From Candidatus Gastranaerophilales bacterium (GTDB lineage: Bacteria; Cyanobacteriota; Vampirovibrionia; Gastranaerophilales; Gastranaerophilaceae), in contig CANPWQ010000011.1 of assembly GCA_947584965.1 (NCBI GenBank), positions 1-46,185 of the forward strand: a DNA stretch of 46,185 nucleotides. The letters run 5' to 3'. This document shows, in pieces, positions 1 to 46,185 of the stretch. The notes under the pieces are model-generated. The model was not told the DNA's origin. It ran no database searches and saw only the letters and a program-made list of their open reading frames with translations. Position 1 is the first letter of the stretch; each line of letters starts with the position of its first letter. Both the position numbers and the translations under genes were made by a program.

Positions 1-5
1 TTAAA

Positions 6-78
6 TGCGGATTTCCGCACATTATACATTTGTCGTACATTTTGACTCTCTCCTTTGCACATTTTTAAATAAATGTGC
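6..78. repeat. Two small inverted repeats downstream of the recombinase gene
   Basis: Positions 6-11 and 14-19 form a perfect 6-bp hairpin (TGCGGA/TCCGCA, 2-nt loop). Positions 57-64 and 71-78 form a perfect 8-bp inverted repeat (GCACATTT/AAATGTGC). A third, related inverted repeat (CACATT/AATGTG, 155-160 and 169-174) lies just before the recombinase stop codon. None has a clear T-run, so they are not convincing terminators. Related CACATT..AATGTG palindromes on both sides of about 80 bp next to a recombinase could be binding or crossover sites, but this is inference only. Confidence 0.35.
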
Positions 79-174
79 TTTTATAGTAGAAAAGTAATTT
101 GTAATGACAAAAGTTTTATGTTAGTATCTATGCAATGAGTAAATATTAAGGTTTCACATTTATTTAATAATGTG

Positions 175-717
175 CTAAAGAATTAACCTATTGTAACTTT
201 TATCAATATTATCCTGTTCTATTCCTATATACCGCAAAGTAACGCAGGGTGAAGAATGATTGAATATTTTCTGAAGCATTGCTATATCTTTAAATTTTTT
301 ATAATGATGATATCCGAATGTTTTTCGTAAAGTGTGAGTCCCTACTTTCTCTTTTATTCCCGCACTTTTACAGGCATTTTTTATAATATGATATGCACTA
401 AATCTGTCCAGTCTGTTGTTTCGTGAATTTGTAAATAAAGGCATATTTTCTTTTTTCTCTTTAACATAGTTTTTTATCATTATTTTTAATTTAGAATTTA
501 TTGGAATTCTTTTAAATTTACCTGTTTTTTGTTCTGTTATATAAATATAAGTTTTTGATTTTACATCATTTACATTTAATCTTAAAATGTCTGAAATTCT
601 TAATCCGCAATTAATTCCCAAAGTAAATAATAATAAGTTTCTTTTGTTTTGAGTTTCCAATAATTTTTCAATTTTTTTGATGTCTTTAATTTTTCTGATC
701 GGTTCAACCGTTGTCAT
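175..717 (-). CDS. Minimal tyrosine recombinase / integrase (catalytic domain only)
   Basis: This 180-residue protein is a tyrosine site-specific recombinase of the phage integrase/XerC-D superfamily, which breaks and rejoins DNA through a 3'-phosphotyrosine. All catalytic residues can be seen: R40 (in GLRISD), K64 (in EQKTGK), H128 and R131 (THTLR), H154 (NHSS) and Y163 (LRYIG). The usual N-terminal core-binding (SAM-like) domain is absent, because the protein starts directly at the catalytic domain. XerC/D are normally about 300 residues, so this is a single-domain form as found in some phage and mobile-element integrases. The gene lies 29 bp downstream of trxB on the same strand and could be co-transcribed with it. 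Small inverted repeats lie just beyond its 3' end. Its substrate sites are unknown. Confidence 0.85.
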   Translation of the reverse strand: MTTVEPIRKIKDIKKIEKLLETQNKRNLLLFTLGINCGLRISDILRLNVNDVKSKTYIYITEQKTGKFKRIPINSKLKIMIKNYVKEKKENMPLFTNSRNNRLDRFSAYHIIKNACKSAGIKEKVGTHTLRKTFGYHHYKKFKDIAMLQKIFNHSSPCVTLRYIGIEQDNIDKSYNRLIL

Positions 718-746
718 ATATTCCTCTTATATATTTAGTGCCAAAA

Positions 747-1697
747 CTATGGTTTAGCTGCTTCCAGATGACTTAATTCAATATATTTTACCGCGCTGCA
801 AGCTGCAATTGCACCGTCAGCTGCTGCTGTTATTACCTGCCTTAACGGTGTATTTCTTACATCACCTGCAGCATATACGCCTTGGACAGATGTTTGCATG
901 TTTATATCCGTTTGTATAAATCCTTCGGGAGTCTGTTCTATTTGCCCGTTTAGGTTTTCAATGTTTGGATTATAACCTATATATATAAATACTCCGTCTG
1001 TGTCCAGTTCTTTATTTTCGCCCGTTTTAAGGTCTTTAAATATTATTTTTTCAACACAAGTGTTACCTTGTATTTCAATAGGATTTGCACTCATTATAAA
1101 TTCAATTTTTTCATTTTTACAGGCGCGTGAACATACAAGTTTATCGGCTCTAAAATTGTCCCGACGGTGCATTATATATACTTTTTTTGCGAATTTGGTA
1201 AGATACATTGCTTCTTCAATGGCAGAATTGCCTCCGCCTATTACGGTTACAATTTTATCCTTGTAAAAAGCTCCGTCACATACCGCGCAATAACTTACCC
1301 CTCGCCCTTTAAATTCTTCTTCTCCCTCGATATTTAATTTTTTTGCTTGAGCTCCCGTTGCAATTATTACTGTTTTTGATGTAAAGATTATATCTTTTGT
1401 TTCTATTTCTTTTATCTCGGATGTTAGGTTTATTCTTTGAATTTCGACAAACGGAAATTTATCCGCTCCAAATTTATCGGTATGATTTTCAAATTTTTCC
1501 ATTAGTTCATAACCGCATATTTTTTCAAACCCGGGGTAATTTTCAATTTCCAGATAATTAGAGGGCTGACCTCCAAACATATTTATATCAAGTATTGCTG
1601 TTTTTAAGTTTCCTCTTGAAGCGTATATGGCAGCGGAACATCCCGCAGGACCTGCTCCTAAGATTATTACATCATAATTTAATTTTTCTTTTTCCAT
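747..1697 (-). CDS. trxB: Thioredoxin-disulfide reductase
   Basis: This is a 316-residue NADPH-dependent flavoprotein that reduces thioredoxin in the cytoplasm. It has the FAD-binding GAGPAG at residues 14-19, the redox-active CAVC at 137-140, the NADPH-binding GGGNSA at 154-159 followed by HRR (177-179) and R183 for the 2'-phosphate, and the second FAD motif around GD at 278-279. Length and domain order are those of bacterial low-molecular-weight TrxB. The start is an ATG 12 bp downstream of the preceding secreted-protein gene, suggesting a shared transcript. Several Fe-S and radical SAM proteins in the window would benefit from a thioredoxin system, but no thioredoxin gene is seen here. Confidence 0.96.
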   Translation of the reverse strand: MEKEKLNYDVIILGAGPAGCSAAIYASRGNLKTAILDINMFGGQPSNYLEIENYPGFEKICGYELMEKFENHTDKFGADKFPFVEIQRINLTSEIKEIETKDIIFTSKTVIIATGAQAKKLNIEGEEEFKGRGVSYCAVCDGAFYKDKIVTVIGGGNSAIEEAMYLTKFAKKVYIMHRRDNFRADKLVCSRACKNEKIEFIMSANPIEIQGNTCVEKIIFKDLKTGENKELDTDGVFIYIGYNPNIENLNGQIEQTPEGFIQTDINMQTSVQGVYAAGDVRNTPLRQVITAAADGAIAACSAVKYIELSHLEAAKP

Positions 1698-1709
1698 TCC
1701 TAAACTCCC

Positions 1710-2207
1710 CTAACGAATGCCTAAAATTCCCGATATCGGTGCGCCTGATATCTTAGTCCCTTTTACTTGATATTCGACGTAATCTTCTTTAATAAGTTTC
1801 CCGTTTTTATATGTTTTTATACTTATTTTATCAACTCCCGTAAAATTATCTCCGTTTATTGTTAATATCGGAGTTTCAAGTGATTCTTCATCGGGATATG
1901 AAGTTCTTTTTTCAAACTTTACGGTTTTTCCTTTTACATCGTTTACCATAATATCGGCTCTTGCCCCTGATAACGGGTTCATTAATGTTATAACATCACC
2001 TCTTCTTGTCAGAGTCCAGATATCCATGCTTGTTGCGTCAAAATATTCTTTATTTGTTGATTTTGTGCAGACGGATACAACCTGCCAGTCACCGAAAAAT
2101 TCACTCGGCACTCTGTCAGACATACTTATATTTCCCTCTATTACCTGTGAATATACGGGCAGAGCCATTATTATTAAACTCACTAAATAAACTGCAATCT
2201 TTCTCAT
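1710..2207 (-). CDS. Secreted hypothetical protein
   Basis: I do not recognise this 165-residue protein. Residues 1-20 form a typical Sec signal peptide (MRK, hydrophobic stretch IAVYLVSLIIMALPVYS, then Q), so it is probably exported to the periplasm. The mature part is predicted beta-rich (alternating hydrophobic strands, a GDWQVVSV segment near residue 40, a C-terminal glycine/serine-rich tail) and contains one cysteine. The GDWQVVS opening resembles small lipocalin-like or copper-resistance-type barrels only loosely, and I make no family call. It lies directly upstream of trxB on the same strand with a 12-bp gap, so a redox or envelope role is possible but unproven. Confidence 0.75.
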   Translation of the reverse strand: MRKIAVYLVSLIIMALPVYSQVIEGNISMSDRVPSEFFGDWQVVSVCTKSTNKEYFDATSMDIWTLTRRGDVITLMNPLSGARADIMVNDVKGKTVKFEKRTSYPDEESLETPILTINGDNFTGVDKISIKTYKNGKLIKEDYVEYQVKGTKISGAPISGILGIR

Positions 2208-2285
2208 ATTATTTATTTAATGATATTTTTTATTAAATCAAATCCCGCAGGAGTTATGCTCTTTTTACCATATTTTTTGTTTTTA

Positions 2286-3086
2286 TTATTTTACGGTTAA
2301 TTTTGAAATTTCTATCTCTTGAGCATTCTCGACATCATAAAACAATTTTGATGACATTTTAAATTGCTGCGCGTTTGAGCTTACATAAAATTTAGGTTCA
2401 TATTCTTTTTTACCGCCTAACAGCTCGGATTGCTTTAAATCCTGATATATATTTTGTGCAAATATTTTAGCGGGATTTATAAATAATTCCAGCGGCGCAA
2501 AATGAGATAATATCCCTATTAAATATGGGTAATGAGTACATCCTAATATTATTTTATCGGGATTGTATTCTAACATCATATTTAGTTTTGATTTAATGTC
2601 CTCTATGCTTTCAGGTTCATTTTGAAGCCTTTTCTCCGCTATATCAGCCCAGTTAGGGCATGCTATTTCAAAAACTTCACTTCTTAGATTATAATTTCTG
2701 ATTTCCCTTTTATATGCGTGTGAGTTTATTGTTGCTTGAGTCGCAAATACTCCTATTCGGTCATAATTAGCCAGTGCTATTTCTTTTGATACCGTTTGCA
2801 CAATCGGATATATTTTATAATTGTATTGATTTTTAAGCTCGTTATAAGTGTTTGCGGAGGTGGTATTGCACGCCATTACAACGGCTTTTACATTTTTTGT
2901 TTCAAAAAAGTCAAATATATTTTTACTGATTTTTATTAATTCTTCTTTTGATTTATTCCCGTAAGGCAGATTTTTTGTATCTCCAAAATAAATATAATTT
3001 TCTTCACCCATAAGTTTAATTAGTTCAGCAAAAACGCTTAGTCCACCTACACCCGAATCAAATATACCTATTGGTTGATTGTTCAT
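2286..3086 (-). CDS. murI: Glutamate racemase
   Basis: MurI converts L-glutamate to D-glutamate, a peptidoglycan precursor, in the cytoplasm. The 266-residue protein has the family's N-terminal IGIFDSGVGGLSV motif (residues 6-18), the first catalytic cysteine C73 in MACNTTSA, the FGDTKNLPYG loop (34-43), and the second catalytic cysteine C183 in LGCTHYP with H185. The length is normal. The gene starts 3 bp after the stop of the upstream AMIN-amidase, so both are almost certainly translated from one mRNA. This couples production of a wall precursor with a wall hydrolase. About 78 bp without a clear feature separate it from the next gene downstream. Confidence 0.96.
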   Translation of the reverse strand: MNNQPIGIFDSGVGGLSVFAELIKLMGEENYIYFGDTKNLPYGNKSKEELIKISKNIFDFFETKNVKAVVMACNTTSANTYNELKNQYNYKIYPIVQTVSKEIALANYDRIGVFATQATINSHAYKREIRNYNLRSEVFEIACPNWADIAEKRLQNEPESIEDIKSKLNMMLEYNPDKIILGCTHYPYLIGILSHFAPLELFINPAKIFAQNIYQDLKQSELLGGKKEYEPKFYVSSNAQQFKMSSKLFYDVENAQEIEISKLTVK

Positions 3087-3089
3087 TGA

Positions 3090-5123
3090 TTAATGCTCCG
3101 TTAAATAATTTATTATACCCTCTGCGATTGCTTCAGCAGATTCGGTTTGTCTTTTCTCGGATACAAGTCCGTTTCGTTCACTTTCATTAGATATAAACCC
3201 TAATTCCAATAAAACCGCAGGTGCTTCTGTGTGGTTTATAACATAAAATTTAGACTTAAACAAGCCTCTGTCTGCGGCATCTACTTTTGACATTAATTCT
3301 TTGTGCATTATTTTTGCGACTTGATATCCTGACTCCGAATAATAATGTGTTTCAATCCCTTTTATTTCACTTTTTACACTGGCATTTATGTGAATGCTGA
3401 CGTAAATATCGGCATTGTTGTTGTTTGCGGTTTCCACTCTTTGCGCTAAAGATACAGTTGTATCACCTGTTCTTGTCATAATTATTTTATTAAACCCTCT
3501 TTCCCGCAGTTGTTCTCTTACTTTTAATGCAATTTGAAGCGTTAAATCTTTCTCCAGAGTCTTACCGCGCATTGCGCCGGTATCACTGCCGCCGTGTCCC
3601 GGGTCTATTATTATTACTTTATTCTTTATCTTATTTATTACTTGTTTTTTCTTTTTTGCCGTTTTCTTTTGAGTTTGAATATTACTGTCTCTTTTCTGCC
3701 GTGCAAGTAAGTCGGCAAATGGGCTTTCGTTAATTGTTTGCTCTTTTTTTACGGGGCTTGTATATACATTTGTTTGGGGTGTTTGCTTTGGTTCTACTAC
3801 GCTGACCGGCGGTATTTTATGAGTAAATACTAATCTTAACTGAGCGGCATTTAATGTTTCATAACAATCTACAAAAGTATTTACGTCGGCAGGAAATGAT
3901 AATGTGTATATATGTGAACTTGATTGTTTTGCTTCAAATCCTGTTTTATTTTTTAATGCAAGTGCATTAAATGATTCCGTATTAAAGTTTAATAAATTAT
4001 ATATTGTTAAATTTATTTTTCCTGCCGTTTTTTGTATTGAATAAATTACGGGGTTTGAAAATGTTATATTTATTACATCCGTTTCCGAATTGATATTTTG
4101 TTCTTTAAAGTATGTTAATTCCGTTGAAGATTTAGTTAAATATGTATTTAAGAGTTTATTTTTGTTCGCAATAAGAATTGTTTGCAGAGTGCTTGAATAA
4201 ACAGGCAGATATGCTTGCGGATTAACTGTTTTTATTACAATACGTGCTTTTGACGGTGTAAATTGACCAATTTTTGCTGAATCTGTCTCCGATAATCTTA
4301 TTTCTTTTTCACGCAATTCTTGTGCAACTATGGTATTGGGCATATCAAAAATTATTCTTGAGGGCTCCGTTAAAGTGAACGGTTTTTCAATATTTACAAC
4401 TCCAATACCTGATAATAATAAATTTCCGCTTTTAACTTCCGCATTACTAAGGAAAAATCTTGATTTTAACCTTGCCTGCTTTTGTTCTATATTCGGTCTT
4501 ACAAGTTCATTTTTATCGTCGGTTTTAAATGCTTGCTGAACTTGATTTAATATTTCATCCGATGTAGTTGTTTGTTTTTCTTCAGGAATTACAACTGTTT
4601 TATCATAATATTCAACCGAACTGCTTTTTGTTTCTTTATATATTTGTGTGGAGTATTGTTGCAGCGGAGTTTCATTGCTCAGTTTTATAATTATGTTGTT
4701 TTTTATTTTATAAACTTTTATTTTTGAAGTGTCATAATTTTTTGAATTTTGGATTACAATTCTTACTACATCCGGATTTGTAGTATTCTGGGCTATTTTT
4801 ACTTGCGTTAATCTGCTGTTTTTTAGTTCATAAGTGGAGTTTGGAAATGTTATTACTGCGTTCTCAATATCAAATAAGACTCTGTCAGGCTCCGTCAGAA
4901 TTTTTTTTGTTATGTTAAAACTTTCTATATCTTCACTTCCGCCTGATGTGCCTAAGAAGATTATGGAGTCTGAATTATCAAAATTTATGGAATTAATTTT
5001 TAAAACTTCCTGCGCACAGGCTTTTAGTATAAAAGGTCGGGATATCCATATATTGCTGTTTGTGTGGGGCAATACGGTTATAAAAAAATATATGAATATA
5101 AATACTAAAAACCTTTTTATCAT
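3090..5123 (-). CDS. N-acetylmuramoyl-L-alanine amidase with AMIN-type N-terminal domains (AmiC family)
   Basis: This 677-residue exported enzyme would cleave the amide bond between MurNAc and L-Ala in peptidoglycan, typically during daughter-cell separation. Residues 1-38 contain a signal peptide or anchor (hydrophobic stretch FLVFIFIYFFITVL). Several beta-rich AMIN-like segments follow: repeated phrases such as PDRVLFDIENAVI and PSRIIFDMPNTIV mark at least two copies, near residues 70-150 and 240-320. A low-complexity K/Q-rich linker precedes the C-terminal Amidase_3 domain (about 503-677). Its zinc and catalytic residues are visible: His in DPGHGG, Glu in KTLEKD, His in SIHINA and Glu in LLELGF. 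AMIN domains direct such amidases to the division site or to outer-membrane secretins. murI follows after 3 bp. Confidence 0.93.
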   Translation of the reverse strand: MIKRFLVFIFIYFFITVLPHTNSNIWISRPFILKACAQEVLKINSINFDNSDSIIFLGTSGGSEDIESFNITKKILTEPDRVLFDIENAVITFPNSTYELKNSRLTQVKIAQNTTNPDVVRIVIQNSKNYDTSKIKVYKIKNNIIIKLSNETPLQQYSTQIYKETKSSSVEYYDKTVVIPEEKQTTTSDEILNQVQQAFKTDDKNELVRPNIEQKQARLKSRFFLSNAEVKSGNLLLSGIGVVNIEKPFTLTEPSRIIFDMPNTIVAQELREKEIRLSETDSAKIGQFTPSKARIVIKTVNPQAYLPVYSSTLQTILIANKNKLLNTYLTKSSTELTYFKEQNINSETDVINITFSNPVIYSIQKTAGKINLTIYNLLNFNTESFNALALKNKTGFEAKQSSSHIYTLSFPADVNTFVDCYETLNAAQLRLVFTHKIPPVSVVEPKQTPQTNVYTSPVKKEQTINESPFADLLARQKRDSNIQTQKKTAKKKKQVINKIKNKVIIIDPGHGGSDTGAMRGKTLEKDLTLQIALKVREQLRERGFNKIIMTRTGDTTVSLAQRVETANNNNADIYVSIHINASVKSEIKGIETHYYSESGYQVAKIMHKELMSKVDAADRGLFKSKFYVINHTEAPAVLLELGFISNESERNGLVSEKRQTESAEAIAEGIINYLTEH

Positions 5124-5174
5124 AATATTTATAATAAACTTAAAATAAATAAACTCAAAAAAATTAACAAAAAT

Positions 5175-5200
5175 AAAAGGCTTAAATTCTTAAGCCTTTT
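5175..5200 (-). terminator. Intrinsic terminator behind the EF-hand gene
   Basis: A perfect 11-bp stem (5175-5185 with 5190-5200, core GGCTTAA/TTAAGCC) with a 4-nt loop is followed on the minus strand by a T-rich run (TTTTATTTTTG). It lies 20 bp past the EF-hand stop codon and isolates that gene from the amidase-murI operon. Confidence 0.85.
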
Positions 5201-5220
5201 AATAAAAATTAAATAATTTT

Positions 5221-5787
5221 TTATGAATTTGCTTTTGAATTCAAATTCGGCTGCAAAGTGTCAAGTACACTGGTTAAATCATCTTCAACTCCGTCACTGT
5301 AATATAAACTTGTTGATGAGGCTTTGAATGATTTGTATTTTGCTTCAACATCATATCTTTGACAGTCATAAGAAAATTTGGTTATTTCTTCACTTGTAAC
5401 ACGCCCGTCGCCATTTGAATCTATTTTATTAAAATATGCTAAAACTGTTGATAATAAAGAATTATCAGCATTTCCGTTACAGCATAATGCTTGGATTTCA
5501 TTATAAGTTAAACCTTTTGACTGCATTGTAGTCATAAGATTATTAAGGTCATTTCCCGTTATTTCTCCGTCACCGTCTTTATCAAGTGAAGCAAAATTTG
5601 ATGTTAAATATTGCAAGAATGAGTAATTCCCGCCTAAAGTCAACATTGTAGAGGAGGAAACATTTGATAAATCCTCTAAAGTTAAACCCTTGCCCGATGA
5701 GCTGTGTGCGCTCATTAATGTTGAATATGTATTTGTTAATCCTGCCATTGCACTTGCCAAAAGTGATTGTCCGTTTAATATGCTCAT
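5221..5787 (-). CDS. EF-hand calcium-binding protein
   Basis: This 188-residue protein has two canonical EF-hand loops: DKDGDGEITGND (residues 69-80) and DSNGDGRVTSEE (123-134). Both carry Asp/Asn at positions 1, 3 and 5 and an acidic or polar residue at position 12. The rest is Ser/Leu/Asn-rich and helical, with no obvious signal peptide. I chose the ATG at 5787 because an AAGGAG sequence sits 6 nt upstream; an in-frame ATG 36 bp further upstream lacks a ribosome site. A role in calcium sensing or buffering is likely from the family, but the partner is unknown. A second EF-hand protein, fused to LysM, lies at 8269-9177. Confidence 0.85.
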   Translation of the reverse strand: MSILNGQSLLASAMAGLTNTYSTLMSAHSSSGKGLTLEDLSNVSSSTMLTLGGNYSFLQYLTSNFASLDKDGDGEITGNDLNNLMTTMQSKGLTYNEIQALCCNGNADNSLLSTVLAYFNKIDSNGDGRVTSEEITKFSYDCQRYDVEAKYKSFKASSTSLYYSDGVEDDLTSVLDTLQPNLNSKANS

Positions 5788-5870
5788 ATATAGCTCCTTT
5801 TTTATAGTTCGCCGTATTAACATATTAATTATTTTTTTTTGAAAGTAAACCCTTTATTTGCATTATTTTT

Positions 5871-5902
5871 AAATAAAAGAGTTCATTTGAACTCTTTTAT
5901 TT
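5871..5902 (-). terminator. Intrinsic terminator overlapping the Cys-rich gene's stop
   Basis: A perfect 14-bp stem (5871-5884 with 5889-5902) encloses a 4-nt loop, and on the minus strand it runs into a T/A-rich tract. The hairpin overlaps the stop codon at 5897-5899, so the last codons form part of the terminator. Confidence 0.8.
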
Positions 5903-6496
5903 CTTTGCTTTTCTGTATGCCTTTCTTTGCATGTCTGATAATGTTGCTTCAAATTGTTTTTCATAACATTTGCAAATTTCTTTTCTCTTCTTTTCTAATT
6001 TCTTAACAAGACGTTTTTGTTTGTGTCTTTCACAGAATTTTGCACAGCTGTTTTTTAATTGGTAATATTTTTCATGTTCACATTGTATTCTTTCATTTAA
6101 ACTTAAAATTTCTTGCTGATATTTATCATTGATTTTCATAGCGTTGCATATTTGAGTTTCGCTTAAATTCATACATTTAAATAATGTATCAGCTTCTCTG
6201 CCCGTGCATAAAAATCCGCTGCAAGGAGTTGAGTATGTATATTCAGGTTCGGGAGGCAGTGACTCACAAGATTTTGCACACGGTTTTGAACAAGGTTTAG
6301 TACATGCGTCAGCTTTTTTGTATTTGTGTTTTTTACATCCACAGTTTGGTTTGTGATATTGGTTTGAATATTGTTTTTGCGTGCCATACATGGAATTTTG
6401 CTTCATCCCCATTTCACTGTCACATGGGCTTTCGGCATAAACACTTATTGCACTTAAACAAACAATCGATAAAATAAGTAAGTAAAATTTTTTCAT
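5897..6496 (-). CDS. Secreted cysteine-rich helical protein (Spy/CpxP-like organisation)
   Basis: I do not recognise the exact family. Residues 1-21 form a Sec signal peptide (KKFYLLILSIVCLSAISVYA). Residues 50-100 are Cys/Lys/Pro-rich, with tandem KPCSKPCAKSC-like triplets and CGCKKHK, which suggests metal binding or disulfide bonding. The C-terminal half (about 105-199) is a long charged helix with heptad character. It starts with a LSETQ and ends with a LSDMQRKAYRKA segment, both resembling the LTxxQ motifs of the Spy/CpxP periplasmic chaperone and metal-stress family. The resemblance is in motif spacing only and is an inference. The ATG is preceded by GGAG. The gene stands alone between two terminators. 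Confidence 0.7.
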   Translation of the reverse strand: MKKFYLLILSIVCLSAISVYAESPCDSEMGMKQNSMYGTQKQYSNQYHKPNCGCKKHKYKKADACTKPCSKPCAKSCESLPPEPEYTYSTPCSGFLCTGREADTLFKCMNLSETQICNAMKINDKYQQEILSLNERIQCEHEKYYQLKNSCAKFCERHKQKRLVKKLEKKRKEICKCYEKQFEATLSDMQRKAYRKAKK

Positions 6497-6612
6497 TTTT
6501 CTTCTCCGTTATAACTTAGTACAGGAATAAGTATTAAACAGATATTACAATTTGAATATTACTTAAAAGAATAGTTAAAAAAATAATTAGGGATTAGGTC
6601 TTTAAGGTAATA

Positions 6613-6643
6613 AAAAAGAGATTGCAAAATGCAATCTCTTTTT
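6613..6643 (-). terminator. Terminator of the rplJ-rplL transcript
   Basis: A 13-bp perfect stem (6613-6625 with 6631-6643, core GAGATTGC/GCAATCTC) with a 5-nt loop is followed by a T-run on the minus strand. It lies about 310 bp past the rplL stop, on the far side of the GC-rich repeat, so the repeat sits inside the 3' UTR of the rplJL mRNA. Confidence 0.85.
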
Positions 6644-6653
6644 GTTTTTGTTT

Positions 6654-6954
6654 TCTCGGGCTCGGCTGCAGCGGCAGCTTCAAAGTTGGTCTGACTTATT
6701 ATATTTGAGCCCAACTTGGAACCCGCTCTGCGGGTGCTGTCTTGGTTTTTGTTCCATTTCGGCAGAGTTGTTTGCTTCGCTACGCTGTCGCAAACTTTCT
6801 GCCTCAGCGCTTCAGGCTCGCTCACTTCGTTCGGCTTCGCCTTACACAAAAACCGCTGTCTTGAAACTTCTTTCGCTCAAGCCTATCGTTCGTTCGCCTT
6901 CGGCTGTCCTCACTGCGGCTTTCGCAAATCGAACTTCGTTCGCACGAAATTTCG
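6654..6954 (-). repeat. GC-rich repeat block with one inverted copy of the 69-nt core
   Basis: This 300-bp stretch between the rplL stop and its terminator is much richer in GC than its surroundings. Positions 6666-6734 hold a reverse-complement copy of the 69-nt core found three times at 11681-12108, from CTGCAG to CCCGCTCTGCGGG, followed by CTGTCTTGG. The rest (6746-6954) is made of short GCTTCGCT, TTCGTTCG and GAACTTCGTTC motifs that fold on themselves. Open frames across it are not protein-like and I see no gene. The block directly abuts the rplL stop codon. Confidence 0.85.
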
Positions 6955-7329
6955 CTATTTCAATTCAACTGTAGCGCCTGCTGCTTCAAGTTGTTTCTTC
7001 ATAGCTTCAGCTTCTTCTTTTTTAACACCTTCTTTTAAAGGTTTCGGAGCGCCGTCTACTAAGTCTTTAGCTTCTTTTAAGCCTAAGCCGGTAATAGCTC
7101 TAACTTCTTTAAGAACTGCGATTTTGTTAGCGCCTGCTGATGCTAATACAACAGTAACTTCTGATGCTTCTTCAGCTGCGGGAGCTGCACCTGCTGCTGC
7201 GGGAGCTGCTGCAACCGCTACGGGAGCTGCTGCTGATACACCAAATTTTTCTTCCATTGCTTTTACTAATTCTGCTGCTTCAATTAATGTTAATTTTTCA
7301 ATTGATTCTAAAATTGCTTCTACACTCAT
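6955..7329 (-). CDS. rplL: 50S ribosomal protein L7/L12
   Basis: This 124-residue acidic stalk protein recruits and activates translation GTPases. The N-terminal dimerisation helix ([26 protein letters not shown], residues 2-27, given in part as a motif region) is followed by the Ala/Pro/Val-rich hinge (about 35-58). The conserved C-terminal domain contains [20 protein letters not shown], and the protein ends in VELK. Length is normal. It follows rplJ by 60 bp with a good ribosome site. Unusually, rplL is not followed by rpoB; a GC-rich repeat block begins at its stop codon. Confidence 0.98.
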
Positions 7330-7389
7330 TTTATTTCTCCTTTTAATTGTTTTTATTACTTTGCTGTTTGTTACTCTTTTGCAATTTAA

Positions 7390-7911
7390 CTATGCTGTTT
7401 TTTGTTTTGCAACTTGATCCATTGCTCTTACCAAGCTGCTCATTACTGCGTTAACAGCTCCGACTATACCTGTTGCAGGTGAGTTTATGCTGCCAAGTAA
7501 TTTCGCATATAATTCTTCTTTTGACGGAAGATTTGCCAGAACTTCTGTTTCTTTTGCACTTAATAGTTTTCCGTCGAGTACTGATGCTATGATTTCACCT
7601 TTTTTTACATCTTTTATGAATTTAGTTAAAATCTTTGCAGGTGCTACTTCGTCTTGAAAACCAAATGCTATTGCAACAGGTCCTTTTAATGTTTCTGAAA
7701 GAACTTCAAATTGAGTTCCTTTTGAAGCTACTTTTGCTAAAGTGTTTTTTGTTACCATATAGTCGCTGTTTTCTTTTTGCAGATTACGGCGCAGATTTGT
7801 TATTTCCTCTACGGTTAAACCTCTGTATTCGGTAACAACTGCAACTTTAGCCTTTGAAAAATTTTCCTTCATCGCTTCAATTTTTTCTTGTTTAAAGGCT
7901 TTTGTTGACAT
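7390..7911 (-). CDS. rplJ: 50S ribosomal protein L10
   Basis: L10 anchors L7/L12 dimers to the large subunit and usually represses its own operon by binding a leader RNA. The 173-residue protein has the typical N-terminal phrase (VVTEYRGLTVEEITNLRRNL) and MVTKNTLAKVA, with a C-terminal helix for L7/L12 binding. An AAGGAGC site precedes the ATG. Upstream are an L10-type leader, an attenuator and a promoter. The usual rplK-rplA partners do not precede it in this window. Confidence 0.98.
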   Translation of the reverse strand: MSTKAFKQEKIEAMKENFSKAKVAVVTEYRGLTVEEITNLRRNLQKENSDYMVTKNTLAKVASKGTQFEVLSETLKGPVAIAFGFQDEVAPAKILTKFIKDVKKGEIIASVLDGKLLSAKETEVLANLPSKEELYAKLLGSINSPATGIVGAVNAVMSSLVRAMDQVAKQKTA

Positions 7912-7954
7912 TTTTAGCTCCTTATTTGTTTGTTTTATATCGACCTATAAACGT

Positions 7955-7984
7955 AAAAAAAATTTACGTTTTCACCGTAAATTT
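7955..7984 (-). terminator. Attenuator hairpin in the rplJ leader
   Basis: On the minus strand, a 9-bp stem (AAATTTACG/CGTAAATTT; 7976-7984 with 7960-7968) with a 7-nt loop is followed by eight U residues, about 40 nt before the rplJ start. Its place inside the 5' leader makes it an attenuator. Feedback by L10 through the leader is the expected trigger. Confidence 0.75.
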
Positions 7985-8035
7985 ACAAGAATCAATATAA
8001 AAAACAATCCTAAAATTGACTTTAAATATATTTTA

Positions 8036-8110
8036 TCCTCGGTCGGGTGATTTTTAAAAGCTATACACCTTTATTTTTCCTGCATATGCTTCCCGGCTTT
8101 CTACGGCTTT
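8036..8110 (-). ncRNA. L10-type ribosomal protein leader
   Basis: The minus-strand leader contains GCCGTAGAAAGCCGGG near its 5' end and CCCGACCGAGG about 50 nt later. These resemble my recollection of the paired strands and CCGAGG element of the rplJ (L10) leader of Firmicutes. The two halves can pair through the GGG/CCC segments. The position (start at the predicted transcription start, attenuator between leader and gene) fits autoregulation by L10. The family call is from memory and should be tested with a covariance model. Confidence 0.65.
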
Positions 8111-8116
8111 GTTGTT

Positions 8117-8145
8117 ATTTTAAATAAAACATATTTAATATTCAA
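8117..8145 (-). promoter_or_regulatory. rplJ promoter
   Basis: On the minus strand TTGAAT (8140-8145) and TAAAAT (8117-8122) are separated by 17 bp. The predicted transcription start is near 8110, exactly at the 5' end of the L10-type leader. Confidence 0.65.
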
Positions 8146-8268
8146 CTGTTTTTTTATTTTTATTGTTAAGTTTTGTAAATATATATAACTAAATTAGTCA
8201 ATTTAAAGTTAGTATATACGTTTTATATATTATAAGTACGTAGATATTCATAAGAGAAAGAGGATATT

Positions 8269-9177
8269 ATGAAAATAGATTCTAATTCACAATATTATAA
8301 TACTAATTTTTCTGAATGTAGTATTACTTTAAACACTAATAATGTTCCAAAATGCAAAGGTGTTGAAAAATCTAATCCTAATGCTAATCAAGAACCTAAA
8401 ACGTATGAAGTACAAAGTGGTGACTGCTTATGGAACATTGTTAAAAATGAGTATGGTTTAAATAATAGTACGGAAATATCTAATAAAATATATGAAATTG
8501 CTAAAGATAATAATATTAGCAATATAAATTTGATATATGCAGGTAGCACACTTGTTCTTTCAGGGTTATATGAAGACGAAAAACCTGCTGATATTAATGA
8601 AACTGCTTTAAAAGTTGATGAATTTGAAAAGTGGAATTCAACCAAAAATGCTGAAAAATATTTACAGGGTGAGCAAATAGAAGATTTTCAAATGTTTGAT
8701 TTTGAAAATGGGGATTATGAAGAATATTTTTCTAAATTAAAAGATTTTTCTCAAGAATACATTAATAAATATGATAAAGATGGAGATAAATCCTTAAGTA
8801 AAGAGGAATTTATAGAACTAGGAATGTCTGGTATCGATTTTGATAAAGAATATGTTGAATCGTTAGGATATGAGTATAGCGAGGAAACAGCAAAAATGTT
8901 GGAAGATAACCAAAAGTCAATATTGTCTATATTATATAAAGGTTTCAACATGAATGATCAAGAGGGTATTCAAGCCGATGAGTTAGCATCTCAATTCTTA
9001 GTGGCTGATTTTTATGATGATCCGGATGGAAGACCTGATGGAAAAATAAATTTTGAAACATATAATTCCTTTGCATCTAATCCTATTGCTTTTGATGAAA
9101 ATGGGAAAGCGGTAGTTTCAGAAGATTATCTATACCAAGTTTATGATAGAAAAGCATTATGGGAACAAGTTTTTTAA
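8269..9177 (+). CDS. LysM and EF-hand domain protein
   Basis: This 302-residue protein combines a LysM module (about residues 45-97: YEVQSGDCLWNIVKNEYG through AGSTLVL) with an EF-hand loop DKDGDKSLSKEE (169-180). A second, longer Asp/Gly-rich calcium loop lies near 250-263 (DDPDGRPDGKINFE). LysM binds peptidoglycan or chitin-like glycans. There is no classical signal peptide, so how the protein meets its ligand is unclear; it may act in the cytoplasm or use another route. The ATG at 8269 follows an AGAGG ribosome site. Upstream is an AT-rich divergent region shared with the rplJ leader, and a terminator follows. The protein is very acidic. Confidence 0.85.
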   Translation: MKIDSNSQYYNTNFSECSITLNTNNVPKCKGVEKSNPNANQEPKTYEVQSGDCLWNIVKNEYGLNNSTEISNKIYEIAKDNNISNINLIYAGSTLVLSGLYEDEKPADINETALKVDEFEKWNSTKNAEKYLQGEQIEDFQMFDFENGDYEEYFSKLKDFSQEYINKYDKDGDKSLSKEEFIELGMSGIDFDKEYVESLGYEYSEETAKMLEDNQKSILSILYKGFNMNDQEGIQADELASQFLVADFYDDPDGRPDGKINFETYNSFASNPIAFDENGKAVVSEDYLYQVYDRKALWEQVF

Positions 9178-9202
9178 TATTAAAAATATAAAAATAAATT
9201 AT

Positions 9203-9230
9203 AAAGGGCAATCGTTAGATTGCTCTTTTT
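9203..9230 (+). terminator. Terminator of the LysM/EF-hand gene
   Basis: An 11-bp stem with one G-U pair (9203-9213 with 9218-9228, core GGCAATC/GATTGCTC) and a 4-nt loop is followed by a T-run. Confidence 0.85.
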
Positions 9231-9235
9231 GATAT

Positions 9236-9264
9236 TTGCAAAGTTAAACCTTATCTGATACAAT
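9236..9264 (+). promoter_or_regulatory. infC promoter (extended -10)
   Basis: TTGCAA (9236-9241) and TACAAT (9259-9264) are spaced by 17 bp, with TGA directly before the -10 (extended -10, TGATACAAT). The predicted start is near 9271, giving a leader of about 24 nt. Confidence 0.75.
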
Positions 9265-9294
9265 GATAGCGTTACAAATTAGGAGGATAGAAAA

Positions 9295-9816
9295 ATTAGC
9301 AGAGAAAATGGCAGACTTAATGAGCTTTTAAACAGAAATATAAGAGCTAAAGAGGTTAGATTGATTGATGATGAGGGTAATAACCACGGTGTAGTTGCAA
9401 CATCAAAAGCTCTATTAATGGCAGAAGACAAAGGTCTGGATTTAGTGATTGTTTCTCCTAATCAAGAACCGCCTGTTGCTAAAATTTTAGATTACGGTAA
9501 ATACCGTTATGAAGTTGAAAAACGGGCTAAAGAATCTAAGAAAAAACAGCATACCGTTGATATTAAGGAAGTTAAAGTAAGATATAAAATTGATGTTAAT
9601 GATTATAATGTCAAAATCAACAGTATTAAAAAGTTTATAGCAAAGGGAAATAAAGTCAAAGTAGTAGTTATGCTTCGAGGCAGAGAAATGCAGCACTCTC
9701 ACCTTGCTTATGACTTAGCAAACAGATTTTTAACCGACCTTGAGGGTGAAAAACTGACTGTTGAAAAGAAACCCTCCATGGACGGCAGAAATGTTGTTAC
9801 TATTTTAGCTCCGTAG
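9295..9816 (+). CDS. infC: Translation initiation factor IF-3, AUU start codon
   Basis: IF-3 binds the 30S subunit, prevents premature 50S joining and checks the start codon. The protein is 173 residues if translation starts at the ATT codon at 9295. That codon is preceded by a perfect AGGAGG (9281-9286, 8-nt spacing), and the reading frame is closed by a stop at 9280. No ATG, GTG or TTG fits: the first TTG (9361) would remove the conserved N-terminus (REngrLNELLNRNIRAKEVRLID). AUU is the known infC start in many bacteria, where it lets IF-3 repress its own translation. The C-terminal domain contains VKVRYKIDVNDY and KVKVVVMLRGREMQH. The 3' end overlaps the convergent radical SAM gene by 17 bp. 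Confidence 0.96.
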   Translation: MSRENGRLNELLNRNIRAKEVRLIDDEGNNHGVVATSKALLMAEDKGLDLVIVSPNQEPPVAKILDYGKYRYEVEKRAKESKKKQHTVDIKEVKVRYKIDVNDYNVKINSIKKFIAKGNKVKVVVMLRGREMQHSHLAYDLANRFLTDLEGEKLTVEKKPSMDGRNVVTILAP

Positions 9817-10741
9817 TTTCTTCACCTTTTTTTGGTACATATATCCATTCTTCAATCTTTTTGGAAGATACTCCCCACTTCATTCCAAATATTCTGTTTC
9901 TCCAATTACAATATCTGCAAAACGGAATAGGTTTGGCAAGAAAGTTAAGTATCTCTTGGATATTTTGGGCTTTATAAATATCTATTCCGTCACGGTCTGA
10001 AAGCTCTAAATGTTGATTAAAATATTTATTAAAATGTCTTGCGTAAGGTGCCATACAACAAGTATATAATTTCCCTTTTACAAGCTGTATACATATATTT
10101 GAGTGTCCGCATGTTAAAAAACTTTTTCTTGCATTTTGATTTCCGTTTATGTCCAGTGTGTATTTATAAGAAGTTTTTAATGTTTTTTCTCCCGCAAAAA
10201 ATTTTAATTGAACGTCGAATTTTTCACATTTTTCTTTTATTTTTTTCCAATCAATTTTAATTGGGTATTTTGTAGGAGCTAATATAATATTATTTTTGCT
10301 TAATCCCTCAAAAAATGAGTCATCCTGATCAAGTAGTAAAGTACCGTTAGTTATAAATTCTATTCTTGTTTCGGGAAAATACTTTCTTGCTATTTCCGTA
10401 TATTTTACTGCATTAGGATTTAATAAAGGTTCTCCGCCGAGAAGTCTGATTCTAACTAATTGATTTGTTAATTCCGATAATCTTTTTAAATCTTTTTCAT
10501 ATTCTTCTAAAGATAAAAATTCCGGTTCGGCTAAAGTGGAAAAATGTGTGCATCCTTTGCAATTTAAGTTACAATGTTCAGTTAAATGTACTTCTAAATT
10601 AGGTAAGATGACATGAGGTGTTATTTTCATAATATAAGATAGCGGACTTTTTTTAGGTAGTTTCGTTTTAATTCTAAGTCCGAGTATCTTTTTAACTTTG
10701 TGCTCACCTATAATTAACTCGGAATATAAAAAATTATTCAT
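9800..10741 (-). CDS. Radical SAM/SPASM-type protein, probably surface-glycan related
   Basis: This 313-residue protein has the radical SAM [4Fe-4S] motif CNLNCKGC (Cys at residues 57, 61 and 64) and the GGE motif (LLGGEPLLNP). A C-terminal Cys-rich region (TCGHSNIC, YTCCMAP, FCRYCNW) is typical of SPASM/twitch auxiliary clusters. The N-terminal phrase KKILGLRIKTK resembles a short motif common in capsule and polysaccharide gene clusters, so a glycan-modifying role is an inference. I chose the ATG at 10741 because AAAGG lies 7 nt upstream; the ATG 15 bp earlier has no site. The gene lies antisense between infC and rpmI and splits the usual infC-rpmI-rplT operon. Its stop overlaps the end of infC. 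Confidence 0.85.
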   Translation of the reverse strand: MNNFLYSELIIGEHKVKKILGLRIKTKLPKKSPLSYIMKITPHVILPNLEVHLTEHCNLNCKGCTHFSTLAEPEFLSLEEYEKDLKRLSELTNQLVRIRLLGGEPLLNPNAVKYTEIARKYFPETRIEFITNGTLLLDQDDSFFEGLSKNNIILAPTKYPIKIDWKKIKEKCEKFDVQLKFFAGEKTLKTSYKYTLDINGNQNARKSFLTCGHSNICIQLVKGKLYTCCMAPYARHFNKYFNQHLELSDRDGIDIYKAQNIQEILNFLAKPIPFCRYCNWRNRIFGMKWGVSSKKIEEWIYVPKKGEETTELK

Positions 10742-10788
10742 GATTAAACCTTTCATTTTTTTTAATTATAGTTTAAAAATAATTTTAT

Positions 10789-10855
10789 TTGCAATGTAAT
10801 ATTTTTATTCTAAAATATAAAATATAAGGTTTGAGAATGCGGAGGCATGTCGCAT
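10789..10855 (+). promoter_or_regulatory. rpmI-rplT promoter and leader hairpin
   Basis: TTGCAA (10789-10794) and TAAAAT (10811-10816) are spaced by 16 bp, with a predicted start near 10823. The leader then forms a 5-bp hairpin ATGCG/CGCAT (10837-10841 with 10851-10855) about 40 nt before rpmI. In other bacteria L20 regulates this operon through leader RNA; whether this hairpin does so is unproven. Confidence 0.5.
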
Positions 10856-10895
10856 AATCGACCGTTTTGTAAGTCAATTAAAAAAGGAGAAAACT

Positions 10896-11111
10896 ATGCC
10901 TAAAATGAAAACACACCGCAGTGGTGCCAAAAGGTATAAAATTACTGCCGGCGGTAAAATTTTAAGAAGAAAAGCAGGTAAAGGTCACTTACTTCAGCAC
11001 AAAAGTGCATCAAGAAAAAGGAAACTTTCTTCTATGATTGAAGTTTCTGCTACACACAGAAACTTGGTATTAAAAGAACTTCCGTATGCGAAGTGCAGAA
11101 AATCTAATTAA
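10896..11111 (+). CDS. rpmI: 50S ribosomal protein L35
   Basis: This 71-residue basic protein begins with PKMKTHRSGAKRYKITAGGK, the L35 signature, and continues with KAGKGHLLQHKSASRKRKLS. A ribosome site (AAAGGAG) precedes the ATG. It is followed by rplT after 18 bp. infC, its normal upstream neighbour, is more than 1 kb away on the far side of an inverted radical SAM gene, so rpmI-rplT relies on its own promoter. Confidence 0.98.
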   Translation: MPKMKTHRSGAKRYKITAGGKILRRKAGKGHLLQHKSASRKRKLSSMIEVSATHRNLVLKELPYAKCRKSN

Positions 11112-11129
11112 TGAAGAAAGGAATGAATT

Positions 11130-11480
11130 ATGAGAGTTAAACGTGGTAACGTCTTAAGAAAAAGACATAAAAAAATATTAAAATTAGCAAAAGGCTTTAA
11201 AGGCGCAAGAAGCAGAATTTTCAAAGTTGCAAATACTGCAGTTATGAAAAAACTTAAATATCAATACAGAGACAGACGCCATTTAAAAAGAAATATGCGT
11301 CGTTTGTGGATTGTAAGAATTAATGCAGCAGTAAGACAACAAGGGATTAGCTATTCTAAGTTTATGAATGCACTTAAAAAATCTCAAATTACCGTTAACA
11401 GAAAAATGCTTGCTGATTTAGCGGTTAATGAGCCTGATGCTTTTTCAATTATTGTTGAAACTGCAAAATCTGCTAAATAG
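11130..11480 (+). CDS. rplT: 50S ribosomal protein L20
   Basis: L20 is an early assembly protein of the large subunit, and in other bacteria it represses its own operon. The 116-residue sequence has the characteristic [20 protein letters not shown] start and [20 protein letters not shown]. The length is normal. The ATG follows GAAAGGA. A strong intrinsic terminator lies 20 bp downstream of the stop. Confidence 0.98.
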
Positions 11481-11500
11481 AGCATTAAAATTGAATACAA

Positions 11501-11531
11501 AAGAGAACCTTTATAAGGTTCTCTTTTTTTA
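11501..11531 (+). terminator. Terminator of rpmI-rplT
   Basis: A perfect 11-bp stem (11501-11511 with 11515-11525, core GAGAACC/GGTTCTC) with a 3-nt loop is followed by a run of T. Confidence 0.92.
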
Positions 11532-11582
11532 TTAAGAAAATTAATATATAAGAAGTATATATGTTATATATATAATAAAATG

Positions 11583-11677
11583 GGAATAGTAATAATAAGT
11601 CAAATTTCTTTATTACTTATTTTCCTTCACTCCTTTTCTCCATAACAAGACTGTGGTCGCGATGCGACCTTTTTTTT
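11583..11677 (+). ncRNA. Candidate small RNA with CU-rich segment and own terminator
   Basis: This stretch has no open frame but carries transcript signals. A TATAAT lies at 11571-11576 (weak -35), and a textbook terminator lies at 11655-11677 (GGTCGC, GAT loop, GCGACC, eight T). This terminator is separate from the rplT terminator 130 bp upstream. The predicted RNA is about 95 nt. It has a 5' hairpin (AATAAGT pairing with ACTTATT), then an unpaired pyrimidine tract (TTCCTTCACTCCTTTTCTCC) complementary to Shine-Dalgarno sequences, then the terminator stem. This layout is typical of trans-acting small RNAs. No expression evidence is available. Confidence 0.5.
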
Positions 11678-11680
11678 GCG

Positions 11681-11749
11681 CCCGCAGAGCGGGTTCCAAG
11701 TTGGGCTTAAATATAATAAGTCAGACTAATTTTGAAGCTGCCGCTGCAG
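11681..11749 (+). repeat. 69-nt structured repeat, copy 1
   Basis: This copy runs from CCCGCAGAGCGGG to CTGCCGCTGCAG. Internal hairpins are CCCGC/GCGGG with an AGA loop at the left, and GCTGC/GCAGC at the right end (it uses the base after the core). The middle (TTGGGCTTAAATATAATAAG) is almost invariant between copies. It is followed by GAGCCCGAGGGAGCAACAAC. It begins directly after the T-run of the candidate small RNA. Confidence 0.9.
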
Positions 11750-11849
11750 CCGAGCCCGAGGGAGCAACAACCCGACCGAGTGCAAAAAAACGTTAGTTTT
11801 TTGTAACGAGGTTGCAGGGGTTGTGCGAACAGGAAAATCCAAGACAGCA

Positions 11850-11918
11850 CCCGCAGAGCGGGTTCCAAGTTGGGCTTAAATATAATAAGTCAGTCCAATT
11901 TTGAAGCTGCCGCTGCAG
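11850..11918 (+). repeat. 69-nt structured repeat, copy 2
   Basis: This copy has exactly the same length as copy 1 and differs at only a few positions (GTCC instead of GACT in the middle). It is preceded by CCAAGACAGCA, shared with copies 3 and 4. It is followed by a second CGCAGAGCGG hairpin and a GAGCGAAGCGG-rich spacer up to about 12030 that has no gene. Confidence 0.9.
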
Positions 11919-12039
11919 TCCGCAGAGCGGATTTGAGCGAAGCGGAACGCCGAAGTTGCGCCGAAAAAATGAGCGAAAATTTTGCGAAAGCAAAATGCAG
12001 CGAATGTGTTGAAGGCGTGAAGCAAAAACCAAGACAGCG

Positions 12040-12108
12040 CCCGCAGAGCGGGTTTCAAGTTGGGCTCAAATATAATAAATCAGACCAATTTTGAAGCTGC
12101 CGCTGCAG
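12040..12108 (+). repeat. 69-nt structured repeat, copy 3
   Basis: This copy has the same length and ends, with CTCAAATATAATAAATCAG in the middle. It is preceded by CCAAGACAGCG and followed by CGCAGGGCGG and the same GAGCCCGAGGGAGCAAAAAC tail as copy 1. Copies 1-3 are spaced 169 and 190 bp apart. The array ends about 90 bp before the 3' end of the small gene at 12196-12462. Confidence 0.9.
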
Positions 12109-12195
12109 TCCGCAGGGCGGAGCTGTGCGAAGCGAACGAGCCCGAGGGAGCAAAAACCCGACCAACTCAAAAACAGTATTTTATATCCCGAAAAA

Positions 12196-12462
12196 CTACA
12201 TTTTAACATTAAATGTGGAGGTAGGCTGCCCCTCACGCATTACCTGCCCAAGCGCATATATTTGCGCATTATAATTATTAATTTCTCTTGCGACTTCACC
12301 TGAAAAAACTTTATCATGTTCATCAAGATAATTTAAAAACGGATTTACGGAAATATTTTCAATTTCCTGTTTAACAACTTTTTGAACTTCCTGTATAGTT
12401 TTTTTCGGAATTGCTATATTTATTCCGAAAGGGTTATTTGATATAAAATTATTATTTGTCAT
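12196..12462 (-). CDS. Small hypothetical protein (88 residues)
   Basis: I do not recognise this protein. It has a hydrophilic N-terminus rich in Asn (TNNNFISNNPFGINIAIPKK), a central charged helix (about residues 22-60) and a C-terminal segment GQVMREGQPTSTFNVKM. There is no signal peptide or membrane segment. It has codon use like its neighbours, and AAGGAA lies about 9 nt upstream of the ATG, so I think it is real. It is divergent from the membrane-protein gene at 12609, with a 146-bp promoter region between them. Its 3' end faces the repeat array, and no terminator is obvious behind it. Confidence 0.6.
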   Translation of the reverse strand: MTNNNFISNNPFGINIAIPKKTIQEVQKVVKQEIENISVNPFLNYLDEHDKVFSGEVAREINNYNAQIYALGQVMREGQPTSTFNVKM

Positions 12463-12550
12463 AAATATATTTCCTTAAAAAATATATCGGCAGAATGCCC
12501 ATAAAACTTTAATGATTTTTCTTGATATGTAAAGAAAAAATACAAAATTG

Positions 12551-12579
12551 TTACAAATCGAATATTGTTTTGATACAAT
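12551..12579 (+). promoter_or_regulatory. Extended -10 promoter upstream of the membrane hypothetical
   Basis: TTACAA (12551-12556) and TACAAT (12574-12579) are 17 bp apart, with TGA directly before the -10 (TGATACAAT), as in the promoters of infC and the vWA gene. The predicted start is near 12586. Confidence 0.6.
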
Positions 12580-12608
12580 GGTAAACGGTATGCAATGCTT
12601 TAAAGGAA

Positions 12609-14333
12609 TTGGTAAGAAAAAAAGATAAAAGAAAAGCATGGCAAAAAAAAATTTTACCGATTTTAAGATTAGGGAAAAGACTCAAATATATGATACAAGC
12701 AATAAAACAGCCTACTATTGAAGCTACAAATAATATTAATAAAAAAGAACAGTCATTTAAAGGTCCTGTTATAGGGTTACTTAGAGGTATAAATCAAAAT
12801 CCGGCTCTTGGTGCTTGTGCGGTTGATTTGTGTTCAATGGTAATCCCGAGAACTGCGATTGAGTTTAAAAATAGAGGAACACAAGCGGGAATTGAGGCTG
12901 CTTTTAGAGAGGGTGCAAGCTGTATAATACATGCCTGTGTCGGTTTAATCGGACTTGCAGCGGGATGTTTGGTGTCAGGTAAATTTAATCAAACAAACTC
13001 TATCAAGGCGCAAAATATATTTGCGAATGCAGATACTATTGCAAATATGGCAGAAGTATGGAAAAAATCGGGCGGGACTTCAGAGCAATTTTTTACTGCA
13101 TTTTTGGAAAATATAAAAGGTTTAAACGGTGAAAATTGGAAAACAATTTCAGCTGAAGTAAAAGGGTCTGTAAAAGGAAATCTTGTAAAACTTGCTGAGA
13201 AAACAGCTCAATTATCCTCAACAAACGGTAGTGAAAAAAGTAAACTTCTTAGTGAAATTAAAAATTTAAAGAATTTAGTTAATGCTCAAATTATTAAGGA
13301 TACGGGGGCGCAAGCATCTTTTCGGCTGAATTCAATTAAGGATGAAGCGGGAAATGTATTAAATAAGGGGGTTAGCGCAAGTCTTGGTGAACTTATTGAT
13401 AATGCGGTATTGCTTTCAAATTCTTTTAAAACAAAAACAAAAGAAAAGTTACCAGAGTTTGTTAAAGCACTTTCAAAAAATAAGATACAAACAACTCTTA
13501 TAGGGTTAGGGATTAGTGCTTTATTATGTATGGGTGTTCAGCCGTTAAACAGATATTTAACTAAAAAACGTACGGGGCAAGACGGATTTGTAGGTGTTGA
13601 AAATAAAAAAGCAAATAACTCAAAAGGTTTTAAATTCTTAAAAACGGCATTTGGTGTTGCATTCCCGATTTTTGCCATTAGTACTATAGGTAATCCTAAG
13701 TCGTTAATTTCTAATGTTCAATTTAACAGCAAAATCCCGTCAATTAATCAATTTAAATTCTTATACGGATTAACAATCGGGTCAAGATTTCTTGCTGCAA
13801 GAGATCAAAATGAATTAAGAGAGAGTGTTATTAAAGATACTCTTGGTTTTACTAATTGGCTCATACTTGGCGGTGTTGTTTCAAAATTAATTGCAAGAGG
13901 TATAGGCGGTAAAGATTTAATTAATAATCCCGTTGCTCAAACAGGGAAAAAAGGGTTATTGTATGCTTGGAATTGGCTTACTAAAACTTCCGTTAAATCT
14001 TATGATGAAGTTCTTATGCCCGCTGCAAAAAATATTGTTGAAAACGGTAAAATGATTAAATTTTCTCAACTCTTTAAAGTTGCGGATAAAGATATTAAAT
14101 CAAAAATATTTAAGATTGCGGGTTCTCAAATAGCGGGTTACTTATATTCAGGGCTTGTATTGGGTGTAGGAATAGCAAAATTAAATATATTTATTACCAA
14201 ACAAATTGAGGCCAGAAGAAAAGAGGGTAAGAAAATGGCTGATAAAGTAAACGGTAATGAAAAACTCGATATTGAGTACCTTGCTCAAATGCAAAATAAG
14301 TTGAGTTCTGTATTTAAAGAGTTTAATAATTAA
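12609..14333 (+). CDS. Large membrane-associated hypothetical protein
   Basis: I do not recognise a characterised family. The 574 residues show several hydrophobic stretches: ACIIHACVGLIGLAAGCLV-like near 105-123, IQTTLIGLGISALLCMGV near 300, FGVAFPIFAISTIG near 350, LGFTNWLILGGVV near 415 and YLYSGLVLGVGIAKLNIFI near 520. Basic, helical soluble regions separate them. The start is uncertain. A TTG at 12609 has AAAGGA only 1-2 nt upstream, while an ATG at 12690 (547 residues) has AGGGA about 15 nt upstream and removes a very basic extension. The gene has its own promoter and is followed after 50 bp by cca, which also has its own promoter. I infer a lineage-specific inner-membrane protein of unknown role. 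Confidence 0.75.
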   Translation: MVRKKDKRKAWQKKILPILRLGKRLKYMIQAIKQPTIEATNNINKKEQSFKGPVIGLLRGINQNPALGACAVDLCSMVIPRTAIEFKNRGTQAGIEAAFREGASCIIHACVGLIGLAAGCLVSGKFNQTNSIKAQNIFANADTIANMAEVWKKSGGTSEQFFTAFLENIKGLNGENWKTISAEVKGSVKGNLVKLAEKTAQLSSTNGSEKSKLLSEIKNLKNLVNAQIIKDTGAQASFRLNSIKDEAGNVLNKGVSASLGELIDNAVLLSNSFKTKTKEKLPEFVKALSKNKIQTTLIGLGISALLCMGVQPLNRYLTKKRTGQDGFVGVENKKANNSKGFKFLKTAFGVAFPIFAISTIGNPKSLISNVQFNSKIPSINQFKFLYGLTIGSRFLAARDQNELRESVIKDTLGFTNWLILGGVVSKLIARGIGGKDLINNPVAQTGKKGLLYAWNWLTKTSVKSYDEVLMPAAKNIVENGKMIKFSQLFKVADKDIKSKIFKIAGSQIAGYLYSGLVLGVGIAKLNIFITKQIEARRKEGKKMADKVNGNEKLDIEYLAQMQNKLSSVFKEFNN

Positions 14334-14334
14334 T

Positions 14335-14364
14335 TTGACGCTTTTACTTTGCAAATGTTAAAAT
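14335..14364 (+). promoter_or_regulatory. cca promoter
   Basis: TTGACG (14335-14340) and TAAAAT (14359-14364) are 18 bp apart. The predicted transcription start near 14371 lies after the first in-frame ATG (14365) and before the second (14386), so it decides the start codon. Confidence 0.7.
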
Positions 14365-14385
14365 ATGTCCATAAAAAGAGAAAAT

Positions 14386-15609
14386 ATGTCAATTTTTTTG
14401 GATAAAGAATTTAATGCTTTATTAAGCGAAAATTATAAGTCGGCTATTTTGCTTGCCGCGAAAGCTGCGGATGATTTTGGCATTCAAATATTTTTAATAG
14501 GCGGAATTGTTCGTGATTTGTTGCTTGACAATTCAATAAAGGATATAGATATTGCCGTTCAAGGTGATGCGGTTAAATTTGCGGATTTTCTTGCAAAGAA
14601 ATTTTCCTGTAAAGTTATTGCGGTTCAAGAAAATTTGAGAACGACGAAAGTAGAATTTCCTTCGGGAGTTATTATTGATTTTGCCTCTACAAGGCAGGAG
14701 AAATATGAAAAATCCGGAGTTCTTCCTATTGCTTATAATTTCGGCTGCAATCTCGAAGAAGATGTAAAAAGGCGTGATTTTACTATTAACACTCTTGCAT
14801 TAGGATTAAATAAATCGCAAATGTATGAGCTTATTGATTTTTGCGGCGGGTATGTTGATATTATAAATAAAAAAATAAGAATTCTGCATAAAAAAAGTTT
14901 TATTGATGACCCGTCAAGAATTGTAAGGGCTTTAAAATTTAAAATCCGATTTGGGTTTGATATTGATAATAATACTTATAACCTTATGCAAAATTATCTT
15001 TCGGATGTTGATAATTTAATGCCGCTTGAACGGATAAAAAATGAACTGTATCAGTATTTTAATATTAAAGATAAAAAAGTATATTCGTATTTAATTGAAA
15101 CAAATGCTTATAAATTATTATGTGATAATCCGTTAACAAATGTGGATTTTGAAAGGCTAAAGACTGATTTTATAAAAAATCTTTTTAATAAAGATGATTT
15201 ATGGGTTATTTATATGTCTTTACTGTTAATTAATTCAAATTATTCTGTTCAACGGCTTAATTTGACATCGTATGAACAAAAAATTATTAATGAGGTAAAA
15301 TTTTTATATTCAAACACCCGTAATATTTTAACGGATAATTTTGAAATATATTCTGTTTACGGCAAAATTAATATTATTTCGCTTGTGATTTATTATTTAA
15401 TTACGGGAAATAATAGTGTAAAAAAATATATAACCGAGTTAAAAGATATAAAAGTATTAATAAACGGAAATGACCTTATATCGCTTGGTTTTATGCCATC
15501 TGAAAAATTCGGCGGATATTTTGAGAAAATTTTAAAAGAAAAATTAAACGGAAAATTAAAAACTAAAGCAGAAGAATTAGAATTTATAAAAAAAGAAGAA
15601 AAGAAATAA
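14386..15609 (+). CDS. cca: CCA-adding enzyme / tRNA nucleotidyltransferase (class II)
   Basis: This enzyme adds or repairs the 3' CCA end of tRNAs; some family members are poly(A) polymerases instead. The class II motifs are visible: IGGIVRDLL (flexible loop region), DIDIAV with the two catalytic carboxylates, RRDFTINTLAL (ribose and base selection) and DDPSRIVRALKFKIRFGF. I prefer the ATG at 14386 (407 residues) to the ATG at 14365, because the promoter places the mRNA start near 14371 and AAGAGA precedes the second ATG. The C-terminal half is divergent and helical, as is usual. A bidirectional terminator separates the gene from metK. Confidence 0.92.
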   Translation: MSIFLDKEFNALLSENYKSAILLAAKAADDFGIQIFLIGGIVRDLLLDNSIKDIDIAVQGDAVKFADFLAKKFSCKVIAVQENLRTTKVEFPSGVIIDFASTRQEKYEKSGVLPIAYNFGCNLEEDVKRRDFTINTLALGLNKSQMYELIDFCGGYVDIINKKIRILHKKSFIDDPSRIVRALKFKIRFGFDIDNNTYNLMQNYLSDVDNLMPLERIKNELYQYFNIKDKKVYSYLIETNAYKLLCDNPLTNVDFERLKTDFIKNLFNKDDLWVIYMSLLLINSNYSVQRLNLTSYEQKIINEVKFLYSNTRNILTDNFEIYSVYGKINIISLVIYYLITGNNSVKKYITELKDIKVLINGNDLISLGFMPSEKFGGYFEKILKEKLNGKLKTKAEELEFIKKEEKK

Positions 15610-15624
15610 TCTTTTCTTCTTTTT
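15590..15624. terminator. Bidirectional terminator between cca and metK
   Basis: A perfect 14-bp A/T-rich stem with purine and pyrimidine strands (15590-15603 with 15611-15624) has a 7-nt loop holding the cca stop. A-rich and T-rich flanks allow it to serve both convergent genes. Confidence 0.7.
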
Positions 15625-15643
15625 ATTTTAATTATTTAAGTTT

Positions 15644-16915
15644 TTAAACACCTACAGCTAAACTCGCAGCTTGTTCTTTAAGCAATTGAGCTTTATCGGT
15701 ATGTTCCCACGGTACATCAAAATCGGTTCTTCCGAGGTGTCCGTATGCTGCAAGTCTTTGATAGAATTTACCGCCGTTTTTCTTAGGCAGATTTCTTAAA
15801 TCAAATTGATTAATAATTGCTATAGGTCTTAAATCAAAGTTCTTTTGAATTAACATCATAATATCGTCATCGGAGATTTTACCTGTTCCGAAAGTTTCAA
15901 CATAAATAGAAACAGGTTCAGCAACACCGATTGCATAAGCGAGTTCTATTTCGCATTTGTCAGCTAACCCTGCAGCAACAATGTTCTTAGCTACATATCT
16001 TGCCGCATAAGCTGCGCTTCTGTCTACTTTAGTCGGGTCTTTACCTGAAAATGCACCACCGCCATGTCTTGAATAACCGCCGTATGTATCTACTATGATT
16101 TTTCTTCCCGTTAAACCTGCATCACCCTGCGGTCCGCCGATTACAAATCTTCCTGACGGGTTAATTAAATATTTTGTAGAGCTGTCAGGTTTTAATTCTT
16201 CTTTTGCAAATACATAATTTATTACATGTTCGATAACATCTTTTCTGATAATTTCTTGAATTTTAGTATTATCGGTAATTCCGTTAATTTCATCATCATG
16301 TTGAGTTGAAATAACAACAGTATCAATTCTGACAGGTTTATCATTTTCATATTCAACGGTAACTTGTGATTTTCCGTCAGGTCTTAAGTAAGGAATAACT
16401 CCTTGTTTTCTTGCTTGTGCAAGTCTGTATGAAAGTTTATGTGCAAGGCTGATTGGAAGCGGCATAAGCTCGGGAGTTTCATTGCAGGCAAAGCCGAACA
16501 TAATACCCTGGTCGCCTGCGCCAAGATTATTTGTTTCGTCGCTTGATACAGCTGCGTTATTATCTCTTGTTTCATACGCTTTATTTACTCCGCCCGCTAT
16601 ATCGGTTGATTGTTCATCTATACTTGTTAAAACTGCGCATGTTTTGCTGTCAAACCCGCCTGAGGATTTACCCGTGTAACCGATATTTTCAATTGTTGTT
16701 CTTACAACATGTGCAATATCAACATAGCATGACGATGTTATTTCGCCTGAAACCAGAACCATGCCTGTTGTTACGGAGGTTTCAGCTGCTACTCTTGATT
16801 TGGAATCTTTTGTAAGAAATTCATCCAAAATTGCGTCTGATATTTGATCGCAAACCTTATCAGGATGTCCTTCCGTTACTGATTCTGATGTAAATAGGTA
16901 TTTTTTTGAACTCAT
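15644..16915 (-). CDS. metK: S-adenosylmethionine synthetase
   Basis: MetK makes S-adenosylmethionine from methionine and ATP, the co-substrate of the three radical SAM proteins in this window. The 423-residue protein has the N-terminal [13 protein letters not shown], the GAGDQG hexapeptide (ATP site) and the phosphate-binding GGGAFSGKD. The length is at the long end for the family (about 385-420). The ATG is preceded by AAAGAGAG. No SAM riboswitch fits in the 74-bp upstream region. Confidence 0.97.
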
Positions 16916-16954
16916 TTTAGCTCTCTTTCTTATATTTTTATAACCTTTTTAGTA

Positions 16955-16983
16955 ATTTTACCTTTAAAATAATTTAAAATCAA
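16955..16983 (-). promoter_or_regulatory. metK promoter
   Basis: On the minus strand TTGATT (16978-16983) and TAAAAT (16955-16960) are 17 bp apart, just after the rpsO terminator, with a predicted start near 16948. Confidence 0.6.
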
Positions 16984-16989
16984 ATTAAC

Positions 16990-17014
16990 AAAAAACCGCT
17001 AAAAGCGGTTTTTT
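16990..17014 (-). terminator. rpsO terminator
   Basis: A perfect 11-bp stem (16990-17000 with 17004-17014, core ACCGCT/AGCGGT) with a 3-nt loop is followed by a T-run on the minus strand. Confidence 0.9.
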
Positions 17015-17017
17015 TAA

Positions 17018-17293
17018 TTATTTTGTTTCTCTTATTTTTAATGCTTTAATCAATTTTCTGTAATCATCAAGGTTTTTGTCTTTCAAGTAAGACAAAAGTC
17101 TTTTTCTTCTTCCTACCATCATTAAAAGACCTCTTCTTCCCTGATAATCTTTTTGGTTTGTTTTTAAGTGTTCTGTTAATTCTGTTATTTTTTCTGTCAG
17201 TAAAGCGATTTGGGTTTCAACGCTTCCTGTATCCTTTGCATTTTTTCCGTATTTTTCAATAATTTCGGACTTGTTTTTTAAGTTTATTGCCAT
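17018..17293 (-). CDS. rpsO: 30S ribosomal protein S15
   Basis: S15 binds 16S rRNA early in 30S assembly. The 91-residue protein contains [35 protein letters not shown] and [12 protein letters not shown], the S15 signature. I chose the ATG at 17293 (MAINLKNK) with an AGGAAAAG site upstream. An upstream in-frame ATG would add a non-conserved 27-residue extension and lies within the promoter. The 5' leader can form a small GACT/AGTC hairpin; S15 represses its own mRNA in other bacteria, but this is untested here. Confidence 0.97.
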
Positions 17294-17345
17294 TCTCTTT
17301 TCCTTTTTTATTTTGTGACTCGGTGGTGGGTAAGTCTTAAACATA

Positions 17346-17374
17346 ATATTAATAAGAAGAAAATAATATTTCAA
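17346..17374 (-). promoter_or_regulatory. rpsO promoter
   Basis: On the minus strand TTGAAA (17369-17374) and TAATAT (17346-17351) are 17 bp apart, in the 90-bp gap between the peptidase stop and rpsO. Confidence 0.6.
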
Positions 17375-17383
17375 GTACCATGC

Positions 17384-18619
17384 TTAATTTTTATTAAATT
17401 GTTTAAAGAATTCTTTTAAAAATTCGTAGCCCTTTAAATATGTTTGGTAATCCATTTGTTCGTCTGCCGAGTGCATATTATATACATTTGCCATGCCGAT
17501 TAACACGGGTTTAAATGTTTTTCCGAATTTATTTTTATTGTTTGCATAAATATGTGTTTCAGCGCCTGCGTGGAAGGAGGAAATATCAAGTTCCATATTT
17601 AATATTTCGCCTGTTTTTTTTGCGGTATTAACTAATGTTTCATCATTGCTTTTCTCGAACGGGGGCAGATGCTCGGAGGTTTCTGCTTCCGCTTTGGCTA
17701 AGTCCGAATATTTTTTATTAAAATTATTAACAATTTCTTTTATTTCATTAATCAGATTATTTTCATATTCTCTGCTTGAACTTCTTATTGAATAAGCTGC
17801 GCCTGCTTTAGTATTAATAACATTTGTTACTGCTTTTTCAATGACTGTATCAAGATATTTATTACTCGGTATATCAGAATGTTTAATATTATCAACAGCT
17901 GTTTCAATACCGCCGCCGATTATTACGCCCAGATTAATTGAAGTAATAACACCAAACTCATCTTTTTTATATACTCCCTGCGGAATATCGTTAACGAGTT
18001 CTGCTAATAATTTAGCAGCATTTAGTCTTGTTTTATCGTCAATATCAATACCCGAATGTCCGCCCTTAAATGCCGTAACATTCACTATAAGTTTAGTATA
18101 GCTTGCACCGGAAATTTGAACCTGTCCTGTTTTATCGGCGTCGAGTACAAGAACATGCTCTGATTCAATTGCATTTAAATCTGCGTTATGAATACCTGTC
18201 ATGTTTTGTTCTTCATCGCGGGTAAACATAATTTCAAGTCCGCCGTGTTTAAGTTCTTTATTATTTTTAAGTTCAATTGCAAGCAAAATAGCGGCAGCGA
18301 CTCCCGCTTTATCGTCCGCACCCAAAGTTCTTGTTTTATCAGTTTCAATTATATTTCCGTTAAGTCTTATATTAATCGGAGAATCATCACCTACTACATC
18401 CATGTGTGCGCTTAAAAGTAAAGGTTTTTTGCTTGTATCGGTTGCTTCAACTTTTGCCCTGACATTTTCATATTTATCAAGCCATGCCGTTATTCCGTTT
18501 TCTTTAAATATTGTTAAAATTTTTTCCGTTACTTTTTGCTCTTTTAAAGACGGTGACGGGATTTGTGCAAGCGTGCAAAATAAATCAATTAATTTATGTT
18601 GTTTTCTTAAATTCTCCAT
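17384..18619 (-). CDS. PepT-like M20 metallopeptidase
   Basis: This is a cytoplasmic di-zinc exopeptidase of the M20/PepT (tripeptidase T) group that trims small peptides. The 411-residue protein has the metal-binding SAHMDVVGD, TLGADDKAGVAAAI, the catalytic Glu pair in TRDEEQ, an Asp in VLDADKTG and a C-terminal His (NMHSADEQ). The lid domain lies between about residues 200 and 320 and contains GGHSGIDI. I chose the ATG at 18619 because GGAG lies 9 nt upstream; the upstream in-frame ATG would add a hydrophobic, non-homologous leader. It is divergent from the ribbon-helix-helix gene. Exact substrate is unknown: PepT itself and related PepT-like proteins differ. Confidence 0.88.
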   Translation of the reverse strand: MENLRKQHKLIDLFCTLAQIPSPSLKEQKVTEKILTIFKENGITAWLDKYENVRAKVEATDTSKKPLLLSAHMDVVGDDSPINIRLNGNIIETDKTRTLGADDKAGVAAAILLAIELKNNKELKHGGLEIMFTRDEEQNMTGIHNADLNAIESEHVLVLDADKTGQVQISGASYTKLIVNVTAFKGGHSGIDIDDKTRLNAAKLLAELVNDIPQGVYKKDEFGVITSINLGVIIGGGIETAVDNIKHSDIPSNKYLDTVIEKAVTNVINTKAGAAYSIRSSSREYENNLINEIKEIVNNFNKKYSDLAKAEAETSEHLPPFEKSNDETLVNTAKKTGEILNMELDISSFHAGAETHIYANNKNKFGKTFKPVLIGMANVYNMHSADEQMDYQTYLKGYEFLKEFFKQFNKN

Positions 18620-18678
18620 AATTTTCTCCTCTTTTAATATTTTAATTAATAGTATATAATATATATAGGAGAAAAGAT

Positions 18679-18867
18679 ATGGCAAAAGTGTTACTTTCAA
18701 TACCTGATAAATTTTTAAACAAAATAGATGAAGTTGCCGAAAATGAGCAGCGTTCTCGCAGTGAACTTATACGTGAAGCGCTTAGAACTTATATGCGCAA
18801 GAATGTTAAGTTTGATATTAATAAAACTTCATCTGACGCAAAACTCTTGGATGAGCTTTTAGATTAG
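18679..18867 (+). CDS. Ribbon-helix-helix (CopG-type) DNA-binding protein
   Basis: This 62-residue protein has the RHH fold: a short beta strand (AKVLLSIPD), helix A (KFLNKIDEVAENE) and helix B with the turn RSRSELIREALRTYM. Such proteins bind DNA as dimers and are often antitoxins or autoregulators. An AGGAGA site lies just before the ATG and a TATAAT lies at 18655-18660. No toxin gene follows: the next gene, a lytic transglycosylase, starts 119 bp downstream. The acidic tail (DAKLLDELLD) could be a partner-binding segment. It shares a divergent promoter region with the PepT-like gene and could regulate it. Confidence 0.85.
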   Translation: MAKVLLSIPDKFLNKIDEVAENEQRSRSELIREALRTYMRKNVKFDINKTSSDAKLLDELLD

Positions 18868-18986
18868 AATTCAAATCGTAAAATTTCCGATATGTGTCAT
18901 GGTAAAGGTTGAAATTTTATTTTTACGTAATAAAATTTTAATAACACAATTCAAAACCGTGATAAATAAACACTGAGGATTTATAC

Positions 18987-19574
18987 ATGGCTCGAAAAGT
19001 AATAATAAATATTTTGATTGCAGTAATTGCAATGATTAATATTCCTTTACAATCAATGGCAGATGCTGTTTCAACACTTACAATTAAGGAATTAATAGTT
19101 AAACATTCAAACGAAATGGGAATAGATCCTGCGCTTGCATTAAGTATTGCAAAAGCAGAATCCGGATTTTGTCATGATAAAAAAAGCAGATACGGGGCTG
19201 TCGGTGTATTCCAATTAATGCCTAACACCGCAAAAAAAATGGGATATAACCCTTATCATATACAAGAAAATATTAAGGGCGGAATAGCATATTATAAAAT
19301 GATGTATAAAATGTTTGGGTCAATGGAACTGGCTCTTGCCGCTTATAATGCCGGTCCGGGAAATGTTAAAAAATACAACGGAATCCCCCCGTTTGCGGAA
19401 ACAAAAAAGTTTGTTGCTTCAATAATGAAAAATTATAAACATTTAAAAGTTAATCCCGACCCTGCAATTGCTTCTGCCAAGAATTCAATGCAAAAGATTA
19501 ACTTTACGGAAGAAGATTTTCGACAAGAACAAGAAGCAATATTATATGAATATTTAGCCGGTCAAGGAATTTAA
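18987..19574 (+). CDS. Lytic transglycosylase (SLT domain)
   Basis: This exported enzyme cleaves the MurNAc-GlcNAc bond of peptidoglycan, forming 1,6-anhydro ends. The 195-residue protein has a signal peptide (residues 1-26, ending SMADA), then an SLT-type domain. Motifs are the catalytic Glu E58 in AKAESGF, GVFQLMPNTA (about 72-81) and AAYNAGPGNVKKY (about 117-129). It is a small single-domain form without LysM. A Nudix-type regulator starts 6 bp downstream and is probably on the same mRNA. I see no anchor residue (no lipobox Cys), so it is likely soluble in the periplasm. Confidence 0.92.
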   Translation: MARKVIINILIAVIAMINIPLQSMADAVSTLTIKELIVKHSNEMGIDPALALSIAKAESGFCHDKKSRYGAVGVFQLMPNTAKKMGYNPYHIQENIKGGIAYYKMMYKMFGSMELALAAYNAGPGNVKKYNGIPPFAETKKFVASIMKNYKHLKVNPDPAIASAKNSMQKINFTEEDFRQEQEAILYEYLAGQGI

Positions 19575-19580
19575 GAAGAT

Positions 19581-20261
19581 ATGTTTCAAGAGATAAAGAC
19601 GCACGAAATAACCACTGACGTAGTGATTTTTACAATAAAAGACAATAAATTACAGGTATTACTTGTAAAGCGTGCGAATGAACCGTTTAAGGGCAGGTGG
19701 GCAATTCCGGGCGGATTTATCAGATTGTCGGAAAACTTAGACGCAGCTGCGTTAAGAATATTAAAAGAAAAAACCAATGTTGATAATATTTATCTTGAAC
19801 AGCTCTATACTTTTGGCGACCCTTTAAGATACCCAGGTTCAAGGGTTATTACATGCGCATATTTTGCGTTGATTAGAAGTGATGATATAAAATTATCTTT
19901 TGATAATTCTCAAGGCATTACCGAAGTTCAATGGCATGAGGTTTATAACCTACCGAGCTTGGCTTATGACCATAAAGAAATTATAGAATATTCGATAAAA
20001 AGAATGCGTGAGCGTTTGGAATTCTGCCCGATAGCGTTCCAGCTTTTGCCTGAGAAGTTTACTTTAACGGAGCTGCAAAAATCCTATGAATTAATACTTG
20101 ATATGAAACTTGATAAAAGAAATTTCAGAAAAAAAGTATTAACGGGCGCCGTTTTAAAAGAATTAAACGAATATACAAAAATAGGCTCAAAACGTCCTGC
20201 AAGGTTATATTCTTTTGATAATATAACTTTAAATTCAAAAAGAGGACATTTTTTCTCATAA
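19581..20261 (+). CDS. NrtR-like Nudix-domain regulator
   Basis: The 226-residue protein has an N-terminal Nudix fold (about 1-145) and a C-terminal winged helix (FTLTELQKSYELIL through KRPARLYSF), the layout of the NrtR family, which senses ADP-ribose-type ligands and controls NAD metabolism genes. The Nudix box is degenerate: G45, E51, R59 and E63 are present, but the consensus REUXEEXGU reads RILKEKTNV, lacking the first Glu, one metal-binding Glu and the Gly. This suggests ligand binding without hydrolysis. No NAD genes are adjacent, and the neighbour upstream is a lytic transglycosylase 6 bp away. A catalytic ADP-ribose pyrophosphatase is less likely. Confidence 0.78.
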   Translation: MFQEIKTHEITTDVVIFTIKDNKLQVLLVKRANEPFKGRWAIPGGFIRLSENLDAAALRILKEKTNVDNIYLEQLYTFGDPLRYPGSRVITCAYFALIRSDDIKLSFDNSQGITEVQWHEVYNLPSLAYDHKEIIEYSIKRMRERLEFCPIAFQLLPEKFTLTELQKSYELILDMKLDKRNFRKKVLTGAVLKELNEYTKIGSKRPARLYSFDNITLNSKRGHFFS

Positions 20262-20350
20262 GAATTAGTGTATAAAATTGATTTGTAAAACTTTATTTAT
20301 ATTTTAAGATTTTATTTAAAATTTATGATAAATTTGAATTGTAGATGAGA

Positions 20351-20367
20351 GATTAATATAATTAATC
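20351..20367. promoter_or_regulatory. Perfect palindrome upstream of the winged-helix gene
   Basis: GATTAAT-ATA-ATTAATC is a perfect 17-nt inverted repeat 40 bp before the start of a DNA-binding-type protein. It may be an operator for autoregulation. In AT-rich DNA such palindromes also arise by chance. Confidence 0.3.
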
Positions 20368-20406
20368 CCCAAACAGTTTATGATTTAGAGTCAAGGAGAT
20401 TTTGGT

Positions 20407-20973
20407 ATGCCCGAATATTTGAGCAAAGAAGAAATACGTAAATGGAGAAGCTCATTGGAAAAAATAACGCTGGAAGAATATGCAGCGAGATTAGGGAAAG
20501 TAATACAAGAAGAAAAACATGATGACAGCCTTGTGGATAGCGTTATGCTAAGGTCATTAAATTCAATGTCGGTTGAGTCTTATGTACCGAAAACAGAAAA
20601 AATACAAACACTGGCTATAAAATCATTTAATAAAGAAAAAGAAATAACAGAAAAGAAAGAAATAAAACCGGCAGTAAAAAAATCCGAACCTCAAAAAAAA
20701 TCAGTTTCGGTAAAAAAAGAAGAAGTAAAAGCAAATGCAGTTAAAAGCAGTGATATAAAATATTCTTTTAAAAAACCGTTAACCGCACGTGAACAATTGG
20801 TATTTGACCATTTTCTTGAAAATATTAATACAATTGTTTATGCAAAAGATTTGGCTAAAATACTTGATTTACCAAGAGATTACGTATATAAGTACATAAA
20901 AAATCTTAGAACTAAATTAAATGAAGATATACTTCAAAATGCAGATAACGGCGGGTATTTGTTGAAAGTATAA
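20407..20973 (+). CDS. OmpR-type winged-helix protein with basic linker
   Basis: This 188-residue protein has no receiver domain. The N-terminus (1-65) is helical (YLSKEEIRKWRSSLEKITLE). The middle (70-120) is Lys/Glu-rich and probably disordered. The C-terminal 60 residues resemble an OmpR/PhoB winged helix: TAREQLVFDHFLEN, DLAKILDLPRDYVYKYIKNL, then LRTKLNED with a final GGYLLKV, which matches the KLxxDIIxTxxGxGYxL pattern. It is followed by a CoA-activase-like gene after 8 bp (co-transcribed) and preceded by AAGGAG. It is probably a DNA-binding regulator, but its targets are unknown and the family seems lineage-specific. Confidence 0.7.
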   Translation: MPEYLSKEEIRKWRSSLEKITLEEYAARLGKVIQEEKHDDSLVDSVMLRSLNSMSVESYVPKTEKIQTLAIKSFNKEKEITEKKEIKPAVKKSEPQKKSVSVKKEEVKANAVKSSDIKYSFKKPLTAREQLVFDHFLENINTIVYAKDLAKILDLPRDYVYKYIKNLRTKLNEDILQNADNGGYLLKV

Positions 20974-20981
20974 TCAATGCG

Positions 20982-22112
20982 ATGAGAAAAGAACATCCGA
21001 TTAAAGTTGCATTCCCGCACATGGGTAATGTATATATAGCGTGGGCATCGGCATTGAAAAAGCTCGGAGTTGAACCTTTTATTCCGCCTTATACGAGTAA
21101 AAAAACATTGGAACTCGCTACAAAATACAGCCCCGATTCTATTTGTCTGCCGTATAAATTAATTCTGGGGAATTTTTTGCAGGCATTGGAAAAAGATGTT
21201 GATTATGTTGCTATGATATCTTCCCCCGGTATTTGCAGGCTTGGAGAGTACGGGCAGAGTATTAGAAATGTTTTAAAAGATTTAGGCTACGGCTCAAAAT
21301 ATATAGAACTGCAATTATATGACGGGTTTAAAGGAATGTATAAATTTCTTACCGATTTAACGGGGATTAAAAATCCCATAATTTTAATTAAAGCAATAAA
21401 TATTGCAGTCAGAAAAATGTTTGTTTTAGACAGAGTTGAAAATTTATTTTCCTATTACCGCGCAAGAGAAAAAGAATTTGGAACTGCCGAAAAATATTAT
21501 AATAATGCTTTAGCATTAATTTTGGATGCTCAAAATATAAAAGAGTTAAAACGGGCGGAAAAAGAAGCAACTGCCCTTATAAAGCAAACGCCGATTGATT
21601 TAACAAGGGAAATTGTTAATGTGGATATAACGGGCGAGATTTTTCTTGTTCAAGATACTTTTTCCAATCAAAATATAGAAAAAGAACTAGGAAAACTCGG
21701 AGTACAAACAAGAAGAAGTTTAACAGTTTCAGGTTTTTTAAAAGACGCCATAATTCCAAAATGGTTTAAAAAGGGCGAAACTCATTTAGAACGCGCATTT
21801 AGAATGGCAAAACCATATTTAAGCCGTGATATCGGCGGTGACGCATTAGAATCCGTAAGCGATGTTGCTTATGCTAATGAGCGCGGTGTAGACGGCATTA
21901 TACATATAAGCCCTTTTACCTGTATGCCCGAGATTATGTCGCAAAATATATTCCCCTCTATGCGGGAAAATTGCGATATCCCGATTTTAACACTTATAAT
22001 GGATGAGCAATCAGGCAGAGCGGGCTATATTACTCGTCTTGAAGCATTTGTTGATTTAATTAAACGCAGAAAATTTATAAAAAATAAAAATAATAAATTA
22101 CAAAATGTATAA
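20982..22112 (+). CDS. Acyl-CoA dehydratase activase-related Fe-S protein (DUF2229/COG3580-like)
   Basis: This 376-residue protein matches the stand-alone 'CoA-protein activase' group related to the HgdB-type subunit of 2-hydroxyacyl-CoA dehydratases. It shows VAFPHMGNVYIAWASALKKLG at the start, then Cys residues at positions 55 (SICLPYKL), 85 (GICRLGEYGQ) and 314 (FTCMPEIM), likely ligands of a [4Fe-4S] cluster. The partner ATPase (HgdC type, ASKHA fold), usually adjacent or fused, is absent nearby. The upstream OmpR-type winged-helix gene is 8 bp away. The true substrate of this family is not known. Downstream is an untranslated stretch leading to pckA. Confidence 0.75.
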   Translation: MRKEHPIKVAFPHMGNVYIAWASALKKLGVEPFIPPYTSKKTLELATKYSPDSICLPYKLILGNFLQALEKDVDYVAMISSPGICRLGEYGQSIRNVLKDLGYGSKYIELQLYDGFKGMYKFLTDLTGIKNPIILIKAINIAVRKMFVLDRVENLFSYYRAREKEFGTAEKYYNNALALILDAQNIKELKRAEKEATALIKQTPIDLTREIVNVDITGEIFLVQDTFSNQNIEKELGKLGVQTRRSLTVSGFLKDAIIPKWFKKGETHLERAFRMAKPYLSRDIGGDALESVSDVAYANERGVDGIIHISPFTCMPEIMSQNIFPSMRENCDIPILTLIMDEQSGRAGYITRLEAFVDLIKRRKFIKNKNNKLQNV

Positions 22113-22334
22113 TGTTAAGTTTTGTAAATCTTAAAAACCCTATAAATTAAAGCATTTTAAGAATTTTATATATTTTTTTTAATTAAATATAGCAATTATT
22201 TAATTTGTATATACTTTATATATATGTAGATGATAAACACAGGATATTAAGAGAACCTAAAAAACAATTTTATATTCATACTTACCTTACTTACTACCTT
22301 TACTAACACACGAGGAAATTGAAAAAGATTTCAG

Positions 22335-22361
22335 AGGAACAATTCTTGTTCCTTTTTTTTT
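22335..22361 (+). terminator. Terminator or attenuator in front of pckA
   Basis: The 8-bp stem AGGAACAA/TTGTTCCT (22335-22342 with 22346-22353) has a 3-nt loop and runs straight into nine T. It lies 45 bp before the pckA start and over 220 bp after the previous gene, within an otherwise gene-free leader (22113-22405) that also holds a 5-bp GAAAT/ATTTC hairpin. It either ends a leader RNA (attenuation) or stops readthrough from upstream; the sequence alone does not decide. The rest of this gap is AT-rich with a pyrimidine-rich low-complexity stretch (about 22277-22310) and shows nothing else. Confidence 0.7.
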
Positions 22362-22405
22362 GTGCTATTCTAAATAGTATAAAGTTTAAAAGGAGGAACA
22401 TTAGC

Positions 22406-24004
22406 ATGGAAACATTCGGAATTGAAAAGTGGGGTATAGTAAACCCTAAAGCCGTTTACAGAAACCTAACACCTGCTGAATTAACGGAAAAAGCATTAGA
22501 AAGAGGCGAAGGCAAATTAAGTAATACAGGCGCTTTGGTTGTAACGACAGGAAAGTATACGGGACGTTCACCTAAAGATAAATTTATTGTTGATACAGAT
22601 ACAATACATAATGAAATAGCTTGGGGAAAAGTTAACCGTCCTATATCAAGAGAAAGATTTAAGGCAATTAAAGGCAAAATTGCAGCATACTTAGAAAACA
22701 GAGAAGTATTTATATTTGACGGTTTCGCAGGCGCAGATAAAAAATACACAAAGAAATTCAGAGTTATAAACGAACTTGCAAGCCAAAATTTATTTATACA
22801 TCAATTATTAATCAGACCAACTGTTGAAGAACTTGCAAATTACGGTGAAGCTGATTATACAATACTTTGCGCACCCGGATTTAAGTGCGACCCCGAAGCT
22901 GACGGAGTTAATTCTGAAGCATGCATAGCTATTGACTATGAAGCTCATACAATAATTATTTGCGGTTCACAATATTCGGGCGAAATTAAAAAATCAGTAT
23001 TCGCTACAATGAACTACGTAATGACAAAAGAAAATGTACTTCCTATGCACTGCAGTGCTAATATGGACCCTGTTACGGGTGAAACGGCAGTATTTTTCGG
23101 ATTATCAGGAACGGGTAAAACAACCCTTTCCGCTGATCCTGCAAGAAAATTAATCGGCGATGACGAACACGGCTGGTCACCTGACGGTGTATTTAACTTT
23201 GAGGGCGGATGTTATGCAAAATGTATTAATCTTTCTGCCGAACATGAACCTGATATTTACAACGCAATCAAATTCGGTTCACTTGTTGAAAATGTAATTA
23301 TGGATGATAAAACAAGAGAATTTGATTTTAATGACGGCAGTTTAACCGAAAATACACGTGTAGGCTATCCTATTGAATACATTAACAACGCTCAAGTACC
23401 GTCAAAGGGCGGAATACCTAAAGTTGTAGTATTCTTAACAGCTGACGCATTCGGTGTATTGCCTCCTATTTCAAGACTTAATAAAAATGCAGCTATGTAT
23501 CACTTCGTTACAGGCTTTACATCAAAATTAGCAGGTACTGAGCGCGGTGTAACAGAACCTCAGCCTACATTCTCAACATTATTCGGTGAACCGTTTATGC
23601 CAATGGACGCTTCGGTTTACGCTAAAATGTTAGGTGACAAGCTCGATAAATACGGAACTCAAGTATACTTGGTAAATACGGGCTGGGCAGGCGGAAGTGC
23701 CGCTTCGGGTGCTAAACGTATGAAATTAAGCTACACAAGAGCTATGGTAACGGCAGCATTAAACGGTTCATTTAATAACGTTGAATTTAAACATCATGAT
23801 GTATTTAATGTCGATTATCCGTCAAGCTGTCCGAATGTACCTGATGAAATGCTTGATGCACGCGGTATGTGGGCTGATAAGAGTGCTTATGACGAATCTG
23901 CAAATAAGTTGGCTCAAATGTTTGAAGATAACTTCAAGGCTAAATATCCTAATATGCCGTCAGAAATCGTAAACGCAGGCCCTAAACCCAAATGCAGAGT
24001 ATAA
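22406..24004 (+). CDS. pckA: Phosphoenolpyruvate carboxykinase (ATP)
   Basis: PckA interconverts oxaloacetate and phosphoenolpyruvate using ATP/ADP, in gluconeogenesis or in anaerobic CO2-fixing mixed-acid metabolism. The 532-residue protein has VTTGKYTGRSPKDKF near the start, the kinase-1a P-loop GLSGTGKTTLS (about 231-241), GDDEHGWS (metal site) and VFLTADAFGVLPP. I chose the ATG at 22406 because of the strong AGGAGG 9 nt upstream; an in-frame ATT codon or other upstream start would add a non-homologous extension. Length is normal. A hairpin terminator stands in front of the gene and another follows it. Confidence 0.97.
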   Translation: METFGIEKWGIVNPKAVYRNLTPAELTEKALERGEGKLSNTGALVVTTGKYTGRSPKDKFIVDTDTIHNEIAWGKVNRPISRERFKAIKGKIAAYLENREVFIFDGFAGADKKYTKKFRVINELASQNLFIHQLLIRPTVEELANYGEADYTILCAPGFKCDPEADGVNSEACIAIDYEAHTIIICGSQYSGEIKKSVFATMNYVMTKENVLPMHCSANMDPVTGETAVFFGLSGTGKTTLSADPARKLIGDDEHGWSPDGVFNFEGGCYAKCINLSAEHEPDIYNAIKFGSLVENVIMDDKTREFDFNDGSLTENTRVGYPIEYINNAQVPSKGGIPKVVVFLTADAFGVLPPISRLNKNAAMYHFVTGFTSKLAGTERGVTEPQPTFSTLFGEPFMPMDASVYAKMLGDKLDKYGTQVYLVNTGWAGGSAASGAKRMKLSYTRAMVTAALNGSFNNVEFKHHDVFNVDYPSSCPNVPDEMLDARGMWADKSAYDESANKLAQMFEDNFKAKYPNMPSEIVNAGPKPKCRV

Positions 24005-24019
24005 TTTTACATACTAAAG

Positions 24020-24052
24020 AATAAGCGGAGTAAAATTAATACTCCGCTTATT
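24020..24052 (+). terminator. pckA terminator
   Basis: A perfect 12-bp stem (24020-24031 with 24041-24052, core AAGCGGAGT/ACTCCGCTT) with a 9-nt loop is followed by TTTTAT. Confidence 0.88.
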
Positions 24053-24125
24053 TTATAAAATCTTATTCAAATATTAATTTATAATATAATACATATAATG
24101 TTGTAATAGAAAATAAGAAATTTAT

Positions 24126-25139
24126 ATGAGTAATTACAGAAGTTGTCATTCCATAGAGGGCGAGTTATTTTTTAATCATTTAAATAAAGTCGGTTATTGC
24201 TGTATGTTAACACCGTCGGGCGGACAGCCGGTTTTATTTGAAAATTATCAAGGTGAGTTAATTGATTGGGATAAATTCTTTAAAACAAGAGATGAACATA
24301 TTTGTCTTATGCAAAACGGTTCAGAGCTTGAAGCGTGCAAAGGCTGTTTATGGATTAAAAGTTCTGATTGGCCCGAAAGAAAAAATGAACTCAGATACAT
24401 TCTTTTAAATATATGGGTTAAATGTAATTTGTTTTGCTCATATTGCTCCAATCATAAGGATGAAAATGTTTTAAATAATACGAAAGAGTATAATATAATC
24501 CCTGTATTAACTGATATGATTAATAAAGGAGTTATTACGGAAAATACCAAGTTTGATATTGCGGGCGGAGAATCTACTCTTGATTCTAATTTTAATAATT
24601 TATTAGATCTTTTAATAAATAACGGAATTAAAAATATTAATATAAATACCAATGCGACAGTATATTCAGAAAGTATAAAAAAAGGTATAGATAAAGGGGT
24701 TGTTTCCATTATTACCAGTGTTGACTGTGCCGACGCAAAAAAATTTGAGCTTATTAAAAAGAAAAATCTTTATAAACAAGTTTGGAAAAATCTGAAGAAG
24801 TATTCTGCGAATTCTAAACATTCTTCTGTGCGAGCTAAATATATTATATTGCCCGATGTTAATGATACCAAAAGAGAAATAAGAAATTTTATTCTTAAAG
24901 CTAAATTGTCGGGAGTGTCGGGTATAATTTTAAATATAGATTTACATTGGTTAAGAAATAATTCCGAAAATAGCTTGAAAATGTTGCATGTTATTGAACT
25001 TACAAGGTACTTTATTAAAGTATCAAAATTTTTAAGAATAAATTATAATGTTTGGGCTCATATTGAAGATTTAATCAAACGATATAATATACTTAATCCG
25101 AATAACCAAATTGATATTAATTTTATTTTTCAAAACTAA
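24126..25139 (+). CDS. Radical SAM protein with N-terminal Cys cluster
   Basis: The 337-residue protein has a radical SAM site CNLFCSYC (Cys at 100, 104 and 107) and the GGE motif (DIAGGESTLD). Before this site are six more cysteines: C7, C25-C26, C60, and C71/C74 as CKGC, spaced like a SPASM/twitch cluster-binding domain but at the N-terminus. The C-terminal part lacks a Cys-rich region. A homologue with the same N-terminal pattern (CC and CRGC) lies at 26527-27522. The substrate is unknown; SPASM-type proteins usually modify peptides or glycans. The gene stands alone and follows the pckA terminator. Confidence 0.82.
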   Translation: MSNYRSCHSIEGELFFNHLNKVGYCCMLTPSGGQPVLFENYQGELIDWDKFFKTRDEHICLMQNGSELEACKGCLWIKSSDWPERKNELRYILLNIWVKCNLFCSYCSNHKDENVLNNTKEYNIIPVLTDMINKGVITENTKFDIAGGESTLDSNFNNLLDLLINNGIKNININTNATVYSESIKKGIDKGVVSIITSVDCADAKKFELIKKKNLYKQVWKNLKKYSANSKHSSVRAKYIILPDVNDTKREIRNFILKAKLSGVSGIILNIDLHWLRNNSENSLKMLHVIELTRYFIKVSKFLRINYNVWAHIEDLIKRYNILNPNNQIDINFIFQN

Positions 25140-25184
25140 AAAACTTTATTTCATCTATAATTTTTCTTTTAATTCTTTATATAA

Positions 25185-25394
25185 AAAGAAATTTTTGAAC
25201 TTGAATTTTTCGTAGGAAAAGACCTGCATTGTTTTAAGTGTGACGGAGATAAAATCCAAAAATTATTGCCGGAAATAAAAAAACTCAAGGGTTTTTGTTG
25301 GTTAAAACGGACGAACTTAAATTTGATGTTAAAAACAATTCTGAAAAAACAAGTCAAAAGAAGTTCTATTTACTATGTTTTACATAATAAATAA
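25185..25394 (+). pseudogene. Possible gene remnant with a frameshift
   Basis: No intact gene fills the 300 bp between 25140 and 25438. Two frames read as protein-like: one from 25185 (no start codon; KEIFELEFFVGKDLHCFKCD, then DKIQKLLPEIKKL). The other takes over near 25285 (KTDELKFDVKNNSEKTSQKK) and stops at 25387. The switch occurs at a run of A (seven adenines), as expected from a one-base indel. I do not recognise the protein. It could also be noncoding AT-rich sequence. Confidence 0.3.
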
Positions 25395-25438
25395 ACAAAA
25401 CGGGAATTGTTGGAACAATTGCAAAATTTATAATAAAA

Positions 25439-25726
25439 TTATGCAATTTTTAAATTAAAACCCAATGTTTTTAATATTTTAGCTAAAGTGTCAACTCTGG
25501 GTACTCTTTCGCCATTGAATATCTGATATAACATAGCTCTGTCAATTCCTGCCTTTTCACAAAAGCCCGATATACTATCTCTTGATTTAATAACTAATTC
25601 CAACGAACGGAAAAACGCATTAAAATCACCGTCATTAATATATTCTGCAAGGCTTTCATTCATATATTCTTTTTGAAATTCTATATCTTTTAATTGTTCT
25701 ACTATAAAATCATTAAGTTCAGTCAT
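25439..25726 (-). CDS. Antitoxin, HTH-type (HigA-like addiction module antidote)
   Basis: This 95-residue protein resembles the putative addiction-module antidote family. The N-terminal half (residues 1-50) is helical (FIVEQLKDIEFQKEYMNESLAEYI). Residues 55-90 form an XRE-like helix-turn-helix: ISGFCEKAGIDRAMLYQIFNGERVPRVDTLAKILKTLG. It would neutralise the toxin encoded one base upstream and bind its operator. Toxin-first order is typical of higBA-type modules. The stop of the toxin and start of the antitoxin are 1 bp apart, so translation is coupled. The gene ends with no obvious terminator. Confidence 0.9.
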   Translation of the reverse strand: MTELNDFIVEQLKDIEFQKEYMNESLAEYINDGDFNAFFRSLELVIKSRDSISGFCEKAGIDRAMLYQIFNGERVPRVDTLAKILKTLGFNLKIA

Positions 25727-25727
25727 T

Positions 25728-26042
25728 TTAATTATCCTTTATATTTTGTAAATAACTTTTTGCTATTGCTATATCTTTTTGTTGGTCTGATTTATCACCC
25801 GCATAAAGCAATATTACAACTATGTCATTTTTTATTGTGTAATAAATTCTATATCCCTTGCCGAAAAAGAAACGCAGTTCGTATAAATTAGGGGCTATTT
25901 GTTTATAATCACCGAAATTATCATCATAAATTCTTTCCAATCTTTTAACAATTTTTACTCTAGTGCTTAAATCAAGAGATAAAAGCCATTCCTTTACGGG
26001 TTCTTTTTCATTTTCAAGTTTATAAAATTTTATTTGTTTCAT
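25728..26042 (-). CDS. RelE/ParE-superfamily toxin (Gp49/HigB-like)
   Basis: The 104-residue protein matches the phage-derived Gp49-like / HigB toxin family. It shows EPVKEWLLSLD, VKIVKRLERIYDDNFGD, then LYELRFFFGKGYRIYYTIKND, then VVILLYAGDKSDQQKDIAIAK. These toxins cut mRNA on the ribosome. The start codon sits only 6 nt after the last base of a consensus -10, with no ribosome site, so the mRNA is probably leaderless or nearly so. It overlaps no other gene and is followed by the antitoxin gene after 1 bp. Confidence 0.9.
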   Translation of the reverse strand: MKQIKFYKLENEKEPVKEWLLSLDLSTRVKIVKRLERIYDDNFGDYKQIAPNLYELRFFFGKGYRIYYTIKNDIVVILLYAGDKSDQQKDIAIAKSYLQNIKDN

Positions 26043-26046
26043 AAAT

Positions 26047-26077
26047 ACATTGTAGCGTTTTCACTACACAATGTCAA
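26047..26077 (-). promoter_or_regulatory. Toxin-antitoxin promoter with overlapping operator palindrome
   Basis: On the minus strand TTGACA (26072-26077) and TACAAT (26049-26054) are exactly 17 bp apart, near-perfect consensus. A perfect 7-bp inverted repeat ACATTGT/ACAATGT (26047-26053 and 26068-26074) covers both elements, as expected for repression by the antitoxin or toxin-antitoxin complex. The -10 is only 6 nt from the toxin ATG. Confidence 0.75.
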
Positions 26078-26231
26078 TGGTATTAAATTCTCAAAAATAG
26101 AAATTAATGTTATCCGGCATTGCCTGATGATATATTTAATTGAAATTACAAATAAAATACGAAACTTTTTAAAATCACAAATTATTATATTAAATAAATT
26201 TTGGCTAAGCCTGAAAAAATATTTTATTTCT

Positions 26232-26404
26232 TTAATTTTGATTTATCAATTTTTTATAACTTTTAGTGATAATCAATTTGTCATTTTCCATTGAATATTT
26301 AACCATATCCGTTTTTGGATTAACAACCAATAATTCAAGAATTATTGAATTTATACATAATGCCATCCATTACCATTTTTAAACAATTTCCTATCAAATG
26401 TCAT
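26232..26404 (-). pseudogene. AbrB/MazE (SpoVT-AbrB fold) protein, broken by one frameshift
   Basis: The minus strand from ATG at 26404 reads TFDRKLFKNGNGW, a hallmark start of small SpoVT-AbrB/MazE-type DNA-binding proteins, then hits a stop at 26351-26353. A one-base shift restores INSIILELLVVNPKTD, then KYSMENDKLIITKSYKK to a stop at 26232. A single lost base near 26354 explains both halves of a protein of about 58 residues. Upstream, a perfect palindrome ACAATAT-C-ATATTGT (26430-26444) may be its operator. It is likely an orphaned antitoxin; no intact toxin is seen beside it. Confidence 0.7.
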
Positions 26405-26429
26405 ATATATTTACCTTACTAAACACTTG

Positions 26430-26444
26430 ACAATATCATATTGT
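26430..26444. promoter_or_regulatory. Palindrome upstream of the AbrB-like pseudogene
   Basis: ACAATAT-C-ATATTGT is a perfect 7+1+7 inverted repeat 26 bp before the broken gene's start. It resembles the ACATTGT/ACAATGT operator of the neighbouring toxin-antitoxin pair only loosely. Confidence 0.4.
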
Positions 26445-26526
26445 TCGTAAAAATTTATTTATAATTGTACATTGTATGGTTATTTGTAATAATAACAACA
26501 ACGGGCGAATATCAAAACTAAATATT

Positions 26527-27522
26527 TTAAGCATTTTCAATAATTTGTTTGTGTTCATCTCTCCACTGATAGGAGATTTCATAAGCAATATTATTTTCTA
26601 TCGCGAGTTTTTTCATTAGAATTGCCTGATTTATTATTTCATCTGTTATATTTCCGAATGGGCTTCTTGGGTTATTTGCACTGTTTGATTCGCAGTCTAT
26701 AACAATATGTTTTACCCCTGCTTCTTTGCATTTTTCAATGAATTGTCGAACGTCATTTTCATTAGCGCTCATAGAAAAGAAAATAAATTTTACAAACAGC
26801 ATATTAGGGTATTGTGCGTATTTTTTAATATTTTCCCAAACTCTGTGAAAGTTGTTTTGGCGTTTAATTTTTTTATAGGTTTCTTTGGTTCCTGCGTCAG
26901 GGCTTATTTGAATGCTCATCGAACCGTCTTTTAAGCCGTCAAGAATTACATTAGAAAACTCAATTCCCGAGGAGTTTATTGCCTGTCTTATATGATTTTT
27001 ATGGAAAAATTCGGCAATAGCTTCAAACTCCGAGCATAACAAAGGTTCACCCCCGCCCCAGTTAATAAGACAGTTATCATTAATTGTTTTTTGTTTAATC
27101 ATTTGTTTAATAATCGGGAGCAATCTGTACTTTATGTCTTCCGTTTTTCTGCCGATTGCGCAATATATGCAGTTTGAGTTGCATTTTGTAAAGTGATTTA
27201 TTGTTAAAAAAGTGATTTGTTTTTCATAAGGCAATGGCGGAACAATTTGTTTTATCAGAAATTTACAGCCTCGGCATATCGCATTTACTGTTTGATTGGC
27301 GTTCATAATTCTGTCCAGATGATTTAAATATTCATCAAAACTAAAATTCTTAATGGGAAACGGATATACAACAGGCGGAGAATACGGCATTCTTGAACAA
27401 TGACAGCATTTATGTACACTTAGCGGCAAAAAAGATATATCTTCATATATTCTCGGGCAGAATAATAATTCTTTACCTGCCCATTTTTCATTGAATTTAT
27501 TAATTTTATATTTCCTAAACAT
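26527..27522 (-). CDS. Radical SAM protein with N-terminal Cys cluster (second copy type)
   Basis: The 331-residue protein has CNSNCIYC (Cys 114, 118 and 121) and GGGEPLLC. Its N-terminal 90 residues hold C22, C39-C40, C42 and C83/C86 (CRGC). This matches the layout of the protein at 24126-25139, where CKGC precedes the radical SAM site by 26 residues (28 here). Sequence identity is otherwise modest, so they are distant paralogues. The C-terminus has no auxiliary cluster. The function is unknown; modification of a peptide or surface molecule is the family-level expectation. It is divergent from the TPR gene at 27652. Confidence 0.82.
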   Translation of the reverse strand: MFRKYKINKFNEKWAGKELLFCPRIYEDISFLPLSVHKCCHCSRMPYSPPVVYPFPIKNFSFDEYLNHLDRIMNANQTVNAICRGCKFLIKQIVPPLPYEKQITFLTINHFTKCNSNCIYCAIGRKTEDIKYRLLPIIKQMIKQKTINDNCLINWGGGEPLLCSEFEAIAEFFHKNHIRQAINSSGIEFSNVILDGLKDGSMSIQISPDAGTKETYKKIKRQNNFHRVWENIKKYAQYPNMLFVKFIFFSMSANENDVRQFIEKCKEAGVKHIVIDCESNSANNPRSPFGNITDEIINQAILMKKLAIENNIAYEISYQWRDEHKQIIENA

Positions 27523-27651
27523 AAATTAATTATATCAAATTGAAATGCAAAAAAAAATCATTAATACATTAAACAGAGTATGTAAAAAGTTTAAAAAAAT
27601 AAGATACTTAGTAATGTAGAGTGCGGATAAAGTGCAATTAAGGCGGTGAAA

Positions 27652-29016
27652 TTGTATAATTCTATCTACCCTGCCTATATAAGACCATATCAGGGGATAC
27701 AGCAAAAACCGATAACTAAAAAAGAAGAAGATGAGAAAAGTTCTCAATCTTCAAGTCAAGCTGAAAGAGAAAGCAAGCAAGAAAATCAGCGTTCAAACGG
27801 TTCTAATTATTTCCCAAACGGCGAAAAAGTTGCCATTGATTATACAAGACGCAGGATAGGTATTGAACAGGTTTTATCAGATTTTAGAAATACCGCAAAC
27901 GCAATAGGTGCGCCAGATGATATAAAAGAAGAGGTTTCATCTTATTTAAATTTAATAGAAAATCAAGCTCAAAAAGAAAATCCAAACGCGCAGATAATTC
28001 AAGCTAATTTAAAAAGTGCGTCGCAAATATTAGATGAATATATAACAAATACTTTAAAAAAGCCCTCAAAAGTAGTTGAAAATTGGGTTGACGCGCTATT
28101 TTTACAGCAAATAGATTATAAAGCGGAAGTAAAAGCTCTGCCCGAAACAGAGCAAACGGAAACACCAATGCCTCAAAGCGAGACAGCGGAAGATGAAAAC
28201 GCTTTAACTCATAATCAAACGGCAGTAAATATGCCCTCGGCTGATGAAATATATATTCCCTCCGACCCTCAGTTAAAAAGAATGTTTATTCAAGCTAAAA
28301 AGTATTCGCAAATTAATCAAAAAGAAAAAGCGTTAGAGTCATTTCAGCGTGTTATGGAATATGCTCAAAATATCGGCGATGAAAAAGCCTGCGCTATAAT
28401 ACACTATGAACAGGGCAGAATTTATGATGATTTTAATGAGGTTGAAGAAGCTCTGTACAACTATGACCGTGCTGCTCAAAAAAGCAATGATTACAATGTT
28501 AAAGCAAAATCTCACATGTATATGGGCAAAATTTATGATGATTATGTAAGATTAACCCCCGCGGTTGAGCATTATTGTGCAGCTGTGTCATTTTCAGGTG
28601 AAAGTGATAATTTAAAACTCCAAAGTCAAGCCTTAGCTAATCTTGCACAAATACACGCGGAACAATATGATACTAAAAATGCTTTAATGTTTATGGATTT
28701 ATCCGATATTACTGCTGATGAAACAAAAGACGCTAAAACAAAAACAATAATAAGTGCAAAAAATGCAAAAAACAGCAAAAAAATTAACCAAAATGAACTT
28801 GCTATGAAGTATTTTGCAACGGCTTCAAAAGGTTATTCCGATATCGGCGACAGCGAAAATCTTGCTAAAAATTATCTTGAAGCTGCTAAAATTATGCTTA
28901 CATACGGAAATAAAGCAAAAGCTAAAAAATTACTCTCTAAAGCGTATACGGCAGTTGTTAATACTGATAATTCTGCCTTAAAATATGAAATTATGCAGCA
29001 AAGTTCGTTAGTATAA
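27652..29016 (+). CDS. TPR-repeat protein, UUG start
   Basis: I do not recognise a named family. The 454 residues have a disordered, Gln/Ser/Lys-rich N-terminus (about 1-60), a helical middle part, an acidic Pro/Glu/Thr linker (about 160-190) and a run of TPR-type helical pairs from about 200 to the end (KRMFIQAKKYSQINQKEKAL, AIIHYEQGRIYDDFNEVEEAL, AKSHMYMGKIYDDYVRL). TPRs bind peptides or partner proteins. The start is set by a near-perfect ribosome site TAAGGCGGTGA whose core is 5 nt before a TTG at 27652; the alternative GTG (27646) is inside this site. There is no signal peptide, so it is cytoplasmic. Confidence 0.8.
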   Translation: MYNSIYPAYIRPYQGIQQKPITKKEEDEKSSQSSSQAERESKQENQRSNGSNYFPNGEKVAIDYTRRRIGIEQVLSDFRNTANAIGAPDDIKEEVSSYLNLIENQAQKENPNAQIIQANLKSASQILDEYITNTLKKPSKVVENWVDALFLQQIDYKAEVKALPETEQTETPMPQSETAEDENALTHNQTAVNMPSADEIYIPSDPQLKRMFIQAKKYSQINQKEKALESFQRVMEYAQNIGDEKACAIIHYEQGRIYDDFNEVEEALYNYDRAAQKSNDYNVKAKSHMYMGKIYDDYVRLTPAVEHYCAAVSFSGESDNLKLQSQALANLAQIHAEQYDTKNALMFMDLSDITADETKDAKTKTIISAKNAKNSKKINQNELAMKYFATASKGYSDIGDSENLAKNYLEAAKIMLTYGNKAKAKKLLSKAYTAVVNTDNSALKYEIMQQSSLV

Positions 29017-29085
29017 TTTATATTTCAAATTGGACAAAAAATCCTTTTTAGTTTTAAATAAGTGTATCAATAAAAAGGTATTTTT

Positions 29086-30426
29086 ATGAAAATTGTAATA
29101 TACGGTGCAAACGAACTTGCATGTTTAATTGCAACAAGGTTATTTGAAGACCACGATATAATAATTATAGATGATGACCCGAATAATAACAGAGAAAGTT
29201 TTGATAAGCTGGATTTGGAATATGTGCAGGGTGCGGGGTCTAATATAAGCGTATTGGAATCTGTCGGGATAAAGAATGCGGATATATTTATTGCCTGTAC
29301 TTATAATGATGAGGCAAATATTGTTGCATGTTTAACCGTAATTAATATGACAAAACTCAAAACGGTTTGTTTTGTAAGTAAAAAAGAAAATGTTGATTCG
29401 CTTTCACTTGTACGCGGTTCAAAATATCAAAAAGAATTAATGATTGACTATGTGCTTTGGCCCGAAGAACTTATGACACAAGAAATTTTCCGAATAATAA
29501 CTGTTCCGAATGCAATAGATGTTGAAGATTTTGCAAACGGAAAAGCCAGATTGCTTGAATACAGGGTTGAAGACGGTACTAAGTTTATTAATAAAAAAAT
29601 AAAAGATTGTAATTTCCCCGATGAAACTTTAATTGTCGGTATTACAAGGGATAATACACTGTTTATTCCAAACGGTGATACCGAGTTAATGCTGAATGAT
29701 AAAGTAATATTTATGGGTTCATCATATTCATTGGATATATTGGCAAACAGATTTTTTCAGGAAACAAATGATGTAAAACAAGTAACAATAATAGGCGGCG
29801 GCAGTGTCGGACAAATGCTTGCAAGTAATCTTGAAAAAGCAAATATGAAAATTAAAATCATAGAGCTTGATTACAAAAGATGTGAAGAATTAACGGAAGG
29901 ATTAAAAAATACCTTGGTAATAAACGGCGACGGGGCAAATTTTGAACTGCTGGAGGAGGAAAGAGTCGGAGAATCGGATGTTGTTGTCTGCGTTACCGAT
30001 AACGACGAAAAGAACCTTTTATGCTCGCTTTTAGCGAAACAATTGCAAGTCCCGAAAGTAATTACAAGGGTATCCAAAAACGCTAATGCCAATTTGTTTG
30101 AAAAAGTCGGTATTGACGTTGCCATATCCGTTAACGGGGCTGCTATTGATGATATAGAAAATCATTTAATAAAAACTGATATTGAAATACTTGCAACGGT
30201 TGAACGCGGTCAGGGCGAAGTACTGGAAATTTGCGTTCCTCATAATTTTAAAAATGATATGATAATGAACTTAAAACTGCCTTGTAAGGCTATTATTGCA
30301 ATAATACAGCGCAGAAACAGAATAATAATCCCGCGCGGTACTACACAAATTATGCCGTTTGATAATTTAATTATATTTACTACACAGGATAATTCCGACA
30401 CTGTTAAAAACTTTTTTAAGAGGTAA
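29086..30426 (+). CDS. trkA: Trk potassium uptake regulator TrkA
   Basis: TrkA is the cytoplasmic, NAD(H)-binding gating subunit of Trk potassium transporters. The 446 residues hold two RCK_N Rossmann domains: MKIVIYGANELA near residue 1 with IIDDDP, and VTIIGGGSVGQMLAS near 228 with IIELD. Each is followed by an RCK_C domain. The start ATG follows AAGG. trkH follows after 6 bp, so the two are one operon. Confidence 0.94.
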   Translation: MKIVIYGANELACLIATRLFEDHDIIIIDDDPNNNRESFDKLDLEYVQGAGSNISVLESVGIKNADIFIACTYNDEANIVACLTVINMTKLKTVCFVSKKENVDSLSLVRGSKYQKELMIDYVLWPEELMTQEIFRIITVPNAIDVEDFANGKARLLEYRVEDGTKFINKKIKDCNFPDETLIVGITRDNTLFIPNGDTELMLNDKVIFMGSSYSLDILANRFFQETNDVKQVTIIGGGSVGQMLASNLEKANMKIKIIELDYKRCEELTEGLKNTLVINGDGANFELLEEERVGESDVVVCVTDNDEKNLLCSLLAKQLQVPKVITRVSKNANANLFEKVGIDVAISVNGAAIDDIENHLIKTDIEILATVERGQGEVLEICVPHNFKNDMIMNLKLPCKAIIAIIQRRNRIIIPRGTTQIMPFDNLIIFTTQDNSDTVKNFFKR

Positions 30427-30432
30427 TAAAGT

Positions 30433-31923
30433 TTGAACTTAAATTATGTATTAAATTCAATAAGTTTAATTTTAAGATATTTTTCATTTTTAATATTAAT
30501 TCCTGCTGTTTGCGCTTTAATATTAAAAGAATATACAGCTGCGGTTCCGTTCGTTGCGTCGTCAATAGTGTCATTTACTCTTGGATTTTTATTCAAAAAG
30601 AAAAATCAAAAAGAAGAAGAAATAAACAGCTTAAACAAAACCGAAGCATTTGCAATCGTGCTTTTAACTTGGGGTTTAATATGTTTAATAGGAGTTATCC
30701 CCTTTTTATATTTTGGGTTAAAACCAATAGACGCACTATTTGAAAGTGTTTCAGGCATTACAACGACAGGCGCAACAATATTAACGGATTTTACCAAGTA
30801 TCCTCAAACAATGTTTTTTTGGCGCTCGTTTAGCCAGTGGCTCGGGGGCTTGGGAATTATAGTATTATTTACGGCAATACTGCCTAAGTTTTCAATAGCG
30901 GGGCGTCAAGCGGCATTCGCCGAAATCCCCGGTGCTCAGGACAGCAAGCTAACCCCCAGAATACGCCAGAGTGCAGCAGCTTTATGGGGAATATATTTTA
31001 TGCTTACCTTAATTGAAGCCTGCATATTAATATACTTAAAAATGCCGATATTTGACGCAATTTGCACCTCTCTTTCCACAATGTCCGGCGGAGGTTTTTC
31101 TCCGCAGCCTCAAAGTTTAATTGATTACGGACAAGCTAAATTTGTTTGGGTCGTAGGTGTTTTTATGTTTATTGCAGGTATAAACTTTGCTCTGCAATAC
31201 AGAATTTATGTAAAAAGAAAAGTTCTTTCGCTTTTCCGTGATGAAGAATTTAAGGTGTATTTTTTAATAGTCTTAATTTTTACTTTATTGATTGCTGCAA
31301 TGCTTTCGGCGGTGCATTTTTACAATTTTAAATATGCAATTCATTTGGCATTCTTTCAAGTAACGACAATAATAACAACAACGGGATTTGCTTCCGCCGA
31401 TTATGCACAGTGGTGCTTAAGGGCTAAATTATTGCTGTTTATATTGATGTTTACGGGTGCTTCAATAGGTTCGGCATCGGGCGGTGTTAAATTATTAAGA
31501 ATTATATTAATATTCAAGTATTTAAAGCGTCAAATATCAAAAATACACCACCCTAACGGAGTGTATCCTATAAAAATCAACAAAGTAATAGTTCAGGAAG
31601 ATATAGTAAGACAAATGATTTCATTTGTGCTCTTTTTCTATGCAATATTTGTATTTACGGCATTAATACTTATATATACCGAGCAGGATGTAACAACAGG
31701 AATTTCAGCGGCAATAGCCACACTCGGGAACTTAGGCCCGGGGTTTGGCGAAAAAATCGGACCAATGGGAAGTTATGCCGACTTACAAACAATATCCAAA
31801 TTAATTGCTATATTTAATATGTTTATAGGAAGATTAGAATTAATACCATTTTTAGCTATATTACATCCTGATTTTTGGAGCTTAAAAAAAATAAATAACT
31901 TGCAAAAAATAAAGCAGATATGA
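30433..31923 (+). CDS. trkH: Trk potassium uptake membrane protein TrkH
   Basis: TrkH is the ion-conducting membrane subunit. The 496-residue protein has about ten hydrophobic segments and four pore-loop filter sequences: SGITTTGAT, STMSGGGFSP, ITTTGFASAD and ATLGNLGPGFG. The conserved glycines of the filter are present. Start is TTG at 30433 with AAGAGG upstream; translation is coupled to trkA. The gene's end holds the -10 element of the next operon (extended -10 overlapping its stop codon). Confidence 0.93.
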   Translation: MNLNYVLNSISLILRYFSFLILIPAVCALILKEYTAAVPFVASSIVSFTLGFLFKKKNQKEEEINSLNKTEAFAIVLLTWGLICLIGVIPFLYFGLKPIDALFESVSGITTTGATILTDFTKYPQTMFFWRSFSQWLGGLGIIVLFTAILPKFSIAGRQAAFAEIPGAQDSKLTPRIRQSAAALWGIYFMLTLIEACILIYLKMPIFDAICTSLSTMSGGGFSPQPQSLIDYGQAKFVWVVGVFMFIAGINFALQYRIYVKRKVLSLFRDEEFKVYFLIVLIFTLLIAAMLSAVHFYNFKYAIHLAFFQVTTIITTTGFASADYAQWCLRAKLLLFILMFTGASIGSASGGVKLLRIILIFKYLKRQISKIHHPNGVYPIKINKVIVQEDIVRQMISFVLFFYAIFVFTALILIYTEQDVTTGISAAIATLGNLGPGFGEKIGPMGSYADLQTISKLIAIFNMFIGRLELIPFLAILHPDFWSLKKINNLQKIKQI

Positions 31924-31929
31924 TACAAT
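31900..31929 (+). promoter_or_regulatory. Promoter of the vWA-FHA-TonB operon
   Basis: TTGCAA (31900-31905) and TACAAT (31924-31929), 18 bp apart, with TGA before the -10, make an extended -10 promoter that overlaps the trkH stop codon. The predicted start is near 31936. Confidence 0.65.
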
Positions 31930-31959
31930 TTAACAAGTAATAATAGTTTTGAGAGTAGT

Positions 31960-32631
31960 ATGTTTAGAAGAACTTTAACTTTAGGAATAATACTGGTTTT
32001 AGCAGTATTTTTATTAAAATTGGTAGTAGTTGCATTAAGTAAAACTAAATTGGCAGAATTTCAGCCTGTTGCGGCCATATTTTTACTTGATATATCGGCG
32101 TCAAGCAGAGGCTCAATAGATAAGCAGAAAGATACAATCTTAAAAATTGCAAAAAGAATGGACTCTGAAGATAAAGCGTTAATCTATGTAGTAAGTGAAG
32201 ACGCATATAACGTATATAACGGAAATCCGCATAAATTGGTTGACATGAGAAAATCAATGAATAAATACGGTGAATTTGACCCGAAAGCATACGGAACGGC
32301 TTATGGATTGGCTCTTAAAAAAGCAGTAGGGGATGCGCTTGAATTTAAAGAAGCCGGATATAAACCATCTATTTTTATATTTGGTGACCTTGAAAATGAA
32401 GGTGATGTTACTAAACAAATTAATTGGAATACATTGCCTAAAAATATGCAAAATACATTAAAGTATATTCCTGATTTAAGTTTAACATTTTTATATGCTC
32501 ATCCTCAAAAGTTGGATGAAGTAAGACAAACCTTATTGCCTGTTATGAATGAAAAGACATCATTAACTATGGCATCGGAAGAAAATGTCGATCAAGCAGT
32601 TAGAAAAGTTTTAGAAATAATAGGAAGATAG
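31960..32631 (+). CDS. Membrane-anchored von Willebrand A-like protein
   Basis: The 223 residues have one N-terminal membrane segment (about 8-27: GIILVLAVFLLKLVVVAL), then a vWA-like domain facing the periplasm. A MIDAS-type DISAS motif (D44, S46, S48) follows the first strand (VAAIFLLDISAS), and FGDLEN near residue 138 could add a metal ligand. vWA domains hold a divalent metal and bind partner proteins. The gene is followed after 9 bp by the FHA-like membrane protein and is the first of a three-gene operon. The function is unknown. Confidence 0.75.
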   Translation: MFRRTLTLGIILVLAVFLLKLVVVALSKTKLAEFQPVAAIFLLDISASSRGSIDKQKDTILKIAKRMDSEDKALIYVVSEDAYNVYNGNPHKLVDMRKSMNKYGEFDPKAYGTAYGLALKKAVGDALEFKEAGYKPSIFIFGDLENEGDVTKQINWNTLPKNMQNTLKYIPDLSLTFLYAHPQKLDEVRQTLLPVMNEKTSLTMASEENVDQAVRKVLEIIGR

Positions 32632-32640
32632 AGGAAATAA

Positions 32641-34314
32641 ATGAAGGTAACTATCGCTTCAAAAAATAATAAATTAGTATTTAATGATACTGATGTAATA
32701 AATATAGGAACAGCTCCAAATTGTAAATTTAAACTGGATTTGGATTTTGATTTAATTTTGTCGCTTCAAAGACTAGATAACGGCAAATGGCAGGTAGTTA
32801 ATAATTTTAGAAGTGACAGGGTTCTGCTTCGCGGTCAACCGATAGGTGCAAGCGTTGTAATCGGAACAATATGTAAATTAATGATAGGTGATACTGACGA
32901 ATTTATAAGTATCAATATAACAGAAGCAGGCACAAATCCTAAAGTGGTTGCCGGTTCATTGGAACTTGCAAACAGAAAAAGTGCTGAAAAAATCAGAAGA
33001 GAAGAATCCAGAAAAACTATATCAATGATTGAAGATGAAGAATTAAATGAACAGGATATAGCTACTTTATACGGAACAGGTGTCGGAGCTCAAACTAAAA
33101 TTAAAATAGACAGACGCAAAGCTGATATTGAAAGAAGGCGTGCTCTTATAACTAAAGAAATTGCATATAAATCAAATGATTTGCGTAATAAACTTGCTCA
33201 AAATGAGCTTATTTTAGCATTTTTAAACTTTTTTATAGGCTTTGTTCCTTTTGCAATTGTGTATATTTTAAAGGATATTATAAGACTTAACGGCATAGGG
33301 GTACAACTTCAAAACAGGATTTTATTCTTAATTGCTATCGGATTTATAATAATAACTCTGATTTTAAAACAAGGACAGTACCTTACACTTAGAGCAAAAG
33401 GAAGAGCAAGAATATCACAATCATCAATATTAATTCAAAGAATGAGTTTATTATCATCCAGCGCAACTTTTGCTGCAATATTGATATTTTCTATTATAGA
33501 ACTAACTTTACACAGTTACGCTTTACCTTTATTGATACCTCAAATGTTAATGTTGTGCACAATATTATGTATATTCCTCGGAGTATTCGCAGGATTTATT
33601 AAAAATATAATTGCTGAAAGCGGTGAAGAGTTAGACAGTTATGAAAGCAGAGAAGATTTTCAAGCTGTTGTAAAAGATTATCAGCAATGGATAAATTTGT
33701 ATGTAAATAATATAACCAAGAAAAAATTAAAAGATATGAAAGAAAAGATTTTTAATTTACAGTTAAAATCATACGGAGAGTTTTTCTTAGGGGTAATAAC
33801 AGCACCATTTTTGGCATATGCTGTATCGCAAACGTTGGGTGAAATATTCCCCGAAGCAGCAGGATTTATAAGAATGGCAGGCGGTGCGTTAAAAGTATCA
33901 CCTGTATTTCTTACTTTGGCTTCATTTATGATTATATTTGCTTTCCATTGTTTTTCTACATCTTTTGCAATAACAAAAAGAATAAATGCTTCTAACGTAA
34001 TAAAACAAGACGGATTTAGTGATTATAATATACACGGAGTTTCATTACACGGGGTTGAAAGTAGCAAAAACCTTAAAAAAGAAGCAAAAAAATGGTTATT
34101 GATTGCTATTTGTGTTGTTATTATTGAATATACAATGAATGTAACATATTTCACGGGTGTAATGGGCGGTGATATTTTAAATATGGTTATATGCGCATTA
34201 GGTGCAGCATTACCGACTGCTATTCTTATTATGGAAACTACAATGCTTGGTAATACTAAATTTGAAATAATTATAAGAGAAGAATTACTGGATAAAGTAG
34301 ATAAAGATTTTTAA
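32641..34314 (+). CDS. FHA-like domain plus multi-pass membrane protein
   Basis: The 557 residues start with a beta-rich, FHA-like domain (about 1-100: DVINIGTAPNCKFKLDLDFD, then LSLQRLDNGKWQVVN, then VVIGTICKLMIGD). FHA domains bind phosphothreonine, but the key Arg/Ser pair is not clear here. A charged helical linker (about 110-185) follows. Then come about eight hydrophobic segments in two groups (about 190-330 and 375-535), including FVPFAIVYILKD and ILFLIAIGFIIITLIL. It shows no enzyme motif. It probably sits in the inner membrane and works with the vWA and TonB_C proteins of the same operon. The family is unrecognised. Confidence 0.65.
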   Translation: MKVTIASKNNKLVFNDTDVINIGTAPNCKFKLDLDFDLILSLQRLDNGKWQVVNNFRSDRVLLRGQPIGASVVIGTICKLMIGDTDEFISINITEAGTNPKVVAGSLELANRKSAEKIRREESRKTISMIEDEELNEQDIATLYGTGVGAQTKIKIDRRKADIERRRALITKEIAYKSNDLRNKLAQNELILAFLNFFIGFVPFAIVYILKDIIRLNGIGVQLQNRILFLIAIGFIIITLILKQGQYLTLRAKGRARISQSSILIQRMSLLSSSATFAAILIFSIIELTLHSYALPLLIPQMLMLCTILCIFLGVFAGFIKNIIAESGEELDSYESREDFQAVVKDYQQWINLYVNNITKKKLKDMKEKIFNLQLKSYGEFFLGVITAPFLAYAVSQTLGEIFPEAAGFIRMAGGALKVSPVFLTLASFMIIFAFHCFSTSFAITKRINASNVIKQDGFSDYNIHGVSLHGVESSKNLKKEAKKWLLIAICVVIIEYTMNVTYFTGVMGGDILNMVICALGAALPTAILIMETTMLGNTKFEIIIREELLDKVDKDF

Positions 34315-34332
34315 ATTTAAAGGGAAATAATA

Positions 34333-35058
34333 ATGTACAGATGCACTGAATGTGGAAGAGAATATGATGTATGCCCCGATTATTGTGAATGCGGGAATGA
34401 TATATTTCAAGAAATCGCGGATGATAATTTATATGAAGAAGATATAGAAGAGCCTGTAAAATCCAAGCGTAAGTTAACCAGAGAAGAAAAAGAAGAATTA
34501 GAACTAGAAGCCAGAGATAAAAAGAAAGCTAAAATTACTGCTATTGCTTGTGCTGTTTTAGCTGTAGTTGTTTTATTTCTCCCTCCGTATCCTGAAAAGA
34601 AAAGTGAAAAGGTACAAAAACAAGTTAAAGCTGCTAATATTAAATTACCTGAGCTAAAAACATTCTGGGATTCAACTGTAGCTTCACCATACAGAAAAAC
34701 AAAAGATCCGGTATTGAATTTACCTATTTTGAATAAAAATTTTGCGTCTATTTCTCCTCAGTTAAGGGAGTACTTAAAGGAAGTTGGCGGTGAATTTAAC
34801 AGAAAATGGAATTCTGCTTTGGTTAAGGGTTCCGGTGAATGTAAAGTTGAATTTATTATTAATAAAGAAGGTGTTGTTACTACAAAAAGAATTATAGCTT
34901 CATCTCATAATGAATCTATGGATGATTCGGTATTAATGGCGCTTTCAAGTGTAAACAATTTTGATATACCGCCGGATGATTATAAAGGTGAAAGAATCTT
35001 TTTATCTTTTAAAGTAAAAGAGGGTGAGGGCTCTAAAATTTATTTCCCGACTAATTAG
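34333..35058 (+). CDS. Zinc-ribbon / membrane / TonB_C-like protein
   Basis: The 241 residues begin with a Cys-rich cytosolic head (C4, C7, C14, C18, C20; YRCTECGREYDVCPDYCECG) that should bind zinc. An acidic linker, one membrane segment (about 64-85: AIACAVLAVVVLFLPPYP) and a periplasmic part with a C-terminal TonB_C-like domain (about 170-235: CKVEFIINKEGVVTTKRI, then DDSVLMALSSV) follow. TonB_C domains touch outer-membrane partners. The last base of its stop lies within an 8-bp hairpin shared with the convergent aroA gene. It is the last gene of the vWA operon. Confidence 0.72.
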   Translation: MYRCTECGREYDVCPDYCECGNDIFQEIADDNLYEEDIEEPVKSKRKLTREEKEELELEARDKKKAKITAIACAVLAVVVLFLPPYPEKKSEKVQKQVKAANIKLPELKTFWDSTVASPYRKTKDPVLNLPILNKNFASISPQLREYLKEVGGEFNRKWNSALVKGSGECKVEFIINKEGVVTTKRIIASSHNESMDDSVLMALSSVNNFDIPPDDYKGERIFLSFKVKEGEGSKIYFPTN

Positions 35059-35078
35059 AATTTTTTAATTAATTCTAA
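35055..35078. terminator. Hairpin at the junction of the convergent TonB_C-like and aroA genes
   Basis: Positions 35055-35062 and 35071-35078 form a perfect 8-bp AT-rich stem (TTAGAATT/AATTCTAA). The two stop codons share bases here (4-bp gene overlap). It is a weak terminator at best. Confidence 0.4.
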
Positions 35079-36323
35079 AAATTCCGGAAAAGATATGTTA
35101 ACCCATTGAAATTCATTAATTTTAATGGGTTTTTCGCATATAAGCCCTGCAATATAGCTGCTCATTGCTATTCTGTGGTCATGATAGCATTCAATTTCGC
35201 AGTTTCCTTTTAGCGTTGTTTTTCCGTTAATTATAAACCCGTCTTGTGTTTCTTCAACTTTTGCACCGAGTTTAGTTAGTTCTTTTGCTGTTGCAGTTAT
35301 TCTGTCTGCTTCTTTATTTCTTAAATCCTGCGCATTTTTAATTATTGTAGTTCCTTGTGCTTGTGAAGCAATAACGGCGATTATCGGAAGTTCATCAATT
35401 AACCGCGGTATGATTTCACCTTCAATTGTTACTGCTTTTAAATCGGAATATCTCACTTGAATATCCGCTATTTTTTCGTTTGATTGAGTTCTTTCGTTAA
35501 GCAAAGTAATATCCGCATTCATAGATTTTAAAACGTCAATAATTCCTGAACGTGTTTCATTTATTCCAACATTTTTAATTATAATGTCGGAATCGGGAAC
35601 AATTAATGCGGCGGCAATAAAGAATGCCGCAGATGAAATATCCCCGGGAATTGTAATATCAACAGGGTGCAGCTCAGATTTTTTTATTTGAACTATATTT
35701 CCGTTTACGTTAATATCCGCGCCCATGGCAGATAGCATAAGTTCCGTATGATTTCTGGATTTATAAGGCTCCGTAAATGATGTAATACCCTCTGCATTAA
35801 GTCCTGCAAGTAAAATACACGATTTTACCTGCGCGGACGCAAGTTTGGAATTATAATTAATTCCATTCAGTTTACTGCCTTTAATTTTTATGGGAAGTTT
35901 ATAATCGTTATGTATAAATTCAGCGCCCATAAGCTCTAACGGTTCAATAACTCTTTTCATCGGACGGCGTGATAAACTTTCATCACCAAATAATTCGGAA
36001 TTAAAATTTTGCCCTGCCAGTATTCCCGCCATTAATCTTGTTGTTGTTCCCGAATTTCCGCAGTCAAGAGCCGAGAAGGGTTCTTTTAATGCGTTTTTTG
36101 AGTCGATAATAAGTTCTTTTGGGTTAATTTCCTCAACTTTACAGCCCAGCATTTCTATGATTTTTAAAGTTGACATACAATCAGCGCCGACGGAATAATT
36201 TGATATTTTGGCACGCCCTTTAGTAAGAGCTGATAACATAAAAGCTCTATGGGTAATGGATTTATCAGCGGGAATTTCAATTGTACCTTTAAGCGGTTTA
36301 GATTTTTCAACTGTTATATTCAT
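35055..36323 (-). CDS. aroA: 3-phosphoshikimate 1-carboxyvinyltransferase (EPSP synthase)
   Basis: AroA joins shikimate-3-phosphate and PEP in aromatic amino acid biosynthesis. The 422-residue protein shows PADKSITHRAFMLSAL near residue 20, LDCGNSGTTTRLMAGIL and DLRNKEADRI. It is the last gene of the pyr operon as seen here. Its ATG overlaps the stop of orf47 (ATGA). The 3' end overlaps the convergent TonB_C-like gene by 4 bp. aroA in a pyrimidine operon is unusual. Confidence 0.95.
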   Translation of the reverse strand: MNITVEKSKPLKGTIEIPADKSITHRAFMLSALTKGRAKISNYSVGADCMSTLKIIEMLGCKVEEINPKELIIDSKNALKEPFSALDCGNSGTTTRLMAGILAGQNFNSELFGDESLSRRPMKRVIEPLELMGAEFIHNDYKLPIKIKGSKLNGINYNSKLASAQVKSCILLAGLNAEGITSFTEPYKSRNHTELMLSAMGADINVNGNIVQIKKSELHPVDITIPGDISSAAFFIAAALIVPDSDIIIKNVGINETRSGIIDVLKSMNADITLLNERTQSNEKIADIQVRYSDLKAVTIEGEIIPRLIDELPIIAVIASQAQGTTIIKNAQDLRNKEADRITATAKELTKLGAKVEETQDGFIINGKTTLKGNCEIECYHDHRIAMSSYIAGLICEKPIKINEFQWVNISFPEFLELIKKF

Positions 36324-36463
36324 CTGTAATCTCTGCTTATTTTTTCGGGGTGATTTGATTGTGATAAAACAATTTCGCGGTATTCATTTTTATCAATGTT
36401 AACACCCATATTTTTAATATTAATTTTGAATTTTTTTGATTTTTTCTTTTTATTTTCGTCCAT
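36320..36463 (-). CDS. Hidden 47-residue basic protein between carB and aroA
   Basis: The gap between carB and aroA holds an uninterrupted 48-codon frame, from ATG at 36463 to TGA at 36320-36322. It starts 5 nt after the carB stop and its TGA overlaps the aroA ATG (ATGA). The protein begins MDENKKKKSKKFKIN, continues NMGVNIDKNEYREIVLSQ and ends SNHPEKISRDYR: a Lys-rich N-terminus and an amphipathic, mixed-charge C-terminal half. No family is recognised and no strong ribosome site is seen, so translation would be coupled to carB. Tight coupling on both sides argues that it is a real small gene. Confidence 0.6.
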   Translation of the reverse strand: MDENKKKKSKKFKINIKNMGVNIDKNEYREIVLSQSNHPEKISRDYR

Positions 36464-36468
36464 AAATT

Positions 36469-39400
36469 CTATACCGTCATTGGAGTTTTTGTCCTGTATT
36501 TTTCTATGCTGTCATAAGTCAAGTCGGGATTTTCCATATAATATTGCAATGCCTCTAAATATGCTTTAGCAGTATCAAGCACCGTAAAGCAAGGTGTTGA
36601 ATACATTTCGGCAAGCGTTCTTATTAAGAACCCCCTATCCTCTGAACCGTATCGAACGGAATTATTGTTTGTTGTAGGAGTATTTATAATAAAGCACAGG
36701 TCTTTATTCTTCATATTTCTCTGCATTTTTTGGATATCAAATTTTTCTATTTCCTTAGACTCTATGTTATGCAGTTTTAAGAATTTATGAGTACCTGTTG
36801 TTGCAACCAGTCTGTATCCTAAATCAACCAATGTTTGTGCAACGCTTACGCAGTCTTTTTTATAGTGGTCGTTTATTGATATAAGTACGTTGCCTCTTTG
36901 GGTGGAAAGTTTATATCCTGCCGCTAAAAATCCTTTAGCAAGCGCTCTTTCATAGCTTGTATCAATGCCTAAAACTTCGCCCGTTGACTTCATTTCGGGA
37001 GCTAAAGCAGGGTCTATTCTGTTCAGCTTTTGGAATGAGAATATCGGTATTTTAGCGCATACAAGGTTTGTAGTATCGGCTAAGCCCGTTTTATAGCCTT
37101 GGTCAATTATGGATTTACCAAGTATCGCGTCTATTGCTATTTTAACCATAGGTATGCCCGTTACTTTGCTTAAAATCGGTACTGTTCTTGAAGCACGAGG
37201 GTTTACTTCAATAATGTACGCAATATTATCTTTTAATACAAATTGAATATTCATTAAACCTTTTACTTTCAAGGCTTTTGCAATTTTTTCGGTGTAAGTT
37301 ACAAGATTTTTTATTATATCATCGGGTATTGTTCTTGTAGGATAAAGTGCAATGGAGTCGCCCGAGTGAATACCTGCACGCTCGATATGCTCTGTTATTG
37401 CAGGAATTAATACATTTTCTCCGTCTGATATTGCATCTAATTCTAGCTCTGTACCTTCTATATATTGGTCAATCAAAATCGGGTGTTCATCCGAGAACTT
37501 TAACGCCCCCTCAATGTATGAAATTAACTCATCTTTATTATATACAACCTGCATTCCGCGTCCGCCGATTACGTAAGACGGGCGAACCAAAAGCGGATAA
37601 CCTAAAGTTTTTGCAACTTCTAATGCTTCAGATTGCTTGCGGACTGCAAATCCTTTTGGCTGCGGAATTTTTAATTCTCTTAAAAGCTGTTCAAACAGTT
37701 TCCTGTCTTCTGCCGTATTTATTGACTCTAAAGAAGTTCCAAGTATCTTCACTCCGTGTTCATACAGCTTCGGCGCTAAATTTATTGCTGTTTGCCCGCC
37801 AAATTGAACCATTACGCCCTCGGGATTTTCTTTTTCAATAATATTCATTATATTTTCAATGTGCATGGGCTCAAAATACAATTTATCCGCTACGTCGAAA
37901 TCGGTTGAAAGCGTTTCGGGGTTTGAATTAACAATTAACGACTTATAGTTATTGTTTCTTACTTCCCAAGCTGCATGTACCGAACAGTAATCAAATTCTA
38001 TCCCCTGACCTATTCTTATCGGACCCGAGCCTAATATAAGTATTTTTTTATCGTTATTATTAGCTTGCGATTCATCAACTTCATTGTATGTTGAATAATA
38101 ATAAGGCGTATATGCTTTAAATTCTGCCGCGCAGGTATCTACTATTTTAAATGAAGCGCTTATTGAATTTTCTTTTTTTATACGCTCTATTTCCGCAACG
38201 GATTTTTGTGTATATTTCGCAATTTCTTCATCTAAAAATCCTTTTTCTTTTGCTTCTAAATACAGAGCCGGTGTAAAAGTTTCCGTTTTCAGCTTGTTTT
38301 CAAAATCAACAAGAGATTTTATTTTATATATAAACCATTTATCTATTTTTGTTATTTTATTGATTTCATTAACGCTTATACCGCGGTTTAGAGCTTCTGC
38401 TACTCTGAAAATTCTTCTGTCGTCTTGAACATGCAGTAATGCTTTTAATTCTTCCTCGCTGCATTCTATGTGACGTCCTCGCAGCAACCCCGTATATTTT
38501 GATTCTATTGAAGTTATAGCCTTTTTAAATGAGCTTTCAAAGGTTCTTCCTATTGCCATAACCTCGCCCGTAGCTTTCATTTTTGTACCTAAAATTCTGT
38601 CGCCGTGTTTAAATTTATCAAACGGCCATTTCGGAATTTTTGTTACCACATAATCAATAGCAGGCTCAAATGCAGCTACCGTCTTTTTGGTTATTGAGTT
38701 TGGTATTTCGTGCAGATTGTAACCTATTGCAATTTTTGTTGTTATTTTTGCAATCGGATACCCCGTTGCCTTGGAAGCAAGTGCGGATGATCGGCTAACA
38801 CGCGGGTTTACCTCTATTACATAGTATTGATTGCTTACGGTATCTAAAGCAAATTGAACATTACACCCGCCCTCTATCTTTAATGCTCTTATAATTTTTA
38901 ATGCTGCGCTTCTTAACATTTGGCATTCTTTATTTGTAAGAGTTTGAGTAGGCGCAACAACAAAGCTGTCGCCTGTATGAATACCGATAGGGTCTATATT
39001 TTCCATATTACAAATTGCTATGCTTGTATTATTTGCGTCGCGGATTACTTCGTATTCGATTTCTTTATATCCTGCGATACTTTTTTCAACAAGCACTTGT
39101 GAAATAGGACTTAAAGATAACCCTGTGTAAACGATATCTTCATATTCTCCGTAATTATTGGCTATTCCTCCGCCTGTTCCGCCTAATGTATAAGCGGGTC
39201 TTACTATTATCGGAAACCCTATTTTTTGTGCGAATTTTTTTGCGTCTTCATAGCTTGATACAATATCGCTTTCGGGGATTGGCTCGCCTATTTCCAGCAT
39301 TAAATTTTTAAACATTTCCCTGTCTTCGGCTTTTTTTATTGAGTCTATTTTTGTCCCCAAAAGCTGTACGTTATATTTTTCTAAAATACCTGCTTCATTT

Positions 39401-39705
39401 AATTTTACGGCAAGATTTAACCCTGTCTGCCCGCCAAGTGTTGCGATTATACCGTATGGGCGCTCTTTTTCTATTATGTATGTTAAAGACTCTAATGTTA
39501 ACGGCTCGATATAAACTTTATCGGCTATATTTTCATCGGTCATAATAGTTGCGGGGTTTGAATTTACAAGGATTACTTCAATATTTTCTTCCTTTAAAGC
39601 CCTGCATGCCTGCACGCCGGCATAATCAAACTCTGCCGCCTGCCCTATTACAATCGGCCCCGAGCCTATTACAAGTACCTTTTTTATATCTTTATTTATC
39701 GGCAT
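36469..39705 (-). CDS. carB: Carbamoyl-phosphate synthase, large subunit
   Basis: CarB makes carbamoyl phosphate from bicarbonate, ammonia (from CarA) and two ATP. The 1078-residue protein has the two homologous halves with ATP-grasp domains: KKVLVIGSGPIVIGQAAEFD at the start, and KKILILGSGPIRIGQGIEFD near 555. VNPRVSRSSAL and EVNPRASRTVP are the ATP-grasp metal motifs, and a C-terminal MGS-like allosteric domain (about 940-1078) follows. Length is normal. It lies 11 bp after the pyrF-carA fusion. Confidence 0.98.
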   Translation of the reverse strand: MPINKDIKKVLVIGSGPIVIGQAAEFDYAGVQACRALKEENIEVILVNSNPATIMTDENIADKVYIEPLTLESLTYIIEKERPYGIIATLGGQTGLNLAVKLNEAGILEKYNVQLLGTKIDSIKKAEDREMFKNLMLEIGEPIPESDIVSSYEDAKKFAQKIGFPIIVRPAYTLGGTGGGIANNYGEYEDIVYTGLSLSPISQVLVEKSIAGYKEIEYEVIRDANNTSIAICNMENIDPIGIHTGDSFVVAPTQTLTNKECQMLRSAALKIIRALKIEGGCNVQFALDTVSNQYYVIEVNPRVSRSSALASKATGYPIAKITTKIAIGYNLHEIPNSITKKTVAAFEPAIDYVVTKIPKWPFDKFKHGDRILGTKMKATGEVMAIGRTFESSFKKAITSIESKYTGLLRGRHIECSEEELKALLHVQDDRRIFRVAEALNRGISVNEINKITKIDKWFIYKIKSLVDFENKLKTETFTPALYLEAKEKGFLDEEIAKYTQKSVAEIERIKKENSISASFKIVDTCAAEFKAYTPYYYSTYNEVDESQANNNDKKILILGSGPIRIGQGIEFDYCSVHAAWEVRNNNYKSLIVNSNPETLSTDFDVADKLYFEPMHIENIMNIIEKENPEGVMVQFGGQTAINLAPKLYEHGVKILGTSLESINTAEDRKLFEQLLRELKIPQPKGFAVRKQSEALEVAKTLGYPLLVRPSYVIGGRGMQVVYNKDELISYIEGALKFSDEHPILIDQYIEGTELELDAISDGENVLIPAITEHIERAGIHSGDSIALYPTRTIPDDIIKNLVTYTEKIAKALKVKGLMNIQFVLKDNIAYIIEVNPRASRTVPILSKVTGIPMVKIAIDAILGKSIIDQGYKTGLADTTNLVCAKIPIFSFQKLNRIDPALAPEMKSTGEVLGIDTSYERALAKGFLAAGYKLSTQRGNVLISINDHYKKDCVSVAQTLVDLGYRLVATTGTHKFLKLHNIESKEIEKFDIQKMQRNMKNKDLCFIINTPTTNNNSVRYGSEDRGFLIRTLAEMYSTPCFTVLDTAKAYLEALQYYMENPDLTYDSIEKYRTKTPMTV

Positions 39706-39716
39706 TTTTCTATCCT

Positions 39717-41552
39717 TTATACTGTAACTGTTTTACTTTGTTCCGTTTCTTTAATCCAGCTTCTTATAACTTTGTTAGCGTCATAAGGACCTGCCGTTAA
39801 TTCGGGGTGGAACTGAACCGTTTTTATTTTATATTCTTCGCAGGTTATACCCTCAATTGTGTTGTCATTAAGATTCATATATGTAGCTTTTGTGTTAGCG
39901 GGAAGCGTATTTGCGTCCACTGCGTAGCTGTGATTTTGCGAAGTTATAAATATTTCATTTGTATCCGTGTTTATAACAGGGTGGTTTCCGCCTCTGTGTC
40001 CGTATTTCAGCTTAAATGTTTTTGCTCCGAGCGCTATTGATAATATTTGATGACCTAGGCAAATTCCGTAAATTCTGATTTTACCGAGCAGTGCTTTTGC
40101 CGTTTCTATTGCTTGAATTGCATCTTCGGGGTTTCCCGGTCCGTTTGAAATTAATACTGCGTCAAAGTTAGCGTTTAGTATTTCTTCCGCTTTTACATCG
40201 GCAGGAAAAACCGTTATATCGCAATTGAGAGCCTTAAAGTTTTCAAGTATGCTCTTTTTTATTCCCATATCTATAATGGCAAGTTTTATACCGCTTCCCG
40301 CAAATTTTTCCACTTTATAAGTTGTTACATCAAGCGTTATGTCTTTACTTATTTTATATTCGCGCATTTTTTGTTTTATTTCGGGAGTGATTTCGCCAGT
40401 TGTAATTGCGCAGTTCATAGCTCCGTAATTTCTTATAATCTGGGTTAAATACCTTGTATCAACCCCTTTTAAGCCTACAATATTATTTTGTTTCAGGTAA
40501 TCGCTTAAAGGCAGATAGCTTTTATAGTGAGATTCATGCTCACACAAGTTTTTAACAACAAACCCTTTTGCGTGGATTTTTCCGCTTTCAAAATCGTCTT
40601 TATTTATTCCGTAATTTCCGATTTCAGGGTATGTCATAACAATTGTCTGCCCTGCATAAGAGGGATCTGTCAATATTTCTTGATAACCCACCATTGAAGT
40701 ATTAAATACAATTTCACCGAATGATGTTCCGTCTGCTCCGATTGATTCACCCTCAAAAATCATGCCGTTTTCAAGCAATAATCTGCCTTTTGATACCGCA
40801 TAAGATTTATTTTGAGTTAACAGTGCATTTTCTATTTCTTCATATATCATTTGAATGGCTTTAACTCTGTCCTCTGCCGCGGTAACGGCTCTGCCGATAA
40901 CAAGATAATCGGCTCCCTCTTTTATTGCTATCGAGGGTGTTGCCAAGCGTTTTTGGTCGTTTTTACTTGACCAATCAGGCCGTATCCCGGGGCATAATAC
41001 TTTAAAATCTTTCCCGCAGGCTTGTTTTATTTTCTTTGCTTCCCATACACTTGCTACAACTCCGTCAAGTCCTGCTTTTTTGGCAAGTAATGCAAGGTGC
41101 ATTACGTAATCTATCGGTTTATAAGGCACTTTTAATTCCTGCATCAGACTTTCTTCCGAAATACTTGTTAAAACCGTTACACCAAGTATTGTAGGGTTTT
41201 CATGCCCCGTTTCTTTTGCGGTTTTTCTTGCAGCCTCGCAAGCTGTCCTCATCATTTCTTCTCCGCCCGTTGTATGCAGATTAAAAAATGATGCGCCGTG
41301 TCTTACTATATTTTCAGCCGCTTTTGCAACGGTGTTTGGTATATCGTGTAGTTTTACGTCAAAGAAGAATTTTATATTCTGCTCTTTCATAAAATTAAAT
41401 ATTTCATAGCCGTTGCCTGTATACATTTGGAGTCCTACTTTAAATACCCCTACGTAGTCTTTAAGCTCGGTTATCAGTTCTTTTGCCTGCTCTACCGTAT
41501 CAACGTCAAGTGCAAGCACTATTTTTTCTTTAATTTCGGGTCTTATTTGCAT
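39717..41552 (-). CDS. pyrF-carA: Fusion of OMP decarboxylase and CPSase small subunit (PyrF-CarA)
   Basis: One 611-residue reading frame combines two enzymes of UMP synthesis. Residues 1-243 are orotidine-5'-phosphate decarboxylase: VLALDVDT, the catalytic DVKLHD (D65, K67, D70), LHTTGG, and CPGIRP near 187-192. About 251-605 are carbamoyl-phosphate synthase small subunit: GRLLLENGMIFEG, NTSMVGYQEILTDPSYAGQ, the amidotransferase Cys C498 in GICLGHQ, and H582/E584 in FHPE. The join (about 244-252) is short. There is no frameshift or stop at the join. Normally the two are separate genes, and the first and last steps of the pathway would be tethered here. Start ATG at 41552; pyrC ends 5 bp upstream. 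Confidence 0.93.
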   Translation of the reverse strand: MQIRPEIKEKIVLALDVDTVEQAKELITELKDYVGVFKVGLQMYTGNGYEIFNFMKEQNIKFFFDVKLHDIPNTVAKAAENIVRHGASFFNLHTTGGEEMMRTACEAARKTAKETGHENPTILGVTVLTSISEESLMQELKVPYKPIDYVMHLALLAKKAGLDGVVASVWEAKKIKQACGKDFKVLCPGIRPDWSSKNDQKRLATPSIAIKEGADYLVIGRAVTAAEDRVKAIQMIYEEIENALLTQNKSYAVSKGRLLLENGMIFEGESIGADGTSFGEIVFNTSMVGYQEILTDPSYAGQTIVMTYPEIGNYGINKDDFESGKIHAKGFVVKNLCEHESHYKSYLPLSDYLKQNNIVGLKGVDTRYLTQIIRNYGAMNCAITTGEITPEIKQKMREYKISKDITLDVTTYKVEKFAGSGIKLAIIDMGIKKSILENFKALNCDITVFPADVKAEEILNANFDAVLISNGPGNPEDAIQAIETAKALLGKIRIYGICLGHQILSIALGAKTFKLKYGHRGGNHPVINTDTNEIFITSQNHSYAVDANTLPANTKATYMNLNDNTIEGITCEEYKIKTVQFHPELTAGPYDANKVIRSWIKETEQSKTVTV

Positions 41553-41557
41553 TTTAT

Positions 41558-42829
41558 TTATCCTATATTATATATTTTACCTTTAATTATTGTCATTTTT
41601 ACTCTGCCTTTTAATTTGTATCCGTCAAAAGGCGAAATTCTGCATTTTGATTTAAACTTAGAAGCGTCAACAATCCATTCTTCATTTACGTCAATAACTG
41701 TCAAGTTCGCGTTAGCGCCTATTTCAATTTTGCCCTGCTCTTTCAGATTTAATATTTCGGCGGGCGCGTATGTTAATTTTTTTATTGCTTCAATTAACGG
41801 CAATTTACCCGTGTGAACAAGGTTTGTAAGAGTTAAGCCGAGCGCGGTTTCAAAACCTGCTATTCCCATTGGCGCCTGCTGAATGGGAAGTAATTTTTCA
41901 TGTACCGTGTGAGGCGCGTGGTCAGTAGCAATACAATCAATTGTTCCGTCTTTTAGCCCCTCAATTACCGCTTCTAAATCTTCTTTTGTTCTTAAGGGCG
42001 GATTTACTTTATATCTGGCGTCATAATCTTTTATATCGTCCTCGGTAAGTGAAAAGTAATGCGGAGCTGTTTCCGCCGTTACTTTTAAACCGTCTTTTTT
42101 AGCCTGTCTTATTAATTCAATCGAACGCTTTGCCGATACGTGTGCAAAATGGTATCTGCCGTTTACTGCTCTTACTATTTCAAGCTCACGTGCTATTGCA
42201 GAGGATTCTGTCAGTGTGGATATTCCTTTTAAACCAAGCCTTTCCGATACTTTACCCTCGTTTATGCACCCGCCTTGAGCCAGAGCTGAATCCTCGGAAT
42301 GCGATATTATTATTGCATTATGCGAATTTATGTATTTTAATGCTTCTTTTAACACTTTCATATTTTCAACGGGTTTGCCGTCATTTGAAAACGCAATTGC
42401 GCCATTATCCAAAAGCTCTGATACATTTACTATTCTGTCTTCGCCAAATTCTTTTGTAACCGCACATATCGGGTGAAAACCTATTTCACTTATTTCTTTT
42501 GCTTTATTTATTGAATATGTAAGAGTTGCCGCATTATCAACAATCGGATTTGTATTTGCCATAGGGCAAATTGCGCTATATCCTCCCGCTATCGCCGAAG
42601 CTATGCCTGTTTTTATTGTTTCCTTTGCTTCAAACCCCGGTTCTCTTAAGTGGCAGTGAATATCCACTAATCCCGGAGTAATAATTTTCCCCGTTAAATC
42701 AATTACTTCACCATTTTGAGAGGGTAAATTTTCGCCTATTTCTTTTATAATACCGTTTTCAATCCTTATATCAGATATTTTATCAAAATTTGTTTTGGGG
42801 TTTATTATTCTTGCATTTTTAAGAAGCAT
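41558..42829 (-). CDS. pyrC: Dihydroorotase
   Basis: PyrC cyclises carbamoyl aspartate to dihydroorotate. The 423-residue amidohydrolase has the zinc-binding DIHCHLREPGFEAKE, AGGYSAICPMANTNP, an HVS motif (FAHVSAKRSIE) and the final DHAPHT with its Asp. It is of the longer, type I-like class. It overlaps pyrB by 11 bp (its start lies within the end of pyrB), so translation is coupled. Confidence 0.96.
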   Translation of the reverse strand: MLLKNARIINPKTNFDKISDIRIENGIIKEIGENLPSQNGEVIDLTGKIITPGLVDIHCHLREPGFEAKETIKTGIASAIAGGYSAICPMANTNPIVDNAATLTYSINKAKEISEIGFHPICAVTKEFGEDRIVNVSELLDNGAIAFSNDGKPVENMKVLKEALKYINSHNAIIISHSEDSALAQGGCINEGKVSERLGLKGISTLTESSAIARELEIVRAVNGRYHFAHVSAKRSIELIRQAKKDGLKVTAETAPHYFSLTEDDIKDYDARYKVNPPLRTKEDLEAVIEGLKDGTIDCIATDHAPHTVHEKLLPIQQAPMGIAGFETALGLTLTNLVHTGKLPLIEAIKKLTYAPAEILNLKEQGKIEIGANANLTVIDVNEEWIVDASKFKSKCRISPFDGYKLKGRVKMTIIKGKIYNIG

Positions 42830-43745
42830 TATTTACCTCTTTTCCTTGATTTAAAAGAGTATTTAATATTGCCATACGCACGTATACTCCGTTTTGTGCC
42901 TGCTCAAGTATTGTTTTACCGACAGTATTATCTAAAAGCTCTGATGATACTTCGATATTGCGATTTGCAGGCCCCGGGTGCATTAGTATTACATCACTTG
43001 CCGCGTATGATTTTAAAAGATTTGTATCAATTTCATACAATCGTTTATATTCTTTAGAATCGGGATAGCTTTCATTTTCGTGGCGTTCGTTTTGCACTCT
43101 TAAAACCATTACCGCATTTGCGCCCTCTACGGCTTCTTTTACGCTGCTATGATATTTGACGTTAAACGCTTCAAGGTTTTGGAATTGCAAATAACTCGGA
43201 GCGCATAAATGAATATCCGCACCGAATTTAGAAAGCAGACTTATGTTTGATTTAGCTACCCTGCTGTGAACAACATCTCCTATTATAACTATTTTTTTAT
43301 CTTCAACCGTTCCGATTTTTTCAAGCATTGTATAAAAATCCAACAATGCCTGCGAGGGATGTGCGTGTGTTCCGTCGCCTCCGTTTATAAATTTTATGGG
43401 ATATTTAACTTGTTTTATTACGTTATTTATTATTCCCGAAAGTGAATGCCTTATTACAACCGCGTTAACGCCTAAAAAATACAGGTTTTCAATTGTATCT
43501 TTTAAACTTTCACCTTTTGAAAGCGAGGAATGCGCGGCGTCAAAGTTAATTATGCTCATTCCGAGCTTTTGACCCGCTATTTCAAAACTGCACCTTGTTC
43601 TTGTTGAGTTTTCATAAAACATTAAAGCAAGCGTCTTTTTTTCAACATCAGACTTTTTCTTGCCCTGTTTAAATTCTTTTGCAAGATTTATGATATTTAA
43701 AATGTCATTTTTTGATATACTTTCAATATCAATCAAGTGTTCCAT
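42819..43745 (-). CDS. pyrB: Aspartate carbamoyltransferase catalytic subunit
   Basis: PyrB condenses carbamoyl phosphate and aspartate. The 308-residue protein has the carbamoyl-phosphate site ENSTRTRCSFE, HPSQALLDFYTM and MHPGPANR. No pyrI regulatory subunit gene is present. Its start shares one base with the pyrE stop. Confidence 0.97.
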   Translation of the reverse strand: MEHLIDIESISKNDILNIINLAKEFKQGKKKSDVEKKTLALMFYENSTRTRCSFEIAGQKLGMSIINFDAAHSSLSKGESLKDTIENLYFLGVNAVVIRHSLSGIINNVIKQVKYPIKFINGGDGTHAHPSQALLDFYTMLEKIGTVEDKKIVIIGDVVHSRVAKSNISLLSKFGADIHLCAPSYLQFQNLEAFNVKYHSSVKEAVEGANAVMVLRVQNERHENESYPDSKEYKRLYEIDTNLLKSYAASDVILMHPGPANRNIEVSSELLDNTVGKTILEQAQNGVYVRMAILNTLLNQGKEVNNAS

Positions 43746-44320
43746 TATGCTTTTACCTTTTCTTCACGGCTTCCGGGTTTTACAAGCGGTATTCCCTCTT
43801 TGCATAAAGGGCAGTTATCGGGTTCATATACAACAGGGTCAATCTGCATTAATGATTTTATATTGAAGCCTGTTAACCCTTTTGTTCTGTCAACAATACA
43901 GCCTACCGCAACAACTTCCGGTTCAAATTCTTTTATTGCTTCCATTGTTTCTTTTATTGTTCTTGCAGTTGTAATTACATCTTCAATAATAACAACTCTT
44001 TCGCCCTTTTTAAGAGTATAACCGCGTCTTAATTGCATTACTCCGTCTTTTCTTTCAACAAACAAATTGCGTTTTTTAGCGTTTTTTGCTGTTTCGTAGC
44101 CTATTATAACCGCACCGATTGCAGGTGCTACTATTGTATCAAAATCAATATCCGCCAGTTTTTCTGCCAGCATTTTCCCGAGTTTTTCTGTTATATCGGG
44201 GTACTGGTATAATTTAGCACACTGAAAATATATGTTTGAATGAAGCCCCGAGGTAAGGCAAAAGTGCCCGTGCAGTACTCCTTGTGCTTCTTCAAGTAAA
44301 TTTAAAACTTCGTTTGTCAT
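43745..44320 (-). CDS. pyrE: Orotate phosphoribosyltransferase
   Basis: PyrE makes OMP from orotate and PRPP. The 191-residue protein has the PRPP-binding VVIIEDVITTARTI (a variant of VxxVDDVxTTGxS) and FCLTSGLHSNIYFQCAKLY near the start. The gene overlaps pyrB and pyrD ends by a base each. Length is normal. Confidence 0.95.
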   Translation of the reverse strand: MTNEVLNLLEEAQGVLHGHFCLTSGLHSNIYFQCAKLYQYPDITEKLGKMLAEKLADIDFDTIVAPAIGAVIIGYETAKNAKKRNLFVERKDGVMQLRRGYTLKKGERVVIIEDVITTARTIKETMEAIKEFEPEVVAVGCIVDRTKGLTGFNIKSLMQIDPVVYEPDNCPLCKEGIPLVKPGSREEKVKA

Positions 44321-45237
44321 TATTTCCTCAATTCCTTTTTTAATTCATTTAAGTCTTTAAATCCGTTATCGATAATGTATTTTTCTAAATCCCCCACCAG
44401 TTTTTGAGCAATATCGGGATGAGTAAAATTTGCTGTTCCCACTTGAACGGCTTCTGCCCCAGCTGATAGGAATTCCAATACATCCTCAACCGTTTCTATT
44501 CCGCCTATTCCGATTATCGGAATATCTACGGCATTATATAATCTCATTACCGCGCCGATTGCAACGGGTTTTATTCCTCTGCCCGAGTAACCGCCTGTTA
44601 CAATTTCCTTTTGCACTATGCCGTTTATACAAGATATTTTTATTTTGCTTCCTTTTAACGTATTTATTGCACTGATTGCGTTTGCGCCTGCGTTTTGTGC
44701 TGCAATTCCAAGTTTTTCTATACTTGTTACATTAGGAGTTAATTTAACCGTTAAAAATCCGCCGTATTCTTTTCTCACGGCGCTTACCAGTTCATATAAC
44801 GATTTTTCCTCAACGCCAAACTCTAAACACCCTGATTTTACATTCGGGCAGGATACGTTTAATTCTATTGCTTTAATATTATTTTCATCGCATATTTTTG
44901 CGACTTGGCAGTATTCATCAATAGTTGCACCTGCAACATTTACAAAGAAATCTATGTTTTCGGATTTTAAAACGGGCAGTTTTTCGCTTATAAATTTTTC
45001 AACGCCTACATTTTCAAGCCCTATTGAGTTAATCATGCCCGCTTCAGTTTCTATAATACGTGTATGTTTATTGCCCTCACGCGGGTTAAGCGATATTGCT
45101 TTTGTAACAACGGCGCCTAATTCTGATACATTAATAAAATCGTCATACTCATTATTGTATCCGTATGTCCCTGAAGCTGTCATAATGGGGTTTTTCAATA
45201 TAATGCCGTTGAGGTCAGTTTGAAGTATATTTGTCAT
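44320..45237 (-). CDS. pyrD: Dihydroorotate dehydrogenase, class 1B catalytic subunit
   Basis: PyrD oxidises dihydroorotate to orotate, passing electrons to PyrK and NAD. The 305-residue protein has the FMN-binding TASGTYGYNNEYDDF, the class 1 catalytic Cys in ELNVSCPNVKSG and IIGIGGIETVEDVLEFLSAG. I chose the ATG at 45237 (TNILQTDLNG), which overlaps the pyrK stop as TAATG; an upstream in-frame ATG at 45285 lies inside pyrK and adds a non-conserved extension. Confidence 0.95.
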   Translation of the reverse strand: MTNILQTDLNGIILKNPIMTASGTYGYNNEYDDFINVSELGAVVTKAISLNPREGNKHTRIIETEAGMINSIGLENVGVEKFISEKLPVLKSENIDFFVNVAGATIDEYCQVAKICDENNIKAIELNVSCPNVKSGCLEFGVEEKSLYELVSAVRKEYGGFLTVKLTPNVTSIEKLGIAAQNAGANAISAINTLKGSKIKISCINGIVQKEIVTGGYSGRGIKPVAIGAVMRLYNAVDIPIIGIGGIETVEDVLEFLSAGAEAVQVGTANFTHPDIAQKLVGDLEKYIIDNGFKDLNELKKELRK

Positions 45238-45998
45238 TACTGCCATACAACCTCGCTTCCCGAAAATACAGGGCCGTCTTTGCATACAGTTGCGTTAACA
45301 ATTTCCCCGTTTTTCTTTACATCGATTACGCACCCTCTGCAAACCCCTATACCGCAAGCCATAACTTTTTCCATTGCAACCTGCACTTCAATTCCGTATT
45401 CTTGCGCGGTTTCAGCTATTGTTTTGAGTACAATATAAGGTCCGCAAGTGTAGATAATTTCGGGTTTAAATTGATTAATTAATTCTACGATATAATTAAG
45501 CACACTGCCGACTTCGCCGTATGAGCCGTCATCTGTGCAGGTTTTATCAATGTTTATATTGTTTGGTATTTCATTTTTATTTAAAAACCCGCAGGCAAAA
45601 AGATTTTCAATCCCCCTTTTATCAAGTTTCGATTTTAAAAATGCCATAGGGGCAACACCTATCCCAGCTCCTATCAGTAATGCTCTTTTATTTTTAATGT
45701 CAAATCCGTTGCCTAAAGGTCCTGTTATATCAATTAATTCACCTGTTCTTAATGATTTTATATAACTTGTTCCCTTACCGCGCTCTTTAAATAAAATTCC
45801 TATTTTATTTCCCGTGTGAGAATATACGCTAAACGGGCGTCTTAGGGTTAAGCCGCTGCAATATATTGATATAAATTGACCTGCTTTTATATCAATTTCA
45901 AAGGGCAGGTCTATTTCTATTAAATGCGAGTTTGAGGATACTTTTTCAATCCTTAATACTTTTGCTTTATAGATTTTTTTTATTTTGTCCTGTATCAT
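45237..45998 (-). CDS. pyrK: Dihydroorotate dehydrogenase electron-transfer subunit
   Basis: PyrK carries FAD and a [2Fe-2S] cluster and links PyrD to NAD. The 253-residue protein has the FAD/NAD domains (LRRPFSVYSHTGNKIGILFK, ALLIGAGIGVAPMAF) and a C-terminal cluster motif with C-x4-C-x2-C-x11-C (ACGIGVCRGCV, ATVCKDG). I chose the ATG at 45998 (MIQDKIKKIYKAKVL); the frame stays open upstream to an ATG at 46088 but that part is encoded by the GC-rich tandem repeat and is unlikely to be native. The ribosome site before 45998 is weak (GAGTGA). It is the first visible gene of the pyr operon, whose promoter lies beyond the window. Confidence 0.9.
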   Translation of the reverse strand: MIQDKIKKIYKAKVLRIEKVSSNSHLIEIDLPFEIDIKAGQFISIYCSGLTLRRPFSVYSHTGNKIGILFKERGKGTSYIKSLRTGELIDITGPLGNGFDIKNKRALLIGAGIGVAPMAFLKSKLDKRGIENLFACGFLNKNEIPNNINIDKTCTDDGSYGEVGSVLNYIVELINQFKPEIIYTCGPYIVLKTIAETAQEYGIEVQVAMEKVMACGIGVCRGCVIDVKKNGEIVNATVCKDGPVFSGSEVVWQ

Positions 45999-46000
45999 TT

Positions 46001-46185
46001 CACTCGCTTCGCTCGATTTCACCCTACGCCTTGTCTTAAATTTTGCTCCATTCGGGCTTGTCATTCGCTTCGCTTTGCTGCCGCTCATTTCGCCCTCTTT
46101 ACTTCGGGTTCACTCGCTTCGCTCGATTTCACCCTACGCCTTGTCTTAAATTTTGCTCCATTCGGGCTTGTCATTCGCTTCGCTT
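46001..46185. repeat. Tandem repeat, 110-bp unit, abutting the pyrK start
   Basis: Positions 46001-46110 form one unit, and 46111-46185 repeat its first 75 bp without a mismatch, up to the window end. The unit is GC-rich with GCTTCGCT and CATTCGCTTCGC motifs like those behind rplL, but I see no copy of the 69-nt core in it. It begins 2 bp before the pyrK start codon. Confidence 0.9.

Follow-up and report, generated by a model that had tools for sequence, protein, structure and literature searches.

To our knowledge, those short bacterial repeats for which a mover is known depend on an insertion-sequence transposase or on its RAYT relatives. REPINs are doublets of inverted palindromes (PMC3116915, in excerpt), and the resemblance of the repeats analysed here to REPs and REPINs lies in short extragenic palindromes, two hairpins that may be inverted to each other, a position downstream of genes, tandem arrangement and the supply of TAG stop codons (excerpts of PMC3733652 and PMC3116915). 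BOX elements of streptococci are modular stem-loop repeats that are thought to be parasitic; separable modules in variable tandem number are a likeness by description, not by sequence (PMC3049150, in excerpt). The hosts differ, and the edges at stop codons and T-runs described below are observations on our repeats. Group IIC introns insert right behind intrinsic terminators, as some of our repeats do (PMC8919778, in excerpt), and Rickettsia palindromic elements and CGTC REPs are likewise palindromic repeats without a dedicated transposase (PMC3733652, in excerpt). With MITEs, the repeats have in common that they are small, non-coding, structured, apparently non-autonomous and nested by insertion.

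The DNA under study is a contig of a Candidatus Gastranaerophilales bacterium (GCA_947584965.1, contig CANPWQ010000011.1), and "the window" denotes the whole stretch of 46,185 nt. The genome (G000) comprises 1.73 Mb in 74 contigs and is 94.6% complete. We read the repeats found in Gastranaerophilaceae as a new family of non-autonomous mobile stem-loop repeats with MITE- or REPIN-like anatomy, in which a 69-nt element is one module, and give this reading as a whole a probability of roughly 0.58. No movement was observed directly, and mobility is suggested by genome comparison. The units work like REPINs, MITEs or BOX elements, and the searches for a RAYT, for REP tags and for group II intron signatures, given below, found no link to those systems. 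The repeats occur across a family of gut bacteria, often base-exact at stop codons or terminators of busy genes, and the genomes carrying the 69-nt element have no match to the Y1 transposase. No description naming this repeat family was found in the literature covered, most subscription journals lying outside its scope, and the literature on Gastranaerophilales and Melainabacteria yielded nothing on intergenic or palindromic repeats of this kind.

The 69-nt element and its fold

The preliminary description had placed four copies of the element in the window, and re-reading of the sequence finds them there, each exactly 69 nt long. Copy 1 (11681..11749, plus strand) carries hairpin 1 at 11681-11693 and hairpin 2 at 11737-11749, the latter closed by base 11750. 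Copies 2 (11850..11918) and 3 (12040..12108) follow on the same strand, as seen from sequence and BLAST, and copy 4 (6666..6734, minus strand) is on the same strand as rplL and downstream of it, with two longer repeat units between the stop codon and the copy. The other three copies are 97, 96 and 94% identical to copy 1 (BLAST, E 1.4e-27 to 7.4e-25). Their GC content is raised as described (0.48-0.52, versus 0.333 for the whole window), and the proposed end hairpins CCCGC-AGA-GCGGG and GCTGC-CGCT-GCAG are present. The exact conservation of length is confined to the window; elsewhere the length is only roughly constant. By model bounds, 89 of 141 elements measure 68-70 nt and another 10 measure 80-82 nt. 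An assembly artefact or chance similarity hardly deserves credit: several copies do lie near contig ends of draft genomes, but the same element recurs at orthologous sites in many genomes, and E-values between copies go down to 1e-27.

Counted on 46 distinct copies, the structure consists of hairpin 1, a middle stem and hairpin 2, with 97.0%, 83.6% and 97.4% of the cells paired, respectively. The covariation score of the whole structure is 0.252 versus 0.145 in shuffles (none of 500 reaches 0.252; the shuffles ignore kinship), and it is only 0.024-0.080 in a control with the same 46 copies in which the partners were slid. Two-sided changes are frequent at three pairs: one of hairpin 1, where C-G has become G-C in 13 of 46 copies, while the other two, with 22 and 6 of 46, belong to hairpin 2. 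Two further measures are not clearly above the shuffles (pairs with double changes, 78/500; further pair types, 87/500). Both end hairpins covary in this test, which the preliminary description had called for, and the middle stem is weaker. Its proposed pairing of GTTGG with CCAAY draws support from the paired cells, but the three-helix form is the best single fold in only two of the four window copies (sense strand, z -2.1 to -3.1), and RNAalifold, given the 46 copies, predicts the two end hairpins and no middle stem. Folds of the opposite strand gave z -2.6 and -0.6 for two copies.

As part of the preferred reading, the 69-nt element would be a non-coding module composed of a hairpin, a conserved AT-rich loop on an imperfect stem, and a second hairpin. 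The AT-rich loop around TATAATAAGT is unpaired, yet it is among the most conserved parts of the element, which hints at a sequence-specific binder.

Mobilisation as a REPIN by a RAYT, a Y1 HUH transposase, would agree with two hairpins around a partly self-complementary middle, with extragenic places downstream of genes, with tandem copies and with the lack of any visible target duplication, and the REPIN anatomy described in the excerpt of PMC3116915 is close to that of the 69-nt element. On the other hand, the two end hairpins are unlike each other in sequence and loop. No REP tag is conserved either. As for the terminal inverted repeats of MITEs, the arms TTCMAAGTTGG form inverted repeats, but these are subterminal. 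The tag counts are as follows: among the flanks of 141 elements (either strand), GTAG occurs in 6 left and 2 right flanks and CGTC in 8 left and 2 right ones, the latter count also separating the element from Rickettsia palindromic elements and CGTC REPs. REPs and REPINs further differ from the 69-nt element in that the latter has a conserved AT-rich loop and nests with a second, longer family. An integron attC reading was dropped, as the orientation of the motifs presumably does not fit.

Covariation would also be expected of a host-functional cis RNA with hairpins that serve in stabilising or processing highly active mRNAs at their 3′ ends and are kept in place by selection. Selection on the transcribed RNA alone should, however, produce a clear preference for G-U over A-C mismatches. 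Such an excess was sought in the end hairpins of 139 unique copies and not found, with expectation alone as the yardstick: G-U and A-C stand at 17:18 in hairpin 1 and 15:10 in hairpin 2, together 32 versus 28 (middle stem 99:78). The near-equality in the end hairpins therefore singles out nothing as selection on RNA, and it fits equally well with constraint at the DNA level or with correction of imperfect palindromes. Rfam contains no family that matches the window at gathering score (cmscan), which also disposes of a known RNA family as candidate. Overall, of the REP/MITE-like or RNA element first proposed, the REP/MITE-like side is borne out in that the element is dispersed, structured and present in many copies with covarying end hairpins; a link to RAYT/TnpA, REP tags and a constraint specifically at the RNA level did not emerge.

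Longer stem-loop units around the element

The 69-nt element is one module of a larger population of stem-loop units of about 90-220 nt that begin with GC and end with CAAGACA. The initial description took it as the unit; at many sites it lies as a module within the longer units or next to them. The plus-strand array of the window consists of GC, the 69-nt element, a tail and CAAGACA, and this succession occurs twice before copy 3 follows. We infer composite unit 1, with copy 1, to extend over 11678..11846, and composite unit 2, with copy 2, occupies 11847..12036. On the minus strand, the final base of the rplL stop codon (TA|GC) is also the first base of a long stem-loop unit (6857..6955), which ends with CAAGACA. 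A second one (6738..6856), with the outer stem GGTTTTTG..CAAAAACC, has the same end. A model built from 34 long units (R2) matches the two at 6856-6954 and 6737-6855. Other long units around copies have outer stems such as GGTTTTTGC..GCAAAAACC, followed by CAAGACAGC. These units also account for the flanks that the copies had been said to share: a longer unit terminates on the right with CCAAGACAGC, and some of the units contain in their interior a stretch of which GAGCCCGAGGGAGC is a variant.

The outer stem is 99.3% paired over the 34 units, with a covariation score of 0.693 versus 0.217 in shuffles (0/500). Its 271 cells comprise 265 Watson-Crick pairs, 4 G-T and 1 A-C, and the inner helices contain 14 G-T and 6 A-C among 306 cells. 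R2 matches occur in all 41 genomes of the genus, with 1 to 90 each, and in 139 of 191 genomes of the family sample, in 33 of 41 genera (own genus included, with nine genomes). Outside the genus, one to three matches are all that many genomes have, and some of these are weak and possibly false.

Units are discrete, and they occur nested and in tandem. By automatic assignment, the left flanks of 141 69-nt elements are a CAAG tail in 47 cases (at least one of which is really the rpsN stop codon), the inside of a long unit in 34, another copy in 8, a stop codon in 8 (at least one spurious), a T-run in 3, and other sequence in 41. Head-to-tail copies have a period of 69-70 nt, and in tandem long units CAAGA is separated from the following GC by 0-2 variable bases. 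In genome G007, a long unit or its remnant lies inside the 69-nt element, between GGATTA and AATATAA (L183:4395-4521, L184:14753-14888, L188:3059-3183); shorter copies retain only GCTTCAAGACA at that place. Judged against the uninterrupted copies, this fits with an insertion in which no base was duplicated, provided that the unit runs from GC to CAAGACA. At the rplL site, one unit has been gained or lost as a whole: the closely related genomes G034 and G025, which have the same rpsH protein, differ by exactly one unit, extra in G034 and seamlessly joined (AAATA|GCGCCCGCAG versus AAATA|GCGAAATTTCG..CAAGACA|GCGCCCGCAG). No target duplication is visible at the sites examined. An immediate direct repeat is lacking around 107 of 141 copies of the 69-nt element, the others being 31 with 2 nt, 2 with 3 nt and 1 with 5 nt, and no clean empty site was found for the 69-nt element alone. 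The scarcity of direct repeats is a difference from MITEs, as are arms that pair but vary between copies and a parent transposon that is not known.

According to the preferred reading, what moves would be the whole GC-to-CAAGACA stem-loop of about 90-220 nt, whether or not it includes the 69-nt element; these bounds are seen at two kinds of site and would apply generally. Insertion would leave no visible target duplication and would favour the transcribed strand; units would frequently come to lie between stop codon and terminator or just behind the terminator, and often behind very active genes. They would then multiply locally as tandem arrays, presumably by recombination, and insert into each other. 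Movement would require an enzyme acting in trans, not of the Y1/RAYT type in the genomes studied. The recurrent sites at rplF, rpsN, rplL and groEL may be old single insertions with units exchanged later. A host role of the units in mRNA stability is possible.

In loci L338-L343 (G020, G036, G001, G035, G023), a tRNA-like stretch CGGGATGTAGCGCAG..CTGCCGAGC precedes long units, possibly as a composite with a tRNA relic.

Unit edges at stop codons and terminators

In the window, the arrays begin at two kinds of edge. The stop codon TAG (6957-6955) of rplL (50S ribosomal protein L7/L12, 6955..7329, minus strand) is the left edge of one array. The three-copy array begins directly behind the T-run of an intrinsic-terminator-like hairpin (11655..11677, plus strand; hairpin 11655-11669, eight T at 11670-11677), and the nearest called gene upstream is rplT (50S ribosomal protein L20, 11130..11480, plus strand). 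Being oriented with these two genes, which are about 5 kb apart on opposite strands, the arrays go with transcription and not with replication, provided that no origin is situated between them.

We classified the left flanks of long units in two samples. The first, chosen for nearness to 69-nt elements, contained 78 candidate units with 61 unique left flanks, and these were automatically assigned as 24 tandem, 14 stop codon, 8 T-run and 15 other. On reading, the tandem rows L085, L088 and L220 are really rpsN stop codons, L099, L158 and L173 among the other rows are the rpmJ stop codon, and a few other rows resemble coding sequence. The stop codons at these edges belong to rplF, rpsN, rplX, rplL, rpmJ, groEL, dnaK, fusA and pilO and, in genomes that lack the 69-nt element, to rpsH and rplR. 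Gene identities come from searches for rplL, rplT, rplJ, nusG and a semialdehyde dehydrogenase; by their translations we take the others to be rplF, rpsN, rplX, rpsH, rplR, rpmJ, groEL, dnaK, fusA, obgE, sdaA and pilO.

The second sample was drawn from the R2 matches; of the 56 in 40 stretches, 46 were used, weak and truncated ones being excluded. It gave 12 tandem, 7 stop codon, 1 T-run and 26 other edges; 26 of the 34 non-tandem units begin neither at a stop codon nor at a T-run. Its stop edges, at groEL (twice), rplX, fusA, rplJ, nusG and a semialdehyde dehydrogenase, all read TAG followed by C. Given how densely genes are packed in the window, an intergenic position picked at random, strand included, would have a chance of about 0.0036 of being the base behind a stop codon, so that 7 of 34 is far above chance. 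In other genera, where 33 of 39 matches were used, a stop codon is the edge of 6 of 31 non-tandem units, and 25 of 31 start at neither stop codon nor T-run; several of the remaining rows have one common flank, which indicates that the units there sit in another repeat.

The base composition of the junctions was surveyed at two genes. For rplL (28 of 30 loci used, G024 left out), the stop codon is TAG in 28 of 28, with a unit directly behind it in 15 and none in 13. TAG is followed by T in all 13 unit-free genes and by C in 13 of the 15 that have a unit, hence the C of TAGC arrives with the unit at rplL. For groEL (28 of 30 loci used, one not read and one cut), TAG is found in 19 of 20 genes with a unit or remnant versus 3 of 8 without (p 0.003). 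Over all genes of the fetched loci, the stop codon is TAG in 24 of 40 with GC-rich sequence behind the stop versus 54 of 369 others (p 1.2e-9, rows not independent). This excess is compatible with insertion as TA|GC, which itself makes a TAG, or with a preference for TAG. GTAG REPs are reported to supply, in many cases, the TAG stop of flanking ORFs (PMC3733652, in excerpt), a point in favour of the REPIN alternative.

Sequence-specific insertion at (T)AGC or A|GC, combined with selection against insertions inside genes, is a tentative alternative that merits attention; the pattern at stop codons would then result from TAG being a legal target. It draws on the TAG excess at array-adjacent stops and on the commonest left flanks of 28 non-tandem units, which are TAGC (8), GAGC (4) and TAAC (4), but the T behind TAG in all unit-free rplL genes argues that TAGC is not the native site there. 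It is compatible with our preferred reading, and under it the edge rule would be nothing unusual.

In other bacteria, RNA 3′ ends occur at stop codons. An RNA-templated spread, in which the RNA of a unit is copied and joined to RNA 3′ ends (the U-tract of a terminator, or an mRNA cut at the stop codon) and the cDNA then recombines into the gene, would explain left edges at TA|GC of stops and at T-run|GC, the sense bias, the highly expressed genes, the lack of visible target duplication and the variable bases between tandem units. We nevertheless hold it to be improbable: the end hairpins lack a G-U excess, most long units outside the first sample are not at stop codons or T-runs, and reverse transcriptases show no matching distribution (see below). 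A broader version, with family-wide repeats that insert seamlessly at the RNA 3′ ends of busy genes (stop TA|GC or U-tract end), on the sense strand, RNA-linked and without Y1 or DDE transposase, is to be viewed with much doubt. The idea of RNA ends does account together for the sense bias, the busy genes, the seamless joins and both kinds of edge, and target sequence (TAG or A|GC) and RNA 3′ ends both remain candidates for the edge rule.

The positions of the 69-nt element were analysed by a cmsearch of 80 sources with 224 matches, the best 150 of which represent 143 distinct elements plus opposite-strand doubles and fall into 103 clusters (genes called by us). Where the genes on both sides of the gap point the same way, 45 clusters are in sense and 7 in antisense orientation; of the others, 17 follow a gene in a convergent gap, 8 are located in divergent gaps, and 26 have no neighbour on one side. 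These rows are not independent, because many sites are common to related species. Arrays are often found on the sense strand behind busy genes, e.g. rplL, rplF, rpsN and groEL. The sense bias, the places behind ribosomal protein, groEL, dnaK and fusA genes, and the orientation of the window arrays with two opposite transcripts would also speak for the host-functional RNA introduced above. It is weakened by the balanced mismatches, by 21 of 41 genus genomes that lack the element, and by the varying kind and number of units at one site between species, and we consider it unlikely.

Overlap between the element and a called gene was seen in 1 of 103 clusters, a further difference from Rickettsia palindromic elements and CGTC REPs. 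The 63-nt copy concerned (L181:3069-3131, minus strand) is in an open frame of 225 aa with only a weak, below-cut-off domain match, and it may be intragenic or lie in read-through upstream of the start codon.

T-run edges also occur at terminator-like hairpins without a called gene end, e.g. upstream of obgE and sdaA. Such hairpins with T-runs, without a called gene ending on that strand, are seen at L100:3040-3080, L097:5540-5616 and L134:2600-2708; they possibly mark small RNA genes that lack annotation and have repeat arrays at their 3′ ends. ARAGORN detected no tRNA or tmRNA in ten array-bearing loci. In most of the rplF-rplR gaps shown (L208-L237), a conserved stretch like GCCAATATRAACCCTT..AAGAAGGTTYGGGTGAAAGG, resembling a leader hairpin, precedes rplR. 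Just upstream of rplJ, window positions 7989-8124 (minus strand) match the L10 ribosomal protein leader below threshold (34.5 bits versus a gathering score of 44, E 0.0065), plausibly as a divergent L10 leader.

Distribution and candidate enzymes

The search of the own genome proposed in the preliminary description was productive. BLAST with copy 1 found 12 places, and a covariance model from the 46 copies (R1, own-genome copies included) gave 20 rows with E up to 1, which represent 14 clear places with E<1e-7, four opposite-strand doubles and two weak matches. BLAST matches occur in 16 of 98 genomes, own included and all within the genus, and R1 matches in 20 of 41 genus genomes, own included. 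In the family sample, R1 matches are found in 3 of 191 genomes; as nine of these 191 belong to the genus, the 69-nt element is found in 0 of 182 genomes of other genera (the setting used limits scoring to 26 candidates per genome). Genome contigs scanned with a sequence pattern yielded 17 stretches, all titled Candidatus Gastranaerophilales, from isolates named Lapin, which we read as rabbit gut. G014 and G030 contain divergent look-alikes in the rpsN-rpsH gap, though R1 finds no match there. The distribution within the genus is patchy, with element-bearing genomes scattered over a marker tree (936 columns, 29 genomes). These short-marker trees give no support for a single origin and leave the distribution unsettled.

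Two enzyme families, PF01797 and PF00078, were surveyed across genomes, and no mover was found among them. The REP-associated transposase that had been suggested as a partner did not turn up: PF01797 (Y1 transposase) has no match in the 20 element-bearing genomes versus 11 of 21 without the element (11 of 41 genus genomes in all, these being drafts; Fisher p 1.6e-4, kinship uncorrected). With the dissimilar end hairpins and the lack of a conserved GTAG or CGTC tag, this sets the element apart from REPs and REPINs, and mobilisation by a RAYT appears very improbable. A reverse transcriptase (PF00078) has no match in the own genome and is patchy elsewhere, with 9 of 20 element genomes versus 6 of 21 others (p 0.34; 15 of 41 in all), which speaks against RNA-templated spread. 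Group IIC introns are distinguished by the same absence from the own genome, by the length of 69-220 nt and by the Rfam search of 6500-12300, where cmscan with E up to 1 gave four matches, none of them an intron.

Spread by viruses or plasmids was not supported: one pattern for the 69-nt element and two for long units retrieved 0 stretches from viral contigs, and window positions 6666-6954 had no match at E 1e-5 in plasmid and phage records. Near the start of the contig, the window codes for a small tyrosine recombinase (PF00589, 180 aa; 178-717, minus strand), a candidate mobiliser. The window also contains a toxin-antitoxin-like pair (25439-26042, minus strand), made up of a Gp49-like protein (PF05973) and an HI1420-type antidote (PF21716).
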